This document shows, piece after piece, positions 1 to 64,000 of a stretch of DNA of 64,000 nucleotides; the first letter of the stretch is position 1; each line of letters begins with the position of its first letter. The notes under the pieces are model-generated. The model was not told where the DNA came from. It did not search any database and saw only the letters and a program-made list of their open reading frames with translations. The DNA lies in assembly GCA_900109895.1 (NCBI GenBank), contig FOBR01000016.1, positions 62,001 to 126,000 on the forward strand, given 5' to 3'. The translations under genes and the position numbers were made by a program. This DNA comes from a bacterium A37T11. GTDB taxonomy: Bacteria > Bacteroidota > Bacteroidia > Sphingobacteriales > Sphingobacteriaceae.

Positions 1-1044
1 GGTCAGGTCAGCATTGGCATCGCCACTGTACGGCGGCTCTGGTTCTGGCGTATCACCAGGCACCCAATTATCCCGGTAGTCTTTGGAAATGTAATTATAT
101 ACGGTCATGGCTGATTTGTCACCATTAGGCACTATGCCCAGTTGCATCGCATCTTTAGTCAGGTACAACAACCGTACATTAGACCAATCAACTGCATCTT
201 TATCCCGATTTTTGTCGTGTACGGGACGGGCATCTGTAAATTTAATCATGTGGTTTTCTACATCCAGCATGAATGATCCCTTGGTTTTTCCAAGCCCATA
301 TGCTTGCTGATCAACCACCACGTTTGCGGCATCCTTCAAATCAAAAGTCATTGAACCAAAATCGGCCTTTTCCGTCATCCATGAATTACCGGGCCAGTCA
401 GCCAGCCAATACCATGCTTGTACGCCCGGCTGGGGTGCACCTGAAGCAGCTTTATCCACCCGTTCTAATGTGGGGAGGATTGCCTTTGTCCAATCCCAAG
501 GGTTTGCGTCAATGTAGTTATCACCGGATGCTGTGTGCAATCCATCCCACGTATACCAATTATCAAAGAAGTACATGGGTCCCAAAAATTTTCTGGAAAC
601 ACCCTCTGCATCTAAATCCAGAAACCAGGTTTTTTCATTTCCTGCACCACCAGCTAGTAATGTCCACATTTCATCGCTGATAAAGCCTGCATACAAGGCA
701 TCTACTGTAAACGTGGCTGGAGCGCCATATACGATACCACCTCGAGTTTCCACTCCAAATTTAACTTGATAGGTACCCGCAAAAGGAATTTTAAGGGTTA
801 CCTTTTGTGCTTGGCTCCGCCCTTGGGGGTGGTCCCACAAAGGGGTATATTTAGCATCCATCAAACTGGTGAGATAAACAATGTTTGGATTACTGGCATC
901 GTGTTCTATTTTGAAGGCAATACCTTCTACCAGATCTTCTGGTTTAACACTGATATCTCCAAGTGCAAAATCATCTGGCGTGCATGATGTGCTCCACAAG
1001 GCTGTGAAAAATAGCATAGCAACTATGCCGAATATCTTTTTCAT
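1..1044 (-). CDS. SusE-position surface lipoprotein (C-terminus beyond window)
   Basis: I translated this frame by hand from the ATG at 1044; it stays open to base 1, so about 348 codons are visible and the C-terminus lies off the left edge. The N-terminus (MKKIFGIVAMLFFTALWSTSC) is a lipoprotein signal with Cys at about residue 21, followed by acidic residues as is usual for surface-exposed lipoproteins. A motif near residue 150 (LLAGGAGNEKTWFLDLD) is typical of Bacteroidota cell-surface glycan-binding lipoproteins. It follows susD by 22 bases in the same operon, the place where SusE/SusF-type glycan-binding proteins sit. Its role would be to hold glycan at the outer membrane for the SusCD importer. 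The family is assigned from position and general features only, and no catalytic motif was seen. Confidence 0.6.
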   Translation of the reverse strand, partial: MKKIFGIVAMLFFTALWSTSCTPDDFALGDISVKPEDLVEGIAFKIEHDASNPNIVYLTSLMDAKYTPLWDHPQGRSQAQKVTLKIPFAGTYQVKFGVETRGGIVYGAPATFTVDALYAGFISDEMWTLLAGGAGNEKTWFLDLDAEGVSRKFLGPMYFFDNWYTWDGLHTASGDNYIDANPWDWTKAILPTLERVDKAASGAPQPGVQAWYWLADWPGNSWMTEKADFGSMTFDLKDAANVVVDQQAYGLGKTKGSFMLDVENHMIKFTDARPVHDKNRDKDAVDWSNVRLLYLTKDAMQLGIVPNGDKSAMTVYNYISKDYRDNWVPGDTPEPEPPYSGDANADLT

Positions 1045-1066
1045 AATTTATTTTATTTAATAGGCA

Positions 1067-2683
1067 TTAATTCCAACCATCGTTTTGTACCAACACACCC
1101 TTTGAAAGGGTGATCTGCGTATTCGGGATTTCCATAAAACCCCTTGTTTTGGTAATATTTTCGGCTTTGATAACCACCTGGTCATTTACCGATCCGCTCA
1201 ACACAGTTTGGGTCTGGGCAATGGTGCTTGCAGCCACACTAAGTCCTTGCCTGAGTAAATCGTAAAACCGCAAACCTTCAAAAGCAAACTCAAATCGGCG
1301 TTCATTCCAAATATTTTGTAACGTAACCTGTTTGGTATTGAGCCCCGCACGTGTGCGAACTTTGTCATAATAATTCTGTGCATTTGGAGAGCCCAGCTCT
1401 GCAGCCATCAGCAAAATATCTGCAAAGCGTATCACAACATAATCTTGGTCTTGTGATAATTGAAAATCATTAGACCCTCCCGTATCTGAGGTGCCGTCGG
1501 GCAAGGCAGTAGGTGTATATTTTTTATTCGTGTAACCCGTATATTCCCGCTGATCTTTGAGATCGAAACCCGTAATCCCTTCGCCAACGATATCAATAAT
1601 AGATGCTGTTTTGCGTTTGTCACCATTTTCGTAGGCATTAACCAACGTTGGATTTACTGTACACGCCCCCCATCCTTTTCCGTATGGTGACCAACTTAGA
1701 TTGCGCATTCCCATCATGACCAGCCACCGATTTCCATCTATCATTCCACTGTAATTCTGGGTATTATTAAACTTTTGGACGAATACCGTTTCAATATTTC
1801 CCATACCGGCAAAGCCTGATTTATCCAGGGTGTTGTCTGCAGCGTTAGGAACATAACTTGCTGCTGGCCACAACGCTTTGTAGTTGTCCACCAGTCCATA
1901 TTCTCCGCTTTGAATCACCTCTTCCAATCCTTGCAAAACTTCGGCTTTGGTTACGCCTAAATCATCCTTAGCGTAGTAACCTGTATAGAATAGATAAACT
2001 CGGGCCAATAATGCTTTTGCTGCATAGGATGTTACCCTTCCATCGTTCTGAGCCGCATTTGCTTTTGGATAGGCATCCGCTGGTATATTGGCCGCTGCAA
2101 ATTTTAAATCTTCGACGATGAGTTTGTAGGTTTCTTCTGGTGCCGCTTGTGGCAAATTTTCAGTAGTTGGCTCTGTAAGTAGCGGAACTTTTTCAAACAA
2201 ACGTACCAAATCAAAATACATGAGCGCACGCAAAAATCGGGTCTCTCCTTCTATCCTGTTGCGCGTAGTGGTACCCTCCTCAAAAGGAATACCATCCAAT
2301 TTGCCCAAAAGTGTATTACAACGGAAGATTCCCGAATAATAATCAGTCCAGGTTCCATTAAATAAATTATTATCAGAAGGTGATTGGGAAATATCAAAAC
2401 GGTCCATGGCTTGGTAGCCCCGTCCATCTGTATTGCCTGTACCGCCAAAGCAATTGTCAGATAATAGCTCAGCGGTTACATAGAAAGCCTGATTACCATT
2501 GGATGATGTGCGTTGATACCCGTCATAACAACCTACTAACGCCATTTCGGCATCGCTCACCGTTTTGTAGAAGTTTTGATCCAAAACACTGGTTTGCGGC
2601 GAAACGTTCAGAAAACTTTTTGAACAGGACAGCAGTGTAAGCCCTGCCCCACATGCGAATATATAAATTATGAACTTATTCAT
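1067..2683 (-). CDS. SusD/RagB family nutrient-binding lipoprotein
   Basis: A 538-residue protein with a lipoprotein signal ending in LTLLSCSKSFLNVSP (lipid Cys near residue 20). The opening SFLNVSPQTSVLDQNFYK, the central ETRFLRALMYFDLVRLF and the late WNERRFEFAFEGLRFYDLLR are hallmark SusD segments: an N-terminal TPR-like scaffold and a C-terminal RagB domain. It sits on the outer leaflet of the outer membrane and forms the lid that delivers oligosaccharide to SusC. It starts 19 bases after the partner susC stops, in the normal susC-susD order. Length is usual for the family. The substrate cannot be read from the sequence; the adjacent GH31 points to an alpha-xylosyl or alpha-glucosyl glycan. 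Confidence 0.95.
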   Translation of the reverse strand: MNKFIIYIFACGAGLTLLSCSKSFLNVSPQTSVLDQNFYKTVSDAEMALVGCYDGYQRTSSNGNQAFYVTAELLSDNCFGGTGNTDGRGYQAMDRFDISQSPSDNNLFNGTWTDYYSGIFRCNTLLGKLDGIPFEEGTTTRNRIEGETRFLRALMYFDLVRLFEKVPLLTEPTTENLPQAAPEETYKLIVEDLKFAAANIPADAYPKANAAQNDGRVTSYAAKALLARVYLFYTGYYAKDDLGVTKAEVLQGLEEVIQSGEYGLVDNYKALWPAASYVPNAADNTLDKSGFAGMGNIETVFVQKFNNTQNYSGMIDGNRWLVMMGMRNLSWSPYGKGWGACTVNPTLVNAYENGDKRKTASIIDIVGEGITGFDLKDQREYTGYTNKKYTPTALPDGTSDTGGSNDFQLSQDQDYVVIRFADILLMAAELGSPNAQNYYDKVRTRAGLNTKQVTLQNIWNERRFEFAFEGLRFYDLLRQGLSVAASTIAQTQTVLSGSVNDQVVIKAENITKTRGFMEIPNTQITLSKGVLVQNDGWN

Positions 2684-2702
2684 TATTTCTTATCATTTAT
2701 TG

Positions 2703-5700
2703 TTAAAAAGTCACATTTAATCCGAAAAGGTAGGTTCTTGGCCGTGGGTAGTAACCCACGTCAATACCTGATACCCAAGCATCGGTACCATAACCGATCT
2801 CAGGATCCATACCGTCATATTTGGTAAATGTAAATGGATTTTGTGCCTGCGCGTATATCCGAACCTTGCTGAGGTATTTCCAGCGTACCAATTTTGAAAA
2901 GTCATAACCCAAGGTAATGTTGCTGATCTTTAAAAAATCACCATCTTGCAGATACAAGTCAGAGAACTGGTAATTGATATTGGTTTCGGTAACTCTCGGA
3001 ATGCGGGAAGAGGTTCCTTCACCAGTCCACCGGCCAAGTATTGCAGTGGTGTAATTGGCTTGTTTATTGGCGTAATTGCGGTAAGATTGCACAATTTCAT
3101 TTCCTGCTACGCCATAAGCATTGACGGAAAAATCGAACCCTTTGTAATCCAGGCTTACGTTAAACCCATAGGTCAAATCCGGCATCCCATTACCCAGGTT
3201 TGTTTTATCCAGACTGTTTATTTTACCGTCTGTTACCAGGTCTGCATACCTCACATCACCGGGCTTAACATCAGCTTGCAGAATGCCCTTTCCGGCAGCC
3301 CGCCAATCGTCAATTTCCTGTTGGTTCTGAAACAGCCCATCCGTTTTATACCCCCAGAAATAACCAATCGGGAAGCCGTTTTGGGCGCGGTAAAATTCAT
3401 CAGAATTGTCATACAACATATTGGTCGAACCATGTATAATGCCATCTTCGTTGGGAATTTCACCCACTTTATTTTTATTATAAGCACCGTTCACTCCCAA
3501 TTGGTAGTGAAAGTCGCCAACCTGGCTATTCCAAGTTAATGCCAACTCAACTCCATTATTTTTTACATTCCCTCCATTAATATAAGGTGCTCCTGCGCCT
3601 GCTGTGGCCAGAATGGGGGCTTGTACTAACCAATCCTTGGTTGTTTTGATGTAATAATCAGCCACTACGCCCAATTTATTGTTCAAAAACCTGGCATCCA
3701 AGCCAATATTAGTCTGCTCAGACGTTTCCCATTTGATATCTGGATTTGAGAGCCTGCTTGGATAAGCTCCGGGTACATTGGTTAAGGCAGTACCAAAGTT
3801 ATAATATGCCGCAGGATTGCTGCTTGAATACCCTGTTGATGTATTTATGGGAGATGCGTATTGGAAATCGGAAATATTCTGGTTACCGACCTGTCCCCAG
3901 CTTACCCGAAATTTCAGAAAATTTAGCCAATTAGCGGCACTTTTAGCAAACTCTTCATTGGTTAAAACCCAACCTGCTGAAACTGATGGGAAATATCCCC
4001 ATTGGTTACCTGCGGCAAATTTGGATGACCCATCCGCGCGTAGGGTAGCATTAAATAAATATTTTTCCTGATAGTTATAACCCAGGCGACCAAAATAAGA
4101 AGCCCTTCGATATAAGTTGTCTGGCCGGCCACCGACACTACGTGTTTCCACGAGGTTATCATCATCATCCAAATGCGCCTGACCTGTAGTGTTGTCCAGA
4201 TATGCATGCGCAAAATCGTTAAATTGCGATAGCAAATTCCAGTTTGAGCCAGACAGGTAGGTGCCCTGGTACCTAACCGATTCCATCCCGATCAGTGCAT
4301 CAAAAGCATGGTCTTTGGCTACCGTAAAGCTATAACTTGCCGTGTTGGTCCAGGTTAAGGTATGACCTTTACTCATATTTTGTGATGTAGTGGTATGGTC
4401 GTTATTAAAGGAATAAACCGAGAACTGATAGAGTGGCGTAAAACTCCGGTAATCGCCCGAGAAATAGTTGATCCCAAACACAGACCTGATCTTTAGGTTG
4501 CTGATAGGTTCAAGTTCTGCATACATATCGGCTTGCAGCTTTTGGGCCCCATTGCTGTTGTTAGTATTGGTCATCATGGAACCATAAGGGTTACCGTCGC
4601 CATTATACCAGGGAGAATTGCTCGTATCATTAAACGGATTGTCGTAAATGTTGTTATCACTATATACTGGCGATAAAGGTGAAGTGCCAAAAGCCCCTCT
4701 TAAGGTATTGCTGTATTGATTGCCTACACTGATCCCATTATTTTTGATATAATTGAAATTGAGGTGTTGCCCTACTTTAAGCGCATTTTGATAAAATTTG
4801 TGTTCACTATTGGTCCGGAAGCCATAGCGCTCATAATTTGAGACCGCTTTACCGCCCACGATTCCTTCTTGTGAAAGGTAGTTGAGGGATGTGGCATAGG
4901 TAGAGTTCTCAGAACCACCACTTAAATTAAGGGAATAGTTTTCGGTATTGGCATTATCCTTAAACATGTAATCCATCCAATTAGTATTGGATAATCCTTC
5001 CATGGCGTCAAAATCAATTAAACCAGCGCCTGAATTAAGAGCCTGCTCATTCATGATAGTTTTATACTGATCAGCATTCAGCATTTTTGCTTTGCGCGGC
5101 ACGCTTTGAACACCTTTGTAACCTTCAAATGAAACTTGTCCTTTTCCTTTGGCGCCGGTTTTGGTGGTTACCAAAATTACGCCGTTGGCTGCCTGAGCGC
5201 CATAAATAGCTGCAGATGCTGCATCTTTCAGCACATCGATTGACTGAATATCCGCTGCGTTTAGTGAAGCGACATCACCTTCTATCCCATCAATAATATA
5301 TAGCGGCCCTGAGTTACCGATGGTACCCAGACCACGGATGGTAACCTTCATGTCTGCACCCGGCTGTCCGGATGTGGCAGAAATAGAAACTCCCGATGCC
5401 TGCCCTTGAAGTGCCTGTAAAGGACTGACTTGATTTTGCCGTTGCAACGCGTCGCCACTGACCTGAAGGTTCGCTCCTGTCAGTAATTTTTTCTTCTGTA
5501 CGCCGTACCCTACTACCACGACTTCGTCCAGATCGGCATTGGTGGTCTTTAATAAAATAGTCTGTATGCCTTGTCCGCTTATCGTGTGAATGGCGTCGGC
5601 CATCCCAATAAATGATACGGTCAGCAAATCCCCTGATTTTGCTTCTATGGTAAACCGGCCTTGGTCATCGGTTTGGGCTTGCTTGCCCGTACCATTTACT

Positions 5701-5846
5701 TTTATACTGGCGCCAGCTACAGGCTGTTGATCATCTGCCGACAAGACCACCCCGCTTATACGGGCAGTTTGCGCCCATGCTGGTATGGCCAGCAATAAGA
5801 ACAAGCCGATAAGCCAAGCGTTCAAAAATTGTTGTTTGATTTTCAT
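2703..5846 (-). CDS. SusC/RagA family TonB-dependent outer-membrane transporter
   Basis: A 1047-residue TonB-dependent importer. It has a signal peptide ending near AWAQ (residue 26), a carboxypeptidase-regulatory-like beta domain (about 28-112), the SusC signature DLDEVVVVGYGVQKKK (about 105-120), the plug (about 120-240, with GLGTIGNSGPLYIIDG and DVLKDAASAAIYGAQAANG), then a beta barrel ending in an aromatic C-terminus. It has no N-terminal STN signalling domain, unlike the two other SusC proteins in the window. That fits control by the hybrid two-component regulator rather than by a sigma/FecR pair. With SusD it imports oligosaccharides into the periplasm. It lies 54 bases after the GH31 gene and is probably cotranscribed with it. 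Confidence 0.95.
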   Translation of the reverse strand: MKIKQQFLNAWLIGLFLLLAIPAWAQTARISGVVLSADDQQPVAGASIKVNGTGKQAQTDDQGRFTIEAKSGDLLTVSFIGMADAIHTISGQGIQTILLKTTNADLDEVVVVGYGVQKKKLLTGANLQVSGDALQRQNQVSPLQALQGQASGVSISATSGQPGADMKVTIRGLGTIGNSGPLYIIDGIEGDVASLNAADIQSIDVLKDAASAAIYGAQAANGVILVTTKTGAKGKGQVSFEGYKGVQSVPRKAKMLNADQYKTIMNEQALNSGAGLIDFDAMEGLSNTNWMDYMFKDNANTENYSLNLSGGSENSTYATSLNYLSQEGIVGGKAVSNYERYGFRTNSEHKFYQNALKVGQHLNFNYIKNNGISVGNQYSNTLRGAFGTSPLSPVYSDNNIYDNPFNDTSNSPWYNGDGNPYGSMMTNTNNSNGAQKLQADMYAELEPISNLKIRSVFGINYFSGDYRSFTPLYQFSVYSFNNDHTTTSQNMSKGHTLTWTNTASYSFTVAKDHAFDALIGMESVRYQGTYLSGSNWNLLSQFNDFAHAYLDNTTGQAHLDDDDNLVETRSVGGRPDNLYRRASYFGRLGYNYQEKYLFNATLRADGSSKFAAGNQWGYFPSVSAGWVLTNEEFAKSAANWLNFLKFRVSWGQVGNQNISDFQYASPINTSTGYSSSNPAAYYNFGTALTNVPGAYPSRLSNPDIKWETSEQTNIGLDARFLNNKLGVVADYYIKTTKDWLVQAPILATAGAGAPYINGGNVKNNGVELALTWNSQVGDFHYQLGVNGAYNKNKVGEIPNEDGIIHGSTNMLYDNSDEFYRAQNGFPIGYFWGYKTDGLFQNQQEIDDWRAAGKGILQADVKPGDVRYADLVTDGKINSLDKTNLGNGMPDLTYGFNVSLDYKGFDFSVNAYGVAGNEIVQSYRNYANKQANYTTAILGRWTGEGTSSRIPRVTETNINYQFSDLYLQDGDFLKISNITLGYDFSKLVRWKYLSKVRIYAQAQNPFTFTKYDGMDPEIGYGTDAWVSGIDVGYYPRPRTYLFGLNVTF

Positions 5847-5900
5847 TTTAGTGTGTTTTTTAGAATTAATAATTGGGCATTTATCATAATGGTTATTTAA

Positions 5901-8765
5901 TTAGTTATAAACGATAAGTTGCTGCTGCGAGCCGTGATACGTTAACTTTTTAGACGGGCTGCCTGGTTGATCAATACCCCCTGGCTGCTGAGGGTTTACA
6001 AAAATTACCCGAAAAACCCGGTCTTTGAGCATCCCGGGAAAACTTCCCTTGCGCTTCCCAATGGTCAGTTTATGCGTAGCCTCCTGGTAAGTAAATGACA
6101 GGGTACTATAGGCCCCTTTTTCATAGTGGTAGTTTACTCCTTCATCTTCATATAAAGTAAAGGAGCCGTCTGCACCCCCATATACATACAGCGTGATCTC
6201 CTTAGGTGCTTTTTCATCGGTATATTGCAGGGCTGGCCCCACCGGTATGATAGATCCTGCCTTGACAAACAAAGGCACCCGGTCATACGGTGCAGCAGCC
6301 TGAATGGTTTGTCCTCCGGCGAAATAGGCCCCTTTATAAAAATCATACCATCCAGCCCCTGCAGGCAAGTATACCGGGCGGGACAATAACCCTTTTTCTG
6401 TGACCGGGTTTACCAAAAATGCTGGGCCAAACATATATTGATCATTGATGTTCCACACCTTAGTGTCCTGGCCAAAATCCATGGCCAAGCCACGCAGCAT
6501 GGTATAGTTTTTTAAATACGTTTGGCCTCCTAAGGAATAATTATATGGCAGCAAGCGGTAACGCAGCTGAATACTGTAAAGTAAACTTTGATAGGCGGGG
6601 TCGCCTTCTGGGGCTATGTTCCAGGGCTCCCTGTACGGGAACTGTCCATGCGCCCTGAATATGGGCAAAAAAGACGCATACTGAAACCAGCGTACATTCA
6701 TTTCGCGCCATTCATCCAGGTCTGCGCCATTTGGATGTTGAAAACGATTCTCTACCAAAAATCCGCCGGCATCCATGGTCCAATAGGGAATGCCCGACAT
6801 CGAAAAGTTCAGGCCCGCAGCAATCTGGTCTTTAAAGTCGTGCCAGCGGGAGGCAATATCTCCGCTCCATGTTGCCGCGGCATAGCGTTGCTGGCCGGCA
6901 AAGGCCGACCGTGTTAAAATAAATACGCGGTTATCAGGGTCGCTCTCCCGCTGCCCCTCATAGATCCCCTTGGCATTCATGAGTGGAAACGCATTATAAT
7001 AGCGTGTGGAGGAACCGATGGATGGCTGAAATACGGACTTGCGCTCATCAATATTTAAATTAGAGTGAACATCAGGCTCACTGGCATCCATCCACCAGGC
7101 ATCCATTCCTAATTTATACAACCGGTTATCCATCAATTGCCAGAATCCTTTTCGTGCCGCCGGATTGAACGGATCATAAAACGTGGAGGTGTATCCTTTA
7201 CCGATCCAATCTTTTCGGCCTTCGGCTATGTTCCTGCCATACAACCAGCCTTTGTCCCTGAAATAAGGAAATACCTTCGATGCTTCATTGACCTTAGCCC
7301 ATACAGATATCATCAGCCTGAAATGCTCGTCATGCAATTTTTTCACCATGCCAGCAGGGTCCGGAAAACGGGTACTATCAAAATCCTGGCTACCCCAGTC
7401 AGGTTCTTTCCAATAACTCCAGTCCTGCACCAGGTTATCAATAGGTATGTGCCGCTTGCGGAATTCAGCCGCCGTTTCAAGTACTTCCTGCTGGGTTTTA
7501 TACCGCTCACGACTTTGCCAGTAACCAAAAGACCAGCGTGGCATGATGGGTGCCCTGCCCGTGAGGTATCGGTAGCCAGCGATCACATCATCCATCTGCT
7601 GTCCGGCTATGAAGTAGTAATCTACGGCATCGCCGGCTTCAGACTGAAAACTAAAAACGTTTTGCTGATCGGTGGGTATGGGCCGCTGCCATTTTACCGT
7701 TAAATATGACTGGTTACCTTCAGGCAGCCATTCCATCCGTATGGGGTACTTTTTACCTTTTTCAAGCAGTAGCTCCAATTCAAATGATCCTGCATTCCAT
7801 GACTCCCGCCATCGGTTAGCCAGCAATTTTCCATCCACCCATACCTTCAGGTAGCCGGCATAATGAATAAGTAACCTGTGCAAGCCATCGTCTGGAGACT
7901 CTATGGCACCCTCGTAGCGCACCAGGGTGTTTGAAAGTTGAATATCCTGAGGCAGTCGCGCCAAGTCACTTAAATAGGAATATGAGATATCTGACTCAGG
8001 TCTGTGCAGCAGGAGACTGTCTGGATGGTCTTTTTTATAATAACTGGCCGTAAGCCATCCCTGCTGGCCATCTGCTGCATACAGCTTAAAAGCAGATAGG
8101 GGCATCAGCGGCCTTACGTCGCCCGCCTTGGTGATAGAATAGTTATGCCATAATATGCCGTAGTGGCGTGTTGACAGCAGTAGTGGTACAGCTACTTCGG
8201 TATTATATTGCAGCAAGGTTACCTGCCTACCCCGGTAGTTCATTTGTCCACCCTGGTGCTGCCCCAACCCATAAAGTGCTTCATCTCCGGCCAGTTCAAA
8301 ACTTTGCTTTATCTGGTAAAAAGAATCTCCATTATACGCATCGGGCGTAAAACTTAACGCAGATCGTGGCTGTTCAGAGGTGAGTGTATTGCCCGCATGG
8401 TCAGTAAATGCAATGGCACCGTTTAACAGTGAAACTGAAGCTGTCAATGAATCGGTCTTAAGCAATAATTGATCGCCCTGTTCAAGCAGGTTCCAGGCGC
8501 CGGTATAAGCCTTCACTGTATCGGTCAGCATCAGTTCCGGACGGGAAATGTTCAAGGGTCCTGCCGGGAACGCTTCTACATGAATAATGCGTGCATTAAT
8601 GACCGTTAAACGTAGTTGTTGGGCAGGTTGAGCGCCTGAATTTGCGAGGCTGATTTCTATGCCGTTGGCTATTTTGTTATAGATCGCCTTTTGCTGAGCC
8701 ATCGTTGGCATAATACCCACTAGTCCTAATGCGAATAAAAAGAAGATCACGCGTGATTGTAACAT
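5901..8765 (-). CDS. GH31 family alpha-xylosidase/alpha-glucosidase with PA14 insert
   Basis: A 954-residue secreted GH31 enzyme that releases alpha-linked sugars from non-reducing ends in the periplasm. The catalytic nucleophile lies in DAWWMDASEPDVHSN (Asp near residue 559) and the acid/base in ATWSGDIASRWHDF (Asp near 634). A PA14-like module interrupts the N-terminal domain at about residues 250-370 (LLIHYAGYLKVWVDGKLL), an arrangement known from xyloglucan-active alpha-xylosidases such as CjXyl31A. An in-frame ATG at 8819 lies upstream of a TAnnTTTG promoter box (8796-8803), so I chose the ATG at 8765, which also opens directly on a signal peptide (MLQSRVIFFLFALG). First structural gene of the PUL. 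The nearby xylA-xylB genes favour alpha-xylosidase over alpha-glucosidase, but the substrate is inferred. Confidence 0.9.
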   Translation of the reverse strand: MLQSRVIFFLFALGLVGIMPTMAQQKAIYNKIANGIEISLANSGAQPAQQLRLTVINARIIHVEAFPAGPLNISRPELMLTDTVKAYTGAWNLLEQGDQLLLKTDSLTASVSLLNGAIAFTDHAGNTLTSEQPRSALSFTPDAYNGDSFYQIKQSFELAGDEALYGLGQHQGGQMNYRGRQVTLLQYNTEVAVPLLLSTRHYGILWHNYSITKAGDVRPLMPLSAFKLYAADGQQGWLTASYYKKDHPDSLLLHRPESDISYSYLSDLARLPQDIQLSNTLVRYEGAIESPDDGLHRLLIHYAGYLKVWVDGKLLANRWRESWNAGSFELELLLEKGKKYPIRMEWLPEGNQSYLTVKWQRPIPTDQQNVFSFQSEAGDAVDYYFIAGQQMDDVIAGYRYLTGRAPIMPRWSFGYWQSRERYKTQQEVLETAAEFRKRHIPIDNLVQDWSYWKEPDWGSQDFDSTRFPDPAGMVKKLHDEHFRLMISVWAKVNEASKVFPYFRDKGWLYGRNIAEGRKDWIGKGYTSTFYDPFNPAARKGFWQLMDNRLYKLGMDAWWMDASEPDVHSNLNIDERKSVFQPSIGSSTRYYNAFPLMNAKGIYEGQRESDPDNRVFILTRSAFAGQQRYAAATWSGDIASRWHDFKDQIAAGLNFSMSGIPYWTMDAGGFLVENRFQHPNGADLDEWREMNVRWFQYASFLPIFRAHGQFPYREPWNIAPEGDPAYQSLLYSIQLRYRLLPYNYSLGGQTYLKNYTMLRGLAMDFGQDTKVWNINDQYMFGPAFLVNPVTEKGLLSRPVYLPAGAGWYDFYKGAYFAGGQTIQAAAPYDRVPLFVKAGSIIPVGPALQYTDEKAPKEITLYVYGGADGSFTLYEDEGVNYHYEKGAYSTLSFTYQEATHKLTIGKRKGSFPGMLKDRVFRVIFVNPQQPGGIDQPGSPSKKLTYHGSQQQLIVYN

Positions 8766-8795
8766 AATACGTTTATATTGGCTTTGTTTCCGGAA

Positions 8796-8803
8796 CAAAA
8801 GTA
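8796..8803 (-). promoter_or_regulatory. Bacteroidota -7 promoter box for the GH31-susCD operon
   Basis: Read on the minus strand this is TACTTTTG, a perfect match to the Bacteroidota consensus TAnnTTTG, 30 bases before the GH31 start at 8765. No TTG was found at the expected -33 spacing, which would suit a promoter that depends on an activator such as the adjacent hybrid two-component regulator. Confidence 0.5.
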
Positions 8804-8870
8804 GGCTGGATTTTAACACATGAGGGTATTCAAATGTTAATTTTTAGTGCTGTTTTTGTTAACTAAACAG

Positions 8871-11800
8871 TTATTTCCGGTAGGCGGAAGGGAGTACTAG
8901 GTAAACCGACTTAAAATATTTACTGAATTGTTTGGGGCTGTTAAAACCCACTTCATAAGCCACCTCAGCTATACTAAGCTGCGATTGCTCTAATAATTGG
9001 GCTGCACGTTTCATGCGGATGTTGCGCATAAATTCTGATGGGGTATGTCCGCTCAGCAGCAGCATCTTTTTGTAGAGACCTACACGGCTCATACCCATTT
9101 CGCGCGCAAACTGCTCTACTGAGAAATTGGCATCTCCCAGGAAACGTTCGGTGACCTCCAGAGCCATCCGCATAAACTTTTCATCTGCGTCCGGAATGAC
9201 AGCAGCATGCGGTTGCACACTTAGTTGTTTCTTGTAGGTTTTTTCAAGCGATGACTTTTGCCTTAGTTGGGTCTTAATCTTTGACAACAGCAACTCCACA
9301 TTAAACGGCTTGGTGATGTAGTCGGCCGCGCCCGTTTCCAATCCCTCCAGCTGCGTTTGCTCATCCGTAATGGCTGTGAGCAAAATAACCGGAATGTGAG
9401 CTGTACGCGGGTCATTTTTCAGTTTTCTGCAGAATTCTATGCCGCTGCTTCCGGGCATACTGATATCTGATACGATCAGGTCTGGATGAATCGCCAGCGT
9501 TTTTTGCCAGCCGGCAGTGGCTTCAGTGGCCTCCTCTATCAGGTAGAACTCCCGCAGGTTGTCTTTCAGGTAAAACCTGAAATCGTCGTTATCTTCTACC
9601 AGCAGGATGCGTTGGCGGGCGTGAACACCATGGTCTGCCTTTCGCGCACGAGGCTGCGTATCCGTATTTTTACCCGGAGGATCTGTTACCGGATGCAACG
9701 GCAACATGACCGTAAAAATACTGCCTTGGTCAGGAATACTCTCCAAGCGGATATCTCCGCCCGCTAACAGCACATATTCCCTGGTAATGGAAAGCCCTAT
9801 ACCGCTACCCTGGTTTAACAACCCGGGCGGCGTGTCGTGCTGAAAATAGCGTTTAAAAACCTGCTCCTGTTTGTCAGCCGGTATGCCGATGCCACTATCC
9901 GATACTTGGATGTACAAGCAGGCCTCCGCTTGTTCATCATCCTTCTTTAGATTTAGTCGCACACCCACTTTACCCCCTTCGGGCGTAAACTTAAATGCGT
10001 TGGACAGCAAATTAAAAAGGACTCGTTCCAGCTTATCATGATCAAAGCTCGTATACCACTGTGTTATGTTTTTTTCATAAGTGTACTGTATCTGCTTTTT
10101 TTCGGCCATATCACTAAATGAATCCACATGCTGGCTGATGTTTTGGATAATATCTCCAGGCTGCGGGTGCAACCTGAGCTCCTGCTGATCCATCTTCCTG
10201 AAATCAAGCAGCTGATTGACCAAATTAAGCAGTCGCCGCGCGTTTCGCTGGATGAGGCTCAAATGCGTTCGCTGCTGCTCGTCTGCTGCATGGGTGATCA
10301 ATTTATCAAGCGGACTTAGGATTAAGCTAAGCGGCGTACGGAACTCGTGACTTACATTGGTAAAAAACCGTGTTTTTAAGCTATCCAATTCACGTATGCG
10401 CTGCGCCTCCTCGCGTTCCTGCCGCAACTTATAAAGGTTTACCGCTCTTTGTTTCTCTATATGGCGTACCAGCAGCAGTGTACCCACTACCAATACAGCA
10501 TAGAGCAGATAGGCCCATGGCGTTCTCCAAAATGGAGGGCTTATATGGATGCGGAGCAGTTCATAGGCATCACTCCAGGGTCCACTATTGGCAGACACCC
10601 GCACTTTAAAGGTATAGTCCCCGGCATCCAGGTTGGTAAAAGTAGCTATGGGATGGTTTCTATCGGCTTGCACCCAATTTTCATTAAAGCCTTCCAGCTT
10701 ATATAAAAAGCCGCTGTGCTCTTTATTTAGAAAATCAAGGGAGGTAAAAGCAATACTAAACATGTACTGGTCATGCGCCAGGCTAATCTCTCTCAATAGT
10801 GCCGGTGAATGTTCAAGCAATACATGGCCATCCACCTTCTCCCCTATCCGGACGGGTTTGTTAAACAGCAGTATGTTTGTGATGATGGGAATGGGTTTAT
10901 TGATGGGCTCCTTTAGCGTGTGCGGATCGATCAGGTTAAATCCGGAAGGCCCACCAAAAATGAGCTCGCCCCGGCTGGTCCGCAAGGCGGCATTTTCATT
11001 AAATGCGGTAGCCTGCAACCCATCGCTGCTATCGTAATTGAGAAAGACAGCCTTGCCCTCCTCACCTGCCGGGTATCGCATAGCTGAAATGCCCTTAAGC
11101 GTGCTAAGCCATAGTTTTTTGCTCCCATCTTCCAGCATGGTTAAGACCGTATTATCTGTTAAGCCGTCTTCCTGCCTAAAAATCTTAAAATCACCCGTAG
11201 CCTCATTATATAGGTTTAGTCCATCCCGCGTCCCTATCCAAATACGGTTACGGCTGTCTTGCTGAATATCATTGATATAATCATTACTGAGGCTATGGGG
11301 TTGTTTAGGATCATTTTGAATATGCCTGAAGTGGCCAGTGCGCGCATCCATCACGTCAATGCCCGTGGCACTACCTATCCAGATACGCCCTTGATTGTCT
11401 TCCATCAGGGCAGAGATATAAGAAGATCGCGAGCCATTGGTACTTCCATAGCCTAACCGCTCAAACCTGTTTTTTTCCCGGTCAAAGATACATAGCCCCC
11501 CAGATAGAGTACCAACCCAAAGCCGCCCCCGCGAATCTTCCATAAGCTCCCAAACGCTGTTGTCAGGAATGCTTTCCGGATTTGCCGGATCATGTAGGTA
11601 ATGGGTAAATTGCTTCCCGTCAAATTTTTCGAGCCCCCCATGGTATGTACCGATCCACAAGATTCCCTGCTTGTCAAAGCACAGACTTACAATAACGTCG
11701 CTGCTGATGCTATGAGGATCAGTAGACTGATGCCTGTATAGCTTAAATGCATGCTTAGCGCGGTTATAATAGGCTAGCCCCCCTCCATTAGTCCCTATCC

Positions 11801-12941
11801 ATAAATTGCCCTCACGGTCTTCTGCAAAACGATTTACATCGTCATACGGCAAACTAACCTGGTTGCCTGCCTTATGACGGTAGACGGGAAATTTGACCAG
11901 GTTTTCATGGTAGTAACTTACGCCCTTTTTGTAGGTACCAACCCAGATTATGCCATCACGGTCCTTATACAAATTAACCGTACTGTTCTGGGCAAGGCTG
12001 CGTTCATCAAACTCTTCATTGAGCAGATAGCTAACATTCAGCTTCTTTTTTTCGACGATATTAATTCCACCGTGGTCGGTGGCCAGCCATATTCGTCCGC
12101 GGTTGTCTTCGGTCACGCCGCTCACCAGGTTGCTGTTAAGCCGGCCAACCTGGGCATCAGTATGCAGGTGGTGGAATTGTGTATACCCTGGGGGAAAATA
12201 ATAAGCCCCTGCCGGTTGGTTGCGGGCATAAACCCATAGCCCTTTCTCTCTGTCCATATACAGCTGCAATCCGGCAGCTGCATCCAGATCCTGCCGGTTT
12301 ACTAAGGCTTGTGTTGAAAATAAGGGTTTAAAATTATCGGTCCGGATCTGTTCAATAAAGCCATTGTCATATACCAGCCACAGATCATTGTCTTTGCCGG
12401 TACTGATGCCACTGATGTGCCTGTTATGCCCAACCGTTTTATAGGGTTGCAACACGCGCCTTGCCGTATCAAAGCGAAATAGCCCACTATCCTGATCAAG
12501 TATCCAATAACGTCCGGCCACATCCCGTTGTACGGCCGTGACCCCAACTAAGGAGGTTTGAACCTTTAGTTGCCGGCTGATGCTGTGGTCAAACTTTTCT
12601 GTTTGCGCATCAAAGACATCAAAACCAGCACGATTTCCGACCCAAATTTGTCCATAAGGACCAACAAAGAGATTGTTTATGCTATTATCACTTAGGCTGC
12701 TGCTATCACGGCTGTTGTGGCGGAAGATGGTTACTTCCCTCCCATCGTACCGGTTAAGGCCCGCAGCCGTGCCAAACCACAAGAATCCTTGCTGATCTTT
12801 GACAATGGCCGTCACCTGATTGCTTGACAAACCTTTGTTGACATCCAATTGCAGGAATTGCACCGCAGGTTGCTGTGCATAGCTCGCCACTGAACACCCG
12901 ACCATGACCCATAAAGCCCAAAGTTTCCCGATCTTAACCAT
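8871..12941 (-). CDS. Hybrid two-component system regulator (HTCS)
   Basis: A 1356-residue one-protein sensor and transcription factor. In order it has a signal peptide (to about residue 23), a periplasmic double propeller built of two-component-regulator repeats (GLSSNQVTAIVKDQQGFLWF and many relatives, about 25-740), a Y_Y_Y domain (about 745-805), one TM helix (AYLLYAVLVVGTLLLV, about 815-832), a HisKA domain with FFTNVSHEFRTPLSLILSP (phospho-His near 865), a HATPase domain (about 970-1085), a receiver (RILLVEDNDDF, about 1110-1225) and a C-terminal AraC-type HTH (about 1245-1356). The second AraC helix ends FKSVYLVLPSAYRK, slightly off the common pattern. HTCS proteins bind an oligosaccharide in the periplasm and activate the neighbouring PUL; here GH31 starts about 105 bases downstream. 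Confidence 0.96.
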   Translation of the reverse strand: MVKIGKLWALWVMVGCSVASYAQQPAVQFLQLDVNKGLSSNQVTAIVKDQQGFLWFGTAAGLNRYDGREVTIFRHNSRDSSSLSDNSINNLFVGPYGQIWVGNRAGFDVFDAQTEKFDHSISRQLKVQTSLVGVTAVQRDVAGRYWILDQDSGLFRFDTARRVLQPYKTVGHNRHISGISTGKDNDLWLVYDNGFIEQIRTDNFKPLFSTQALVNRQDLDAAAGLQLYMDREKGLWVYARNQPAGAYYFPPGYTQFHHLHTDAQVGRLNSNLVSGVTEDNRGRIWLATDHGGINIVEKKKLNVSYLLNEEFDERSLAQNSTVNLYKDRDGIIWVGTYKKGVSYYHENLVKFPVYRHKAGNQVSLPYDDVNRFAEDREGNLWIGTNGGGLAYYNRAKHAFKLYRHQSTDPHSISSDVIVSLCFDKQGILWIGTYHGGLEKFDGKQFTHYLHDPANPESIPDNSVWELMEDSRGRLWVGTLSGGLCIFDREKNRFERLGYGSTNGSRSSYISALMEDNQGRIWIGSATGIDVMDARTGHFRHIQNDPKQPHSLSNDYINDIQQDSRNRIWIGTRDGLNLYNEATGDFKIFRQEDGLTDNTVLTMLEDGSKKLWLSTLKGISAMRYPAGEEGKAVFLNYDSSDGLQATAFNENAALRTSRGELIFGGPSGFNLIDPHTLKEPINKPIPIITNILLFNKPVRIGEKVDGHVLLEHSPALLREISLAHDQYMFSIAFTSLDFLNKEHSGFLYKLEGFNENWVQADRNHPIATFTNLDAGDYTFKVRVSANSGPWSDAYELLRIHISPPFWRTPWAYLLYAVLVVGTLLLVRHIEKQRAVNLYKLRQEREEAQRIRELDSLKTRFFTNVSHEFRTPLSLILSPLDKLITHAADEQQRTHLSLIQRNARRLLNLVNQLLDFRKMDQQELRLHPQPGDIIQNISQHVDSFSDMAEKKQIQYTYEKNITQWYTSFDHDKLERVLFNLLSNAFKFTPEGGKVGVRLNLKKDDEQAEACLYIQVSDSGIGIPADKQEQVFKRYFQHDTPPGLLNQGSGIGLSITREYVLLAGGDIRLESIPDQGSIFTVMLPLHPVTDPPGKNTDTQPRARKADHGVHARQRILLVEDNDDFRFYLKDNLREFYLIEEATEATAGWQKTLAIHPDLIVSDISMPGSSGIEFCRKLKNDPRTAHIPVILLTAITDEQTQLEGLETGAADYITKPFNVELLLSKIKTQLRQKSSLEKTYKKQLSVQPHAAVIPDADEKFMRMALEVTERFLGDANFSVEQFAREMGMSRVGLYKKMLLLSGHTPSEFMRNIRMKRAAQLLEQSQLSIAEVAYEVGFNSPKQFSKYFKSVYLVLPSAYRK

Positions 12942-12957
12942 TTTAGGTTTAAAACAT

Positions 12958-12965
12958 CAAAGGTA
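12958..12965 (-). promoter_or_regulatory. -7 promoter box for the HTCS gene
   Basis: On the minus strand this reads TACCTTTG, a perfect TAnnTTTG, 16 bases before the HTCS start and inside the 39-base gap after the RND gene. It suggests the regulator has its own promoter rather than being the last gene of the efflux operon. No -33 TTG is visible at the standard spacing. Confidence 0.5.
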
Positions 12966-12980
12966 CTAGAGAATATTGAA

Positions 12981-15900
12981 TTATGCGATCTCCGGCGGCA
13001 TTAATTTATAGATTACTGGCGTCACAATACGTGAGAGTAAGGTGGAACTGATCAACCCCCCAATCATGACGATGGCTAATGGTGCAATGAGCGGATTACT
13101 TGACAATGCAATGGGGGTTAATCCACCAATGGCTGTGAGCGTCGTGAGGATGATGGGCAGGAAACGTATTTCACCTGCTTTCTCAATCGCCTCGTTTAGC
13201 CCCAGGCCCTCCCGACGCAGTTGATTGGTAAAATCGACCAGCAAGATCGTGTTTTTGACCTCAATACCTGCCAGGGCCACAATGCCGATGGTGGCCACAA
13301 ACGACAATGTATTGCCCGTGAACAGCAAGGCAAGCACAGCCCCCACTACACCCAGCGGTATCACCGATAGCACAATGAGCGTACTTTTAAATGTTTTGAA
13401 CTCCAGTACCAACACCGCTATGAATAGGAATACCGTGATCAGAATGATGGTACCAAAGCCCGCAAAAGACTGTTGCCTTGATTCGACCTCGCCACCCATG
13501 GCATAGGAATAGCCGGCCGGAAACTTAATCTGGTCCATCTGGTGGATTACATCGTTTATAACTTTATCGTTCAGGAAGCCATGCTGCACATAAGCACTGA
13601 CCGAGACCGTGCGTATTTTGTTATAATGGTTGACTTGTGCGGCAGATGATTCGAGCTCAAGCGTGGCCAGCTGGCTTAGTGGGACCGGTTTATTTTGCAC
13701 ATTATCTACATATAAATCGTTAAATACGGTGATATCCGGATGCGAAGGGCGGGGCACGCTTATCCTGATCAGGTAGTCATTGTCTGTACTGGTTGGGTCG
13801 GTGAAAGTGGCCAGGTCGGCCCCTGCCAGGGCCATGCGCACCGTACGGTCTATATTGACCGTAGGAACTCCCATCGCTAGCGCCTTCTGAGTATTGATAC
13901 GTACACGCAAGTCGGTTTTGTTATTCTTCAACGGGTTGTTTACATACATGGTACCCTGCGTTTTGAGCAATAGGCCTTCTCCCTGCCTGGCTAACCGATT
14001 TAGGGTATCCAGGTTTTCTCCCATGAGCCTTACCTCCACCGGTGCAATGACCGGCACCCCCTGTTCAAAGTTTTTTACTTCTACCTTCGCTCCCGGGTAA
14101 GGCGTCCAGCGTTTACGGAGTTTTTCAATGATCTCCGTTTTTTCATCCGGGCGGGTATTTGGTTGCAGTTGAACAAATATTTCCGCAAAATCTTCTGATT
14201 CATTGCGCTGCTGAACGTTATAATAGATCTGCGGATTGCCTTTACCTACGTTCGAGCTATAATAATGCACCACTTTCATCGTGTCCAGCTGGCGCTCAAT
14301 TTGACGGGTAATACTGTCGGTATATTGGATGTTAGCTTGCAATGGGGAGGTGATGTCTATCATAAATTGCGGCTTTTCAGAAGCCGGAAATAAACTGAAA
14401 CCCACGACCGGCATCAATGCCAGTGCACCCCCGAAAATCGCCACAGCCACCAGGATGGTGAGCCAGGGCTTTTTGATCGCTTTATCTAATAGTACGGCAT
14501 AAGTGCCGTGTATGCCTCGTTGCAAGGCCCTTAACACCGCATTCCCTTCCGCATTTTCATGCGGTTTGAGTATCCGGCTTGACAGGAAGGGCACCACCGT
14601 CAGCGCCACTACCATAGAACCCAATACCGAACTGATCACCGCAATAGGCAAACTCCGTATAAAATCGCCAGACATTTCAGGCATGAACATAATGGGCATG
14701 AATGCAATGATCAGGGTAGCTGTACAACCTATTACCGCCAGCATAATCTGGCGGGTACCTTTTAAGGTGGCATCCAGCCGTGAATAGCCCTCCCGCATCC
14801 ATCGTTCTATATTCTCGACCACGACGATGCTATCATCCACCAACAATCCTAATGCCACTACAAAACCCACGATGCTCAACTGGTTGAGGCTAAAACCCAG
14901 CGCGTTGATCAGCACGATCCCGATTGATAAGGAAAGCGGTATGGCAATCATCACTACCGCCGAAGCCCGTGTACCCAGTGGCAATAGCGTGATCAGCACC
15001 AGTAAGATAGCGATGCCAAAATCTTCACCCAGGCCTCCGAGACGACTGTTTACATTTTCGGCCTGGTCAAAATTTACGATCAGGCCGATATTGGCCGGCA
15101 AAGTCTTTTTATAAGCCTCGATCACCGGCAAATAAGCCTTTTGGGTTTTGCTAATATTTTCCCCCGGCTTTTGAGCCGCCGTTACTACGACACTCCGGAA
15201 ATGGTTGAGCCTGGTGATGTGCGTCTCTGGCGCAAAATCGGGGTATACCGCTGCCACATCGCTTAGCAACACATTTTTGCCACTATTGCTATAAACAATT
15301 GTATTTTTGATCTCTTCAATGCTTTGGTAGTTGCCACTGGTTTTAACACTGAGGCTTTTACCTCCCGTTACCACACTTCCACCCGGTATATTGGCTGCCT
15401 CACTTTGTATTGCCTGCATGAGTGTCGACATCGGGATGCCTAGTTTGGCCAGTTTGTCTGGAGCTACATCCACGCGAACCAACTGGTCTGACAGCCCCGC
15501 TACTTTAACCTCTTTCAGTGCCATGATTTTTTCCAGCTCATCTTGCAGACCCTCCGCTACTTTTTTCATCTGCGCCCGGGAGGCATTTTCAGAAACAAGG
15601 GCTATTTGAAGGATATTAACATTGGTTGGGTCAACCTTCTGTACTTCCAGGCTGTACAAATCGGCAGGCAACAGGTTGCGTATGGCATTGGTCTCGCGTA
15701 CCAGTTCCTGGTATTTGTCATCAACATTACTGCCATATTTATATTCCACTGCCAGCACCGCTACCCCATTAATGATGTTGGTTTTGATAGTTTTGATGTT
15801 ATCCAGGTCATAGATTCTTTTCTCCAGAGGTTTGACCACCAATTCTTCCATATCCTTGGGGCTGGTACCCGGATAGATCGCAACTACCGGGAACACCGGT

Positions 15901-16025
15901 GGACGCGTTTCGGGATCTTCGGCCCGGGGCATATTCAGGATGGTACTGGCTCCAATCACAATCACCATGATCACCATGATCAGCGTAAATTGGTAGTTTT
16001 TTACCGCGTATTTTGAAATATCCAT
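12981..16025 (-). CDS. RND family efflux pump, inner-membrane permease
   Basis: A 1014-residue resistance-nodulation-division permease of the AcrB/MexB type. It opens MDISKYAVKNYQFTLIMVIM (TM1) and continues into a periplasmic porter domain starting RAEDPETRPPVFPVVAIYPG. The proton-relay TM4 contains GLLVDDSIVVVENIERWMREG with its paired Asp residues, and the second half repeats the fold with GIEVKNTILLVDFTNQLRREG. The length and two-fold repeat are normal for the family. It drives export through the adaptor and TolC-like channel encoded directly upstream. The short N-terminus and opening resemble Bacteroidota pumps annotated as multidrug or acriflavin resistance. The exported compound cannot be inferred. 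Confidence 0.94.
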   Translation of the reverse strand: MDISKYAVKNYQFTLIMVIMVIVIGASTILNMPRAEDPETRPPVFPVVAIYPGTSPKDMEELVVKPLEKRIYDLDNIKTIKTNIINGVAVLAVEYKYGSNVDDKYQELVRETNAIRNLLPADLYSLEVQKVDPTNVNILQIALVSENASRAQMKKVAEGLQDELEKIMALKEVKVAGLSDQLVRVDVAPDKLAKLGIPMSTLMQAIQSEAANIPGGSVVTGGKSLSVKTSGNYQSIEEIKNTIVYSNSGKNVLLSDVAAVYPDFAPETHITRLNHFRSVVVTAAQKPGENISKTQKAYLPVIEAYKKTLPANIGLIVNFDQAENVNSRLGGLGEDFGIAILLVLITLLPLGTRASAVVMIAIPLSLSIGIVLINALGFSLNQLSIVGFVVALGLLVDDSIVVVENIERWMREGYSRLDATLKGTRQIMLAVIGCTATLIIAFMPIMFMPEMSGDFIRSLPIAVISSVLGSMVVALTVVPFLSSRILKPHENAEGNAVLRALQRGIHGTYAVLLDKAIKKPWLTILVAVAIFGGALALMPVVGFSLFPASEKPQFMIDITSPLQANIQYTDSITRQIERQLDTMKVVHYYSSNVGKGNPQIYYNVQQRNESEDFAEIFVQLQPNTRPDEKTEIIEKLRKRWTPYPGAKVEVKNFEQGVPVIAPVEVRLMGENLDTLNRLARQGEGLLLKTQGTMYVNNPLKNNKTDLRVRINTQKALAMGVPTVNIDRTVRMALAGADLATFTDPTSTDNDYLIRISVPRPSHPDITVFNDLYVDNVQNKPVPLSQLATLELESSAAQVNHYNKIRTVSVSAYVQHGFLNDKVINDVIHQMDQIKFPAGYSYAMGGEVESRQQSFAGFGTIILITVFLFIAVLVLEFKTFKSTLIVLSVIPLGVVGAVLALLFTGNTLSFVATIGIVALAGIEVKNTILLVDFTNQLRREGLGLNEAIEKAGEIRFLPIILTTLTAIGGLTPIALSSNPLIAPLAIVMIGGLISSTLLSRIVTPVIYKLMPPEIA

Positions 16026-16030
16026 TTTAG

Positions 16031-16068
16031 TTGTAAGTTGTACGTTGTAAGTTATACGTTATAAGTTA
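16031..16068. repeat. 14-bp tandem repeat between adaptor and pump genes
   Basis: Two full copies and one partial copy of a 14-base unit follow each other: TTGTAAGTTGTACG (16031-16044), TTGTAAGTTATACG (16045-16058) and TTATAAGTTA (16059-16068). They fill half of the 74-base gap inside the efflux operon. A related string, GTAAGTTGTAAGTTA, occurs inside the CHAP gene near 34140. Confidence 0.8.
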
Positions 16069-16099
16069 CCCTTGCGCTGGCCATTTGGGTTCTCTTTCA

Positions 16100-17152
16100 T
16101 TATTTTACCACGATGGGTGAGCCGTCGGTTAGGTATGGGCTGCCGGAGATAATGACCGAGCCGGCATGTTCCAGGCCTGCGGTAACCAAAACGCCATCAG
16201 GTTTGATGCTGCCCAGCATCACCTCGGTTTTGTGGGCCGTTATCTTGTCTGTGGTCGTAAATACGTAACCCTTGCCGCCATCACCATCCAACAATGCATC
16301 CATGGGTATTAGCCATCCCTGCCCCTTTGATGAGGTGTGGATACTGGCCCGCCCAAAGATACCCGAAGCGACCGCCGGCGGAACCTTTCCTTTCAATTTT
16401 AGCTGCACTTGCAGCGTACCTGATGCCGGATCAACCCCTTCAGATTTTCGAAAAACATAGGCCGCCAGTGTCTGCCCCTGTAGGGCATCGGTTTGTATCG
16501 TAGCGCTATCGCCCACCTTGATTTGCGCCCATTGCCGGTCGCTGACACCCGTGTTTAACAACCAATCACTATCACCTGCCCCGTTTATCATGAGTACGGG
16601 GGTACCAGGACCAACCACCTGCCCTTCATTAGCGAGCCGACGCAACACATACCCACTGGTACTGGCCCTAACGGCCGTATACCCTTGGTTTACGGAAGCT
16701 GCGGTTAATTGTGCCTTGGCCACTTCCATGGCCGTTTTGGCATTTTGCATTTGCTCCAGCGTAGCCACGCTATCGCGAAATAGCTGGCTGGCCCGGGCAT
16801 AGTCACGGTTTGCCTTGTCAAGACCCAATTGCGCCTGCTGCACCGCCGCATTGATCTCAGCGGTATGGACCGTAGCCAGCAGCTGGCCTTTTTTTACCGC
16901 ATCGCCCTCTTTAACCAGCACCCGTTCAATGACCCCGCCGTTCTTAAAGGATAAGGTTGCTTCATCGTCTGTGCTGAACAAACCCGAGACCTGTACCACG
17001 CCGCCAGTTGCCGATGCCGGCTCCAGTTGAAGCAGTTTTACAGGGATTCGCTTTTCCTTTATAATGGAAGTTTTCTGGTCTTTGCCTCCGCAAGCTACCA
17101 CCAGTAGCGCTATACATCCTATTCCGATTAGTTGATTTATCCGGATATCCAT
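16100..17152 (-). CDS. RND efflux periplasmic adaptor lipoprotein (MFP/HlyD-like)
   Basis: A 350-residue membrane fusion protein that bridges the RND permease and the outer-membrane channel. It has a lipoprotein signal with Cys at residue 21 (CIALLVVACGG). A biotinyl-lipoyl-like half-motif (GGVIERVLVKEGDAVKKGQLLATV, quoted up to 20 as VIERVLVKEGDAVKKGQLLA) precedes an alpha-helical hairpin (about 95-150), then the second lipoyl half and a beta barrel (about 190-270). It starts 4 bases after tolC stops, so translation is probably coupled. It has the usual length for AcrA-type adaptors of Bacteroidota. Confidence 0.92.
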   Translation of the reverse strand: MDIRINQLIGIGCIALLVVACGGKDQKTSIIKEKRIPVKLLQLEPASATGGVVQVSGLFSTDDEATLSFKNGGVIERVLVKEGDAVKKGQLLATVHTAEINAAVQQAQLGLDKANRDYARASQLFRDSVATLEQMQNAKTAMEVAKAQLTAASVNQGYTAVRASTSGYVLRRLANEGQVVGPGTPVLMINGAGDSDWLLNTGVSDRQWAQIKVGDSATIQTDALQGQTLAAYVFRKSEGVDPASGTLQVQLKLKGKVPPAVASGIFGRASIHTSSKGQGWLIPMDALLDGDGGKGYVFTTTDKITAHKTEVMLGSIKPDGVLVTAGLEHAGSVIISGSPYLTDGSPIVVK

Positions 17153-17156
17153 ATAC

Positions 17157-18542
17157 TTAGTTATTTTTTGTGGTCAATGAATACGCTGCCGTTTCGCGTT
17201 CAACACTGGCGGCTGCCTGTAATACGTTAAATTTATTGCCATTTAAAGCCAGTTTGGCTGTAGTAAGCTGGTTACGGGCATCGATGGTTTCTATATAGGT
17301 ATTGGAACCCGCCTGATAACCCCGTTCAATAAGCCGCTGATAACTTTCGGCTGCAGCCAGCTGTTTGAGCGATGATTGGTAGGCATCCCAAGCTGCAGAC
17401 AGGTTGTTTTGAGCCACACGACTGCTCAGGTTTAATTGCTGACCGGCCTGCTGGAGGTTGAGCTGGGCATCCTGTAAGGCCAGCGAAGTTTCCTTGACCT
17501 TTAACCGGTTTCTGCCACCTGAAAAAATGGGGATATCCAGTTGCACACCTACCATATAATAACGGCTTTGCTCATTAAACTTCCAATTTTGTGACTGCGA
17601 CCCAAGGTCAACAAAACCACTCAGTTTGGGGATGGCCCAGCCTTTGTCCATTTTTAAAACGGTTTCATTGATCTGTACATATTCTGCCAATGACTTCAGC
17701 TCCTCCCGCCCCTGGGCATCCGGTTTCCGTTGTAGCAATAACAGAGCGGCATCCAGCGCTGCCTGTTGGTCAATAGGGACCTCTACCGACTCTTCGGCAG
17801 GCTGGTTTAGCAGCATATTGAAGTACATACGTGCATTTTCGGCCTGTTTGCGGGCCTGGCTAAGCTGCGCTTCCACGCCTGTTACCTCACTTTCAGACCG
17901 CAATACATAGGCCGGCAATCCTTTTCCATTCTCAAGTAATTTTTCGTTCACCCGCTTACCTTCCTTGGCCAATTTGAGTGCCGATTCCTGAATTTCTATG
18001 CCTTGGAGGGCTTTTAAATAGTCATAATAGGCCTGTTTAATGTTTTTTACCAACTCGCGCTTATAGGTATCCACCTCATAAGCCTGCAAATGCACCTGCC
18101 GTTCACTGACCTGTTTATTATAGTCAATGTCTTTATTAAACAAAGGCATGGATGTCCTTACTTTAGCATCGTAAAAATTCTTGGGAAAGAAATTAATAGA
18201 CTCGTTTTTCAACTGCGGAAAATTTTGGGTACCCGTCAGCTGGTTTAGGGTAGCATATGCCCCATTCAGCAAGTCGCCCAGCGGCAATGGGATATCACGG
18301 CCCCCATCTCCAGACTGATAGGTGGTTTGAAATGCTATCGTAGGTAAATACATACTTTTGGCCGTTTTCAGTGCCAGCAAGGCCCTGTCAAGTGAGATGT
18401 TCTTTTGTTGCATCACGATGTTGTTTTCAAGGCCATGCTGTACATACTCATCAAGCACCGTTTGCTGCGCAAGCAATACCTGGCCTCCTAAAAGTATACT
18501 CAAACCTACCAAAAGTCCCTGTTTCAATAATAGCGTTCTCAT
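17157..18542 (-). CDS. TolC family outer-membrane efflux channel
   Basis: A 461-residue outer-membrane factor with a signal peptide ending at VLLAQQ (about residue 26) and two repeats of the long-helix TolC fold. Markers include NIVMQQKNISLDRALLALKT in the first half and PIFSGGRNRLKVKETSLAL in the second. It supplies the outer-membrane duct for the pump. It is the second gene of the operon, 31 bases after tetR, and one of the two TetR-operator-like palindromes lies just before its start. Confidence 0.93.
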   Translation of the reverse strand: MRTLLLKQGLLVGLSILLGGQVLLAQQTVLDEYVQHGLENNIVMQQKNISLDRALLALKTAKSMYLPTIAFQTTYQSGDGGRDIPLPLGDLLNGAYATLNQLTGTQNFPQLKNESINFFPKNFYDAKVRTSMPLFNKDIDYNKQVSERQVHLQAYEVDTYKRELVKNIKQAYYDYLKALQGIEIQESALKLAKEGKRVNEKLLENGKGLPAYVLRSESEVTGVEAQLSQARKQAENARMYFNMLLNQPAEESVEVPIDQQAALDAALLLLQRKPDAQGREELKSLAEYVQINETVLKMDKGWAIPKLSGFVDLGSQSQNWKFNEQSRYYMVGVQLDIPIFSGGRNRLKVKETSLALQDAQLNLQQAGQQLNLSSRVAQNNLSAAWDAYQSSLKQLAAAESYQRLIERGYQAGSNTYIETIDARNQLTTAKLALNGNKFNVLQAAASVERETAAYSLTTKNN

Positions 18543-18544
18543 TA

Positions 18545-18557
18545 TTTACAGTGTTAA
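18545..18557. promoter_or_regulatory. Second TetR-operator-like palindrome, between tetR and tolC
   Basis: TTTACAGTGTTAA matches the palindrome in front of tetR (TTAACAGTGTTAA on the same strand) at 12 of 13 positions. It lies 3 bases before the tolC start. Shared half-sites in both gaps support a real TetR binding site, possibly a roadblock or the operator of an internal promoter. Confidence 0.6.
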
Positions 18558-18573
18558 CTTAACTTCAAAAAAA

Positions 18574-19221
18574 TTATTTGACCTTTTCTAAAAATTGCAC
18601 AAAACTGCCGAAGATTAATGGCAAAAGCGCCGTCGGCTCCAAGCCTTCTAACTTATGCCTAGCCACGTGTTCTAAATGACCATGCATCTGCAAGGTACAA
18701 AGACCGTGTACAGTAGCCCATATCCATAACGATATTATTTTGGTATCTTGTCCTTTAAAATAACCAATCCGCTGAAGATCCTCAACCGTATGGAGTAAAA
18801 AATCAAAGGCTGCGATTCCCTCTTCCCAATCCACATCCTGCCCGTTTACACAAAACGTATCTAAGTTGAGTAAGGGTTCTTTCATCACAAACATTAATTC
18901 ATAGAATTCACTATTTTCCAGGGAAAACTGAATAAATGTCCGACCCATGGCCTTCAATCGTTCATACGGATCATCTACCTGCATCAAGGGATGAAATGAT
19001 TTACCCAATAAAATAAATCCTTCCTTTTGCAGGGCATATAAAATGTCGTTTTTGTCTTTGTAATACAAGTAAATCGTTGTTGGGCTAAATTCTATCTCGG
19101 CTGCTATTTTGCGGATGGTGGTGGCCTCGTAACCATGTTTCATAAACAGTTTCTTGGCCGCATCCAGTATAGCCTGTCTCAAATCTTCCCGATGGCGTTC
19201 TTTTCTTTCTTTAATTCCCAT
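18574..19221 (-). CDS. TetR/AcrR family transcriptional repressor
   Basis: A 215-residue regulator. The N-terminal HTH (about residues 18-65) carries AAKKLFMKHGYEATTIRKIA and FSPTTIYLYYKDKNDILYAL, the canonical TetR recognition region. The all-helical C-terminal ligand domain is diverged, as is usual. It is the first gene of the efflux operon (tetR-tolC-adaptor-pump). A 13-base palindrome overlaps its promoter and a near copy precedes tolC, so it probably represses itself and the pump until an inducer binds. The inducer is unknown. Confidence 0.93.
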   Translation of the reverse strand: MGIKERKERHREDLRQAILDAAKKLFMKHGYEATTIRKIAAEIEFSPTTIYLYYKDKNDILYALQKEGFILLGKSFHPLMQVDDPYERLKAMGRTFIQFSLENSEFYELMFVMKEPLLNLDTFCVNGQDVDWEEGIAAFDFLLHTVEDLQRIGYFKGQDTKIISLWIWATVHGLCTLQMHGHLEHVARHKLEGLEPTALLPLIFGSFVQFLEKVK

Positions 19222-19228
19222 TACGCTG

Positions 19229-19236
19229 CAAATATA
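19229..19236 (-). promoter_or_regulatory. -7 promoter box of the tetR-efflux operon
   Basis: The minus strand reads TATATTTG, a perfect TAnnTTTG, 7 bases before the tetR ATG. The transcript would be nearly leaderless. The palindrome at 19238-19250 lies immediately upstream, between this box and the -33 region, a good position for repression. Confidence 0.55.
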
Positions 19237-19237
19237 C

Positions 19238-19250
19238 TTAACACTGTTAA
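19238..19250. promoter_or_regulatory. TetR operator candidate at the tetR promoter
   Basis: TTAACACTGTTAA is a perfect 13-base dyad (6-base arms, one central base) one base upstream of the -7 box. A 12/13 copy lies before tolC (18545-18557). Confidence 0.65.
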
Positions 19251-19294
19251 TATTTTAAAAAAAATTATTTTTTTTAACTGCTTGCATTATTAAA

Positions 19295-19318
19295 GCCCAT
19301 TCTGGTTAAAGAATGGGC
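19295..19318 (-). terminator. Terminator-like hairpin after xylA
   Basis: A perfect 9-base stem (GCCCATTCT / AGAATGGGC) with a 6-base loop lies about 65 bases after the xylA stop. On the minus strand it is followed by TTTAATAAT, a weak T tract. It probably separates the xyl operon from tetR. Confidence 0.6.
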
Positions 19319-19383
19319 CTATCGCATTGGTAAAAAAATCTAAGCACATAAACTTCAAACTGAAGTAGTGCAATAATTAACTA

Positions 19384-20715
19384 TTAAATATATCTGTTAA
19401 TTAAATTCTCCAAATATTCCTGCTTACCGCTAATGGTTGCGGGCTCACCACTGGCTTCGGCGATATTCCGCAGGTCAGTGAGTGTTAGTTTCCCTTCTTC
19501 AAACTCTTTGCCTTTGCCTTGATCATAGCTAGCATAGCGGTTAGCACGTATTTTTTTGTAATCAGAGCTTTGCAAAATGTTGTCTGCCGCTATCAGCGCC
19601 CTGGCGAAGGTATCGGCACCACCAATGTGCGCATAGAACAGATCTGCCTGGTCGGTGGAATTGCGGCGGATTTTGGCATCAAAGTTTGTACCGCCCCCAC
19701 CTAACCCGCCAGCTTCCAGAATAATTAACATCGCTTCGGTCACATCGTTAAGGTTATTTGGAAACTGATCGGTATCCCATCCGTTCTGGTAGTCGCCCCG
19801 GTTGGCATCGATGGATCCAAGTACGCCTGCGTCGGCAGCTACCTGCAGCTCGTGCTGAAATGTGTGGCCTGCCAGCGTAGCGTGGTTCACTTCCAGGTTT
19901 AGCTTAAAATCATCCAGCAAGTCGTAATGGCGCATAAAGCCCAAAACGGTGGCTGCATCGTAGTCATACTGGTGCTTGGTGGGTTCACATGGTTTGGGTT
20001 CAATAAAAAACGTTCCGTTAAAGCCCTGGCTGCGGGCATAGTCTTTCGCCAGGTGCAGCATCTTGGCCAAATGTTCCTGTTCACGCTTCATAAGGGTGTT
20101 CAGCAGGGTGCTGTAACCTTCACGGCCTCCCCAAAACACATAGTTTTCGCCGCCCAGCGCGATGGTGGCATCCAGGGCCGCTTTGATCTGTGCCCCTGCA
20201 TGGGCCAATACCTGAAAATCCGGATTGGTGGCTGCGCCGTTCATGTAACGCGGGTGTGAGAACACATTGGCGGTACCCCATAGCAGCTTTATGCCGCTTG
20301 CCTGCTGCTTTTCCTTCAAATAATCAACCAAGGTGGCCAGGCGCTTTTCATTCTCGGCTACCTGATCACCGTAATCCACTAAATCAATGTCATGAAAGCA
20401 GTAAAACGGGAAACCGATTTTGCTGATGAATTCAAAAGCGGCATCAGCTTTGGCTCTGGCACGGGTAATAACGTCCGTACTTTCATTCCACGGGAAAAAT
20501 AAGGTAGGCCCACCAAAAGGGTCGCTGCCGTTGGCATTAAATGAATGCCAGTAAGCTACGGCAAAGCGCAAGTGATCTTTTAAGGTTTTGCCGGCTACCA
20601 CACGGTTTTCGTCGTACCAACGGTATGCTAAAGGGTTATCACTTTCAGAACCTTCATAGTTTATTTGGCCAATGCCTTTGAAATATTCTTTTTCGCCAAT
20701 AATTAGTTTTGACAT
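19384..20715 (-). CDS. xylA: Xylose isomerase
   Basis: A 443-residue class II xylose isomerase that converts D-xylose to D-xylulose in the cytoplasm. The catalytic His lies in [12 protein letters not shown], and the metal ligands in [33 protein letters not shown] and [20 protein letters not shown]. Length is standard for the family. It follows xylB by 21 bases in the same transcription unit. The operon lies within 11 kb of a PUL carrying a GH31 enzyme likely to release xylose. Confidence 0.98.
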
Positions 20716-20736
20716 GTGTTATATATTTAATGTAAA

Positions 20737-22221
20737 TTAATTGCTTAACTGTTCGTTTAATAATCCGAGCCATTCCTGATAAAGTGGCTCGTATGGCGTG
20801 GTAGGCCCAGGTTCAATGGTTTTGATGGGAATTGCACCTTCAAATGCTTCTGCTGCCGAGTTGTAGGCGCCGACGCCTATGCCTGCCCCAATGGCTGCCC
20901 CCACACTACCATCGTTTTGGTACAATTGCACCGGAACGCCGGTTGCGTCAACAAAAATCTCCGTAAATAGTTCACTCAGGAACATATTAGCGCTCCCAGC
21001 CCGAATGACCGAGGGATCCATTCCGTTTTGGCGCATGATGTCAAGTCCGTAACGGAACGCAAAGGCTACCCCTTCTTGCGAGGCACGAAATACGTGCGAG
21101 CGACCATGCAGGTTAAAATCAAGGTTACGTATGTGCGCTCCCGGCAAGCGGTTCTCAAAGATACGCTCGGCTCCGTTGCCAAAGGGCAGGATACGCAATC
21201 CGTTGCTCCCCCTTTCCACAGACTTTGCCAAGCCGTTCATCTGGTCATAGCTTAATCCATGCCCAAAATGCTCTTTTACCCAGCGGTTGAGGATACCGGT
21301 GCCGTTGATACAGAGCAATACGCCCAATGAGGGTTGCTCAACCGAATAGTTGACATGAGCAAAGGTGTTGACGCGCGACTGCTGATCATAGATCAGCTGA
21401 TCAGTAACGCCATAGATCACGCCGGAAGTACCGGCCGTGGCAGCAACCTCGCCAGGCTTTAGTACATTTAAAGATAATGCATTGTTTGGCTGATCGCCGG
21501 CTTTGTAGCTTACGGGGATGCCTGCTTTTAAACCCAGTGATCGGGCCACCGAGGGCACAAGCCGGCCATGTTCTGAAAAAACAGGCTTTATATCAGGGAA
21601 CAAGCTGCGGTCAAAACCGAAATGGTTCAATATTTCTTCAGACAGCTGGTTTTTGCTGAAATCCCAGAAAATACCTTCAGAAAGGGCAGAGATGCTCGTT
21701 GAGATGTAATTGGTCAATTTGCTGGCAATGTAATCGCCGGGCAACATAAACTTAGCAATTTTACCATAGATAGCCGGTTCCTGCTGCTTAACCCAAGCCA
21801 GTTTGGATGCGGTAAAATTTCCCGGCGAATTTAATAAGGAGGAAAGGGTTTTTTCACGACCCAGGGCTTCAAAAGCCTCATTGCCGATATCTACGGCCCG
21901 GCTATCGCACCAAATAATGGCATTACGTAGCGGCTTGTTCTCTTTATCAACCAAAACCAGTCCATGCATTTGGTAAGAAATGCCGATGGCCCCAATATCC
22001 CGTGCATCATAGGTACCTGAAGCGTTAACATGGGCAATTGCCTTTTCCACATCAACCCACCATTGCTCTGGTGATTGTTCAGCCCAGCCCGGGAGCACTG
22101 AAAGGATGGACGACTCTGTATCTTCAGGCGACCGTGCAGATACCAGTACCTTTTGAGTTTCTGCATCTACCACAGACACTTTAATAGCAGAAGTACCCAA
22201 ATCAATTCCTAATAATAACAT
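20737..22221 (-). CDS. xylB: Xylulokinase
   Basis: A 494-residue FGGY-family kinase that phosphorylates D-xylulose to D-xylulose 5-phosphate for the pentose phosphate pathway. The phosphate-binding loop LLLGIDLGTSAIKVSVVDAE opens the protein, PEQWWVDVEKAI and GISYQMHGLVLVD are typical of xylulokinases, and the C-terminal FGGY signature region is present (about residues 400-450, SANMFLSELFTEIFVDATGV). It is the first gene of xylBA, divergent from the LacI-type regulator, with a 111-base intergenic region that carries a CG-centred palindrome. Confidence 0.97.
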   Translation of the reverse strand: MLLLGIDLGTSAIKVSVVDAETQKVLVSARSPEDTESSILSVLPGWAEQSPEQWWVDVEKAIAHVNASGTYDARDIGAIGISYQMHGLVLVDKENKPLRNAIIWCDSRAVDIGNEAFEALGREKTLSSLLNSPGNFTASKLAWVKQQEPAIYGKIAKFMLPGDYIASKLTNYISTSISALSEGIFWDFSKNQLSEEILNHFGFDRSLFPDIKPVFSEHGRLVPSVARSLGLKAGIPVSYKAGDQPNNALSLNVLKPGEVAATAGTSGVIYGVTDQLIYDQQSRVNTFAHVNYSVEQPSLGVLLCINGTGILNRWVKEHFGHGLSYDQMNGLAKSVERGSNGLRILPFGNGAERIFENRLPGAHIRNLDFNLHGRSHVFRASQEGVAFAFRYGLDIMRQNGMDPSVIRAGSANMFLSELFTEIFVDATGVPVQLYQNDGSVGAAIGAGIGVGAYNSAAEAFEGAIPIKTIEPGPTTPYEPLYQEWLGLLNEQLSN

Positions 22222-22257
22222 AAAAAGACAAGATATATGGTTCGTTTATACAAATGG

Positions 22258-22271
22258 TGCTAACGTTGGCA
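22258..22271. promoter_or_regulatory. LacI-type operator candidate between xylB and its regulator
   Basis: TGCTAACGTTGGCA matches its own reverse complement at 12 of 14 positions and has the central AACGTT typical of LacI/PurR-family operators. It lies 37 bases upstream of xylB and 61 upstream of the regulator, so it could control both. Confidence 0.6.
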
Positions 22272-22311
22272 TAAAGATAGGGGCTTAATTTATAATTTCC
22301 AAAATTTTTGT

Positions 22312-22319
22312 TAAGTTTG
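22312..22319 (+). promoter_or_regulatory. -7 promoter box of the LacI-type regulator
   Basis: TAAGTTTG is a perfect TAnnTTTG placed 13 bases before the GTG start. The mRNA leader would be only a few bases long. Confidence 0.45.
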
Positions 22320-22332
22320 GACAAAAAATAAG

Positions 22333-23361
22333 GTGGCAAAAGTAACAATTCTGGATATTGCCAAAGAGCTAAATTTAGCCTTTTCAACTGTGGCCCGTGC
22401 CTTGAACGACCATCCAGCCATCAGTAAGACCACTAAGGAAGCGGTGCGGATGACGGCTGACAGGCTGGGCTACCACAAAAATGAAATTGCTTCCTCATTG
22501 CGCTCAGGTAAGAGCAACATCGTAGGGATACTGGTGCCCAGCATCGATGTAACCTTTTTTAGCTCGGTGGTTCATGGCATCGAATCAGTCATGAATAAGC
22601 ATGGCTACTCCATCCTGCTCTATCAGTCACAAGAATCAGTAAAGCAAGAAAACAAAGGCATTGAAACGTTCCTGAATTCAAGGGTGGATGGCATTATTGC
22701 TTCCATATCATTAGAAACTGAACATGCGGATGCTTTTAAAACGATTCAGAAAAATAATATTCCGCTAGCCTTTTTTGACCGTAAACTACCCAATTTTGAA
22801 GTGCCTTCGGTCACGATCAATGATTATATTGGGGGCTTTACGGCTACGGAGCATTTGATCAAAGCCGGGTATAAAAAAATAGTACATATTACTGAAAAAC
22901 GGAATTTATTGATTTTTTCAGAACGTAAGCGCGGCTACGTAGATGCACTGCGGAAATATGGATTGCCCATTGAGGAGGAACGCATATTGAGCGGCCCCTT
23001 ATCGATTGAATTTGGGCGGCAGGGCGTACGGGAACTCACAGCCAAAGGCATTGATTTTGACGCGTTCTTTACGCTGGAAGATTTTACGGCAATGGGTGTT
23101 ATCCAGGAATTGAAAGCTATGGGACGTAAAATTCCGGAAGAGGTAGGCGTGATCGGATTTGCCAACGAGGCTTTTTGCAACCTGGTGACCCCTACCCTCT
23201 CAACCATTGATCAGCAAACCCTTAAAATGGGAGAAGAAGTGGCACTGCTCTTCCTTAAAATATTAAAAGACAAAGAGCTGCCCCCCGAAAACCGCCATAT
23301 TGTGCTGCCCCCGCTACTTAAAGTGCGGGAAAGTACCAGCCGGGGCCTTTTTATTGAATAA
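22333..23361 (+). CDS. LacI/GalR family transcriptional regulator
   Basis: A 342-residue regulator starting at GTG; the resulting N-terminus MAKVTILDIAKELNLAFSTV is the canonical LacI HTH, so the start is secure despite the codon. The HTH (1-47) is followed by a hinge helix (EIASSLRSGKSN, about 54-65) and a periplasmic-binding-protein-like effector domain (about 62-340, opening NIVGILVPSIDVTFF). It is divergent from xylBA, with a CG-centred palindrome in between. I infer that it represses xylBA and responds to xylose or a related sugar, as divergent LacI regulators usually do. Its stop codon is one base from the stop of the convergent DUF72 gene. Confidence 0.94.
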   Translation: MAKVTILDIAKELNLAFSTVARALNDHPAISKTTKEAVRMTADRLGYHKNEIASSLRSGKSNIVGILVPSIDVTFFSSVVHGIESVMNKHGYSILLYQSQESVKQENKGIETFLNSRVDGIIASISLETEHADAFKTIQKNNIPLAFFDRKLPNFEVPSVTINDYIGGFTATEHLIKAGYKKIVHITEKRNLLIFSERKRGYVDALRKYGLPIEEERILSGPLSIEFGRQGVRELTAKGIDFDAFFTLEDFTAMGVIQELKAMGRKIPEEVGVIGFANEAFCNLVTPTLSTIDQQTLKMGEEVALLFLKILKDKELPPENRHIVLPPLLKVRESTSRGLFIE

Positions 23362-23362
23362 G

Positions 23363-24235
23363 CTACTCGCCTTTTTTGGGGATGGGCAAATCCAGGCCAA
23401 AAGTCTTATTCACCTTTTCAATGAAATAAGCGGCCAGCAAGGGAGATTCCAGTTCCACATTTTGGTGAACAAAGAAATACAAGGTTTGCAGACCTTGGCT
23501 ACGCCATTGCTGGATACGCTCCAGCCAGTCGTCCAGCCGGCTATAATCACTTTGATGATTAGCCCCTACATACCGTACAAAAGCAGATGGGGTTGTAAGC
23601 CGCATATGCAGCATGTCACGGCGACCGGCTGTATCTACAATAATATTAGCCCGTTTTTCTAATTGTAGCAAGCTGGCCAGCTCATCATTCACCTGTTGGT
23701 TGGCAAACCACTCCGCGTTACGCATTTCAACCCCCAAGGGTATAGCCTTTGGGTATGCTTTTATAAAGGTAACCAGTCGCTCAAAATCTTTTGGTTTGTA
23801 ATTGTCATGCAACTGAAGGAAACTCATGCCCAGTTTTTCTTCAAATAAAGCGATGGCATCGGTAAAGGCGAGCGCCTTTTCACTGACGTTTAAAAGGCGG
23901 CGATAATGGCTAATGCTTTGCGGTACTTTCGGAAAGAACTTAAAATTGGCCGGGGTTTTTTCTTTCCAGGTGAGCACCTGTTCCTTATCGGGCGAATGGT
24001 AGAATGTGTTATTAAGTTCAATGCTGTTAAATTGGCTTGAATAATAGCTCAGCTCATCCTTGGTACCGCGCGGATAAAAGCCTTTCAGGTCTTTTTTGTT
24101 CCATTTGGCACAACCCACATACACCTCAAATGCCTTTTTATTCTTCCCAGCTTTTAAAACACCCGCCGTAGCCGGATGGTCAGGCGGCAGGGTAAAATCA
24201 ATATTTGAGGGGTCGTCAACTTGTCCAAACTTCAT
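23363..24235 (-). CDS. DUF72 family protein (YecE-like)
   Basis: A 290-residue cytoplasmic protein of the DUF72 TIM-barrel family. The family signature is clear: VYVGCAKWNKKDLKGFYPRG, SSQFNSIELNNTFYHSP and FKFFPKVPQSISHYRRLL. The first 35 residues are an extension relative to shorter members. DUF72 members have been linked to phosphohydrolase or nucleic-acid-related roles, but the function is not settled and nothing here decides it. It converges on the LacI gene with one base between the stop codons, so the two transcripts must overlap. Confidence 0.92.
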   Translation of the reverse strand: MKFGQVDDPSNIDFTLPPDHPATAGVLKAGKNKKAFEVYVGCAKWNKKDLKGFYPRGTKDELSYYSSQFNSIELNNTFYHSPDKEQVLTWKEKTPANFKFFPKVPQSISHYRRLLNVSEKALAFTDAIALFEEKLGMSFLQLHDNYKPKDFERLVTFIKAYPKAIPLGVEMRNAEWFANQQVNDELASLLQLEKRANIIVDTAGRRDMLHMRLTTPSAFVRYVGANHQSDYSRLDDWLERIQQWRSQGLQTLYFFVHQNVELESPLLAAYFIEKVNKTFGLDLPIPKKGE

Positions 24236-24268
24236 AAATCAACTAGTTAGTTTAAATAATTAAGGCTT

Positions 24269-24276
24269 CAAATATA
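24269..24276 (-). promoter_or_regulatory. -7 promoter box of the DUF72 gene
   Basis: The minus strand reads TATATTTG, a perfect TAnnTTTG, 33 bases before the DUF72 start. No matching -33 element at 19-base spacing. Confidence 0.45.
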
Positions 24277-24345
24277 GGCAATCCTGCTCAAACATTCAGG
24301 CGTATATACTGTTTATAGAAACGAATAACCCTTCGCTCATTGCTT

Positions 24346-25134
24346 ATGGAAAGTCGCTTATCCGTATTCCAATATCCAAGCCCTGTTATTGCCGCCGCCA
24401 TCCATGATGGCCACTGGATGGATGATGAGTTTAGAGCTTTGAGCCTGTTGAGCGAGCATCAACGGATGCAGGAGGAAGACCCTTATACCGATTTTTTGAC
24501 CGATTTGCCCGTAAACCGCATAGTCGTAGAGGTTTCCCGCTTTCAAACCGATTTGAACCGACCACGCGAAAAAGCCCTTTACTTAAAGCCGGAAGATGCC
24601 TGGGGGTTGCAGCTTTGGAAAAATTTGCCAACTGAAGAGATGCAAAAAAAGGCACTTGTGTTTTATGATGGCTTCTACGAACAAATGGGCTTCTTGTTAA
24701 AAAAGATTATTGGTGAGTATGGCGGTTTTGTACTGCTCGATATCCATTCTTACAACCACCGGCGGCAAGGCCCTGAAGTTAGTGCCCCTGAACAGGATAA
24801 TCCGGAAATTAACCTAGGCACCGCCTATAACCGGGAAAAATGGCGGCCACTTACGGCCCTATTTATGGCTAGCCTTGCTGAGCCAGAAATCCAGGGCAAG
24901 CATCCGGACGTGCGCGAAAATATTAAATTTAAAGGTGGATGGCTCTCACAATGGGTTAATGCGCATTATGGACATGCAGGCTGTGTGTTTTCAGTAGAAT
25001 TTAAAAAGACCTTTATGGACGAATGGACAGGACGGGTAGATATAGACCATCTCCTTGGGCTGAAAAAAGCCCTTACTGCCACGCTGCCATTGCTTAATTC
25101 TTCTTTTAAAGTAACCAAAATTTCTACCATATGA
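24346..25134 (+). CDS. N-formylglutamate amidohydrolase-like protein
   Basis: A 262-residue protein of the N-formylglutamate amidohydrolase (FGase) fold. Typical segments are AAIHDGHWMDDEFRALS (metal-ligand His region), VEVSRFQTDLNRPREKALY and FVLLDIHSYNHRR. Classical FGases release formate from N-formylglutamate in histidine breakdown, but no histidine-utilisation gene is nearby. A TTG in the same frame at 24340 is possible; I prefer the ATG at 24346. The stop codon overlaps the next start (ATGA), so it is translationally coupled to the QEGLA protein. It most likely acts as an amidase or peptidase in the unknown pathway of this operon. Confidence 0.85.
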   Translation: MESRLSVFQYPSPVIAAAIHDGHWMDDEFRALSLLSEHQRMQEEDPYTDFLTDLPVNRIVVEVSRFQTDLNRPREKALYLKPEDAWGLQLWKNLPTEEMQKKALVFYDGFYEQMGFLLKKIIGEYGGFVLLDIHSYNHRRQGPEVSAPEQDNPEINLGTAYNREKWRPLTALFMASLAEPEIQGKHPDVRENIKFKGGWLSQWVNAHYGHAGCVFSVEFKKTFMDEWTGRVDIDHLLGLKKALTATLPLLNSSFKVTKISTI

Positions 25135-26969
25135 CCCGTAAAAAGATCGCTGACCGCCTACTGGAGCAATTAACTAAGGGTGAAGCCATCCGCATGGAAT
25201 TTCCCGGCAACGGCTTATTGGTGATGGAGCGGCCGGTACCCTTCCTGATAGCCTACCGCATCCCGGCAGACGGCAAAGATGATTTTACCTCTACCCTTTG
25301 CCGCACCGAATCGTCATACCTCATGGCTGCCGATGGCCCCGAGATGGGTATGGCATTCATTACCGGACAGCTGGCCAAGGCGCTATCCGATAAATTTGGG
25401 GGCTTTTTACTATTGGAGATCTGGCTATCAAATCAGGCACGCAACGATACATTCACGATACACCTGAATCAAAAAAGTGCGCTGCCAGTGGCTGAGAAAC
25501 TATATACAGAGTTACAAGGCATTTCCATTGGGCAAACGCAGATCACCACCAGGCTCAACAAGGGTAAGACGCTGCCGCATCCGCCCCACTTCCATCCGCT
25601 GATGAACGATGATGAAGCCCGCAAGCATGAGATCATATTTATTGGCCTTGAAATAGCGCCCGTTTATATCAATATCCTTACCGGCACCCCATTTCCCATC
25701 TTTCTGCGTGAGCTGCGGGATGCCTTTAGCCGTGCTCTTCGCAAAAGTTTTTTTGAGTTTGTGCGGATGCGTACCTCCTACCACGTCACCCATTTTGAAA
25801 TGCTGGGCACCACGGTACTGGAAAATAAGGTCTATGAAATTGACCACGAGCTGGCCGAGTACAGCAACCTGTTTGATTTTTTGCTGCTCGTTACGCCCAT
25901 CAATGTAAAAGATGCCTGGCAGCATTTTGCCAAGAGTGGTTTTACAAAAGATCCGGTGTTTCATTACCGTCCGCTGCCGATAGACCCGGAAATCATTAAG
26001 CGCAAGATCTACAATTTGCCAATCGAAGATATTTCAGATCCTACTATTGCCTCGCTTTTCCGGGATAAACGAAAGGAAATAGACCGGATGCTCAATATGA
26101 TGGCCGAACGCGACAAACCTGACTTTATGCACAGCAGCCAGCAGATTTTTGGCGGTGTGGAAGAAAATTTACTTGAAACTGCCCGGGCCATTTTGGTTGC
26201 TATTGGCGTGCCACCCCATGTGCCAAAAAAAGACATGCTGAACGCAGTTGAATTTGCAAAAATGGCCGAAGAGGAGCTGGCCTGGTTAAAAATACAAGAG
26301 CCTGAAATATCCACCGTGGTTCGGGTGAGGGATGATGTGGAAGGCATCATGGTATCACGGGGTATTTTGAACATCAGCAAAAACTATCAGGTACCCCGCA
26401 ACCGGGCTTTTTCCTTGCTGCAGCATGAAATTGGCACGCACGTAGTAACCTACTATAATGGCAAGGCGCAACCCCTGAAACTTTTTTATATTGGGGTGCC
26501 GGGTTACGAACAGCTGCAGGAAGGTTTGGCGGTATTTGCAGAATATATGACCGGCGGGCTGAGCAATGACCGCTTACGAATTTTGGCGGCACGCGTGTTG
26601 GCTGTGCACCACATGGTGGCCGGCAACAGCTTTGCTAATACTTTTTTTATGCTAACAGAACATTATCTGTTTAAACCCGAAGTTGCCTTTCATATCTGTA
26701 TGCGGGTTTACCGTGGGGGCGGCCTAACCAAAGATGCTGTTTACTTAAAGGGCTTGCTTCACCTGATTGAGTATTTGAAACAGGGCAATGACCTGGGGCG
26801 TTTACTTATCGGTAAGATACGGCAAGACTACCTGCCCATTGTAGAGGAGCTAATACACCGCCGTCTGCTAGTCATAGCGCCCATCCAACCCCGGTATATG
26901 CAGGAACCGTATTTACAAAAAATAGCCTCCATCCGCAAAAATGGCAGTGTTTTCAAAATGATCAATTAA
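25131..26969 (+). CDS. QEGLA-motif (DUF1704/MATCAP-like) zinc peptidase
   Basis: A 612-residue protein with the DUF1704 catalytic region: HEIGTH at residues 432-437 (two zinc His and the catalytic Glu) and LQEGLAVFAEYMTGG at 462-476, whose Glu464 is the likely third ligand. This is the bacterial family called flavohemoglobin expression-modulating QEGLA motif protein. Its eukaryotic relatives (MATCAP) are carboxypeptidases that remove the C-terminal tyrosine of alpha-tubulin. Residues 1-300 carry no motif I recognise. It is coupled by a 4-base overlap to the FGase-like gene and followed after 16 bases by an ATP-grasp ligase. No signal peptide, so probably cytoplasmic. Confidence 0.88.
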   Translation: MTRKKIADRLLEQLTKGEAIRMEFPGNGLLVMERPVPFLIAYRIPADGKDDFTSTLCRTESSYLMAADGPEMGMAFITGQLAKALSDKFGGFLLLEIWLSNQARNDTFTIHLNQKSALPVAEKLYTELQGISIGQTQITTRLNKGKTLPHPPHFHPLMNDDEARKHEIIFIGLEIAPVYINILTGTPFPIFLRELRDAFSRALRKSFFEFVRMRTSYHVTHFEMLGTTVLENKVYEIDHELAEYSNLFDFLLLVTPINVKDAWQHFAKSGFTKDPVFHYRPLPIDPEIIKRKIYNLPIEDISDPTIASLFRDKRKEIDRMLNMMAERDKPDFMHSSQQIFGGVEENLLETARAILVAIGVPPHVPKKDMLNAVEFAKMAEEELAWLKIQEPEISTVVRVRDDVEGIMVSRGILNISKNYQVPRNRAFSLLQHEIGTHVVTYYNGKAQPLKLFYIGVPGYEQLQEGLAVFAEYMTGGLSNDRLRILAARVLAVHHMVAGNSFANTFFMLTEHYLFKPEVAFHICMRVYRGGGLTKDAVYLKGLLHLIEYLKQGNDLGRLLIGKIRQDYLPIVEELIHRRLLVIAPIQPRYMQEPYLQKIASIRKNGSVFKMIN

Positions 26970-26985
26970 GTTTAATCTCCGCAAT

Positions 26986-27987
26986 ATGAACATTGGATTT
27001 GTTGTAAACCAATTGCTTAAAGAAACGGCCGGCTACACCAGCACGGCCTTGGCCTTACAAGCGCATCAAATGGGGCATACGGTGCATTACATTGGCGTGG
27101 GCGACCTGGTTTATTTAGCGGATGAACACATGGGGGCACATGCCCGCACCTTGCCTGACAAACAATTTAGGAATACAACCACCTTTCTGGAAGCCGCCAG
27201 GGCTGTGGATAAAAAACTGATCAGCTCAAAACAGTTGGATGTGCTGCTGCTGCGCAATGATCCTTCAGCGGATATGGTCAACCGCCCCTGGGCACAGCAT
27301 GCGGGCATTTTGTTTGGTAAATTGGCCAAGCAGCAAGGGGTATTGGTATTGAATGATCCTGACGGGCTGGCTAATGCTTCCAGCAAAATGTACCTGCAGT
27401 ATTTTCCAAAGGAAGTACGGCCGCAAACGCTGGTAACACGCAGCGTGGCCGATGTGGAGGCTTTTTACCGCGTCCAAAAGCAGAAAATCATCGTCAAGCC
27501 CCTGCAAGGATCGGGTGGAAAAAATGTATTCTTGATCGATAAACAAGCGTCAAAAAACTTATCACAGATTGTGGAGGCTGTATGCCGCGATGGTTTTGCC
27601 ATTGCCCAGGAATATTTGCCTGCGGCAAAGAACGGTGATGTGCGGTTGTTTTTGATGGATGGCAAAGTGATTCGGGTGGATGGCAAAGTGGCGGCTATTA
27701 ACCGCCGCCAAAAATCGGGTGAAATTCGCAGCAACATTCACCAGGGCGGGTCGGCCTCGAAGGCCCGGATCACCAAAAAAATGCTGGAATTGGTAGCCAT
27801 TGTTGGCCCTAAACTGCACGCTGATGGCATGTTCCTGGTTGGTTTGGATATTGTAGGCGATAAGCTCATGGAGATTAATGTATTTAGCCCCGGAGGGTTG
27901 GTGCATGCTTCTAATCTTTATGGAGTAAATTTTTTTGAACCCGTGATTAAATCGTTGGAGGAACGGGTTAGGGAATCTGGGAAATAA
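26986..27987 (+). CDS. ATP-grasp ligase, glutathione-synthetase-like
   Basis: A 333-residue ATP-grasp enzyme resembling GshB/RimK-type carboxylate-amine ligases. The N-terminal part (NIGFVVNQLLKETAGYTST) leads to an ATP-grasp domain with the phosphate loop KPLQGSGGKNVFLID (about 166-180) and the metal-binding MEINVFSPGGL near residue 295, very like glutathione synthetase. No gamma-glutamylcysteine ligase is present, so glutathione synthesis is not implied. It is third in the operon with the FGase-like and QEGLA proteins. Its stop codon (27985-27987) lies inside the terminal repeat of the repeat unit that follows, so the natural C-terminus may have been reset by that element. Confidence 0.88.
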   Translation: MNIGFVVNQLLKETAGYTSTALALQAHQMGHTVHYIGVGDLVYLADEHMGAHARTLPDKQFRNTTTFLEAARAVDKKLISSKQLDVLLLRNDPSADMVNRPWAQHAGILFGKLAKQQGVLVLNDPDGLANASSKMYLQYFPKEVRPQTLVTRSVADVEAFYRVQKQKIIVKPLQGSGGKNVFLIDKQASKNLSQIVEAVCRDGFAIAQEYLPAAKNGDVRLFLMDGKVIRVDGKVAAINRRQKSGEIRSNIHQGGSASKARITKKMLELVAIVGPKLHADGMFLVGLDIVGDKLMEINVFSPGGLVHASNLYGVNFFEPVIKSLEERVRESGK

Positions 27988-28083
27988 ATCTTTATTGCTC
28001 CTCGCCGCTGAAACAAAACCGCTGCCCTTTGGTTGGGCAGCGGTATAATTTCCATGCGGCTGCTGGGCAATAAAGATTTATTT
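27982..28083. repeat. Nested inverted-repeat element, unit A
   Basis: A 102-base unit bounded by perfect 17-base inverted repeats (AAATAAATCTTTATTGC at 27982-27998; its reverse complement at 28067-28083). Inside is a second perfect hairpin with 9-base arms (CCGCTGCCC / GGGCAGCGG). The left terminal repeat contains the stop codon of the ATP-grasp gene. The size and nested palindromes resemble REP/MITE-type non-coding elements. Unit B at 28139 is a direct copy. Confidence 0.9.
28019..28043 (-). terminator. Inner hairpin of unit A, minus-strand terminator
   Basis: Nine perfect base pairs with a 7-base loop, followed on the minus strand by TTTTGTTT. It would act as a second intrinsic terminator for the leftward D-lactate-dehydrogenase-like gene. 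Confidence 0.6.
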
Positions 28084-28138
28084 AATAAACAGATTTCCTT
28101 TGGTGGGGCAGTGGTATAATTTCCATGCAGCGGCTCGG
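28084..28138. repeat. Truncated third copy of the nested repeat
   Basis: Bases from about 28095 match the right half of the unit (CCTTTGGTGGGGCAGTGG, then TATAATTTCCATGCAGCGGC) but lack the left terminal repeat and left hairpin arm and end in a diverged tail. It looks like a decayed copy trapped between A and B. Confidence 0.75.
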
Positions 28139-28239
28139 AAATAAATCTTTATTGCTCCTCGCCACGGAAACAAAACCGCTGCCCTTTGGTGGGGCAGCGG
28201 TATAATTTCCATGCGGCTGCTGGGCAATAAAGATTTATT
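28139..28239. repeat. Nested inverted-repeat element, unit B
   Basis: Direct repeat of unit A, near identical over 101 bases. Terminal repeats are at 28139-28155 and 28224-28239 (16 paired bases). The right terminal repeat contains the stop codon of the convergent FAD/Fe-S gene (28235-28237), mirroring the left end of unit A. Confidence 0.9.
28176..28200 (-). terminator. Inner hairpin of unit B, minus-strand terminator
   Basis: Nine perfect base pairs (CCGCTGCCC / GGGCAGCGG), 7-base loop, followed on the minus strand by TTTTG, 35 bases after the FAD/Fe-S gene stop. It is the first terminator that leftward transcription meets. Confidence 0.65.
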
Positions 28240-31075
28240 CAGTGGATGTACAATAATCTACTAAATATACAATAGATTCATAATTCTGGCCCGTAGCTTC
28301 TGCCATGGCTATTTCACAGGTTTTGCCTGTAGAGTAATGGCCTTCGTAGGCATGCTGATCTACTTCTGTAGCCTCGTGATGGGTAGCCGACCGGGTTAAC
28401 TCGGGGAATAAAAACCCCCTGTCTCCTGCCATACCACAACACCCGGCCGTTACGGGGATGGTCACTTTTTCTGAAAAATGCTGGGCTATGCGAAGTAATT
28501 TGGGTTGAAGCCCCATTTTGGTGAGCGTGCATACGGGGTGGAGTACCACACTTTCTTTTTTGCGAAGCGCCTGCATGCGCGGCATCAGCACATCGTGCAA
28601 AAAATCAATACTATCCAGAATGCGCAGGCGGTCAAATTTTCCTTGATTTTCTTGGGTCAGAAACGTGCGGCTCTCCTGGAGACTGTGCGTACACGAGGTG
28701 ACGTCGATCACTACTGGCAAAACTCCTTCTTCGGTCAGTTTCCAAAGGCGTTCGATCGTGTGGTTGGCGGTGTAATTATAGGCTTCCCCAAATCCCTTAG
28801 AAGAAAACAACTGCCCGCAACAAGTGCCATGCAGTTCTTGAGGTATGAACAATCGGACCCCTGCTTTTAAGGCAACTTCCCGCAGCGTATTCCGGATATC
28901 TTTTTGCCCGGGCTTGATGGCCCCCATCATGCTATTGATGCAGGATGGAAAATAAATGGCTTTTTCTTCCACCCCGGAATCCACTAGGTTTACATGACGG
29001 TCTGTTTGGATACTGGGTGCCGGGCGAAGTTCATTAGCCCAAAGCGGGAACGCTGGCAGAACTTTTCGTATGCCCGCTGTTAAACGGCGCATGCTGGTGG
29101 GGCCGAATATCTTATTGAGGGTTACGCCAGATGCCAGTGCAAAACGGGCGCCAGCACCGATGGCCTTAAAGTTTTTGGCTACCTGCATCGCAAGCCAATT
29201 TGCCCAGCGGGAGTGACTTTCGCGCCGTAAACGCTTAACGAGGCTACCGGTATTAATATCCACTGGGCAGGCAGATGCACATAACCCATCGACGGCGCAG
29301 GTATCAAGGCCGCTATACTGGTACTGATCCAATAATAACTTAAACTCCCGTTTTTCGCCACGCTTATCCAGGTTGCGCAGTTCCCTACGCACCACAATGC
29401 GTTGACGCGGTGTAAGGGTAATATCACGACTGGGGCATTTATGTTCACAATATCCGCACTCGATGCACTTGTCCACTTCTGACTCAACGCTGGGCAGCGG
29501 CTTCAGGTCGCGGATATGTGCATCGGCATGAGCGTTAATAATGACGCCGGGATTGAGCAGGCCTTCCGGATCAGCTGCCTGTTTTATAGCTTTCATGATG
29601 GCATAAGCCTCTCCACCCCATTCGGTTTCTATAAAAGGCGCCATGTTTCGTCCGGTACCGTGTTCTGCTTTCAGGGCTCCGTCATATTTATTGACCACCA
29701 AGTTAACCACTTCCTTCAGGAACGTGTCATAACGGGCAATTTCAGTCGGGCTATCAAAAGCCTGCGTTACTACAAAGTGGATGTTTCCGTCTTTGGCATG
29801 GCCAAAGATAATGGCTTCGTCATAGCCGTATTGTTTAAAAAGCTGGTGCAAGTCTAAAATGGCATCGCCCAACTTGGCCACCGGGAAGGCCACGTCTTCA
29901 AGGATGACGGTAGTACCGCTGGCACGCACGGCGCCTACGGCCGGAAACATGCCTTTGCGCACCTTCCACAAGAACGCCTGCTCTGCCGGATCAGTTGTAA
30001 AGACGGGTTCGTTTAGCATAGAAAGGCCACCTGAGATGGCCAGGAACTTGCCCGTTTTTTCATGCAGCGTTTCCTGATGTTCACCTTGGTATTCAATCAA
30101 TAAGGCCGCAGCAGTTTCAGAAAGTGTTCGAATGATTGCTGGAATTCCTTTCATATTTTCCACAGAACGCAGAGAGGCCCGGTCCATCAGCTCAACAGCT
30201 TCAGCCCCCGAATCAGTAAGCGGGACAATGGCCTGGCAGGCGGCATAGATATCCGGAAAGTACACCATAGCCGTTGACTTAAAAGGAAGGTCAGGCACAG
30301 TGGTTAGCACGGCTTCCGCAATAAAACCTAAGGTGCCTTCTGCACCGATGAGCAGGTGCGCCATGATATCCAGCGGATGCTCGTGGTCTATAAACGCATT
30401 CAAAGAATAACCCACCGTATTTTTTGTCAGGTATTTGCTGCGTATGCGCTGGCTGAGTTCTGGTTGCTGGTGGATGCGGTTTCGTTGTTGCTTCAAAACT
30501 TGGTAAAGTTCAGGGCATTCCTGTTCAAACCGGGTATAATCGGCTGGTTTTTCAGTACTAAAAACTTGCCCGGATGGCAGCATGAACCGCACAAAGCGCG
30601 TGGTATGGTATGAATTTAGTTTTACACCGCAACACATGCCACTCGAGTTGTTGGAAAGGATACCCCCCATCATGGCTGCGTTAATACTGGCCGGGTCAGG
30701 ACCGATCTTGCGTTTGTATTTTTTTAAGTAGGTATTGACCATTGCCCCGGTAATGCCTGGCTGTACCCGAACATAGGCCCCTTCGCTTTCTATAAAAATA
30801 CCATCCCAAAAGCGGTTTAATACCACCAGGATGCCATCGGTAATTGATTGGCCCGAAAGGCTGGTACCACCGGCACGAAACGTAAGCGGAATATGGTTCT
30901 TACGTGAAAATTCAAATAGGGCCTGCACTTCTTTTTCAGAAGCCGGCAATACGACTGCCTTTGGCTTGAGATGATAAAAACCCGCATCAGCAGCGAATGC
31001 TACCAGGTCAATTAAAGATGTCTTAACGCGTTCTTCGGGTAAAAACCCTTCTAAAAGTTCTTTTATATTGTTCAT
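28235..31075 (-). CDS. FAD-binding / Fe-S oxidoreductase, D-lactate dehydrogenase-like (YdiJ type)
   Basis: A 946-residue fusion. It has an FAD-binding PCMH domain (about 36-215, with IPLTFRAGGTSLSGQSITDG and GPDPASINAAMMGGILSNNS), an FAD-oxidase C-terminal domain (about 240-515, AEHGTGRNMAPFIETEWG), two 4Fe-4S motifs (CIECGYCEHKCP near 540 and CAVDGLCASACPVD near 595), and a C-terminal pair of CCG domains (GTCCGQLFSSKGF, AGCCGMAGDRGF). This layout is that of D-lactate or D-2-hydroxyacid dehydrogenases passing electrons to the quinone pool. The exact 2-hydroxyacid is not determined. It is transcribed toward the repeat array, which supplies its stop codon and terminators, and starts 80 bases after the sugar transporter. 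Confidence 0.93.
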   Translation of the reverse strand: MNNIKELLEGFLPEERVKTSLIDLVAFAADAGFYHLKPKAVVLPASEKEVQALFEFSRKNHIPLTFRAGGTSLSGQSITDGILVVLNRFWDGIFIESEGAYVRVQPGITGAMVNTYLKKYKRKIGPDPASINAAMMGGILSNNSSGMCCGVKLNSYHTTRFVRFMLPSGQVFSTEKPADYTRFEQECPELYQVLKQQRNRIHQQPELSQRIRSKYLTKNTVGYSLNAFIDHEHPLDIMAHLLIGAEGTLGFIAEAVLTTVPDLPFKSTAMVYFPDIYAACQAIVPLTDSGAEAVELMDRASLRSVENMKGIPAIIRTLSETAAALLIEYQGEHQETLHEKTGKFLAISGGLSMLNEPVFTTDPAEQAFLWKVRKGMFPAVGAVRASGTTVILEDVAFPVAKLGDAILDLHQLFKQYGYDEAIIFGHAKDGNIHFVVTQAFDSPTEIARYDTFLKEVVNLVVNKYDGALKAEHGTGRNMAPFIETEWGGEAYAIMKAIKQAADPEGLLNPGVIINAHADAHIRDLKPLPSVESEVDKCIECGYCEHKCPSRDITLTPRQRIVVRRELRNLDKRGEKREFKLLLDQYQYSGLDTCAVDGLCASACPVDINTGSLVKRLRRESHSRWANWLAMQVAKNFKAIGAGARFALASGVTLNKIFGPTSMRRLTAGIRKVLPAFPLWANELRPAPSIQTDRHVNLVDSGVEEKAIYFPSCINSMMGAIKPGQKDIRNTLREVALKAGVRLFIPQELHGTCCGQLFSSKGFGEAYNYTANHTIERLWKLTEEGVLPVVIDVTSCTHSLQESRTFLTQENQGKFDRLRILDSIDFLHDVLMPRMQALRKKESVVLHPVCTLTKMGLQPKLLRIAQHFSEKVTIPVTAGCCGMAGDRGFLFPELTRSATHHEATEVDQHAYEGHYSTGKTCEIAMAEATGQNYESIVYLVDYCTSTE

Positions 31076-31155
31076 TACCTAGTCAGGTCGTCCCGGCGAA
31101 AAGCCGGAATGAGCATGACGAAGGTACAATTTTTTTTACTGCAAACGAATCCTGG

Positions 31156-32574
31156 CTAATGCCCACCTGCCACCGGGCCGTTGTGCAATACTTTTCCCAG
31201 CTTACGTGCGCAAAATGCTCCGAAGAATACGATATACAAATAACAGCAGGCGGGGATAATGAACGAATAGCGTATGCCCACCACATCTGCCAAACCGCCC
31301 TGCAATAATGGAAGTAAAGCACCACCAAGGATACCCATAACCAGCAGGGAAGAACCCTGGCTGGTGTATTTTCCCAATCCGGTGATGGATAATGTAAAAA
31401 TGTTAGACCACATAATAGAGTTAAACAAACCAATGGCCAGAATGGTCCACATAGCATATTCGCCAGAACCTGCAATGGTCAGCGCAATAAGGGCGATATT
31501 AACTAAGGCAAAAATCATTAAAGTACGTGCGGGGGCCGATTTCCCAATGGCGAAACCGATCAGGTTGATAAAAATAAAAATAAAAAATACACTGAACTGC
31601 GCGAAGGTTAAATCGACAATGCCAAAAATAATAAAGGCTACTGCCAATGCTGCCCCAACCATATAAAGCACCTTTTTGGCGCCCTGAATATTGGCATTTA
31701 ATGAAATGGATCCTAAAAAGCGACCTATCATGGAGCCTCCCCAGTATAGCGCCAGAAAATTTTTGGCTACGCTTTCACTCAGGCCCATGATTTCCTTTTG
31801 CCCCAGGAAACTGATGATAAGGCTGCCAATGCCCACTTCGGCCCCCACATAAAAGAAAATGCCCAGCACACCCAGTTTTAACTGCGGGAATCCAAGGGCT
31901 CCTAGACCGCCCTTATCGACCTCTTCTGCCTGAAAACTGGGAAGTTTTACCTGCTTAATAAAAATGGCCAATAGGATAAACAGTCCCGAAAATATAAGGT
32001 ATGGGATTTTTGTCGCTTCGGGCGTGATCTCGCCACCCTTGGCAAAGATCTCAAAAATGAGGTAGCCCCCCAAAATGGGCGCAATAGTAGTGCCTAATGA
32101 ATTAAAGGCCTGGGCCAGGTTTAGCCGGCTCGATGCGGTTTCAGGCGAACCCAAAATAGCCACATACGGGTTAGCAGAAATCTGCAACAGGGTAAAACCT
32201 AATCCAAGAATAAATAAAGCCGCAAGGAACATGGGATACTGCGCCATGATCTCAGCCGGGTAAAACAAAAAACAACCTACAGCCGAAACAAGGAGCCCAG
32301 CAATGATCCCCCCTTTGTATCCGATCTTGTTAATGGGATCGCCTTTATAGTAGGATATCAAAAAATAAATGAGGGATCCAATGAAATAAGCCCCAAAAAA
32401 GGCAAACTGTACCAACATCGACTGCAAATAATTCAGCTGAAAAAGTGCTTTTAAATGCGGGATCAGGATGTCGTTCATGCAGGTAATAAAGCCCCACATA
32501 AAAAACAAAGAAGTCAAGGTCGCCAGAGAAACACCATACTTGGTTTCCCCACTTTTATTCGATATATCAGCCAT
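31156..32574 (-). CDS. Sugar MFS transporter, FucP family
   Basis: A 472-residue, roughly 12-TM proton-coupled sugar symporter of the FucP family in the inner membrane. Family markers are TSLFFMWGFITCMNDILIPH, FFGAYFIGSLIYF, and the TM4-5 segment LLQISANPYVAILGSPETAS with SRLNLAQAFNSLGT after it. Where the E. coli fucose carrier has LETAANP, this protein has LQISANP, as in the glucose/galactose-type members, so fucose is not assured. Upstream is a canonical promoter and a perfect CG-centred palindrome, so it is probably under a LacI-family regulator, possibly the one at 22333. It may import the monosaccharides released by the PUL enzymes. Confidence 0.92.
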   Translation of the reverse strand: MADISNKSGETKYGVSLATLTSLFFMWGFITCMNDILIPHLKALFQLNYLQSMLVQFAFFGAYFIGSLIYFLISYYKGDPINKIGYKGGIIAGLLVSAVGCFLFYPAEIMAQYPMFLAALFILGLGFTLLQISANPYVAILGSPETASSRLNLAQAFNSLGTTIAPILGGYLIFEIFAKGGEITPEATKIPYLIFSGLFILLAIFIKQVKLPSFQAEEVDKGGLGALGFPQLKLGVLGIFFYVGAEVGIGSLIISFLGQKEIMGLSESVAKNFLALYWGGSMIGRFLGSISLNANIQGAKKVLYMVGAALAVAFIIFGIVDLTFAQFSVFFIFIFINLIGFAIGKSAPARTLMIFALVNIALIALTIAGSGEYAMWTILAIGLFNSIMWSNIFTLSITGLGKYTSQGSSLLVMGILGGALLPLLQGGLADVVGIRYSFIIPACCYLYIVFFGAFCARKLGKVLHNGPVAGGH

Positions 32575-32588
32575 AAATTTTATAATTG

Positions 32589-32606
32589 GCTAAATATTTA
32601 TTTAGC
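32589..32606. promoter_or_regulatory. Dyad in the transporter mRNA leader
   Basis: GCTAAATA / TATTTAGC, 8 paired bases around a 2-base centre, between the predicted transcription start and the transporter ATG. It could be a second operator or an RNA hairpin near the ribosome binding region. Confidence 0.4.
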
Positions 32607-32621
32607 TCATTTTTTATGCAA

Positions 32622-32651
32622 CAAATATAAACAGGTATTTTATAAAAACAA
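32622..32651 (-). promoter_or_regulatory. Canonical Bacteroidota promoter of the FucP-type transporter
   Basis: On the minus strand TTG (32651-32649), a 19-base spacer, then TATATTTG (32629-32622). Box sequences and spacing match the Bacteroidota sigma-ABfr consensus, the best promoter in the window. The start codon is 47 bases downstream. Confidence 0.7.
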
Positions 32652-32653
32652 GC

Positions 32654-32665
32654 TAAAACGTTTTA
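32654..32665. promoter_or_regulatory. LacI-type operator candidate at the transporter promoter
   Basis: TAAAACGTTTTA is a perfect 12-base palindrome with the same AACGTT centre as the xylB operator candidate at 22258. It lies two bases upstream of the -33 element. Confidence 0.6.
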
Positions 32666-32689
32666 AAAAATAATTCAGAACTCTAAATT

Positions 32690-33166
32690 TTATTTTGTTT
32701 TAGTATATATCCACCCGCCTATCAAAACCGCTAGTATACCCGCAAGCCCCAAACAAGTCCATGTTAATGGCTTCGATTCCTTTGTTACTTCCAGTTCACG
32801 CTGGTTCCGTTCATGAACCGTGCTGTCAACTGCTTCCTTATGACTATTGGCAGCTAAGCGAAGGGATACAGTATCTTTTTCAAGCGAAAGCTGCTGGGTC
32901 TGGCGGTATACTCGCAGACTTCTGGCAGCGCCCCTGAAACCCGAATCAGGCCGGTACACAAAATTTCCTTCGGGAATGATCTCGGTGAACTCGAGCTGGT
33001 CATCGGACAAAAACTGAATGTTCAGTGACTGCGCCGTTAATTGAAGGCTATCTCGCCGCTCTATAGAATGGATGGTGAGATCTTTTTGGTAACTGCTGTT
33101 TTCCGTTTGGTGTTTGAAAACCGAGCAGGAAGTAAATAATAAGCTAATAAAGATTAATTTTTTCAT
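32690..33166 (-). CDS. Lipoprotein with C-terminal TM helix, u-spanin-like
   Basis: A 158-residue protein with a lipoprotein signal (MKKLIFISLLFTSCSVF, Cys14), a charged central region of about 115 residues without a recognised domain, and a single hydrophobic helix near the C-terminus (CLGLAGILAVLIGGWIYTK, about 137-155). A lipid anchor at one end and a TM helix at the other is the architecture of unimolecular spanins such as phage T1 gp11, which tie the outer to the inner membrane and disrupt the envelope in lysis. It is the last gene of the holin-endolysin-like cluster but is separated from it by a strong terminator, so it may be read separately or by read-through. Function is inferred from architecture and context only. 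Confidence 0.6.
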   Translation of the reverse strand: MKKLIFISLLFTSCSVFKHQTENSSYQKDLTIHSIERRDSLQLTAQSLNIQFLSDDQLEFTEIIPEGNFVYRPDSGFRGAARSLRVYRQTQQLSLEKDTVSLRLAANSHKEAVDSTVHERNQRELEVTKESKPLTWTCLGLAGILAVLIGGWIYTKTK

Positions 33167-33193
33167 CTTTTTAAAGGTTTTAGAATTAAAAAA

Positions 33194-33230
33194 ACGCCAT
33201 CCTGTTCCGCTTCCCGGGAAAGGATGGCGT
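33194..33230 (-). terminator. Strong intrinsic terminator after the FnIII gene
   Basis: A perfect 10-base stem (ACGCCATCCT / AGGATGGCGT) with a 17-base loop that itself contains the palindrome TTCCCGGGAA. On the minus strand it is followed by TTTTTT. It lies 17 bases after the FnIII gene stop and 28 before the u-spanin-like gene. Confidence 0.85.
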
Positions 33231-33246
33231 CCAAAAGCACGTTTTG

Positions 33247-33879
33247 TTAACGACCTAACCAGGATACCGGATCGGCCCAGTCGCTCACCCCTTTTTTATT
33301 GCGTGCTCTGACCTGCACGTAATAAGTGGTGCCATAAATAACCGGCGAGATCACATTGCCGCGCGAAATGGGCGTGAAAAGCGATTCGCCCCAACTGATC
33401 TCTGTGCTCCCTTCGGGAATGGTGCCCACCTGGTATTCATACTCGTAAGCTCCCGGCACTGCCGCAAAGTCCATGCGCATCTGCCCTTTTTGCCTGCCGT
33501 TTGACAGCGTGATAAGCGTTGGCACATCGGGTATTTCCGATTCTTGCGGCTGCGATGCCAGCATAAAGCCAGAACTCAGCAACATGTTGGCATTGCCATC
33601 TGAAACCTTGTTGACCTCAAAAGCAAGGGTTTTCATGGCTTTTAACAAAGCTATCCTTGACAGTTTCTTGGCACTGTTATCCAAGGAACTACCGCCCTTG
33701 CTGGCTATCTCGTGTTTTGCTCGAAAATCGGTCACCAGCACACCGTATGGCACCAATTCTTCCTGCTGGTCCGGAAAAAATTCATTATTTGTCATGAAGC
33801 TCAGCGTTCGCCCCGCCAGGGTCGCCAACGCATAGTCGCTCCATTTTTCGTAACTTAATAATACTCTTTCAGTTCTCAT
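33247..33879 (-). CDS. Fibronectin type III domain protein
   Basis: A 210-residue protein with no signal peptide. The N-terminal 115 residues are helical and resemble those of Bacteroidota proteins that pair with a C-terminal FnIII domain (YEKWSDYALATLAGRTLSFM). The C-terminal FnIII fold (about 118-210) shows YEYEYQVGTIPEG and YGTTYYVQVRARNKKGVSDW. It lies between the CHAP endolysin and the u-spanin-like lipoprotein, 27 bases after the CHAP gene. Lack of an export signal in a cluster of envelope proteins is odd; release through the holin, or a structural role in a particle, would explain it. No function is established. Confidence 0.65.
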   Translation of the reverse strand: MRTERVLLSYEKWSDYALATLAGRTLSFMTNNEFFPDQQEELVPYGVLVTDFRAKHEIASKGGSSLDNSAKKLSRIALLKAMKTLAFEVNKVSDGNANMLLSSGFMLASQPQESEIPDVPTLITLSNGRQKGQMRMDFAAVPGAYEYEYQVGTIPEGSTEISWGESLFTPISRGNVISPVIYGTTYYVQVRARNKKGVSDWADPVSWLGR

Positions 33880-33906
33880 TTATTTTTCTATTTATATATT
33901 TTATAT

Positions 33907-34521
33907 TCAATTATTTGAAGATTTATCAGAAACCCAATCAGCGACTTTATAGAGAGTTTTGATCGGCCGTTTCTTTCGATACACGCCTTCTTGTGATGGG
34001 CCGGCGCGTATCGGATTGGCGGTGTTGCCTTCGACCGTGGTGCACCATGTTTCGTCCCAGTCGTCAACGAATCCGCAATGACCGATGCGTTTAAATTCCT
34101 GAAAATAAATTCCAAAAACATCGCCTGATAAGGGGGTCGTAAGTTGTAAGTTATCTAGTTTTCCCCTCTCCCATACCAACCTGTTTGCCGGAAACATTGC
34201 CGGGCTCCAGGCCGTCTTGGGTTCGCTCATACCGGCCTGATAAAATACCCAAGATATAAAGGCTGCACAGTACGAAAAATTGCCTCTCAGTTTTGTATAC
34301 TGCAAATATTCCTGCACCCTTACTCCGTCGTTTTTGCCGCTGGCCTCACGCACACCGATCTCGGCGGTATAGATGTTACGGAGGGTTTGCCGGCGGGACG
34401 GTTCCGTATCGTTATCCCGTAGAGAAGCAAGATCTTGCGTCTCTACACCAGCACCCAAAATACCCAACAAAACAATACTAACAGCCCCCAGAAGGCCGTA
34501 AACATTTTTGTATCCAAACAT
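33907..34521 (-). CDS. CHAP-domain peptidoglycan hydrolase (endolysin-like)
   Basis: A 204-residue cysteine peptidase/amidase of the CHAP (TIGR02594-like) family. The N-terminal hydrophobic stretch (VYGLLGAVSIVLLGILGAG, about 7-26) is a signal anchor. The domain opens IYTAEIGVREASGKNDGVRV, then shows catalytic Cys85 in NFSYCAAFISWVFYQAG, His148 in RIGHCGFVDDW and an acidic partner in TTVEGNT (about 164). It should cut peptide bonds in peptidoglycan. Its first 79 bases overlap the end of the holin-like gene in another frame, an overlap common in phage lysis cassettes. A short GTAAGTTGTAAGTTA string in the coding region (near 34140) resembles the tandem repeat at 16031. Confidence 0.85.
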   Translation of the reverse strand: MFGYKNVYGLLGAVSIVLLGILGAGVETQDLASLRDNDTEPSRRQTLRNIYTAEIGVREASGKNDGVRVQEYLQYTKLRGNFSYCAAFISWVFYQAGMSEPKTAWSPAMFPANRLVWERGKLDNLQLTTPLSGDVFGIYFQEFKRIGHCGFVDDWDETWCTTVEGNTANPIRAGPSQEGVYRKKRPIKTLYKVADWVSDKSSNN

Positions 34522-34886
34522 GTCCTGAATTTTAGTGTGAAATTTTTGGTTAATTCATCCTTTACGTAGAATCCTGTTATTGTATCTCTTATGACCCTGA
34601 CCAGCATCCATGCAGATAGCACAAAGGCATATACAATCAGCAGGTCGGCCAGCAATATGCTGAGTATGCCGGCATCCAGGCTGGCTGCGCCGGAGTCTAT
34701 AAGCCGAAGCAGTGGGCCACTATACAAGAACAGCCACAGCATGGCCAATAATTGGAGGCTTGCCAAAAAGGGGTGCCACCCTGGCCATCGAAATAAACTT
34801 CCCTTGGACGGACCCTTTTGTAAATGCCGCACCTGCTCCAGATCCGCCATCCGTTCTTCTGTTTTTAATGCTTTCATGTTGTTCAT
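34443..34886 (-). CDS. Three-TM membrane protein, holin-like
   Basis: A 147-residue inner-membrane protein with three hydrophobic helices: ASLQLLAMLWLFLYSGPLL (about 39-57), ILSILLADLLIVYAFVLSAW (about 74-93) and FTAFWGLLVLFCWVFWVLV (about 129-147). The N-terminus is charged and cytosolic-looking. Three helices in a small protein directly before, and overlapping, an endolysin gene is what class I holins look like. No sequence family is recognised. The start codon sits inside the left arm of a long dyad (34879-34941), so expression may be controlled at the start site. It could instead be a small membrane protein of unrelated function. Confidence 0.6.
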   Translation of the reverse strand: MNNMKALKTEERMADLEQVRHLQKGPSKGSLFRWPGWHPFLASLQLLAMLWLFLYSGPLLRLIDSGAASLDAGILSILLADLLIVYAFVLSAWMLVRVIRDTITGFYVKDELTKNFTLKFRTCLDTKMFTAFWGLLVLFCWVFWVLV

Positions 34887-34941
34887 TTTTTATTTGTTAT
34901 GATCAGGACACAAAATTGTGTAACAAATTAATAATGAACAA
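34879..34941. promoter_or_regulatory. 63-bp dyad overlapping the holin-like start codon
   Basis: A 22-base arm beginning TTGTTCATT (34879-34900) is matched by its reverse complement, ending AATGAACAA (34920-34941), with about 19 of 22 positions paired. The 19-base centre holds a smaller palindrome (CACAA aa TTGTG). The left arm contains the start codon of the holin-like gene. It may be a repressor site or a start-masking hairpin. Confidence 0.65.
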
Positions 34942-35462
34942 TTTATTAGGCATACTCAGGCAAATAACCCTAATTTTTGCAAAGATTGGGCAAACTTTTG
35001 AGGGGTTTTGCCCAAAACCCTTGTTGGAATAGGAGGATCGCATTCAGTACTTTTACCATCCTTATTATATTTGTCACATAGGAATTTCAGTACGCTACAA
35101 AGGGAATCTGTTTTTAAGCAAAATCCGTCCTCTTATCATATTGATTACCAGTCAAGAATGAATTACTGACCCTGATTGAACCATTGCCGAAAAGCCCCCA
35201 AGAAATGCAGCCGTCATTATTTCATTTCCATGGAAAGTATTGTATAAAGCCATCCGTAATTTCAACAAAAAATTTTTTCCTCTATTCCCTTCGCTTCGGG
35301 CATTTGCTAACATCAAAAAGAAAAGCGGGAAGGGTGTTTACTTTTTTGTAAAAACTAAATAACCGCTGCAAATCGTCACCATAATAGATCATAAAATATT
35401 ATAAACGTGTTTGGTTACCGATCTCACATCCCGCTCTTCCCATAGGAAAACCAGCTTATATT
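34942..35462. other. 521-base region without a recognised gene
   Basis: No convincing coding sequence. A 7-base inverted repeat GGGCAAA / TTTGCCC (34988-34994 and 35007-35013) with a 12-base loop is the only clear structure. A plus-strand open frame starting at the right arm of the dyad (34935-35032, 32 codons) mimics the first residues MNN of the gene opposite, but this follows from the palindrome. Most of the region is AT-rich and featureless. Confidence 0.6.
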
Positions 35463-35948
35463 CTACCGTCTGTAGCGTGTATAGATCTCGTAGGCCTCCT
35501 CCACATCCTTTCGGATCAGCCGTACATTCCGCTTGTCATATAGGGAGATCAGCTTACCTTCATCGCGCAATTGACGCAGCCGTTCCCGGGACATTTGGAG
35601 ACGGTTGGCCGCCATTTTAACGGTCATCAGGTCGGCTTCTACATAATTGGACAACTTCCCGTCTTTATAGTAATAGCTATGTTTGGGCTGGGAAGTGTGC
35701 ACCGTGGCAGGAACAGCCACTGTTGGAGCAGCCATGCCCAATTTTTCCAGGTTCTCATTTAATTTTTTCTGTTCCGCCAGGCATTGTGCCTGAATTTCCA
35801 ATAATTGGCTATTTTGATTAATTTGTTCCTGATTTTGAGCAATCAGTCTGTCTAAACGTGCTAACATATACACATGGGTTAAGGCCAACGACAGCACCGA
35901 CAAGCACACACCAAAATACACAGATTTACATCCCAAAAAGAAAAACAT
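35463..35948 (-). CDS. HTH protein with possible N-terminal membrane anchor
   Basis: A 161-residue protein. The C-terminal part (about 103-161) is a MerR/excisionase-type helix-turn-helix: EADLMTVKMAANRLQMSRER followed by LRQLRDEGKLISLYDKRNVR. Residues about 30-70 are a Gln/Asn-rich coiled coil. If translation starts at 35948 the first 28 residues form a hydrophobic segment (VYFGVCLSVLSLALTHVYML), giving a membrane-tethered DNA-binding protein; if it starts at the internal ATG at 35867 (MLARLDRLIAQNQEQI), it is a soluble protein like the small HTH proteins of mobile elements. The sequence does not decide. It may regulate the lysis-like cluster that follows on the same strand. Confidence 0.65.
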   Translation of the reverse strand: MFFFLGCKSVYFGVCLSVLSLALTHVYMLARLDRLIAQNQEQINQNSQLLEIQAQCLAEQKKLNENLEKLGMAAPTVAVPATVHTSQPKHSYYYKDGKLSNYVEADLMTVKMAANRLQMSRERLRQLRDEGKLISLYDKRNVRLIRKDVEEAYEIYTRYRR

Positions 35949-36072
35949 ACCGGCCTTTGCTTTTCAGTAAATGCCCCACCGCAGATGGCGGGTTAAAAAT
36001 AATATATGATGGTAAAGATAAGGGAAAAAGTTATTTTGAAATAATAAAATAGTTTCTTAATTTAGCGATCTG

Positions 36073-36648
36073 ATGAGCACCAAGCAAAACCTTAGCGACA
36101 CAGCCTTAATTAGCATGCTGGCTGAAGACGATCAGACTGCATTAAGTGCTTTATATGATCGCTATTGGCATACCTTGTTCTCCGTAGCTATGCACACGCT
36201 TGACTCAGTAGAAGATGCTGAAGAAATTGTGCACGATGTATTTTTAAATCTCTGGAAACTACGTCATTCACTTGTCTTGGAAAAAGACTTAAGCCATTAT
36301 CTGGCTGCTGCCGTTAAATATCAAGTCATAAGTAAAATGCGCACTGAAAAACGTCGCCTGCAACTGGCAGAAACCCATTATAGCTCCAAACCTGTCACTA
36401 TTGCTGAAGATACAACAGAACTTTGGCTGCGTGAAAAAGAGATGGTGGCCCAGATTGAACAAGGTGTGAGTAGCCTGCCTGAAAAATGCCAGCTCGTGTT
36501 TCGCTTAAGCCGTGAAGAAGGCCTTAGTAATAAAGAGATTGCCGAAAAACTGGAAATCACCGTGAATACAGTAGACACTCACCTCACAAAAGCCCTCAAA
36601 TTATTGCGTCAATTTTTTAAAAGAGCGCTGCTTTTTCTTTTTTTATAA
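36073..36648 (+). CDS. ECF sigma factor (FecI-like), first sigma/FecR PUL
   Basis: A 191-residue RNA polymerase sigma factor of the ECF type. Region 2 (about 25-90) contains ALYDRYWHTLFSVAMHTL and DAEEIVHDVFLNLWKLRHSL; region 4 (about 125-185) has LPEKCQLVFRLSREEGLSNK and EIAEKLEITVNTVDTHLTKA. It directs transcription of the downstream susCD operon when released by the FecR protein encoded 68 bases later. No TAnnTTTG box was found before it. The region is AT-rich compared with the glycosidase genes it controls. Confidence 0.95.
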   Translation: MSTKQNLSDTALISMLAEDDQTALSALYDRYWHTLFSVAMHTLDSVEDAEEIVHDVFLNLWKLRHSLVLEKDLSHYLAAAVKYQVISKMRTEKRRLQLAETHYSSKPVTIAEDTTELWLREKEMVAQIEQGVSSLPEKCQLVFRLSREEGLSNKEIAEKLEITVNTVDTHLTKALKLLRQFFKRALLFLFL

Positions 36649-36716
36649 AAAAAGTTATATCCGCGTACTGGTTACTCTATAGTTGTGGCGTCTATACTGA
36701 AAAGCAAAGTAAGTAA

Positions 36717-37856
36717 ATGGACATCAAAACCTCACAGCATATCCGGGAACTGGCAGATAAATGGCTGGCAGGTACTATCACTCTTGCAGAACAGCAGGAG
36801 TTTGATAGCTGGTACCAGCAATTTAACTTCAGCCAACTCGACTATGAGGGTACCGAAGTGCAAAGCCCTGAGTTGATTAAGGCTCGCATCCATGCCCGTT
36901 TACTGAGAACCCTTGCAAAAGAAACTCCCAAATCTAGTCGAAAAATCAAATTAATGACCCTGACTTATGGCGCAGCCACGGTTTTGATTGTGGTTTTGGC
37001 GACAATATACCTTTATCCACGCTTATTGTTCAATCACAAAAAGACCACCCCAAATGAGATAGGTCCTGGTAGCAATAAAGCTACCCTAACATTGGCAGAT
37101 GGCACGAAAATAAAGCTTCAAAGCGACAAAGCGGGCATCCAAATCAATGGCAAGAAAATTATTTACAATGATGGAACATCCATTAGAGCTATTCATTCAT
37201 CGTCCAACACTTTAAATTCATTGACTACACCACGGGGAGGTCAATATAAAATTATATTAAGTGATGGTACTAAAGTCTGGCTAAATTCTGCGAGTAAATT
37301 GGTCTATCCTGAGCATTTCGAGGGCAATATACGACAAGTATCAATAATTGGAGAAGCTTATTTTGAGGTTACTAGGCAAGCAGGAAAGACTTTTCAAGTG
37401 GTGTCAAAGGGTCAATTGATTGCCGTTATGGGTACTGAATTTAACATATCTTCTTATGAAAATGATGAAGAAATAAAAACAACATTAGTAAGTGGATCCA
37501 TTGAGGTTTCTATTCCTAATAGCATTTGTAAAGAAAGGTTGCTGCCTGAACAAGAAACAATATTGACCGGAAATACCTTAAAGAAACACAAAGCAGATAT
37601 CGCAAGTGCTATTGCCTGGCATCAAGGCCTTTTTCAATTTAATGAGGAGCCTCTAGGCAGTATTATGAAAAAATTATCGCGATGGTATGATGTTGAGGTT
37701 CACTTTGAAGATGATACTTTAAGAAATAAGTCTTTTTATGGTGTGGTAAATCGATACAAACAAATTTCAGCTGTATTGGAAATTTTAGAAGACGTGGGTG
37801 ATGTCAAGTTTGAGGTTACCGGCCGTAGAGTTAACGTATTAAACAAAAGCAAATAA
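36717..37856 (+). CDS. FecR family anti-sigma factor, first sigma/FecR PUL
   Basis: A 379-residue inner-membrane anti-sigma factor. Residues 1-80 form the cytoplasmic sigma-binding part (HIRELADKWLAGTITLAEQQ), then one TM helix (LTYGAATVLIVVLATIYLY, about 82-100), then the periplasmic FecR domain (about 160-265: TTPRGGQYKIILSDGTKVWL, VSIIGEAYFEVTR, VMGTEFNISSYENDEE) and a C-terminal STN-like DUF4974 region (LFQFNEEPLGSIMKKLSRWY). It receives the signal from the STN domain of the SusC encoded next and frees the sigma factor. Confidence 0.95.
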   Translation: MDIKTSQHIRELADKWLAGTITLAEQQEFDSWYQQFNFSQLDYEGTEVQSPELIKARIHARLLRTLAKETPKSSRKIKLMTLTYGAATVLIVVLATIYLYPRLLFNHKKTTPNEIGPGSNKATLTLADGTKIKLQSDKAGIQINGKKIIYNDGTSIRAIHSSSNTLNSLTTPRGGQYKIILSDGTKVWLNSASKLVYPEHFEGNIRQVSIIGEAYFEVTRQAGKTFQVVSKGQLIAVMGTEFNISSYENDEEIKTTLVSGSIEVSIPNSICKERLLPEQETILTGNTLKKHKADIASAIAWHQGLFQFNEEPLGSIMKKLSRWYDVEVHFEDDTLRNKSFYGVVNRYKQISAVLEILEDVGDVKFEVTGRRVNVLNKSK

Positions 37857-37921
37857 GTTACACATGAATCTAAAGTTAATAGGATGAAATAAACAGACAA
37901 AATTTACCAAAGTTGGAATTT

Positions 37922-38013
37922 TAAAAAGATCAGGAGCGCTGGAGACGCCCCTGAATCAGATTCTGGAAAACCAATAATTGCAGTTAACAATATTTACTAA
38001 TTTTTAAACCAGA
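37922..38013 (-). ncRNA. Candidate antisense sRNA at the first ECF-controlled susC leader
   Basis: A possible RNA of about 92 nt transcribed opposite the susC leader. Its promoter would be TACATTTG (38026-38019, minus strand), its end the hairpin at 37954-37930 followed by TCTTTTT. Sequence and spacing agree with a second candidate at 53819. In Bacteroides fragilis, DonS and related antisense sRNAs occupy this same place, between the anti-sigma gene and the susC homologue, and lower susC expression. The exact transcription start is a guess. Confidence 0.6.
37930..37954 (-). terminator. Hairpin in first susC leader; terminator on antisense strand
   Basis: Arms TCAGGAGCG and CGCCCCTGA with a 7-base loop. 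In the susC mRNA the stem has an A-C mismatch; in the antisense RNA the same position is a G-U pair, so the helix is continuous over 9 pairs and is followed by TCTTTTT. The structure therefore favours the minus strand. Confidence 0.7.
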
Positions 38014-38018
38014 AAAAG

Positions 38019-38026
38019 CAAATGTA
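38019..38026 (-). promoter_or_regulatory. Antisense -7 box over the first susC start codon
   Basis: Plus-strand CAAATGTA, i.e. TACATTTG on the minus strand, a perfect TAnnTTTG overlapping the ATG of susC (38022-38024). The same box covers the start of the other STN-type susC at 53912-53919. No -33 TTG at standard spacing is visible. Confidence 0.5.
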
Positions 38027-41000
38027 TAAAAAATGCACTAGAATTGTTCATTGGCATAAGAGCCATTTAAAAAAATTAGGAATGATCATGAAGATGACGA
38101 TCATTTTTTTCACAATTGGATTATTACATGTGAGTGCTGCCGGATTGGCACAGAACATAACTCTTGAGGGAAATAACATTTCGCTCAAGGATGTATTCAG
38201 TGAAATAAGCAAGCAAACCGGTTACCATTTTATGTGGTCTGCAGATAAAATCCAGAACAATTTGAAATTGGACGTCAGTCTTAAAAATGTTCCACTTGAA
38301 GATGCATTGACAAAAGTATTCAATGGATTATCCCTTAAGTACACGATTAAGGATAAAAATATTTTAGTGAAAAGGATCGACGAAAATGACATCTGGACGC
38401 ATAAGGATCATTTTGAAGGACCAGACCCAAAACAACGAAATGGAGAATTTATATTTCATTCGTTACCACAAAAAATAGTCTTAGATATCAAAGGTAAAAT
38501 AATTAATGAAAAAAACGAGCCCCTTGCCGGCGTTTCCATATTGATAAAAGGAACTAATAAAGGAAGTACAACTAATTCGAATGGTAATTTTAGCATTGCT
38601 GTCAAAGAAGGCGATATATTAATCATTTCGTTTTTGGGCTATTTGAGGGAAGAGATTACGGTACACGGAAAATCTGACTTGGTCATTAGATTAAAGGAAG
38701 GAACCTCCGAGCTTGACCAAGTTGTGGTTGTAGGGTATGGCACTCAACGAAAAGCGACCCTTACTGGTGCCATTTCCACAATCAGTGCAGAACAACTGGC
38801 CAATAGGCCGACAGCTCAAGTCTTAAATTCCCTTCAAGGCATTGTACCCGGTATGGTAATTACCCGTTCAGATGCGGGAAGACCAGGAGGAGAATCGATG
38901 TCTGCCACCATACGGGGTGTAACTTCAAGGACCGGTGCTAGTATTTTGGTAGTTATTGACGGAATTCCGTCCATGCTCGGAATTGGGGAACTATCCAATA
39001 TAAGCCCCGATGAAATCCAGAGCATCACAATACTGAAAGATGCCCAGGCTGCAATATATGGTTCGCAGGCTGCTGCTGGGGTCATGTTGATAACTACCAA
39101 AAATGGAAAAAGCCTTAAACCTTTGATTGAGGTAAACAGTAATCTGACCATAAATACACCCGGCATAAAACGTAAACAGGTAAATATCCTCCAAGCCATT
39201 GATGTACTCAACCAGGCTTTTGCAAATGATGGTAACATAAATAATTACTGGTCTCCTTTTGTAAAATATATTAATACAACAGATTTATCTAAAACTACGA
39301 CTATCACCCCTGGACCATTTTCCGACACTCACGATCTCACTTTAAGCAACAATGATTGGATGGACATCATATGGGGAAAGGCAATTCAAAAAAATGTAAA
39401 CGTGGCCGTATCTGGAAAAACAGAAAAGTCCAATTATTACTTGTCTATGGGTTATTTGGATCAGCCTTCTATGATGCAATATGGAAAAGATGGGCTTAAA
39501 AAGTACACTTTTAGAGGGAAATATGGCTTTGAAATTACTAAATATCTAGCTGTAAGTACAAATATTGGCCTCTCTACCAATACCAGGACAGAACCAACTA
39601 ATTATGGAACTATAGAAAACTTGGCAGCCACAAACATGTCGGGTATGGCTACTTATACACCAGATGGAAGTTATTATGGGTGGGGTGGCTATTTAAGTGC
39701 TATTGGGTATGCAGAAAAGGGCGGTCAACTAACCGATCACATTACAGAAGGAAATCTGCAGTTTCAAGGTATACTAAAGCCCCTTAAGAATTTAGAAATA
39801 ACGGCACAATACAACACTAACCAATACATAGGTGATGATAGTAACAATCGTCTCGGTTTCATGAACTATTATATGGACGGAACGAAGGATTTTAATTCCA
39901 TAGTAATGTATGGCGGCTATGAGTCAGTTAATGCTTATTATCTTAGAAGCCAGCAGAATACAACGAATTTATACAGTACTTATAAATATAATATTGGAGC
40001 TCATAATTTTAGTATATTAGGTGGATTTTCAAATACAACCTTTAGCACCAGAAACATCAATGATAGCCGGCGTGGGGACCCTTATTTGAGTAGCTCAAAT
40101 CTTATTTATTTAGGGGCGGGTAGTGCAGATTTCCAGTTTACCAATGAATCTAAGTCATCCACCGGGTTAGTTTCTACCTTTGGACGCCTATCATACGACT
40201 ATCAAGAAAAATATATATTTGAAGGAAATTACCGGACGGACATTTCTTCCAGTTTTGCTCCAGGCCATAGAGCTGCTTCGTTTTTTGGTGGGTCTGTAGG
40301 GTGGGTATTTACCAAAGAAAACTTTTTTTCGAGGACAGAAAATAGCAGCTATTTAAATTCAGGAAAATTAAGGTTATCGTGGGGACAACTCGGCAATCAG
40401 ACAGGCATTGGTGCTTATGATTATGTCCAATTAATTGCTGCTGGCGGTTCATACCCTATTGGCGATCCCTTAGACCCAACATACGCGGTAGAGTATTACA
40501 TCCCTTCCTTAAAAAGTGCAACCAGAAGCTGGGAAAAAATTGAAACTAAAAATATTGGAATAGATTTAATAGGATTGAACCAACGTCTTAGCGGAAGCTT
40601 TGATTATTTTATCAAAACAAATCCCAACATGTTTTATTCTTACGAATTTCCCAGTACATTAGGTATTAATCCTCCTTCCATTAACGGTGCAAAAATACAA
40701 ACAAAAGGATGGGAAGTATCGCTTAATTGGCATGACCATATTATTAAGGATTTAAAATATAATGTCGGTTTCGTACTTAGCGACAATAAAAGTAAAGTGT
40801 TATCATTAGCCGATTCGCGCACACCCGGATATGGGCTTAATAATTGGGTTGAGGGCTATTCAACTGGCTCCTATTTTACTTATCAGTACGATGGATTAAT
40901 AAATTCAGCCTCCGACTTGGCAAATTATAAAAGCACCATTACCTCTGGATTGCCGAGCAACCTTCGTACAGGGGATGCCAAATATAAGGATATCAATGGT

Positions 41001-41561
41001 GACGGTAAATTGACTTCTGTTTTATATAACCCCAAAGACCCGGCAAGCGGTGGAGACATGGTGTATTTGGGTAATAATAATATTAGGAATAGTTATAGTT
41101 TTAACATCGGATTTGATTATAAAGGTTTCTCTATAAATGCATTGTTTCAGGGCGTTGGGAAAAAAATGGTGATGGATAACACTACTGATAAGTATGCCTA
41201 TTATAGGAATCCTTTACAATACTATTATAATAAGACCTGGACGGACGAACGTACTGACGCTTTATATCCAAAACTAACACAGGATGGAACGACTATTTCA
41301 TATAACTATACCATGTCTGATGCACCATACATGTATGTAAATGCAGGTTATCTCAGATTAAAAAACCTCCAAATAAGCTATAATTTTCAGCCCTATATGC
41401 TCAAAAAATTACACATGCAAGGACTCCAGATCTATTTTAGCGGTACAGACCTGGCCGAATGGAGTAAAATACCAAAAGGGTTTGAGGTAGAAAAACCTTT
41501 CGTTGTATCTTCTACACCATTTCCAAGATCCTATACGATGGGCTTGAACTTCACATTATAA
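38022..41561 (+). CDS. SusC family transporter with STN domain (PUL B)
   Basis: A 1179-residue TonB-dependent transducer-transporter. It has a long signal region (MYKKCTRIVHWHKS, then hydrophobic MIMKMTIIFFTIGLLHVSAA), an STN domain (about 44-118, NITLEGNNISLKDVFSEISK), a carboxypeptidase-like beta domain (about 150-238), the SusC signature SELDQVVVVGYGTQRK (about 233-248), a plug and a C-terminal barrel ending in an aromatic-rich strand. The STN domain lets substrate binding reach the FecR/ECF pair just upstream. It is separated from fecR by 165 bases that hold a candidate antisense RNA. AT-rich: 23 of 60 bases are G or C in the sample 39541-39600. Confidence 0.95.
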   Translation: MYKKCTRIVHWHKSHLKKLGMIMKMTIIFFTIGLLHVSAAGLAQNITLEGNNISLKDVFSEISKQTGYHFMWSADKIQNNLKLDVSLKNVPLEDALTKVFNGLSLKYTIKDKNILVKRIDENDIWTHKDHFEGPDPKQRNGEFIFHSLPQKIVLDIKGKIINEKNEPLAGVSILIKGTNKGSTTNSNGNFSIAVKEGDILIISFLGYLREEITVHGKSDLVIRLKEGTSELDQVVVVGYGTQRKATLTGAISTISAEQLANRPTAQVLNSLQGIVPGMVITRSDAGRPGGESMSATIRGVTSRTGASILVVIDGIPSMLGIGELSNISPDEIQSITILKDAQAAIYGSQAAAGVMLITTKNGKSLKPLIEVNSNLTINTPGIKRKQVNILQAIDVLNQAFANDGNINNYWSPFVKYINTTDLSKTTTITPGPFSDTHDLTLSNNDWMDIIWGKAIQKNVNVAVSGKTEKSNYYLSMGYLDQPSMMQYGKDGLKKYTFRGKYGFEITKYLAVSTNIGLSTNTRTEPTNYGTIENLAATNMSGMATYTPDGSYYGWGGYLSAIGYAEKGGQLTDHITEGNLQFQGILKPLKNLEITAQYNTNQYIGDDSNNRLGFMNYYMDGTKDFNSIVMYGGYESVNAYYLRSQQNTTNLYSTYKYNIGAHNFSILGGFSNTTFSTRNINDSRRGDPYLSSSNLIYLGAGSADFQFTNESKSSTGLVSTFGRLSYDYQEKYIFEGNYRTDISSSFAPGHRAASFFGGSVGWVFTKENFFSRTENSSYLNSGKLRLSWGQLGNQTGIGAYDYVQLIAAGGSYPIGDPLDPTYAVEYYIPSLKSATRSWEKIETKNIGIDLIGLNQRLSGSFDYFIKTNPNMFYSYEFPSTLGINPPSINGAKIQTKGWEVSLNWHDHIIKDLKYNVGFVLSDNKSKVLSLADSRTPGYGLNNWVEGYSTGSYFTYQYDGLINSASDLANYKSTITSGLPSNLRTGDAKYKDINGDGKLTSVLYNPKDPASGGDMVYLGNNNIRNSYSFNIGFDYKGFSINALFQGVGKKMVMDNTTDKYAYYRNPLQYYYNKTWTDERTDALYPKLTQDGTTISYNYTMSDAPYMYVNAGYLRLKNLQISYNFQPYMLKKLHMQGLQIYFSGTDLAEWSKIPKGFEVEKPFVVSSTPFPRSYTMGLNFTL

Positions 41562-41575
41562 TAATAAAATCATAT

Positions 41576-43282
41576 ATGAAATCGAGAACTAATTTCTTAA
41601 TAATAATTTGCTTGTTGATGGAGACAATCTTGTTATCCTGTTCGAAAACATTGAACCTTTCGCCGGAAGATACCGTTTCTGAAGCAGATTTTTTTAACGA
41701 CGCGAGTGATTTTGAGCTTTTTGCAAATCAGTTTTATTATTACATGCCAACCTACAATGATGATGACCAGAATTCTGATGTGGCTATGCCTATCAGTGGG
41801 GTCAGTTCAATCAGCAACAGTTCATACATTGCTCCTACAAGTGATAACATATGGACAACGGCATATAGCCAAGTCTGGCAAACTTCTTATTTGATAGAAA
41901 AGGTAAATTCTGCGTCTGCAAGTGTTCGTGCAGAAATATCCAGGTACGATGGAGAAGCTAGATTTTTCAGGGCAATGCAATATTTTACATTGGTTAAAAG
42001 GTTTGGAGACGTTCCCTTAATAGATACAAGATTAGATGTTTCTGATAAGGAAATTATATATAAGCCACGCAATTCCAGAAAAGAGGTGGTCAATTTTATC
42101 CTAAATCAATTGGATACGGCTATATCAGAACTTCCCTTGGAAAGTGGAATTGCCCTCGCAGATAAAGGCCGTATATCAAAAGGGTCTGCATTAGCTATCA
42201 AAGCGCGTGTAGCCTTATTTGAAGCCACATGGAGAAAATTTCATGAAACAGGAGATGACCCCAGTGAATTATTTACTGTAGCTATAAATGCCTGCAAGGA
42301 AATATTTTTCAGTGGTGAGTATCAGCTATTCGATAAAAGAAGTGTAATGGGAGATAGTAGCTATCGGTTTTTCTTTATTTTAGATAAAATTGCATCTAAT
42401 CCTGCCGGGCTTACCAAAGCAGATCAAAAAGAAAATATTATGGTGAAGGATTACGATAGTGAAATTTCGGCTGCACCGGGTGTTACAACAGGACCTTCGC
42501 CCACCAAGACTATGGCAGACATGTTTCTTTGCATAGATGGATTGCCTATTGATCAGTCGCCCAAATTTAAAGGATATTCACTAGTTGCCAGTGAATATAC
42601 AAACAGGGATCCTCGTATGACAAATGATTTGCTTATTCCACTTCAAAAATATTGGTCTTTTGGGCAGCCCGCTTATTACCGTAACTGGTCCAATCCAACC
42701 GCCGGAGGCCTGCAATACACTGTTACTTTTAATAGTATTACACAAACAGGATATGCAAGGCATAAATTTTCCCAGGAAATTCAATCGCCATTCAGCACAA
42801 ATTATCCGGTGATCCGTCTGGCTGAAGTCTATCTCATTTATGCAGAAGCCACTTTTGAACTGGGTAGTAGTATAAGTGATGTAGACCTGGACTTGTCAAT
42901 AAATAAATTAAGGGAACGGGTTGGGATGCCCGCCCTGACCAATTTGTTTGTTAATACTTATGGACTTGATATGCGTACAGAAATAAGGAGAGAAAGGACC
43001 GTAGAACTACTATTCGAAGGGTTTCGTTTTGACGATCTAAGAAGATGGAAAACGGCAGAAACAGAGTTATCAAAATCATTGAAAGGCATAAAATTTACAG
43101 GCACTCAGTATGCAACAGATTCAAGGTGGAGCAGCATGAATTTCACCACTGACGCCAATGGATTCATTATCCTGGAAGACGCCTCTAAAAGAACTTTTGA
43201 GCAAAAAAACTATTTATTTCCAATTCCTACCCGACAGATCGTGTTGAGTCCAAGCCTAAAGCAAAATCCAGGATGGGAATAG
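41576..43282 (+). CDS. SusD/RagB family lipoprotein (PUL B)
   Basis: A 568-residue SusD partner, 14 bases after susC. Lipoprotein signal METILLSCSKTLNLSPEDTV (lipid Cys near residue 22), the EARFFRAMQYFTLVKRFGDV helix, VIRLAEVYLIYAEATFELG and RRERTVELLFEGFRFDDLRR are all SusD features. It forms the substrate lid on the outer-membrane importer. Its stop is two bases before the start of the RbsD/FucU-like gene, so translation may be coupled. Confidence 0.95.
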   Translation: MKSRTNFLIIICLLMETILLSCSKTLNLSPEDTVSEADFFNDASDFELFANQFYYYMPTYNDDDQNSDVAMPISGVSSISNSSYIAPTSDNIWTTAYSQVWQTSYLIEKVNSASASVRAEISRYDGEARFFRAMQYFTLVKRFGDVPLIDTRLDVSDKEIIYKPRNSRKEVVNFILNQLDTAISELPLESGIALADKGRISKGSALAIKARVALFEATWRKFHETGDDPSELFTVAINACKEIFFSGEYQLFDKRSVMGDSSYRFFFILDKIASNPAGLTKADQKENIMVKDYDSEISAAPGVTTGPSPTKTMADMFLCIDGLPIDQSPKFKGYSLVASEYTNRDPRMTNDLLIPLQKYWSFGQPAYYRNWSNPTAGGLQYTVTFNSITQTGYARHKFSQEIQSPFSTNYPVIRLAEVYLIYAEATFELGSSISDVDLDLSINKLRERVGMPALTNLFVNTYGLDMRTEIRRERTVELLFEGFRFDDLRRWKTAETELSKSLKGIKFTGTQYATDSRWSSMNFTTDANGFIILEDASKRTFEQKNYLFPIPTRQIVLSPSLKQNPGWE

Positions 43283-43284
43283 TC

Positions 43285-43842
43285 ATGACAAGGATACTCC
43301 TTTTAATTGCACTATCTATGTGCTTAGTAAAATGTGGAAACTATTCTATAACTGCTGTGACGGACGCTTCGTCACAGCAGGAATGGAAAACGTTAGTGGA
43401 CCATGAACTGCCACTATTTGGTCATCGAAATTGGATATTAGTAGTAGACAAGGCATTTCCTGCACTTACTTCCCCGGGAGTTGAAGTTTTATATGCTCAT
43501 GAAGACCTATTAAGCGTATTGAATTATGTCGTTGGCAAAATTGATTCATCCACCCATATTCGCCGGATCGTCTATACAGATACAGAACTTCAATTTCTAA
43601 ATTCAACTATTCAAAAAGGAATAGATACGTATAGGGACTCACTGAAACGAATCGTAAAGCAACCCATGAACTCCGTTCTGCATGATTCCCTATTTATGAA
43701 ATTAAAGCAAGCCTCAAATCTTTTTAAAGTCCTTATCATCAAAACAAATGAAACCAGAGCCTATTCGTCGGTCTTTCTTCAATTGGATTGCGCCTACTGG
43801 AGTGCAGGCCAGGAAAGTGAGCTTCGTAAAAAAATGAAATAA
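43285..43842 (+). CDS. RbsD/FucU-like (sugar mutarotase-fold) lipoprotein
   Basis: A 185-residue protein. The first ATG (43273) overlaps susD; the ATG at 43285 directly follows the susD stop and opens on a clean signal peptide (MTRILLLIALSMCLVKC), so I chose it. The lipobox ends in Lys before Cys, which is unusual, so lipidation is not certain. The body resembles RbsD/FucU: LPLFGHRNWILVVDKAFP carries the family His and Asp, and the C-terminal KTNETRAYSSVFLQLD matches the region with the active-site Tyr. RbsD/FucU proteins interconvert pyranose/furanose or anomers in the cytoplasm; an exported version beside SusCD would act on sugars in the periplasm. The match is by eye. Confidence 0.6.
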   Translation: MTRILLLIALSMCLVKCGNYSITAVTDASSQQEWKTLVDHELPLFGHRNWILVVDKAFPALTSPGVEVLYAHEDLLSVLNYVVGKIDSSTHIRRIVYTDTELQFLNSTIQKGIDTYRDSLKRIVKQPMNSVLHDSLFMKLKQASNLFKVLIIKTNETRAYSSVFLQLDCAYWSAGQESELRKKMK

Positions 43843-43858
43843 TTGTCAAAATAAGCTA

Positions 43859-46333
43859 ATGCAACTTAAAAACCCACTTCTATGGTGCATCTGTATTACC
43901 TTATCGATCGCACAAACGAACCAAACAAATGGTCAGGATCTTCGTGCCCCAGCCTTTCCATTAATAACCCATGACCCCTATTATAGCATATGGTCATTTT
44001 CAGACACATTAAACAATCAAGCAACCAAGCATTGGACTGGAGAAGAACAACCTCTAAATATACTTGCACAGGTTGATGGAACCCTATTTCAATTAGCAGG
44101 CAGCACTTTTACCCAAATTGAAGACATTGTTCCTACCGGCCGCAAAGAGACTTATATGGCAAGATGCCTTCATCAGCCACCCCCGAAAGGTTGGGAAAAA
44201 CCCAGTTTTTCGGACTTTTCATGGGAACTAAGCAACGGCCCCTTTGGAGATAATTCGGCTAGCAATCCCCTAAAACCCGCTACTTTATTCCAACGGGAAA
44301 TATGGTATCGTCGGGAGTTTAACCTATCCAAAATTCCGAAAGATGTCAAGTTGCTTATCAGCCACGATGATGCTGCTGAAGTATTTCTAAACGGAGAACC
44401 CATCTATAATAATAGCAATTATAGGGCGGACTATACCCAGGAAGACATACCTGCCAAAGGATTGGCTACTTTAAAAGTCGGTAAAAATTTATTAGCTGTC
44501 CATTGCCTGAACACAGGCGGCGGAGCCTTTGCAGATTTCGGTTTGGTTTGCAACAAAAACTTATTGAGTACAAAAAGAGCCGTTCAAACAGGAGTCAAAC
44601 TAACCGCCACCCAAACTGCTTATTCCTTTTTTGCTGGAGGCACCGCCATTTCATTAACTTTTACCTCACCATTATTACTGGATCAGCTAGCTATATTAGC
44701 AAGGCCAGCTTCATACATCACGATAAGCGCTAAGTCACAAGATGCCAAAAAGCATGCTGTGAAATGCTGGATAGCCCTATCTGGCAGGATTAGTGCTAAT
44801 ACACGGGAACAGCAAGTAGCTGCCAAAACTTATCAGGATGATCAATTGCTTATACAATCTGTCGGTACCCTGAGTCAACACACACTTGAAAAAAGGGGAG
44901 ATAACCTACGTATAGACTGGGGCGAAGCATATTTAGCCATAGAAAAAAAAGTCGGAAACAGCGTTATGCCACATGAAACAATGGAATTTATCAAATCATT
45001 AAGTTCCCGCCAGCAAGTTTCTAAGGTCCAAACACATGGAGATGCCTCATCCACATGGATAGGCGTCCAGATAGATATGGGTCGAATATCAAAACAGTCT
45101 GTATCTACACACGCTATCCTGGCATATGATGATAAGTATTCGGTGCAATACTTTGGTGAAAACCTGCGACCATGGTGGCGACGCGACGAAAAAGTCACCG
45201 CTTTTGACATGCTTCATGCGGCCGAACGCGATTATTCAAGGCTGATGCAAGACTGTCGGGCATTTGACAATAAACTCACCGCAGATGCAAAAAAAGCAGG
45301 AGGTCAGAAATATGCACAGCTATGTGAGCTAGCATACCGTCAGGCTATTGCCGCACACAAAATAGTGGTTAATAGCCATGGTGAACTGCTGTTCTTCTCC
45401 AAAGAAAATTTTTCTAACGGTTGTATAGGTACTGTAGATGTGACCTATCCCTCTGCCCCCCTCTTTCTATTATATAATACGGAATTAGTTAAAGGACTAT
45501 TACGTTTTATAATTGATTATTCTGAAAGTGGAAAATGGACTAAGCCATTTCCTGCCCATGATCTGGGAGTTTTTCCTCAAGCAAATGGACAGGCCTACGG
45601 TGCAGATATGCCTGTGGAGGAGGCGGGGAATATGTTAATCCTTATGGCGGCTATCGCAGTTAGGGATGGGAATGCCGATTTTGCAAAATCACATTGGGAA
45701 ATACTTACCACTTGGGTCAAGTATTTGAAAAAGGAAGGATTGGATCCAGCCAACCAGCTCTGTACGGATGATTTCGCCGGGCACCTTGCTAGAAATGCCA
45801 ATCTTTCGATCAAAGCCATTATGGGTATTGCCGCGTATGGGAAAATGGCACAAATGCTTCATAAAGATGAGATAGCAATGGAAAACATGGACGAAGCACA
45901 CCTACTGGCCCGAACGTGGATGACGCTAGCTAATGACGGAGACCACTATGCACTGGCATTTGGTAATGTAAATACATGGAGTCAAAAATATAACCTAGTA
46001 TGGGATAAATTATTAAAATTAAACATTTTCCCAAAAGAAGTAGCAGAAAAGGAACTAGCATTTTATAAGACAAAACAACAACCCTATGGCTTACCGCTGG
46101 ATAGCCGCAAAACTTACAGTAAATCAGATTGGATCCTTTGGACAGCTACCTTAGGTATCGATACAGACTTTCAGGAATTCGTTGACCCAGTATGGAAATT
46201 TGCCAACGAAACAAGCGACCGGATCCCATTAAGCGACTGGTACGAAACAACCAATGGCAGGTCCATCGCCTTTAGGGCGCGTTCAGTTGTAGGAGGCTAT
46301 TTTGTAAAAATGCTCGATAAATCTATGGAATAA
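43859..46333 (+). CDS. Glutaminase-A-like secreted protein (DUF4964/5127/4965/1793)
   Basis: An 824-residue secreted protein of the family named after Aspergillus glutaminase A. The N-terminal block APAFPLITHDPYYSIWSFSD (DUF4964) is followed by a jelly-roll insert like the sugar-binding domain of GH2 enzymes (about 140-235: EIWYRREFNLSKIPKDVKLL and DDAAEVFLNGEPIYNNSNY), then DUF5127 (about 240-465), DUF4965 (about 465-640, SNGCIGTVDVTYPSAPLFLL) and DUF1793 (about 640-815, CTDDFAGHLARNANLSIKAI). The last parts form a six-hairpin glycosidase-like fold. Its PUL setting makes a glycan-active role as likely as glutamine hydrolysis. Activity unknown. Confidence 0.85.
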   Translation: MQLKNPLLWCICITLSIAQTNQTNGQDLRAPAFPLITHDPYYSIWSFSDTLNNQATKHWTGEEQPLNILAQVDGTLFQLAGSTFTQIEDIVPTGRKETYMARCLHQPPPKGWEKPSFSDFSWELSNGPFGDNSASNPLKPATLFQREIWYRREFNLSKIPKDVKLLISHDDAAEVFLNGEPIYNNSNYRADYTQEDIPAKGLATLKVGKNLLAVHCLNTGGGAFADFGLVCNKNLLSTKRAVQTGVKLTATQTAYSFFAGGTAISLTFTSPLLLDQLAILARPASYITISAKSQDAKKHAVKCWIALSGRISANTREQQVAAKTYQDDQLLIQSVGTLSQHTLEKRGDNLRIDWGEAYLAIEKKVGNSVMPHETMEFIKSLSSRQQVSKVQTHGDASSTWIGVQIDMGRISKQSVSTHAILAYDDKYSVQYFGENLRPWWRRDEKVTAFDMLHAAERDYSRLMQDCRAFDNKLTADAKKAGGQKYAQLCELAYRQAIAAHKIVVNSHGELLFFSKENFSNGCIGTVDVTYPSAPLFLLYNTELVKGLLRFIIDYSESGKWTKPFPAHDLGVFPQANGQAYGADMPVEEAGNMLILMAAIAVRDGNADFAKSHWEILTTWVKYLKKEGLDPANQLCTDDFAGHLARNANLSIKAIMGIAAYGKMAQMLHKDEIAMENMDEAHLLARTWMTLANDGDHYALAFGNVNTWSQKYNLVWDKLLKLNIFPKEVAEKELAFYKTKQQPYGLPLDSRKTYSKSDWILWTATLGIDTDFQEFVDPVWKFANETSDRIPLSDWYETTNGRSIAFRARSVVGGYFVKMLDKSME

Positions 46334-46353
46334 TTGTTTAGGGATATGCAAAT

Positions 46354-49167
46354 ATGAGGATAATAACGTTCGTGCCCTTCACTTTATGGTTTTGTCTGCC
46401 ACTATTGACATTTTCGCAAAGCCCAAGAAATTCCCGCCTATCGTTTGACAAGGGCTGGCGTTTCCATCAAGGGGATATTACTTTTCCGGAGGTCAAAGGT
46501 CATGGCATGAGTTATATGAACGCCAAGGCGGGTACTTCCTGGGGTGCAGCAGCTCCCGACTTTGACGATACCAACTGGCGGCTGCTGGATCTTCCACACG
46601 ACTGGGCCGTTGAATCACCATTTGATTCCACGGCCAATCTGTCTCAGGGTTACCGCAAACGCGGAATCGGTTGGTATCGGCGGGCCTTCAAACTAGACCC
46701 ATCAGCACATGGTAACTATTTGGAATTGCAATTTGATGGCATTGCCACCCATTGTACCATCTGGGTAAATGGGATCCTTCTACATCGGAACTGGTGCGGA
46801 TATACATCTTCTTATATTGACATCACCCCCATTGCAAAATATGGCAATGAGCTCAATATCGTATCCATTCGGGTAGATGCCGATGCACAGGAAGGTTGGT
46901 GGTATGAAGGTGCGGGCATCTACCGCCATACATGGCTGGTGAATCGTTCACCCGTTCACCTAATGACCGATGGGGTATATGCCCAGCCCGTCAAAAAACA
47001 ACATTCATGGGAGCTTCCAGTGGAGGCAACCATTAAAAATTCAGGCAAAGAGCCTGGTAAGTTTGAAGTTGAAGTAAGCCTCCTGGATCCTAATAGCCAT
47101 ATCGTGGCATCCGCTCGCGCGCAGGCCTTTGTGCCTCCACTAGGACAAACAATGAGCAAACTATCACTTCCGGTAGCAAATCCACGGCTCTGGACACTGA
47201 AAGATCCGGTACTTTATCAAGTAAATACGGTGATCAGACAAAACGGTGTCAGTACAGACAGCCTGAAAACCAACTGTGGCTTCAGAACGATCCAATTTAC
47301 CTCCGATTCCGGATTTTTCTTAAATGACGTACATGTGAAGCTAAAAGGGGTGTGCAACCATCAGGATCACGCCGGAGTTGGAGTAGCCGTTCCGGATGCC
47401 CTTTGGGATTTCCGACTGGATAAGCTCAAAGAGATGGGTGTGAATGCCTATCGATGCAGCCACAACCCTCCCTCTACCGAGTTTTTGGACGCCTGCGACC
47501 GCAAAGGGATACTGGTAATGGACGAGAACCGGAACTTCAACACCTCGCCTGAATACCTGAACCAACTGGAATGGATGATTCGCCGCGACAGGAACCATCC
47601 GGGTATTATCCTCTGGTCCGTGTTTAACGAAGAACCTATGGCGGGTACCGAAAGTGGTTATGAAATGGTCCGAAGGATGAGGGCAGTGGTAAGAACCCTT
47701 GATACGACAAGGAGCGTCACCGCCGCCGCTAGTGGCGGCCTGTTTGAACCTATCAATATTTCGCAGGCAGTCGATGTGGTAGGCTTCAACTACCAGATGG
47801 GTATTTATGACCGTTTTCACCAAGAAAATCCTGCTATGCTACTCACAAGTTCAGAAGACGAATGCGGGCTGATGACGCGCGGCGAATATGCTAATGACCA
47901 GGTAAAACACCTGGTGGAATCTTATGATACCCAAAAAGCAGGTTGGGGAGCTACGCAACGGGAGGGCTGGAAGGCTGTAGCAGAAAGGCCATTTATCGCT
48001 GGATGCTTTATTTGGACCGGGTTTGACTACCGGGGCGAGCCGCAACCGTTTAGCTGGCCAACGACGAGTTCCAGTTTTGGAGTGATGGATCTTTGCGGAT
48101 TTCCCAAAACAGGCTTTTATATCCATCAGGCCCAGTGGATAACAGAAAAACCCATCCTGCAACTGGTACCTCACTGGAACTGGCCGCAGGACAGCATCGG
48201 CAAGAATATCCGGGTCATGGCGCTGAGTAATGCCGACAGCTTAAAGCTTCTACTCAACGGCAAGATAGTCGGCGCCGCACCGGTAGACCCCTACGAAATG
48301 AACACCTTTCATGTCGCTTACCATCCTGGCAGGCTGGAAGCCTTTGGGTATAAAGGGGGCCGGCAAGTTTCCCATTTTTTCGTAGAAACTACCGGCCAAC
48401 CCCATAGCATCCAATTGATTCCTTACCAGAAAAGCATTGCGGGAGATGGTTGGGATGCCATTCCGATTACAGTCAGAGCATTGGATACTAAAGGAAGGCC
48501 GGTGGACACGGCTAACCTGCCCATTACTTTTGAAATCAAAGGCCCCGGCCGCATTATCGGGCTGGGAAACGGTGACGCCAATTCGCATGAGCCAGAGAAA
48601 GGCAATAAACGCAACTTATATAATGGATTGGCCCAAGTTATTGTGCAAAGCAATGAAGGCGGTGCAGGTCCACTTGTCGTAATCGCCCGCTCAAAGGGGC
48701 TGAAGATGGGGCAAACTGTCTTAGACATCCGGCAAACTTCCGAGTACCCGCTTGTCCCAGTGGTCAATACCGTGATGCTCTTGGACCATTGGCGCATGTC
48801 TCCCCAGAGCAACACGCGGCCAGATCCCAACCAATTCCTGGCAGACTATGATCAAAATAGCTGGTCCCCTAGCAAGCCTGGGAGCCTACAACCCTACACA
48901 TCTCAGCATTTTGCCATTTATCGAACTCAATTTACGCCCTACGAAGGTCAAAGGGCTAACGGTGGCCACCTAGTACTCAAGGACGTTGTGGGTAAAGCAA
49001 CCGTATATATCGATCAAAAGCAGGTCGGGGAAAAAAGAACCCTAGAGAAGGCGGACCTGTCCGTAGCATTCCCGCCAGGTGAAGGACAGCGCATCGTCAG
49101 CGTACTGATAGAAACCAGCCCTGGCACAGCTGCGGGATTAGGCGGTCTGACAACCGTAACCGAATAA
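46354..49167 (+). CDS. GH2 family glycosidase (beta-galactosidase-like)
   Basis: A 937-residue secreted GH2 enzyme. It has a signal peptide (to about FSQS, residue 23), a sugar-binding jelly roll (about 25-220, PHDWAVESPFDSTANLSQGY), an immunoglobulin-like domain (about 225-330), a TIM barrel (about 330-620) with KLKGVCNHQDHAGVGVAVPD, the acid/base Glu426 in WSVFNEEPM and a probable nucleophile Glu501 in LLTSSEDECGLMTRGEY, then C-terminal DUF4982-like and beta domains. It removes beta-linked sugar, most often galactose, though beta-glucuronidase or mannosidase is not excluded. Clearly more GC-rich than the regulators upstream (33 of 60 bases in 46561-46620). Confidence 0.92.
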   Translation: MRIITFVPFTLWFCLPLLTFSQSPRNSRLSFDKGWRFHQGDITFPEVKGHGMSYMNAKAGTSWGAAAPDFDDTNWRLLDLPHDWAVESPFDSTANLSQGYRKRGIGWYRRAFKLDPSAHGNYLELQFDGIATHCTIWVNGILLHRNWCGYTSSYIDITPIAKYGNELNIVSIRVDADAQEGWWYEGAGIYRHTWLVNRSPVHLMTDGVYAQPVKKQHSWELPVEATIKNSGKEPGKFEVEVSLLDPNSHIVASARAQAFVPPLGQTMSKLSLPVANPRLWTLKDPVLYQVNTVIRQNGVSTDSLKTNCGFRTIQFTSDSGFFLNDVHVKLKGVCNHQDHAGVGVAVPDALWDFRLDKLKEMGVNAYRCSHNPPSTEFLDACDRKGILVMDENRNFNTSPEYLNQLEWMIRRDRNHPGIILWSVFNEEPMAGTESGYEMVRRMRAVVRTLDTTRSVTAAASGGLFEPINISQAVDVVGFNYQMGIYDRFHQENPAMLLTSSEDECGLMTRGEYANDQVKHLVESYDTQKAGWGATQREGWKAVAERPFIAGCFIWTGFDYRGEPQPFSWPTTSSSFGVMDLCGFPKTGFYIHQAQWITEKPILQLVPHWNWPQDSIGKNIRVMALSNADSLKLLLNGKIVGAAPVDPYEMNTFHVAYHPGRLEAFGYKGGRQVSHFFVETTGQPHSIQLIPYQKSIAGDGWDAIPITVRALDTKGRPVDTANLPITFEIKGPGRIIGLGNGDANSHEPEKGNKRNLYNGLAQVIVQSNEGGAGPLVVIARSKGLKMGQTVLDIRQTSEYPLVPVVNTVMLLDHWRMSPQSNTRPDPNQFLADYDQNSWSPSKPGSLQPYTSQHFAIYRTQFTPYEGQRANGGHLVLKDVVGKATVYIDQKQVGEKRTLEKADLSVAFPPGEGQRIVSVLIETSPGTAAGLGGLTTVTE

Positions 49168-49211
49168 CATACATATAGCATACTAAAACTGACACAGCAT
49201 ACTTACATAAC

Positions 49212-51809
49212 ATGACAAAAAGCAGATTAAGGACCGGTGCATTAGTGGCGCTAGCCCTATTAACGACTGATAAGCTGGCCGGACAATCAGCCAGCAAGGA
49301 TTGGCCCATATTAAAACATTATGACCAGGCCCATTTATCCAAAATAGTCCTCCCAATTGGCGGCATTGGTACAGGTACCGTCAACCTAGGGGGGCGGGGC
49401 GACCTTCGGCAATGGGAAATCATGAATATACCCGGGAAGCAGAATCCCGGAGGTCCCAATAAAAACGATCTGGAGAGCATTGCTCCCGTATTCTGTCTGT
49501 ATACCAAAACCCCGGATGGAAAAACCATCTTCAAATCGCTGACGGGCCCTCTTGAATACTATCAGTATGAGGCCATGATGGGGCAGCCAGTAGAGAACCA
49601 TGGATTGCCGCGGTTCAGGGAGGCCAGTTTTGATGCAGCCTACCCCTTTGGCCAGGTCAACCTAACAGATAAGGATGTGCCGCTGGATGTAAAGATCCAG
49701 GCTTTTAATCCACTTATACCGGCAGATGCCGATGCCAGCGGTATCCCCATCGCCATTTTCCGGTTTGTATTGACCAACAAGACAGATCAAGCCGTATTGG
49801 CGTCAGTATGCGGTGTAATGGACAATTTTATTGGCATAGACGGCAGCAAGGAGCGGGTTGAATGGAAAGGCGAACAAGAATTATACGGAGCCAGTAAAAA
49901 CAAAAATACGTATCGAAATGCCCAGGGCGTGGAGGGTATCTATATGACCTCAGATGGAGTGGATAAAAATGACCCAGCCTGGGGAACCATGGCCCTGACC
50001 ACCGAATCAAAAGACAGCATTACCTACAAAACATCGACCTCTTCCTTGGGATGGGGCAGTGAAATTCTGTCATTTTGGGATGATTTCCGCGCAGATGGCA
50101 AATTGACCAATACCCCTTATAACCAACCAGACAAGCCCACCGGCGCTCTGGCCAATATGGTTACAGTACCCGCTAAAAGTACCCGGGAACTCACGTTCTA
50201 CATTACCTGGCACTTTCCCAACCGGTTTGCCTGGTCACCAACAAAAGTAGGCAATTATTACACCCAACAATACCAGGACGCTTGGGACGTTATTCAGAAA
50301 ACTCACAGCCGCATTCCTGAACTGGAGCAAAAGACTAAATTGTTTGTGAACACCTTCTTGCATAGCGATATCCCGGATGATGTCAAGGAAGCGGCTCTGT
50401 TCAATGTCAGCACGTTGCGTTCACAAACAGTATTTCGCACGCCAGATGGCCACCTGTTTGGTTGGGAAGGTGTTTTTGATAGGGTAGGTTCCTGTATGGG
50501 TTCCTGTACTCATGTTTGGAATTATGAGCAGGCTACCCCCTTTTTATTTGGCGATCTGAGCCGCGGCATGCGCGGTATTGAATTTGGCATATCAACCGAT
50601 AGCACCGGCTTAATGAGCTTTCGTACCAATCTACCCATCGCTACCGCCCAACGATGGGGAAAAGCAGCTGCTGACGGGCAGATGGGTACGATTATGAAAA
50701 TGTACCGTGACTGGCAACTGTCTGGCGATGATAAATTCCTGAAACAATATTGGCCCATGGTAAAAAAAGCTATGGAATTCTGCTGGATAAAAAACGGCTG
50801 GGATGGCGACGTAGACGGAGTGATGGAAGGATGCCAGCATAATACTATGGATGTTGATTACTATGGGCCCAACCCGCAAATGGAATTGTGGTATCTCGTC
50901 GCATTAAGGGCCAGTGAAGAGATGTCGAAATATCTGGGTGATCATGCGTTTTCAGTAAAATGCCGCAAGTTATTTACTGCGGGCAGTGCCTGGACAGACA
51001 AAAACCTATTTAATGGCGAATATTATGAGCAGCAAGTACGACCTCCAATGAAAGCAGAGAATATAAACAGGCTCTTGCAGGCAGGTGCCGGTAGCCGTGA
51101 CTATACCAATCCCGATTTTCAGTTAGGCAAAGGATGTTTAGTGGACCAATTGGTAGGTCAGTACATGGCGCACGTATGCGGCCTTGGATACCTGGTAGAT
51201 TCGGCACATATAGCCACTACGCTAAAAAGTATCATGAAATACAACCACCAGGAAGCTATGTGGAACCATTTTAACCATTTAAGGTCGTATGTTTTCGACG
51301 ATGAATCAGCTTTGCTAATGGGCAGCTATCCCAGAGAGCGGCCTGAGTTTCCGTTTCCTTATTACAACGAGGTGATGACCGGATTTGAATATGTAGCTGC
51401 CATTGGCATGCTCTATGAAGGCCAGACAGACAGCGGGCTATTGTGCATAAAAAATATACGTGACCGTTTTGACGGACAAAAGCGCAACCCGTTTGATGAG
51501 ATCGAATGCGGGCACCACTACGCACGGGCCATGGCAAGCTGGGCAGGTCCGATTGCGCTGAGCCAATTTAATTATTCAGCGGTGAAAAAGACGATGACAT
51601 TCACCTCCAAACCCGGCACCTACTTTTGGAGCAATGGCTATGCCTGGGGAAATTGCAAGATTGATGGAAAAAAAGCCACGCTGCAAGTACTTTTTGGGTC
51701 ACTCCAACTCTCCAAATTTGAAATTACAGGCATAGGTTCTGTAAAAGTAAAAAATGGAATGCTGGATGCGGTTAAAAAAAATAATTTAATAATAGATTTA
51801 AAGAAATAA
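49212..51809 (+). CDS. GH116 (GBA2/DUF608-type) glycosidase, first copy
   Basis: An 865-residue secreted enzyme of the GH116 type: signal peptide (TKSRLRTGALVALALLTTDK), GBA2-like N-terminal beta domain (about 35-370; IVLPIGGIGTGTVNLGGRGD) and an (alpha/alpha)6 barrel (about 380-830) with HLFGWEGVFDRVGSCMGSCT, QHNTMDVDYYGPNPQMELWY (Asp547 fits the acid/base region) and NPFDEIECGHHYARAMASWA. GH116 members cleave beta-glucosides, beta-xylosides or glucosylceramide; the bacterial DUF608 group is little characterised. Last gene of PUL B, 44 bases after GH2. A paralogue is at 58851. Confidence 0.88.
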   Translation: MTKSRLRTGALVALALLTTDKLAGQSASKDWPILKHYDQAHLSKIVLPIGGIGTGTVNLGGRGDLRQWEIMNIPGKQNPGGPNKNDLESIAPVFCLYTKTPDGKTIFKSLTGPLEYYQYEAMMGQPVENHGLPRFREASFDAAYPFGQVNLTDKDVPLDVKIQAFNPLIPADADASGIPIAIFRFVLTNKTDQAVLASVCGVMDNFIGIDGSKERVEWKGEQELYGASKNKNTYRNAQGVEGIYMTSDGVDKNDPAWGTMALTTESKDSITYKTSTSSLGWGSEILSFWDDFRADGKLTNTPYNQPDKPTGALANMVTVPAKSTRELTFYITWHFPNRFAWSPTKVGNYYTQQYQDAWDVIQKTHSRIPELEQKTKLFVNTFLHSDIPDDVKEAALFNVSTLRSQTVFRTPDGHLFGWEGVFDRVGSCMGSCTHVWNYEQATPFLFGDLSRGMRGIEFGISTDSTGLMSFRTNLPIATAQRWGKAAADGQMGTIMKMYRDWQLSGDDKFLKQYWPMVKKAMEFCWIKNGWDGDVDGVMEGCQHNTMDVDYYGPNPQMELWYLVALRASEEMSKYLGDHAFSVKCRKLFTAGSAWTDKNLFNGEYYEQQVRPPMKAENINRLLQAGAGSRDYTNPDFQLGKGCLVDQLVGQYMAHVCGLGYLVDSAHIATTLKSIMKYNHQEAMWNHFNHLRSYVFDDESALLMGSYPRERPEFPFPYYNEVMTGFEYVAAIGMLYEGQTDSGLLCIKNIRDRFDGQKRNPFDEIECGHHYARAMASWAGPIALSQFNYSAVKKTMTFTSKPGTYFWSNGYAWGNCKIDGKKATLQVLFGSLQLSKFEITGIGSVKVKNGMLDAVKKNNLIIDLKK

Positions 51810-51888
51810 GAAAGAAATATAAATAAAAAATAGGCACTTATAGCAAAAATAGCTAAAAATTTGCAAATTATTTTTGATTATTTTTATA

Positions 51889-51896
51889 TAGTTTTG
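51889..51896 (+). promoter_or_regulatory. -7 promoter box of the second ECF sigma gene
   Basis: TAGTTTTG, a perfect TAnnTTTG, two bases before the first possible ATG (51899) and 20 before the next in-frame ATG (51917). Transcription would start about 51902, which favours the later start codon. Confidence 0.5.
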
Positions 51897-51916
51897 TAAT
51901 GGCAATCTCCACAGCT

Positions 51917-52477
51917 ATGATAGACTATAAAAAATATACAGATCCTGAACTTTCTACCCTTTTAAACAAAGGTGATAAGTTTGCTTTTTCAGTTGTCTAT
52001 GAACGTTATTTTGAATTGTTATTTCGTCACGCACTACGTATTTTAAAAGACAAAGAGGATGCACAAGATGTTGTTCAGGACGTTTATACAAAACTATGGG
52101 AGAATCACCATCTTATTAATATACAAAATTCTCTGCAAGGGTATTTATATACTTCTACACAAAACGCAGTATTACGTAAGTTACAACGTTCTAAGCAAGG
52201 GGAAAAATATATTGAACAAATACAAAAAACAGTATTTCAGGAACATGGGTCTATAGAATTGAAATTCTATGAAAGTGAACTGAAGAAGATCATTGAACAA
52301 GAAATAGGAAAATTACCTCCAAAAATGCGAAGAGTTTTTGAACTTAGTCGGTTACATTATCATACGACATCTGAAATAGCCGGAAAACTGGGTATTGCTG
52401 AAAATACTGTTAAGCGACAAATCAGCAATGCCATTCACATTTTGCGTAAAAAACTTACGGAGTGGAATGTTTTTTAG
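51917..52477 (+). CDS. ECF sigma factor (FecI-like), second sigma/FecR PUL
   Basis: A 186-residue ECF sigma factor. An earlier ATG at 51899 would add six residues, but the promoter box at 51889-51896 would place it before the transcription start, and the N-terminus MIDYKKYTDPELSTLLNKGD is typical for the family. Region 2 (about 20-85) has KFAFSVVYERYFELLFRHAL and DAQDVVQDVYTKLWENHHL; region 4 (about 125-180) has LPPKMRRVFELSRLHYHTTS and IAGKLGIAENTVKRQISNAI. It drives the following susCD-GH116-GH97 operon under control of FecR. Strongly AT-rich. Confidence 0.94.
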   Translation: MIDYKKYTDPELSTLLNKGDKFAFSVVYERYFELLFRHALRILKDKEDAQDVVQDVYTKLWENHHLINIQNSLQGYLYTSTQNAVLRKLQRSKQGEKYIEQIQKTVFQEHGSIELKFYESELKKIIEQEIGKLPPKMRRVFELSRLHYHTTSEIAGKLGIAENTVKRQISNAIHILRKKLTEWNVF

Positions 52478-52597
52478 AACTAATTATTAAAAATTAATAT
52501 CATTATATTTCAGTCATTTACGAAAATATATTAGTGCTATCTAATTCTTTGGGTGCACTTATGTATCTTATATATATTTATGCATAAAGTAGGTTAA

Positions 52598-53767
52598 ATG
52601 ACTAAACAAGAAGCAACAAGTTTAATAGAAAAATATTTGGCTGGTCAATGCAGTGAAGAAGAAAAATGCCTAATCCAAGAGGCTTATATGTCACTTGCAA
52701 AAAATGAAACAACAGAAATCAGTTCTGGAGAGATTGCTGCAATTCAAAAATTCACATGGGAGTCAATCAATGCCAATACCCCATCAAAACCTTATGGAAT
52801 TATAAGCAAAATGCCTATACGGTACCTGTCTATTGCTGCTATTGCATTGATTTGTTTAGCCTTTTCTTTATATTTCTACAATAGAAAAGTTGCAGACAAT
52901 ATTCAGGAAAATCATATTATCATACAACCTAATTTTAACAAAGCCCTACTCACCCTGTCAACCGGAGAATCCATTAACCTTGACAGTAGCAAATCCGGCA
53001 TCCGGATGGATACAGCGCATATTATATATAATGACGGAAGTACAATAAAAAATGTATCCATTGGTAAGTCAAATGGAGGGAATTCAGCCCCCTATTTATT
53101 CAAATTATCGACTCCAAACGGAGCGCAATACCAGGCAACCTTAAGCGATGGAACTAAAGTTTGGCTTAATGCTGCCTCTTCATTAACCTACCCCGCCACA
53201 TTTTCTGGTATGACCAGGACAGTAAGAGTCACCGGAGAAGTGTATTTCAAAATAGCAAATAACCAAACAAAACCGTTCATCGTACTTTCAAAAGATCAGG
53301 AAATTCATGTATTAGGAACAGAATTTAATATTTCCGTTTTTGATGAATTAAATATGATAACAACTACTCTTGTGAGCGGCTCCTTACAAGTGATTAAAAC
53401 GTTGGAAAAACGTGATGACGGTGTTGAGATGAATAGTAAAAACAATATCCTGTTAAAACCAGGAGAACAATCTATATTATCAAAGGATGGATCATTCATA
53501 AAACATCGTACAAATATAGAATCTGTCATTGCTTGGCGATACGGTCAATTTCGCTTTTATGATGAAACGCTTGAATCTGTTATGAACCAAATAAGCCGCT
53601 GGTATAATGTAGCGGTAGAATACCAAGATGAAAGTCTTAAAAAAGAAACTTATTCGGCCATTACCAAACGTTTTGACAAAATTTCCATTTTACTCGGGAT
53701 GCTGGAAAAAACTGGTAAAGCCAAATTTGATATTAAAAATAACAAAATAATTATTTCTAAAAAATGA
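52598..53767 (+). CDS. FecR family anti-sigma factor, second sigma/FecR PUL
   Basis: A 389-residue anti-sigma factor: cytoplasmic sigma-binding part (SLIEKYLAGQCSEEEKCLIQ), TM helix (YLSIAAIALICLAFSLYFY, about 70-88), periplasmic FecR domain (about 165-270: LSTPNGAQYQATLSDGTKVW, VTGEVYFKIANN, VLGTEFNISVFDE) and a C-terminal DUF4974 part (FRFYDETLESVMNQISRWYN). It is 120 bases after its sigma gene. It resembles the FecR at 36717 domain for domain. Confidence 0.95.
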   Translation: MTKQEATSLIEKYLAGQCSEEEKCLIQEAYMSLAKNETTEISSGEIAAIQKFTWESINANTPSKPYGIISKMPIRYLSIAAIALICLAFSLYFYNRKVADNIQENHIIIQPNFNKALLTLSTGESINLDSSKSGIRMDTAHIIYNDGSTIKNVSIGKSNGGNSAPYLFKLSTPNGAQYQATLSDGTKVWLNAASSLTYPATFSGMTRTVRVTGEVYFKIANNQTKPFIVLSKDQEIHVLGTEFNISVFDELNMITTTLVSGSLQVIKTLEKRDDGVEMNSKNNILLKPGEQSILSKDGSFIKHRTNIESVIAWRYGQFRFYDETLESVMNQISRWYNVAVEYQDESLKKETYSAITKRFDKISILLGMLEKTGKAKFDIKNNKIIISKK

Positions 53768-53818
53768 CCAAATGATAAAAATAAATACCTCCTGACTCAG
53801 TCAACCCCGGGGCTTAAA

Positions 53819-53906
53819 CAAAAAATCAGGAACAATTGCAGTGTCCCTGATCTATGCTTAGTTTAACCCCAAATTGCATGTCAAATACTTTTCAAAATTT
53901 AACTAA
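53819..53906 (-). ncRNA. Candidate antisense sRNA at the second ECF-controlled susC leader
   Basis: A possible RNA of about 88 nt opposite the susC leader. Promoter box TACATTTG (53919-53912, minus strand) overlaps the susC ATG; the hairpin at 53850-53826 followed by TTTTTTGTTT would end it. Layout, length and box agree with the candidate at 37922, and the stem differs by compensatory changes. Comparable to DonS-type RNAs of Bacteroides. The start site is approximate. Confidence 0.65.
53826..53850 (-). terminator. Hairpin in second susC leader; terminator on antisense strand
   Basis: Arms TCAGGAACA and TGTCCCTGA, 7-base loop. On the minus strand nine continuous pairs including one G-U are followed by six T, then GTTT, a good intrinsic terminator. 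On the susC strand the G-U pair becomes an A-C mismatch and there is no T tract. Confidence 0.75.
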
Positions 53907-53911
53907 GCAAA

Positions 53912-53919
53912 CAAATGTA
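53912..53919 (-). promoter_or_regulatory. Antisense -7 box over the second susC start codon
   Basis: Plus-strand CAAATGTA (TACATTTG on the minus strand) overlaps the susC ATG at 53915-53917, exactly as at 38019. A TTTG lies on the minus strand at 53938-53935 with a 15-base spacer, shorter than the usual 19. Confidence 0.5.
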
Positions 53920-56900
53920 TAAAAAAATTACAGACAAAGATGCTATGCCCTTACAGCTGCATCAAAAAATTTTAAGGGTTATGAAAATTACTACCCTACT
54001 TTTGTTTATTATATGTATACAGGTGAGTGCGCGCAGTTTTGCGCAGCAGATCACGTTTGTTAAGAAAAAGGCCACATTCGTGGAAATTTTTCAGGAGATT
54101 AATAAGCAAACCGATTATAATGTGTTTTGGTCTCCAGGCCTACTTAGAGGCGTTAAGCCTGTGGATGTGAGTTTTAAAAATACAACTGTCACAGATGCCC
54201 TACGACAGGTTTTAACTAAACAAGGACTGGATTTTTCAATCGAGGATCACACGGTTTTAATTTCAGCACTTCAGAAGTCTCTGGTTGCCATACAGCCGAA
54301 AACGCTGCATGGAATAATTACTAGTGAAAATGGTGAACCCCTGATGTCTGCTAGCGTGAAACTTCAAGGTACCAATAAAGAAGTGCTTAGTAATAGGCTT
54401 GGCGAATTTAATATAGATGCCTCTGTAGATGATATCATACAAATCTCTTTTGTTGGATATGAAACAAAAAGTTATAAAGTAAGAAGCGAAAATAATATCC
54501 GGATAATCCTTGTGCCCATTTCCTCTGAACTTGATCAAGTTGTAGTCATAGGTTATGGAACTCAAAAAAAGGCCGACCTAACCGGTGCCGTGGGTGCTGT
54601 AAATGTGGAAAAAGCCCTTAATTCTCGTCCAGTTACTAATGTACAAGAATTATTGGCGGGCTCAATACCTGGGCTGAACGTGTCGAAAAGTTCGGGGGCA
54701 GTAGGATCTGGCGCATCATTAAATATCCGTGGTACCTCAACGATTGGTGGGAGTTCAGGGGTATTGGTATTGATTGACGGTTTTCCAGGAAATATTTATA
54801 CACTTAATTATAATGATATAGAGAGTGTTTCAGTACTTAAAGATGCTTCTTCTGCAGCCATTTATGGATCGAGGGCAGCCAATGGTGTGGCCCTTATTAC
54901 TACTAAAAAAGGAAAGTCTGCCGGAAAAGCCCAAATTGAGCTCACCTCATCAGTCGGCTTCCAAAAACCTCAATTTTTAGTAGACTATGTCGGGGCAGCC
55001 GATTATATGAAATTATGGGATCAGGCTCTTGTCAATGACGGAAAAGATCCACTATATGGACAGCAAGGACTTGATGACCTGGCTTCAGGTAAATATTCCG
55101 ATAATAAATGGTATAAAGATATTTATAAAAAAAGCACGGCTATAACTGATCATTCTTTATCAGTTGCCGGTGGTAATGATGTCATTACCTATCGGCTTTC
55201 TGGCGCATATGATTATCAAGACGGGACACTTCCAACTAATAATTATAGCAAATATTTAATTAGGCCAAATATGAACATGAAGCTATCTGACAAAATATCT
55301 GTAGATGCAAATATTCAATATACAGAAACCTATATCCTGCAACCAGAAAAAGGAACGGAAAACTGGCAATCAGAGGCCACGCGTGCAGCTCCTATAAATC
55401 CGATTTATACTCCTTCAGGACAATATGCCATTGGATCGTCGATCGTTGGAAATCCAGTTGCTGCAGTTAATGAAGGAGGTTATAACAAAAGCCGGTATAA
55501 AGAATTATTTGGAGTGTTAAGCTTAAATTATTCGCCACTTAAAGACTGGAATATCAAAGGCAGTTTCTCCCGTTATACCTATGACCAGCGGACTACTGCC
55601 CGTGTTTCATCTTATAATCTTTACAATGATGACGGCAGTATAGCGGCACAAAAGAATATCGTAACCGGTATTCAAGAAACCTTAAACAGTCAATGGAGAA
55701 ATACCTTACAAGCCACCACAGATTATTTTTACAATTTAAATAAACACCATTTTAAAGTACTTGGCGGGTATTCTCAGGAATACTATAAAACAGAAGGCTT
55801 CAATGCTTATCGGGATAATCTTCCATTTGATGACATTGATGTGCTGGATGTTGGTTCAGCTTCTAATATGCAAAACGGTGGTAGTGCAAGCGATGTAGCA
55901 ATTCAATCGTTTTTTGGCCGATTAAATTATGATTTTGATGAAAAATACCTTTTTCAGGCCAATATCCGTTCAGATGGTTCCTCTAGATTTGGGGATGGAC
56001 ATAAATGGGGTACTTTTCCATCATTCTCTGCAGGATGGAATATCCACAAAGAATCTTTCTTTAAGGTAAACTGGATATCACAATTGAAGTTGCGGGCTTC
56101 TTGGGGTATTTTGGGGGATGCTGAAAAGGTAGGCTATTATGCCACTGCACAAACGTTAACCTATAATCCTAGTATCTATGGTTTCGGAGGTTCTGTAGTT
56201 GCTGGTGCCTATAATAGTTTAGCTATTGATCCAAATATTACTTGGGAGCGTTCTAAACAAACGGATATTGGATTGGACGCAGGCTTATTTGATCAAAAAA
56301 TAAGCCTTGGCGTAGATTATTTTTATAATAAACGGGATAACATCTTGTACGCCCCACCTGTATCTGTGGAATTCGGTTTGTCCGGTCCTGTGCGTAACCT
56401 ATTAAAAATGGACAATAAAGGTTGGGAATTTTCAGCAGGATATGAAGATAGAATCTCAGATTTTAATTGGGGTATTTCCATGAATCTGGCATTTTCCAAA
56501 AACAAAGTGACCGACTTGGGTGGTACTGGACCCTGGATTGCAAGTAATAGTTATTCTGATGTAGGTACACAATATCAAATGTCTTACGGTCTTATTAGTA
56601 CTGGGTTGTTCAAAGACGATGCCGATGTTGCCAGTGTTGATCAAGGATCTAATATTTTTCCTGGAAATATAAAATACAAGGATTTGGATGATAATAGTGT
56701 TATTGATGGCAATGATCGTGCGGTGTTAAATGATAAAGTTCCATTGAATTATGGATCCGCGCTTCACTTTGGATGGAAACAATTTGATATTTCTGCAAAC
56801 ATCTACGGAAAATTAAATTATTATGGTTATGCTGAAAGTGTCGCCTTCGCAGCTTCACAAAATGCACGTCCATGGGCATTGGATAATTGGACACCTGATA

Positions 56901-57184
56901 ATTTGGATGCCACGTATCCTAGACTTTCCAGTCAATACACTTCTAATGATACTAAATATTCAAGTTATTGGTTGAAAAAGGCTGATTACTTAAAAATACA
57001 AAATATGCAGATGGGGTATATTTTTTCAACTAATTTATTGAACAAAATAAATATAAATTATCTGCGAATATTTATATCAGTCCAAAATCTGGCTACCATT
57101 ACTGGATACCCGGGGTTTGACCCTGAAGGAGGTGTTTACCCACTATCCAGAACTTATTCATTTGGCGTGAATGTTAAATTTTAA
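53915..57184 (+). CDS. SusC family transporter with STN domain (PUL C)
   Basis: A 1089-residue TonB-dependent transducer-transporter. The N-terminus (MYKKITDKDAMPLQLHQKIL, then hydrophobic MKITTLLLFIICIQVSA) leads to an STN domain (about 46-118, KATFVEIFQEINKQTDYNVF), a carboxypeptidase-like domain (about 130-208), the signature SELDQVVVIGYGTQKKADLT (about 202-221), a plug and a barrel. It signals to the FecR/ECF pair upstream. It shares the MYKK start with the SusC at 38022. A 60-base sample (55261-55320) has 18 G or C, lower than any other gene sampled. Confidence 0.95.
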   Translation: MYKKITDKDAMPLQLHQKILRVMKITTLLLFIICIQVSARSFAQQITFVKKKATFVEIFQEINKQTDYNVFWSPGLLRGVKPVDVSFKNTTVTDALRQVLTKQGLDFSIEDHTVLISALQKSLVAIQPKTLHGIITSENGEPLMSASVKLQGTNKEVLSNRLGEFNIDASVDDIIQISFVGYETKSYKVRSENNIRIILVPISSELDQVVVIGYGTQKKADLTGAVGAVNVEKALNSRPVTNVQELLAGSIPGLNVSKSSGAVGSGASLNIRGTSTIGGSSGVLVLIDGFPGNIYTLNYNDIESVSVLKDASSAAIYGSRAANGVALITTKKGKSAGKAQIELTSSVGFQKPQFLVDYVGAADYMKLWDQALVNDGKDPLYGQQGLDDLASGKYSDNKWYKDIYKKSTAITDHSLSVAGGNDVITYRLSGAYDYQDGTLPTNNYSKYLIRPNMNMKLSDKISVDANIQYTETYILQPEKGTENWQSEATRAAPINPIYTPSGQYAIGSSIVGNPVAAVNEGGYNKSRYKELFGVLSLNYSPLKDWNIKGSFSRYTYDQRTTARVSSYNLYNDDGSIAAQKNIVTGIQETLNSQWRNTLQATTDYFYNLNKHHFKVLGGYSQEYYKTEGFNAYRDNLPFDDIDVLDVGSASNMQNGGSASDVAIQSFFGRLNYDFDEKYLFQANIRSDGSSRFGDGHKWGTFPSFSAGWNIHKESFFKVNWISQLKLRASWGILGDAEKVGYYATAQTLTYNPSIYGFGGSVVAGAYNSLAIDPNITWERSKQTDIGLDAGLFDQKISLGVDYFYNKRDNILYAPPVSVEFGLSGPVRNLLKMDNKGWEFSAGYEDRISDFNWGISMNLAFSKNKVTDLGGTGPWIASNSYSDVGTQYQMSYGLISTGLFKDDADVASVDQGSNIFPGNIKYKDLDDNSVIDGNDRAVLNDKVPLNYGSALHFGWKQFDISANIYGKLNYYGYAESVAFAASQNARPWALDNWTPDNLDATYPRLSSQYTSNDTKYSSYWLKKADYLKIQNMQMGYIFSTNLLNKININYLRIFISVQNLATITGYPGFDPEGGVYPLSRTYSFGVNVKF

Positions 57185-57189
57185 TCAAC

Positions 57190-58815
57190 ATGAAGAAACA
57201 GATCATACATCTTACCACGATTGCCAGCCTTTTTTTAATAAGTGCGTGTAGTAAATTTCTCGATCGGGATCCCTTGTCTCAGGCTGCAGAAAATACCTAT
57301 TGGCAAACGGCTGAGGATGCTTCAGCCGGATTGAACGCAGTATATACTACTCTTCCCAATTCAAGAGATTTCTGGCGGGATTGCGAAAGTGACAATTCTG
57401 CTATGACAAATGCTTACGGTGAAGGAGGGTTAGGATATGTCGGCATGGGAAGCTTTTCGGCTACCGATAATTACGTGTTGGAAGAATGGAAATACGACTT
57501 TATCCGTACAGAACTTTATTTTATTGACAAGCTAAAAGGCATGAATATCGATGCCAGCATCAAAACACAGTATGATGCTGAGGCGAGGTTTATGCTGGCC
57601 ATGCGCTATTTTAGAATGGTTCAGCATTTTGGAGATGTTCCACTTATTAAAGAAAAGCCTGTAGACCTTGATTCGGCAGCTCTTCCACGTAGCCCCAAGC
57701 AAGATGTCTTGAACTATGCGCTCGAAAATGTAGAGACAGCCATCGCAGCCGGTCTTACTGACAAGGATGAATCCGGACATATTACCAATGCTGCCGCCTA
57801 TATGCTTCGTGCGAATATTTATCTATATATGGCCAGTTATAAAAAATTTCATGATGGCACTGATAACCCTGCATTGTGGAAAGAAGCGGCCGCTTCGGCG
57901 GATAAAGTAACGGCTATGGGATATGCGCTGGAAAGCGATTATTCTTCCCTTTTCAAGCATGAGTCCAATAATAACAATAGTGAGGTCATCCTGGCCTATC
58001 AATATGTGAAGGACAAGATTACTCATATATTACCACTTTTGGCATCCCCTGCAGGAACGGGTATAACCGGTCAGGGTTGGGCCAGTTTTTGTCCTGGTAG
58101 AGACTTGGTGGATTCCTACGAATGTACGGATGGCAAATCCATTCAGGAGTCTTCCATATATGATAAGAATAATCCTTGGAATAACAGAGATAAACGCCTT
58201 AAACAAACCTTTATGTTGCCGGGAGTTGACGTGTTGCGGCCGGATGGTACTTATAGCCCTTACCAACCCCATCCATCGTATAACATGACCGAAAAAATGA
58301 ATAGCGAAGGAGGTGGCCTTACCGGATTTATGTACCTTAAGTTCAATGAACCTACCTTTACACAACCTGATCTTAGCTATACCAACTGGCCCATATACCG
58401 GTATTCAGAAACGCTGCTTATTCTTGCTGAAGCCTTGAATGAGTATGACCCTACTAATCCAAGGATTGTTTGGGCCATAAATCAGGTAAGAACAAGAGCA
58501 GGACTACCAGGAGTAGATGCCTATTTGGGCAACCAGGAAATAATGCGGACGATTATCCGGAATGAAAGGAGGCATGAATTTGTAGCAGAGCACAAGCGTT
58601 ATTTCGATATCCTTCGTTGGAAAACAGCAGAAGATGTACTAACTACTATATATGGTATCAACAGCAATGTGAGTGATGCGATAGGCGACTATACCAAGCC
58701 CAAATTTGTAGCTCAGGTACGTACTTTTAATGCTAGCAAACATTATCTTTGGCCCGTGCCCCAAACTGCAATTGATAAAAATCCGAATTTACTTCCTCAA
58801 AACCCAAATTGGTAA
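57190..58815 (+). CDS. SusD/RagB family lipoprotein (PUL C)
   Basis: A 541-residue SusD partner, 5 bases after susC. Lipoprotein signal TIASLFLISACSKFLDRDPL (lipid Cys near residue 20), EARFMLAMRYFRMVQHFGDV, YRYSETLLILAEALNEYDP, NERRHEFVAEHKRYFDILRW and a C-terminus ending in NPNW are all diagnostic. Surface substrate-binding lid of the importer for PUL C. Confidence 0.95.
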   Translation: MKKQIIHLTTIASLFLISACSKFLDRDPLSQAAENTYWQTAEDASAGLNAVYTTLPNSRDFWRDCESDNSAMTNAYGEGGLGYVGMGSFSATDNYVLEEWKYDFIRTELYFIDKLKGMNIDASIKTQYDAEARFMLAMRYFRMVQHFGDVPLIKEKPVDLDSAALPRSPKQDVLNYALENVETAIAAGLTDKDESGHITNAAAYMLRANIYLYMASYKKFHDGTDNPALWKEAAASADKVTAMGYALESDYSSLFKHESNNNNSEVILAYQYVKDKITHILPLLASPAGTGITGQGWASFCPGRDLVDSYECTDGKSIQESSIYDKNNPWNNRDKRLKQTFMLPGVDVLRPDGTYSPYQPHPSYNMTEKMNSEGGGLTGFMYLKFNEPTFTQPDLSYTNWPIYRYSETLLILAEALNEYDPTNPRIVWAINQVRTRAGLPGVDAYLGNQEIMRTIIRNERRHEFVAEHKRYFDILRWKTAEDVLTTIYGINSNVSDAIGDYTKPKFVAQVRTFNASKHYLWPVPQTAIDKNPNLLPQNPNW

Positions 58816-58850
58816 CTGTCAGAAGAACAAAAATAACAACACCATAACAG

Positions 58851-61580
58851 ATGAATTCCGAAAAAATAAATACCCAATCCAGCCGCAGGATGTTTCTTAA
58901 AGAAAGCGGGCTGCTTTCTCTGGCTTTAATTAGTACCCGCTTTCCGGCCTGGGGTAAAAGTGTCTTTTCTGCTGGTTATGCACGGCACAACATCCCTGCC
59001 GATAAGCAGATAGACCCTGCCTGGCTGGCTTCAATTTATAACCAGGAATCACCTACCACCTATCTGAAGAGCCGCAATGAGCTCGCTTTCATCGGCATGC
59101 CGGTAGGCGGCCTGCATTCCGGCACTGTATACATAGGCGGTGATGGACGACTATGGCTTTGGCAGATCTATAACCAGACCTTGGATAGCATTTACGAGGG
59201 CGTTGACCCTAAGAGCATTAATTGGAATGATGGCACGAATGTGCGCAGCCTAAAATCCAGGGATGGAGCTAATTATGTAGAACCCACCAATGCCAACAAT
59301 CGGCGGGTGCTGGAACAAGGTTTTGCAGTGAGGGTTAATTACCAAGGTAAAACCTTCATCAAAGAACTGAATGAAGAAAGTTGGGACGAGATCCGTTTTG
59401 AAGCTTCCTACCCCGTGGCCACCATCCACTATGAAAGCACCGATTTTCCCGTCAGCGTTATCCTGCAGGCGTACTCTCCTTTTATCCCATTGGAAGCTGA
59501 TCTTTCTTCCTTGCCTGCCACGGTACTGCGTATCCGTGCAGCTAACAAAACCCAAGAGGAATTAAGTGTAGACTTAATAGGATGGATGGAAAATGGCGTG
59601 AATAAATTAAGCGCTCAAAAGGTCGGTTCCTTCAGGGTGAATGAGGCTGAATCCTCAGCCGGCTTTACAGCTGTTCATTTCAAATGCCGGCACACTGATG
59701 CCGCATTAGCACAGTTGGCGGATTCAGGCAGCATGAGTTTGGTATTATTGCAAGGTCAGGGCCAGGTAAATACCGACTGCAACCCCTGGCCAATAGCTGC
59801 AGCCAATTTTGACATCCGCAAGGACCAACCCAGCGAAAAGGAAACACCGGAAAAGAGCGTTGCCAGCATCGGCACCAGTATCAAGATAACCCCCGGAGGC
59901 CATTCCCAGGCAGACTATGCCATAACCTGGTTTTTTAACCATCCGCATCCAAAATTGAAAGACTTTGTAGCAGATGCAGCGCAAGGCTACAATTATGCAA
60001 CCCACTTTGCAGATGCCAGGGCCGTAGGACATTATCTGGCAGCTAATTTTGAACGACTGAGCAAGTTAACCGAGCGATGGCATACCGCCTGGCAAGATTC
60101 AAGCCTGCCTCATTGGTTTCTTGAAAGGACCATGCTGAACATAGGTACTCTTGCTACCGCTAATACGTATCGTTTTGCCGATGGCCGGTTCTGGGCGTGG
60201 GAGGGTGTAGGCGCTTGTCCGGGCACGTGCACCCATGTATGGCAGTACGCCCACACCATGGCCCGCATCTTTCCGTCTATAGAGCGCGACCAGCGAGAGC
60301 GGGTAGACCTGGGTATAGCCCTCAACCCAGAAGGAGGTATCATCTTCCGGGCAGAGAATGAAAGCCGTCCTGCGATCGACGGACAGGCAGGTACCATTCT
60401 GCGTATCTATCGTGAACACCAGATGAGCGCCGACGACAGCTTCCTGAAGCGTAACTGGCCACACATCAAAAAAGCTGTCAGCTTTATGCTTGCCCAAGAC
60501 AAAAACGGGGACGGCATGACGGATACGCCTATGGAAAACACATTAGATGCCGTCTGGGAAGGGGAGATTGCCTGGATCGTGGGATTATGCATTGCCGCTG
60601 CCAGTGCAGGGCACGCCATGGCTACGGAGGTCGGGGACAAGGCATTTGCCAAGACTTGCCTAACTTACGTAGAAAAAGGAAGCAAAAACATGGAAAGCGC
60701 ACTGTTTAATGGCGAATACTTCATTCACCGGCCAGATGCAGTACAGGGCCGTAAGAAACTTGGTTCGTATAACACCTGTCACATTGACCAAGTGTATGGG
60801 CAAAGTTGGGCCTTTCAGGTCGGACTACCCCGTATACTGGACCAATCAAAGACCTTGACAGCTTTGCGTTCCCTGTGGAAATACAACTTCACGATGGACG
60901 TAGGCCCCTATATCCAGACACACACCGGCGGACGGCCCTATGCCGTGGCGGGCGATGGGGGCATGGTTATGAACACCAATCCCAAAAACGAGCCCAGGCC
61001 ATACGGCGACAACGAAACCTGGCAGCTGGGTTATTTTCATGAATGCATGAGTGGCTTCGAGCATCAGGTTGCAGCCCATATGATGGCAGAGGGTATGGTT
61101 GATGAAAGCCTGATATTGACACGGAAAATCCACGATCGTTATCACGCTGCCAGGCGCAACCCGTATAACGAGATCGAATGCAGCGATCATTATGCTCGTG
61201 CCATGGCCAGTTTTGGCACGTATATTAGTGCCTGTGGGTATGCTTATCACGGACCAAAAGGATATCTGGCTTTCGCCCCTAAGGTAAATCCGAAGCAGTT
61301 CAAAGCAGCCTTCACCACGGCCCTTGGATGGGGTAGTTATGAGCAACAAGCGAATGCGAATGAACAGGCACACCAGCTCACGCTATTATATGGCACCTTA
61401 AGGTTAACAGCATTTGGCTTAGAAAAGTTGGATGACCAACCAGTCGGCAAGCTCACAGCGGCCCTAAATGGAAAAGTTATTGCTGCAAAAACAAGCAACG
61501 AAGGGCGGCAATTAACGGTCCATTTCAAAAATGACATCCACCTTAAAGAAAATGATGTACTAACAATCCAAGTGTCATAA
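58851..61580 (+). CDS. GH116 (GBA2/DUF608-type) glycosidase, second copy, Tat-exported
   Basis: A 909-residue paralogue of the GH116 at 49212. The N-terminus carries a twin-arginine motif (SSRRMFLKESGLLSLALIST, arginines at about 11-12), so it is folded in the cytoplasm before export, unlike the first copy with a plain Sec signal. GBA2-like beta domain about 55-400 (FIGMPVGGLHSGTVYIGGDG); barrel about 410-840 with RFWAWEGVGACPGTCTHVW, MENTLDAVWEGEIAW (Asp566 fits the acid/base region) and NPYNEIECSDHYARAMASFG. The first copy has CQHNTMD where this has PMENTLD, so the two probably differ in specificity. GC-rich (38 of 60 bases in 60241-60300), in contrast to the adjacent susCD. Confidence 0.88.
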   Translation: MNSEKINTQSSRRMFLKESGLLSLALISTRFPAWGKSVFSAGYARHNIPADKQIDPAWLASIYNQESPTTYLKSRNELAFIGMPVGGLHSGTVYIGGDGRLWLWQIYNQTLDSIYEGVDPKSINWNDGTNVRSLKSRDGANYVEPTNANNRRVLEQGFAVRVNYQGKTFIKELNEESWDEIRFEASYPVATIHYESTDFPVSVILQAYSPFIPLEADLSSLPATVLRIRAANKTQEELSVDLIGWMENGVNKLSAQKVGSFRVNEAESSAGFTAVHFKCRHTDAALAQLADSGSMSLVLLQGQGQVNTDCNPWPIAAANFDIRKDQPSEKETPEKSVASIGTSIKITPGGHSQADYAITWFFNHPHPKLKDFVADAAQGYNYATHFADARAVGHYLAANFERLSKLTERWHTAWQDSSLPHWFLERTMLNIGTLATANTYRFADGRFWAWEGVGACPGTCTHVWQYAHTMARIFPSIERDQRERVDLGIALNPEGGIIFRAENESRPAIDGQAGTILRIYREHQMSADDSFLKRNWPHIKKAVSFMLAQDKNGDGMTDTPMENTLDAVWEGEIAWIVGLCIAAASAGHAMATEVGDKAFAKTCLTYVEKGSKNMESALFNGEYFIHRPDAVQGRKKLGSYNTCHIDQVYGQSWAFQVGLPRILDQSKTLTALRSLWKYNFTMDVGPYIQTHTGGRPYAVAGDGGMVMNTNPKNEPRPYGDNETWQLGYFHECMSGFEHQVAAHMMAEGMVDESLILTRKIHDRYHAARRNPYNEIECSDHYARAMASFGTYISACGYAYHGPKGYLAFAPKVNPKQFKAAFTTALGWGSYEQQANANEQAHQLTLLYGTLRLTAFGLEKLDDQPVGKLTAALNGKVIAAKTSNEGRQLTVHFKNDIHLKENDVLTIQVS

Positions 61581-61595
61581 AAATAACGTACGCTA

Positions 61596-64000
61596 ATGCA
61601 TAAAAATAACCTATTCGGCCTTCTAGTTATCTACCTTTTGCTTTTCATCAGCCTGCAACCGGCTATTGCCCAGCGCAGCCACGTCAGCTTGACAAGCCCA
61701 GACAAAAACATCACTTATAGCCTGCAGATCGTGGGTGGGCAAGTTCACTATTCCATCAGCAGAAATAAACAGCCGGTACTGGATGCTTCGGCTATGGGAA
61801 TGACGGTCAATGACAGTGAGGTAGGAAAAGGCCGTTCTTTCACAGAGATCAGCAGGACAAGCGTGCAGGAAATTTATCCCATCACGGGCGTGCACAGCAC
61901 TGCACACAATCAATATAAGGAGCTCATTGTACAGGTAAACGGGGATCGTCCTTTTCAGGTAAATGTCCGGGTCTTTAATGATGGGGTCGCTTTCAGGTAC
62001 CGGATCCCGAATCCTGGAACTGCCAACATCCAGGCAGACCAAACTGATTTTTGCATCCCTGCGGGAAGTACCGTCTGGAGCCAACCCAGCATCAGTTATT
62101 ATGAGGGGGACTATCAGCAGCAGCACATTGAAGACGTACCGAAAGGTCAGCTGGCCGGGCCACCGCTCACCATTCGGCTGCCCGGGAAACTGGGGTATGC
62201 CTCGATCACTGAAGGCGGCCTAACTGATTTTGCCGGCATGTCTTTGCGCGCCACGGGTTCCCGCACCTTCTGTGCCAACCTGACTGGACTTACAGAGAAA
62301 ACAGGAACCATAGAAAGCCCTTGGCGGGTGGTGATCATTGGGGGAGATCTGAATACGTTGGTAAATAGCGATATCATATTGAATGTATCCCCAAAACCTG
62401 ACCCACTGCTCTTTCCGGAAGGCCCGGCCACAGAATGGATAAAGCCGGGTAAGTGTGTCTGGTCGTGGCTGGCAGATAACGGCCCTGTGAGTCTGGAGAA
62501 CATGAAGCGCTTTTCTGACTGGGCCGGCGAACTTGGTTTCCCCTACAACCTGGTAGACGAAGGTTGGTCTGGTTGGCAGGAAGCCGGCAAGGATAAATGG
62601 GCTATGTTGAAGGATCTGGTAGACTATTCCAGCAAAAAAGGCGTAAAAATTTGGTTATGGAAAGCCTACCCAGACCGCAATGGGGTGCCGGGTCTGAAAG
62701 ACAGCACGTCAAGGATTGCTTTCTTTGACAAATGCAGGGAACTGGGCATTGCCGGCTTAAAGATAGATTTTTTTGATGCGGAATCGCAGGAAGTCATTCA
62801 GTTTTACCAGCATGCCTTAAAGGATGCTGCGGCAAGGCACTTGCTCTTGGATTTCCATGGCGCTAACAAACCTACCGGAGAAACCCGCACTTGGCCAAAC
62901 GAGCTTAGCCGGGAAGCTGTGTTGGGACTGGAATATGGAGCGAAAGGCCCCAAACATGCTCTCACCCTATTGTTTACCCGATTTTTGGCGGGCCACGCTG
63001 ATTTTACACCACTTACGTTTAACGATAGAGCAAAAGGAACGACACTGACACACCAGGTGGCTACGGTAGCTGCTTTTACCTCTCCTTTCATGTGCCTCGG
63101 GGTTGATCCGGAGCATCTACTCACCAGTGAGGTAAAAAACATGGTGCAAAATATCCCAATTGTTTGGGACGAAACGGTGATCTTACCCCCAAGTGAAATC
63201 AGTAGTTTAGCCATCATGGCTCGCAGAAGCGGTAAGGATTGGTATCTCGTTGCACTGAATGGGGAGAATCCCACCAGTCTGCCCATCGACCTGAAGTTCT
63301 TGGGGAAAGGAACCTATCAGGGTTCATTGCTTGAGGATGCGGCTGGCAACCCCGGGCAAACCTCACAAAAAACCGGCAGCTATACGAGTCTTAGCAAATT
63401 GTCCATCAGAATGCCTCCAGGAGGTGGGTTTATAGCCCGGTTTACCTTAGATAAGGCTGGTAGCTTTGCGAGCATTGGACTGCACGATACTCCGGCAGAT
63501 ATTCTTTATAAGGCAGATCACATTGTTCCCTCGCCCAGGCAGTTGCGCTGGCAGCAACTCGAGTTGACAGCTTTCTTTCATTTTGGCATCAATACTTTTA
63601 CAGACAAAGAATGGGGAGATGGATCAGAGGATATATCACAGTTCAACCCGGCCGCATTGGATGCCAGGCAATGGGTCAAAACAATGAAAGAAGCAGGATT
63701 TAAGCAGGTTATCCTTACGGCCAAACACCACGATGGTTTCTGCTTGTGGCCCAGCAAATATACCGCGCACGCCATTCAAAACACGCCCTACAAAAATGGT
63801 AAGGGTGATATTGTGAAAGATGTGGCTAAGGCCTGCAAGCAGGAAAATATAGGTTTTGGGATTTATCTGTCGCCCTGGGACCGCAACTCAAACCTTTATG
63901 GCGACAGTGTGCGTTACAATGCTTACTTCGTAAACCAGCTTACCGAATTACTGACCCAATATGGCCGGGTAGATGAGGTGTGGTTTGACGGGGCAAATGG
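61596..64000 (+). CDS. GH97-GH29 fusion glycosidase (C-terminus beyond window)
   Basis: I translated the frame by hand from the ATG at 61596 to base 64000 and found no stop: about 801 codons, truncated by the window. After a signal peptide (LLVIYLLLFISLQPAIAQRS) comes a full GH97 module (about 27-640): N-terminal beta-sandwich (YELIV-like region, VRVFNDGVAFRYRIPNP), VDEGWSGWQEAGKDKW, and GLKIDFFDAES with Asp391, where retaining (alpha-galactosidase-type) GH97 enzymes have their nucleophile. From about 648 a GH29 alpha-L-fucosidase module starts (SPRQLRWQQLELTAFFHFGI, LTAKHHDGFCLWPS) and reaches VDEVWFDGANG with nucleophile Asp798. Alpha-galactosidase plus alpha-fucosidase in one polypeptide suits side chains carrying both sugars. 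15 bases after GH116. Confidence 0.88.
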   Translation, partial: MHKNNLFGLLVIYLLLFISLQPAIAQRSHVSLTSPDKNITYSLQIVGGQVHYSISRNKQPVLDASAMGMTVNDSEVGKGRSFTEISRTSVQEIYPITGVHSTAHNQYKELIVQVNGDRPFQVNVRVFNDGVAFRYRIPNPGTANIQADQTDFCIPAGSTVWSQPSISYYEGDYQQQHIEDVPKGQLAGPPLTIRLPGKLGYASITEGGLTDFAGMSLRATGSRTFCANLTGLTEKTGTIESPWRVVIIGGDLNTLVNSDIILNVSPKPDPLLFPEGPATEWIKPGKCVWSWLADNGPVSLENMKRFSDWAGELGFPYNLVDEGWSGWQEAGKDKWAMLKDLVDYSSKKGVKIWLWKAYPDRNGVPGLKDSTSRIAFFDKCRELGIAGLKIDFFDAESQEVIQFYQHALKDAAARHLLLDFHGANKPTGETRTWPNELSREAVLGLEYGAKGPKHALTLLFTRFLAGHADFTPLTFNDRAKGTTLTHQVATVAAFTSPFMCLGVDPEHLLTSEVKNMVQNIPIVWDETVILPPSEISSLAIMARRSGKDWYLVALNGENPTSLPIDLKFLGKGTYQGSLLEDAAGNPGQTSQKTGSYTSLSKLSIRMPPGGGFIARFTLDKAGSFASIGLHDTPADILYKADHIVPSPRQLRWQQLELTAFFHFGINTFTDKEWGDGSEDISQFNPAALDARQWVKTMKEAGFKQVILTAKHHDGFCLWPSKYTAHAIQNTPYKNGKGDIVKDVAKACKQENIGFGIYLSPWDRNSNLYGDSVRYNAYFVNQLTELLTQYGRVDEVWFDGAN

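Follow-up and report, generated by a model that had tools for sequence, protein, structure and literature searches.

Three adjacent genes of the bacterium A37T11, encoding an FGase-like amidohydrolase, a MATCAP-family metallopeptidase and a glutathione-synthetase-type ATP-grasp ligase, form a conserved, co-inherited unit that looks like an unstudied, self-contained module for building and trimming an amide bond. They occupy positions 24346-27987 of the window, by which we mean the whole 64,000-nucleotide stretch of DNA that was analyzed (Table 1). As originally predicted, all three open reading frames lie in one operon, in which the FGase and MATCAP genes overlap by 4 bases and 16 bases separate MATCAP from the ligase. 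An alternative TTG start for the FGase-like frame is possible at 24340. Profile searches found one copy each of MATCAP and FGase in the A37T11 genome, and the sole other match to the ligase model there was RimK, at a far weaker score. A description of the operon was not found in the literature searched, although a prior mention is possible, and the same literature held no statement of what bacterial MATCAP relatives do. A 2009 amidoligase survey by Iyer and colleagues reportedly covers many ligase-peptidase neighborhoods.

Table 1. Positions of the three genes, their domains and their probable metal-binding residues in the window.
Feature	Position	Strand	Detail
FGase-like zinc amidohydrolase (PF05013)	24346..25134	+	262 aa from ATG
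H20-D-G-H23 codons, probable FGase metal-binding motif	24403..24414	+	H20, G22 in 32/32; H23 in 30/32
D132-I-H134 codons, probable FGase metal-binding motif	24739..24747	+	D132, H134 in 32/32
MATCAP/QEGLA-family metallopeptidase, two-domain long form	25131..26969	+	612 aa
Degenerate FGase domain, peptidase residues 1-231	25131..25823	+	hhalign, HMM and structure match
MATCAP catalytic domain, residues 234-612	25830..26966	+	structure match 7z5g_A
HEIGTH, residues 432-437: metal ligands H432, H437; catalytic E433	26424..26441	+	H, E, H in 51/51
E464 of QEGLA, third metal ligand	26520..26522	+	invariant in 51/51
Glutathione-synthetase-type ATP-grasp ligase (NF009110/PRK12458 subfamily)	26986..27987	+	333 aa

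The grouping of the three genes is far beyond chance. The ligase adjoins the peptidase in all 80 matching loci, which span about a dozen phyla, and FGase lies beside the peptidase in 71 of them; further loci of the same family carry all three genes in 28 of 28 cases. Among 148 Bacteroidota genomes sampled, an NF009110-type ligase (called at a threshold of at least 390 bits) is found in the 10 genomes that have MATCAP and in no others, always adjoining it. These counts uphold the proposal that the three genes belong together functionally, and within the trio clade the genes are not scattered among relatives. FGase and MATCAP also occur as a single fused protein in Bacteroidota (locus L013) and Gammaproteobacteria (L192, L193, L205 and L206), and such fusion in several lineages indicates that the two act together. 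At some loci FGase is absent while peptidase and ligase are kept (L019, L098, L117, L121, L122, L123 and L129), and the fusion loci L193 and L206 have no adjacent ligase; thus, neither partner is strictly required. Tandem ligase copies, with three at L089 and repeated MATCAP-GSHS units at L095 and L118, would be compatible with different residues being added one step at a time. No fourth gene family is conserved beside the trio across phyla. A dicarboxylate (SDF) symporter adjoins it in Flavobacteriia only, as does aroC, and in Pararhizobium an MnmC-family methyltransferase lies 3' of the ligase. DNA alignment of the operon flanks against close relatives gave nothing.

The peptidase is confirmed as a MATCAP homologue. 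It matches PF08014 over residues 264-596 (E = 8.6e-83; 278.7 bits against a gathering threshold of 27), and its predicted model (pLDDT 89.3) aligns with human MATCAP (7z5g_A) over 291 residues (VIA-align; Z = 24.9, 3.0 Å), alongside a profile match to 7z5g at E = 4.7e-11. The metal site is intact, with H432, E433, H437 and E464 invariant in an alignment of 51 relatives, so that the loss of zinc ligands that would have spoken against the original prediction is not seen in the trio clade. Judged from its sequence, the protein is a predicted carboxypeptidase relative with all metal ligands present. It falls below the cut-off of TIGR02421, the QEGLA hypothetical equivalog (307.3 against 338.65), which Photobacterium, rhizobial and solo relatives pass. 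New with this analysis, and missed by the original prediction, is a degenerate FGase domain at the peptidase N-terminus. This region matches the FGase profile in hhalign (Prob 95.6, E = 1.2e-8, compared with E = 0.11-0.86 for controls), an HMM of the degenerate domain finds the genuine FGase domains of the fusion proteins (E = 4.8e-12 and 8.3e-11), and in the predicted model, the segment 25-214 aligns with FGase 2q7s_B (Z = 13.3, 3.2 Å, 178 residues). Its ligands have been lost, the D-I-H motif having become E96-I-W98, with E96 in 51 and W98 in 43 of 51 relatives. The window peptidase is thus a pseudo-FGase-MATCAP fusion.

Pairing with a ligase and FGase is a property of one branch and not of the whole MATCAP family, because a second, "solo" clade in Gammaproteobacteria stands mostly alone, with neither partner. 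The predicted pairing therefore holds for the trio branch and fails for the solo clade. Our MATCAP tree came from a quick version of the tree search, and the human MATCAP fragment sits on so long a branch (5.1) that it receives no placement in the tree. Its profile scores, 44 bits with the trio profile and 27 bits with the solo profile, are only suggestive that human MATCAP may be closer to the trio. A match in Pseudomonas phage Y1 is a solo-type MATCAP; the record is unannotated and flagged UNVERIFIED, and the DNA may have come from the host.

The free-standing amidohydrolase matches PF05013 (E = 8.7e-24; 85.3 bits against a gathering threshold of 28.9), and the best PDB match of its predicted model (pLDDT 94.3) is FGase 2q7s (Z = 23.9, 239 residues). 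H20, E43-E44-D45, D132 and H134 are invariant in 32 of 32 relatives, and with ligand roles assigned from the known fold, the window FGase is predicted to keep all its ligands intact. Its next structural neighbors after FGases are poly-gamma-glutamate hydrolases and M14 carboxypeptidases. A HutG role in histidine degradation was rejected, the score against TIGR02017 (HutG equivalog) being 27.5 for a cut-off of 278.75. An unrelated operon, C39 - RLAN/RimK ATP-grasp - GCS2 - FGase, also couples an FGase to amide-forming enzymes and a peptidase.

The ligase contains both GSH-S domains (PF02955/PF02951, E = 2.5e-49/1.8e-12), and its nearest structure is E. coli GshB (profile E = 9.4e-65). It exceeds the NF009110 cut-off (412.2 against 408) and falls below the GshB equivalogs TIGR01380 (206.8 against 299) and PRK05246 (222 against 272), as well as both RimK models (RimK_fam, 88.3 against 143.4; S6 ligase, 48.3 against 331). 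Identity of the trio with the RimB-RimK system was rejected on the latter scores and on the partner, which is MATCAP and not a retropepsin. The ligase had been likened to TTL, which restores the C-terminal Tyr of tubulin, but its Pfam matches (GSH-S_ATP, RimK, GSH-S_N, YheCD and ATP-grasp_3) include no TTL domain, and with GshB as its nearest relative, the resemblance to tubulin tyrosination lies in the chemistry and does not extend to a common ligase.

We infer from the trio a make-and-remove cycle, and by analogy we tentatively favor a model in which the ligase makes a small N-acyl or glutamyl peptide that MATCAP and FGase dismantle. At the cost of ATP, the ligase would join an amino acid onto a small acidic substrate at its free carboxylate and so yield a small peptide; the substrate would be a glutamyl or aspartyl compound, either N-acylated or gamma-linked. 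MATCAP would take the C-terminal residue off this product again, and FGase would then cleave the remaining N-acyl or glutamyl amide, while the dead FGase domain might hold substrate or dock the active FGase and so keep both hydrolytic steps together. The poly-gamma-glutamate hydrolases and carboxypeptidases near FGase are consistent with a small-peptide cycle, as is the GshB type of the ligase, that of a small-molecule ligase. Against it, the operon has no N-acyltransferase or other gene that makes an N-acyl substrate, and TMCP1/2, the MATCAP relatives that have been characterized, work on the tails of proteins rather than on small peptides (PMC10499314).

The main rival, which we consider rather unlikely, is reversible tail editing, in which the ATP-grasp enzyme would add residues to a protein C-terminus and MATCAP, with FGase, would remove them. 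Such editing is modeled by RimK/RimB on ribosomal protein S6 and by TTL/TTLL, MATCAP and CCPs on tubulin. The homology of the peptidase to human MATCAP, with HEIGTH, R525, K534-D535 and Y538-L539 conserved, argues for this possibility, and the bacterial M14 metallo-carboxypeptidases 4a37/4b6z share the FGase fold. In addition, RimK is induced 52-fold in the low-salt response of Photobacterium damselae (PMC10308900), and RimB-RimK offers a bacterial precedent for the ligase/peptidase logic (PMC12239564). However, the ligase groups with GshB, which has a free-peptide substrate, and not with RimK or TTL, the A37T11 genome has a separate RimB-RimK pair, and the neighborhood contains no conserved gene for a target protein. 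It is improbable that the trio serves in scavenging or detoxification, with the hydrolases degrading modified or isopeptide-linked acidic peptides and the ligase conjugating or recycling the released unit. Candidate substrates would be cell-wall, polyglutamate or damaged-protein remnants. The poly-gamma-glutamate hydrolases 3a9l, 5onj and 21dc and the D,L-carboxypeptidase Csd4, which are among the closest non-FGase structures, point in this direction, together with the two-to-one ratio of hydrolases to ligase and the SDF symporter of Flavobacteriia, but the symporter is not conserved beyond that group, two or three ligases accompany each hydrolase at some loci, and ligase and peptidase can persist where FGase has been lost.

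A third reading, that the trio serves glutathione or a close analogue of it, with a conventional glutathione synthetase as the ligase and the hydrolases responsible for turnover of the thiol, is largely refuted and very improbable. GSH-S family membership and the NCBI name, glutathione synthetase, agree with it, and the Photobacterium trio ligase does pass PRK05246 (292 against 272). Nonetheless, the window ligase misses both GshB equivalog cut-offs, and in 4 of 10 trio genomes tested, a canonical GshB (452-474 bits) is encoded separately, in addition to the trio copy (199-207 bits). The glutamate-cysteine ligase families PF04107 and PF04262, both found in control genomes, are absent from the whole A37T11 genome, so a canonical glutathione pathway remains incomplete even with the window ligase. 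Glutathione biosynthesis was rejected for the window on these three grounds. The original claim that no glutathione gene lies nearby thus stands for glutamate-cysteine ligase, genome-wide, but not for the ATP-grasp gene, itself of the glutathione-synthetase family (NF009110). Finally, although an ATP-grasp ligase with a peptidase is a known RiPP arrangement, a RiPP or graspetide cluster, in which the ligase would modify a small precursor and MATCAP or FGase mature it, is disfavored to the point of being scarcely credible: the tight gene spacing leaves no room for a precursor inside the operon, the ligase scores 21.7 against 350 for the graspetide-maturase model, and, as predicted, no conserved small ORF was found in or around the operon when the gaps were compared between the window and six close relatives.

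Expression in Photobacterium offers a link to salt. In P. damselae, in 1% compared with 3% NaCl, the "GshB" gene RS17020 is up 38.4-fold and the neighboring QEGLA gene RS17025 27.5-fold (PMC10308900). In a Photobacterium relative, the second large replicon encodes the ligase and a fusion of FGase with MATCAP, and from related species we infer that RS17025 is the fusion form. Such salt-dependent expression suggests a role for the trio in osmotic or salinity adjustment. This top low-salt gene pair is probably part of the trio system rather than of the metabolism of glutathione or NO, and the same probably holds for many genes named "glutathione synthetase" or "flavohemoglobin expression-modulating QEGLA protein"; the literature searched did not reveal where the latter name, "flavohemoglobin expression-modulating", comes from.

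MATCAP is one of the tubulin-detyrosinating enzymes, and the trio peptidase is a bacterial cousin of the human enzyme. The constant company of a GshB-like ligase and FGase narrows the question of what bacterial MATCAP relatives do to one testable pathway, and the presence of the trio on pSymB of the genetically tractable Sinorhizobium meliloti 1021, where it spans about 1122942-1126743 of NC_003078.1, makes this pathway directly testable. Overall, it is conceivable, if still short of probable, that the trio runs a widespread, salinity-responsive cycle in bacteria, concerned with a metabolite or a protein tail, in which a small acidic peptide is built by the GshB-type ligase and dismantled by MATCAP-FGase. 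If this is true, the animal MATCAP that acts on tubulin tails stems from a family with an older bacterial role beside an ATP-grasp ligase.

Several known systems share parts of this arrangement. In the NAAG cycle of the vertebrate brain, a carboxypeptidase step lies between the ligase and aspartoacylase. The RIMKL ligase and aspartoacylase steps are described (PMC5756261). As in the proposed cycle, an ATP-dependent peptide bond is formed, a C-terminal residue removed and an N-acyl amide hydrolyzed, but each step (RIMKLA/B, carboxypeptidase, aspartoacylase) uses another protein family, making this an analogy and not homology. S6 glutamylation by RimB-RimK (RimABK), with its pair in the A37T11 genome at G000:C12, likewise joins an ATP-grasp ligase to a peptidase, whereas its peptidase, RimB, is of the retropepsin-like aspartic type, RimK belongs to another ATP-grasp subfamily, and FGase is missing. 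The Rlo operon of Pseudomonas aeruginosa (retropepsin RloA, RloB and ATP-grasp RloC), which is linked to osmotic stress (PMC12239564), is also a ligase-plus-peptidase operon, but its aspartic peptidases are secreted, it includes a membrane protein, and it has neither MATCAP nor FGase. HutG-type N-formylglutamate deformylase has the same fold and PF05013 family as the window FGase, which lies far below the equivalog and is linked to a ligase and peptidase. Bacterial GshB has the two-domain GSH-S architecture of the window ligase, which scores below both equivalog cut-offs, and canonical GshB coexists with the trio elsewhere. Human MATCAP1/TMCP1 (KIAA0895L) shares the catalytic fold, HEIGTH, the EG third ligand and the conserved R, KD and YL-G core at about 20% identity; in contrast, the bacterial protein begins with a degenerate FGase domain, its operon also encodes a ligase and an FGase, and tubulin is not its expected substrate.

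Our results identify the trio (the FGase, MATCAP peptidase and ATP-grasp ligase genes of the window) as a ligase-plus-peptidase module that is broadly distributed and whose function is predicted. Reading the ORFs of the window reproduced the coordinates and spacing in the original prediction; the observation of a three-gene operon is confirmed, and its interpretation as a make-and-remove system is supported in part. Pfam identified PF05013 FGase (8.7e-24), PF08014 MATCAP (8.6e-83, residues 264-596) and a GSH-S-type ATP-grasp domain (2.5e-49). In NCBIfam, the ligase falls in the NF009110/PRK12458 'glutathione synthetase' subfamily (412 versus a cut-off of 408) and misses both GshB equivalog cut-offs, and the FGase lies far below the HutG equivalog cut-off (27.5 versus 278.75). 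E. coli GshB aligns with the ligase over its full length. MATCAP and FGase are each present once in the genome, where the ligase model has a single other, weaker match, RimK.

The three genes are inherited together. MATCAP occurs in 10 of 148 sampled Bacteroidota genomes, and an NF009110-type ligase (at least 390 bits) occurs in exactly the same 10, adjoining MATCAP every time; the next-best score anywhere in the sample is 194 bits. By our own arithmetic, which assumes independent draws and ignores kinship, the chance of this co-occurrence is about 1e-15. FGase adjoins MATCAP in nine of the 10 genomes and is missing from genome G053. In the window's family, Sphingobacteriaceae, MATCAP is found in 35/151 genomes, and all three genes are present at 28/28 further loci. 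A wider scan covered 84,980 species, from which we took the best 80 of 562 relatives, a set of closest relatives biased towards the window's type. Among these best 80, the ligase is present at 80/80 loci and FGase at 71/80, with the genes in almost every case arranged as FGase, MATCAP, ligase; at three of the nine loci without FGase, MATCAP lies at a contig edge. The 80 come from Bacteroidota, Campylobacterota, Planctomycetota, Kiritimatiellae/Verrucomicrobia, Acidobacteriota, Calditrichota, Pseudomonadota, Poribacteria, Myxococcota-type MAGs, Gemmatimonadota and Actinomycetes. No further gene family in the neighbourhoods of trio loci is conserved across phyla. Three planctomycete-type loci (L089, L095, L118) carry two or three ligases and show repetition of the MATCAP-ligase unit, which would fit a pathway lengthened stepwise. 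Sinorhizobium meliloti 1021, a laboratory model, has the complete trio on pSymB. At a Pararhizobium locus (L207), an MnmC-family methyltransferase follows the trio, then DUF2934, glgA and glgX.

Coordinates of the trio genes, their flanks and individual loci of relatives
Feature	Sequence	Coordinates	Remarks
FGase	window (+)	24346-25134	
MATCAP peptidase	window (+)	25131-26969	612 aa
ATP-grasp ligase	window (+)	26986-27987	
Repeats	window	27977-28239	directly 3' of ligase gene; 67-base unit x3, 106-base unit x2 (96%)
Fused FAD-linked oxidase and Fe-S/CCG protein	window	28235-31075	946 aa; convergent to trio
FGase-MATCAP fusion	L193	2058-4073	1.4-Mb genome; no adjacent ligase
Complete trio	L204, Sinorhizobium meliloti 1021 pSymB, NC_003078.1	about 1122942-1126743	
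Solo-type MATCAP	L208, Pseudomonas phage Y1, OQ572403.1	63533-64642	record unannotated, marked UNVERIFIED
C39-type peptidase operon	L132	2202-6399	

To delimit this association we also sampled 274 Gammaproteobacteria, a set with less bias, in which 39 have MATCAP. At 26 of the 37 loci read, MATCAP is a solo form, usually 426-465 aa long, with the motif HE(GWV/AFV and similar)H and a retained QEGL; neither FGase nor an NF009110-type ligase was found near them, mostly within 5 kb on each side, and a RimK-like ligase is close by at two (L175, L176). The remaining 11 are trio or fusion types, with FGase at 11/11 and the ligase at 10/11. In a quick tree, solo forms make up a single clade (support 100), fusion and short forms cluster (support 98), and the remainder are long trio forms. 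Because the solo clade lacks the partners that trio and fusion types have, association with ligase and FGase is a trait of the trio/fusion branch. Solo loci (L137-L161, L167-L191, L202) share no conserved neighbour and differ in the HExxxH spacer. The solo-type MATCAP in the phage record may be host DNA.

The catalytic residues are conserved. The zinc site, whose loss in homologues would have counted against the original prediction, is retained within this clade: 51/51 relatives share MATCAP H432, E433, H437 and E464, and likewise R525, K534, D535, Y538, L539 and G541, which have counterparts in human MATCAP. For FGase, 32/32 relatives share H20, E43-E44-D45, D132 and H134. The FGase model is closest to FGase 2q7s (Z 23.9); poly-gamma-glutamate hydrolases come next, at Z about 12, along with M14 carboxypeptidases.

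FGase and MATCAP are also joined in single ORFs in Bacteroidota (L013, 667 aa) and Gammaproteobacteria (L192, L193, Photobacterium DA100 (L205), Vibrio HDW18 (L206)). In L193, D-V-R stands at the FGase ligand motif D-x-H, and this domain is possibly on its way to inactivity. The roughly 231 extra N-terminal residues of the window peptidase have no Pfam match. Profile comparison matched them to FGase (Prob 95.6, E 1.2e-8; control pairs, E 0.11-0.86), and a profile of such N-termini alone matched genuine FGase domains of fusion proteins (E 4.8e-12, 8.3e-11). In the peptidase model (pLDDT 89), residues 25-214 match 2q7s (Z 13.3, 3.2 A) and residues 251-612 human MATCAP (Z 24.9, 3.0 A). E-I-W replaces the FGase D-I-H (E96 in 51/51 relatives, W98 in 43/51); the first histidine also appears lost, judged by eye from the common (V/L)P(Y/F)(V/L)C motif, profile alignments being unreliable there. 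These matches and the lost ligand motif indicate that the operon combines an active-looking FGase with a predicted dead FGase domain attached to the peptidase.

We tentatively favor a small acidic peptide that the ligase would assemble and that MATCAP and FGase would take apart. Three points lead us to this reading: the ligase resembles GshB, tandem ligases occur, and neither a target gene nor a precursor gene is conserved. Editing of a protein tail, the main rival, is supported by MATCAP's activity in animals and seems to us less likely. Glutathione was rejected for the window, with neither glutamate-cysteine ligase family in the genome; four of 10 trio genomes tested encode a separate canonical GshB (452-474 bits), against 199-207 bits for their trio ligases.

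Published data bear on related genes. In Photobacterium damselae RM-71, RS17020 'GshB' and RS17025 'QEGLA', adjacent according to their locus tags, belong to the most strongly induced genes at 1% versus 3% NaCl (38.4- and 27.5-fold), RimK rises 52-fold, and the authors interpreted RS17020 as glutathione synthetase (PMC10308900). Photobacterium DA100 carries the ligase and an FGase-MATCAP fusion, both on its second replicon (2.1 Mb); we therefore regard the P. damselae pair as a probable trio-type system. In Vibrio vulnificus, COG3930 (VV2_1203) adjoins a 'glutathione synthetase' (VV2_1204), both clade-specific (PMC3091676).

Downstream of the operon, the repeats form strong hairpins (ACCGCTGCCC...GGGCAGCGGT). 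They lie between convergent genes and probably represent either a double terminator or a small repeat element. The convergent protein resembles D-2-hydroxyglutarate dehydrogenase YdiJ and GlcD but scores far under the cut-offs (190 versus 1350).

Finally, comparable systems exist. The window's genome also encodes RimB-RimK. Other Bacteroidota (L131-L134) have a conserved operon of a C39-type peptidase, an RLAN/RimK ATP-grasp protein (about 490 aa), a GCS2-family ligase and an FGase; here FGase again accompanies amide-forming enzymes and a peptidase, although it differs from that of the trio. The likeness to the NAAG cycle (RIMKL, aspartoacylase; PMC5756261) is one of analogy only.

Follow-up and report, generated by a model that had tools for sequence, protein, structure and literature searches.

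The closest described relatives of the element reported here are the antisense RNAs of PULs, which the reports consulted describe by RNA-seq in gut Bacteroides, species by species. The DonS family is reported to comprise antisense RNAs of 78–128 nt that are encoded divergently to susC in Bacteroides and lower susC expression, and DonS-like RNAs to serve PULs for mucosa-derived glycans (PMC7366714, citing PMID 27353652). DonS and DonS-like PUL antisense RNAs are described for Bacteroides fragilis in two reports (PMC7366714, PMC9723704). Bacteroides thetaiotaomicron has 32 PUL-associated antisense RNAs, which overlap susC homologues (PMC10994844). The FopS RNAs, which are multicopy and end in a terminator hairpin, repress susC translation; they are about 65–70 nt long and mostly trans-acting, carry a conserved seed (R1) in a single-stranded 5′ end (PMC11697453) and form an Rfam family.

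The window, that is, the whole stretch of 64,000 nucleotides analysed here (bacterium A37T11, Sphingobacteriaceae; contig FOBR01000016.1, positions 62,001 to 126,000), contains two fecR–susC gaps of similar layout. The features of the second gap (53818–53919) and of its PUL are as follows:

51899 to 52477, plus strand: ECF sigma factor gene (Pfam)
52598 to 53767, plus strand: fecR-type anti-sigma gene with FecR and FecR_C domains (Pfam)
53820 to 53907, minus strand: predicted antisense sRNA of about 88 nt (R2 covariance model match and fold z −4.19)
53820 to 53825, minus strand: T-tract (six T) of the intrinsic terminator (sequence)
53823 to 53853, minus strand: P2, the terminator hairpin, with its core TCAGGGACA-CTGCAAT-TGTTCCTGA at 53850–53826
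53856 to 53908, minus strand: P1, the 5′ hairpin, with the closing stem GCUUAGUU.../...AACUAAGC and an inward extension (fold; P1 score p = 0.01; U–G wobbles on the antisense strand)
53912 to 53919, minus strand: putative antisense −7 promoter box TACATTTG (TAnnTTTG), across the susC start codon (sequence)
53915 to 57184, plus strand: susC homologue (STN, carboxypeptidase-regulatory and TonB plug domains; Pfam), the presumed cis target
57190 to 58815, plus strand: susD homologue (Pfam)

The minus-strand box TACATTTG, read from 53919 to 53912, overlaps the susC ATG at 53915–53917, and the TCAGGGACA/TGTTCCTGA hairpin begins about 60 bases beyond it. This hairpin (TCAGG-G-ACA-CTGCAAT-TGT-T-CCTGA, minus strand, 53850–53826) is G+C-rich and runs, on its own strand, into a T-tract, as is characteristic of an intrinsic terminator. 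Both ends of the sRNA are predicted, the 5′ end being placed 5–8 nt past the box and the 3′ end at the T-tract. We consider it quite probable that the hairpin is the 3′ terminator of a DonS-type gene for a cis-antisense small RNA, which would be driven from the TAnnTTTG box and would repress susC–susD until the ECF sigma factor is released.

Like DonS as described, the predicted RNA is short, lies opposite susC and is encoded divergently, and many PULs per genome have one; its length, about 88 nt here and 94 nt at the median of 58 loci (range 61–132 nt, all ends being predicted), falls at both of these values within the 78–128 nt of DonS (PMC7366714). Unlike DonS, it occurs in a host outside Bacteroides, with Pedobacter, Parapedobacter and similar Sphingobacteriaceae as relatives, and in about 58 detected copies; the second-gap PUL, which also encodes a GH116 enzyme (Pfam), is not known to be a mucosal-glycan PUL. 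The likeness to DonS is one of layout and length, and the covariation-supported two-hairpin fold is described here. The B. thetaiotaomicron RNAs likewise overlap susC homologues, but they were seen by RNA-seq, whereas the present ones are predicted from sequence (PMC10994844). In being multicopy and ending in a terminator hairpin the element resembles FopS, from which it differs in length, presumed cis target and 5′ end (PMC11697453). Membership in FopS was rejected: Rfam returned no match in ten loci at E up to 1, and the predicted fold has the 5′ end base-paired. On the window, Rfam gave no match at the gathering score. The kind of RNA is thus already known from the DonS-like PUL antisense RNAs, which makes the locus less novel than the earlier note had implied. 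What is new is the much larger number of members, their presence in hosts other than gut Bacteroides and the two-hairpin fold that they share, which is absent from Rfam; neither this fold nor a spread beyond Bacteroides was found in the consulted reports on PUL antisense RNAs that followed the founding DonS paper.

The gene order around the first gap is sigma, fecR, susC, as around the second, and the gap holds another copy:

37923 to 38026, minus strand: first-gap copy, with the box at 38026–38019, the 5′ hairpin at 38014–37961, the terminator hairpin at 37954–37930 and the tail to 37923

Its box, again TACATTTG, covers the susC ATG at 38022, so that in both gaps (53919–53912 and 38026–38019) the box lies on the susC ATG, as the earlier note had read it. 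The first-gap terminator hairpin (TCAGG-G-GCG-TCTCCAG-CGC-T-CCTGA, minus strand, 37954–37930) shares with the second the TCAGG/CCTGA base, the G–U pair, three upper pairs and a 7-base loop, and two upper-stem pairs are changed on both sides between the gaps (GCG/CGC versus ACA/TGT), both as described in that note. Of its further measurements, the spacing of about 64 bases from box to TCAGG applies to the first gap (64) but is 61 in the second, and the six-T tail belongs to the second gap (53825–53820), the first ending in TCTTTTT. The remainder of the two gaps, which had been called unlike, does differ in sequence but not in structure, as both spacers fold as a long 5′ hairpin, a stem that had been overlooked.

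When 26 mixed sequences were aligned with plain MAFFT, the terminator stem fell out of register, so covariance modelling was begun from ten alike loci and then widened. The first model (R1), built from these ten, matched 43 gaps with E values of 0.09 or less, and the second (R2) was built from those 43. The first window gap, which is outside the R1 training set, was matched by R1 at 37922–38026 (minus strand, E 3.7e-6); the second, which is outside the R2 training set, was matched by R2 at 53818–53919 (minus strand, 46.2 bits). The genome (5.09 Mb in 60 contigs) has 91 FecR_C matches, some of them within susC frames; 5 kb around 80 of these were taken as the FecR set and the next gene was located in each. 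R2 matches 58 of these 80 loci at E up to 0.1. Searched against the whole genome, it gave 46 matches at E up to 1, all 46 antisense and downstream of FecR, in gaps that make up 0.23% of the genome; on a 400 kb FecR-free control it returned nothing under E 3. At one matched locus (L059, match at 3289–3394, minus strand) a NusG-domain gene (PF02357; L059:2552–3079, plus strand) separates fecR from susC, and the antisense element stays by the downstream gene, not by fecR.

The earlier note had considered that other sigma/FecR-controlled PULs of the genome might lack the hairpin, or that equal T-tract hairpins might occur at random intergenic places. Of the 67 gaps that span 85 bases or more, 42 have a strong antisense T-tract hairpin, as against 1/67 on the sense strand, 0 of 1,540 shuffled sequences and 0 or 1 of 71 in each set of equal-length control stretches. 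Missing hairpins partly reflect lack of room, since none was found on the antisense strand in the ten gaps shorter than 85 bases. Several FecR–susC pairs with a short gap and no hairpin (L013, L062, L071, L074, L079 and L085–L088) perhaps form another class of FecR/TonB pair. Equal hairpins at random intergenic places are rare: outside frames, the 400 kb control of the same genome has 24 downstream of a gene in the same orientation and 9 more, of which several are the reverse side of two-way terminators. At the susC start, 43 of 67 gaps have the antisense TAnnTTTG box; it occurs at 11 of 536 nearby positions taken as a control and at 10 of 312 starts of other genes. For some of the 80 loci the first ATG was taken as the start codon, which blurs the position of the box in a few of them.

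These counts bear on a simpler reading, in which the hairpin just halts stray antisense transcription ahead of fecR and there is no regulatory RNA. A hairpin with a T-tract suffices for intrinsic termination, and covariation of the terminator stem between unrelated loci would be expected anyway. However, the promoter box is dedicated and conserved, P1 covaries (see below) though termination does not need it, and the gap hairpins differ from the generic terminators of the genome: they have a purine-rich 5′ arm and GTG..CAC flanking the loop, which is found in 38% of them and in 0% of 24 generic terminators. We therefore regard a plain terminator as very unlikely. The GTG..CAC likeness of gap terminators is also seen in other families and exceeds what termination needs.

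When the loci are listed by their box, an inverted repeat appears in which an arm just past the box pairs with an arm just before the terminator. Examples of these P1 arms are GTTTGGATA/TATCCGGAC and GCTGGTTAA/TTGACCAGC, and in the second window gap GCTTAGTT/AACTAAGC; in 28 of 55 loci the best P1-type stem reaches p ≤0.05 when compared with shuffles, and the loop varies from about 12 to 59 bases. Changes on both sides were counted at 18 of the 19 model pairs in the 43 training sequences, at 19 of 19 in 63 matches (a few of them spurious) and, across the 58 matches in other genomes, at 18 of 19; shuffles and slid structures fell far under these counts. The earlier note had proposed that structure rather than sequence is conserved and had set an alignment of the fecR–susC gaps for covariation as the check, and the two-sided changes at all 19 pairs bear it out. 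The antisense sRNA layout that it proposed is supported; the two copies alone would not have sufficed, and the kind of RNA was known. Because the alignments behind the pair counts were fitted to the covariance model and lean towards it, more weight falls on wobble counts, which are strand-neutral: a G–U pair on one strand reads as A–C on the opposite strand, and the scan scored both alike inside a stem. Read as antisense RNA, the internal wobbles of the terminator stem are 54 G–U and 1 A–C, and those of P1 are 93 G–U and 12 A–C, compared with 6242 and 3713 in shuffles. In 56 of 58 loci the antisense RNA has a more stable predicted fold than the complementary strand. The wobble bias, together with covariation of both stems, argues that the RNA that folds is the antisense one. 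An encoded peptide was dismissed as the common theme, an ORF of at least 12 aa being found in just 6 of the 58 sRNAs.

The same counts weigh on two readings that place the function elsewhere. The inverted repeats could work in the sense susC mRNA, as an attenuator or a structure of its leader, where they also give a weak hairpin; but it is the antisense side that carries the T-tract, the wobbles become A–C mismatches in sense, and folding in sense is weak (z of −1.3 and −1.6, against −4.19 for the whole antisense RNA of the second gap and −5.04 for that of the first). They could alternatively belong to a DNA operator or to the ECF promoter and be inverted repeats by happenstance, for the region between the P1 arms may hold the sense promoter; neither the variable loop length (about 12–59 bases) nor the bias of G–U over A–C is expected of DNA sites. 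Both readings were dismissed on wobble asymmetry and folding, and we hold an attenuator to be extremely improbable and give an operator just as slight a chance.

Returning to the cis-antisense RNA, we suggest that the housekeeping polymerase would start from a TAnnTTTG −7 promoter located over the susC start codon on the opposite strand and would transcribe about 88 nt back across the susC leader, terminating at the hairpin ahead of fecR. By base-pairing over its length with the susC leader, beginning some 8 bases before the ATG, the RNA would lower susC–susD expression until FecR frees its cognate ECF sigma factor, at which point sense transcription would prevail. Repression might proceed through a block of translation, decay or colliding transcription, among which the sequence does not discriminate. 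Counting against repression, a positive correlation with the cognate susC is reported for some of the PUL antisense RNAs of B. thetaiotaomicron (PMC10994844). No conserved −33 element was found upstream of the antisense boxes, and the strength of the putative antisense promoter is therefore uncertain. An A/T-rich run lies immediately upstream of the antisense −7 box. The promoter might also act by itself, through transcriptional interference with the sense ECF promoter that it faces, the RNA being a by-product. A sense polymerase must cross the antisense promoter at the susC start, and the position of the box is conserved; yet both stems of the RNA are under selection, and a by-product would need nothing beyond a terminator. 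Interference as the whole explanation thus seems to us unlikely, though less so than a plain terminator.

The element extends well beyond this genome. R2 matches were obtained in 47 of 81 genomes of the family, covering 16 of 25 genera, and in 11 of 198 genomes sampled over the phylum, 5 of which, the own genome included, belong to the same family. The genomes searched yielded no other species of the genus. The match lies between susC and fecR in 43 of the 43 cases examined in other genomes and in 29 of 29 in named genomes, which include Parapedobacter, Pedobacter, Mucilaginibacter, Daejeonella, Sphingobacterium and Chitinophaga as well as Flavihumibacter, Parabacteroides, Mariniphaga, Arenibacter and Sinomicrobium. 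The fecR–susC element is thus present in Sphingobacteriaceae, Chitinophagaceae, Flavobacteriaceae and Bacteroidales; in the last, the 5′ stem is kept with different letters (for example, GTTAATAC/GTATTGAC) and reaches p ≤0.05 in 7 of 11. R2 found no match in the searched genomes of Larkinella, Dyadobacter, Spirosoma, Phocaeicola plebeius and Flavobacterium subsaxonicum. Box and hairpin also occur at close susC relatives in Pedobacter, Chitinophaga and Flavihumibacter. Among relatives of the second-gap susC, that of Chitinophagaceae bacterium DXS has the hairpin and lacks the exact box, and that of Sphingobacterium does not have the box and hairpin. Matches in Bacteroidaceae are weak and lie at a fecR–susC gap in 4 of 15 cases, the rest being elsewhere, so we make no claim on Bacteroides itself. 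Five of the weak Bacteroidaceae matches (L326, L327, L328, L333 and L334), away from susC and fecR, carry a TAnnTTTG-like box with a T-tract hairpin after it and are possibly unrelated small RNA genes. The layout, the covarying two-hairpin antisense fold and the strict tie to sigma/FecR-controlled susC hold across genomes.

About 20 loci (among L009–L088; for example, L067, L070 and L080) have nearly identical 5′ RNA sequences of the GTTTGGATAGTTAA type, and at least 10 identical bases in the 5′ half are shared by 124 of 1,653 locus pairs, compared with 9 when shuffled; cross-action between PULs via these shared sequences is therefore possible. A wider reading, which we find doubtful, is that one ancient, phylum-wide RNA family travels with sigma/FecR/susC modules, that its fold (a stem sequestering the 5′ end and a GUG-loop-CAC terminator) is selected beyond antisense pairing, for example for protein binding, and that the shared GTTTGGATAGTTAA-like 5′ sequences act on the leaders of other PULs.

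Together, about 58 of roughly 80 FecR-controlled sugar-import operons of this genome carry the element, and a mode of repression known in gut Bacteroides would thereby extend to them. With a covariance model that detects such RNAs from sequence, they can be annotated across several orders of Bacteroidota. Many sigma/FecR-controlled PULs have this layout as a standard component, with a predicted fold concrete enough to test, and it renders testable the question of why operons already under a sigma/anti-sigma switch would have an antisense RNA of their own.
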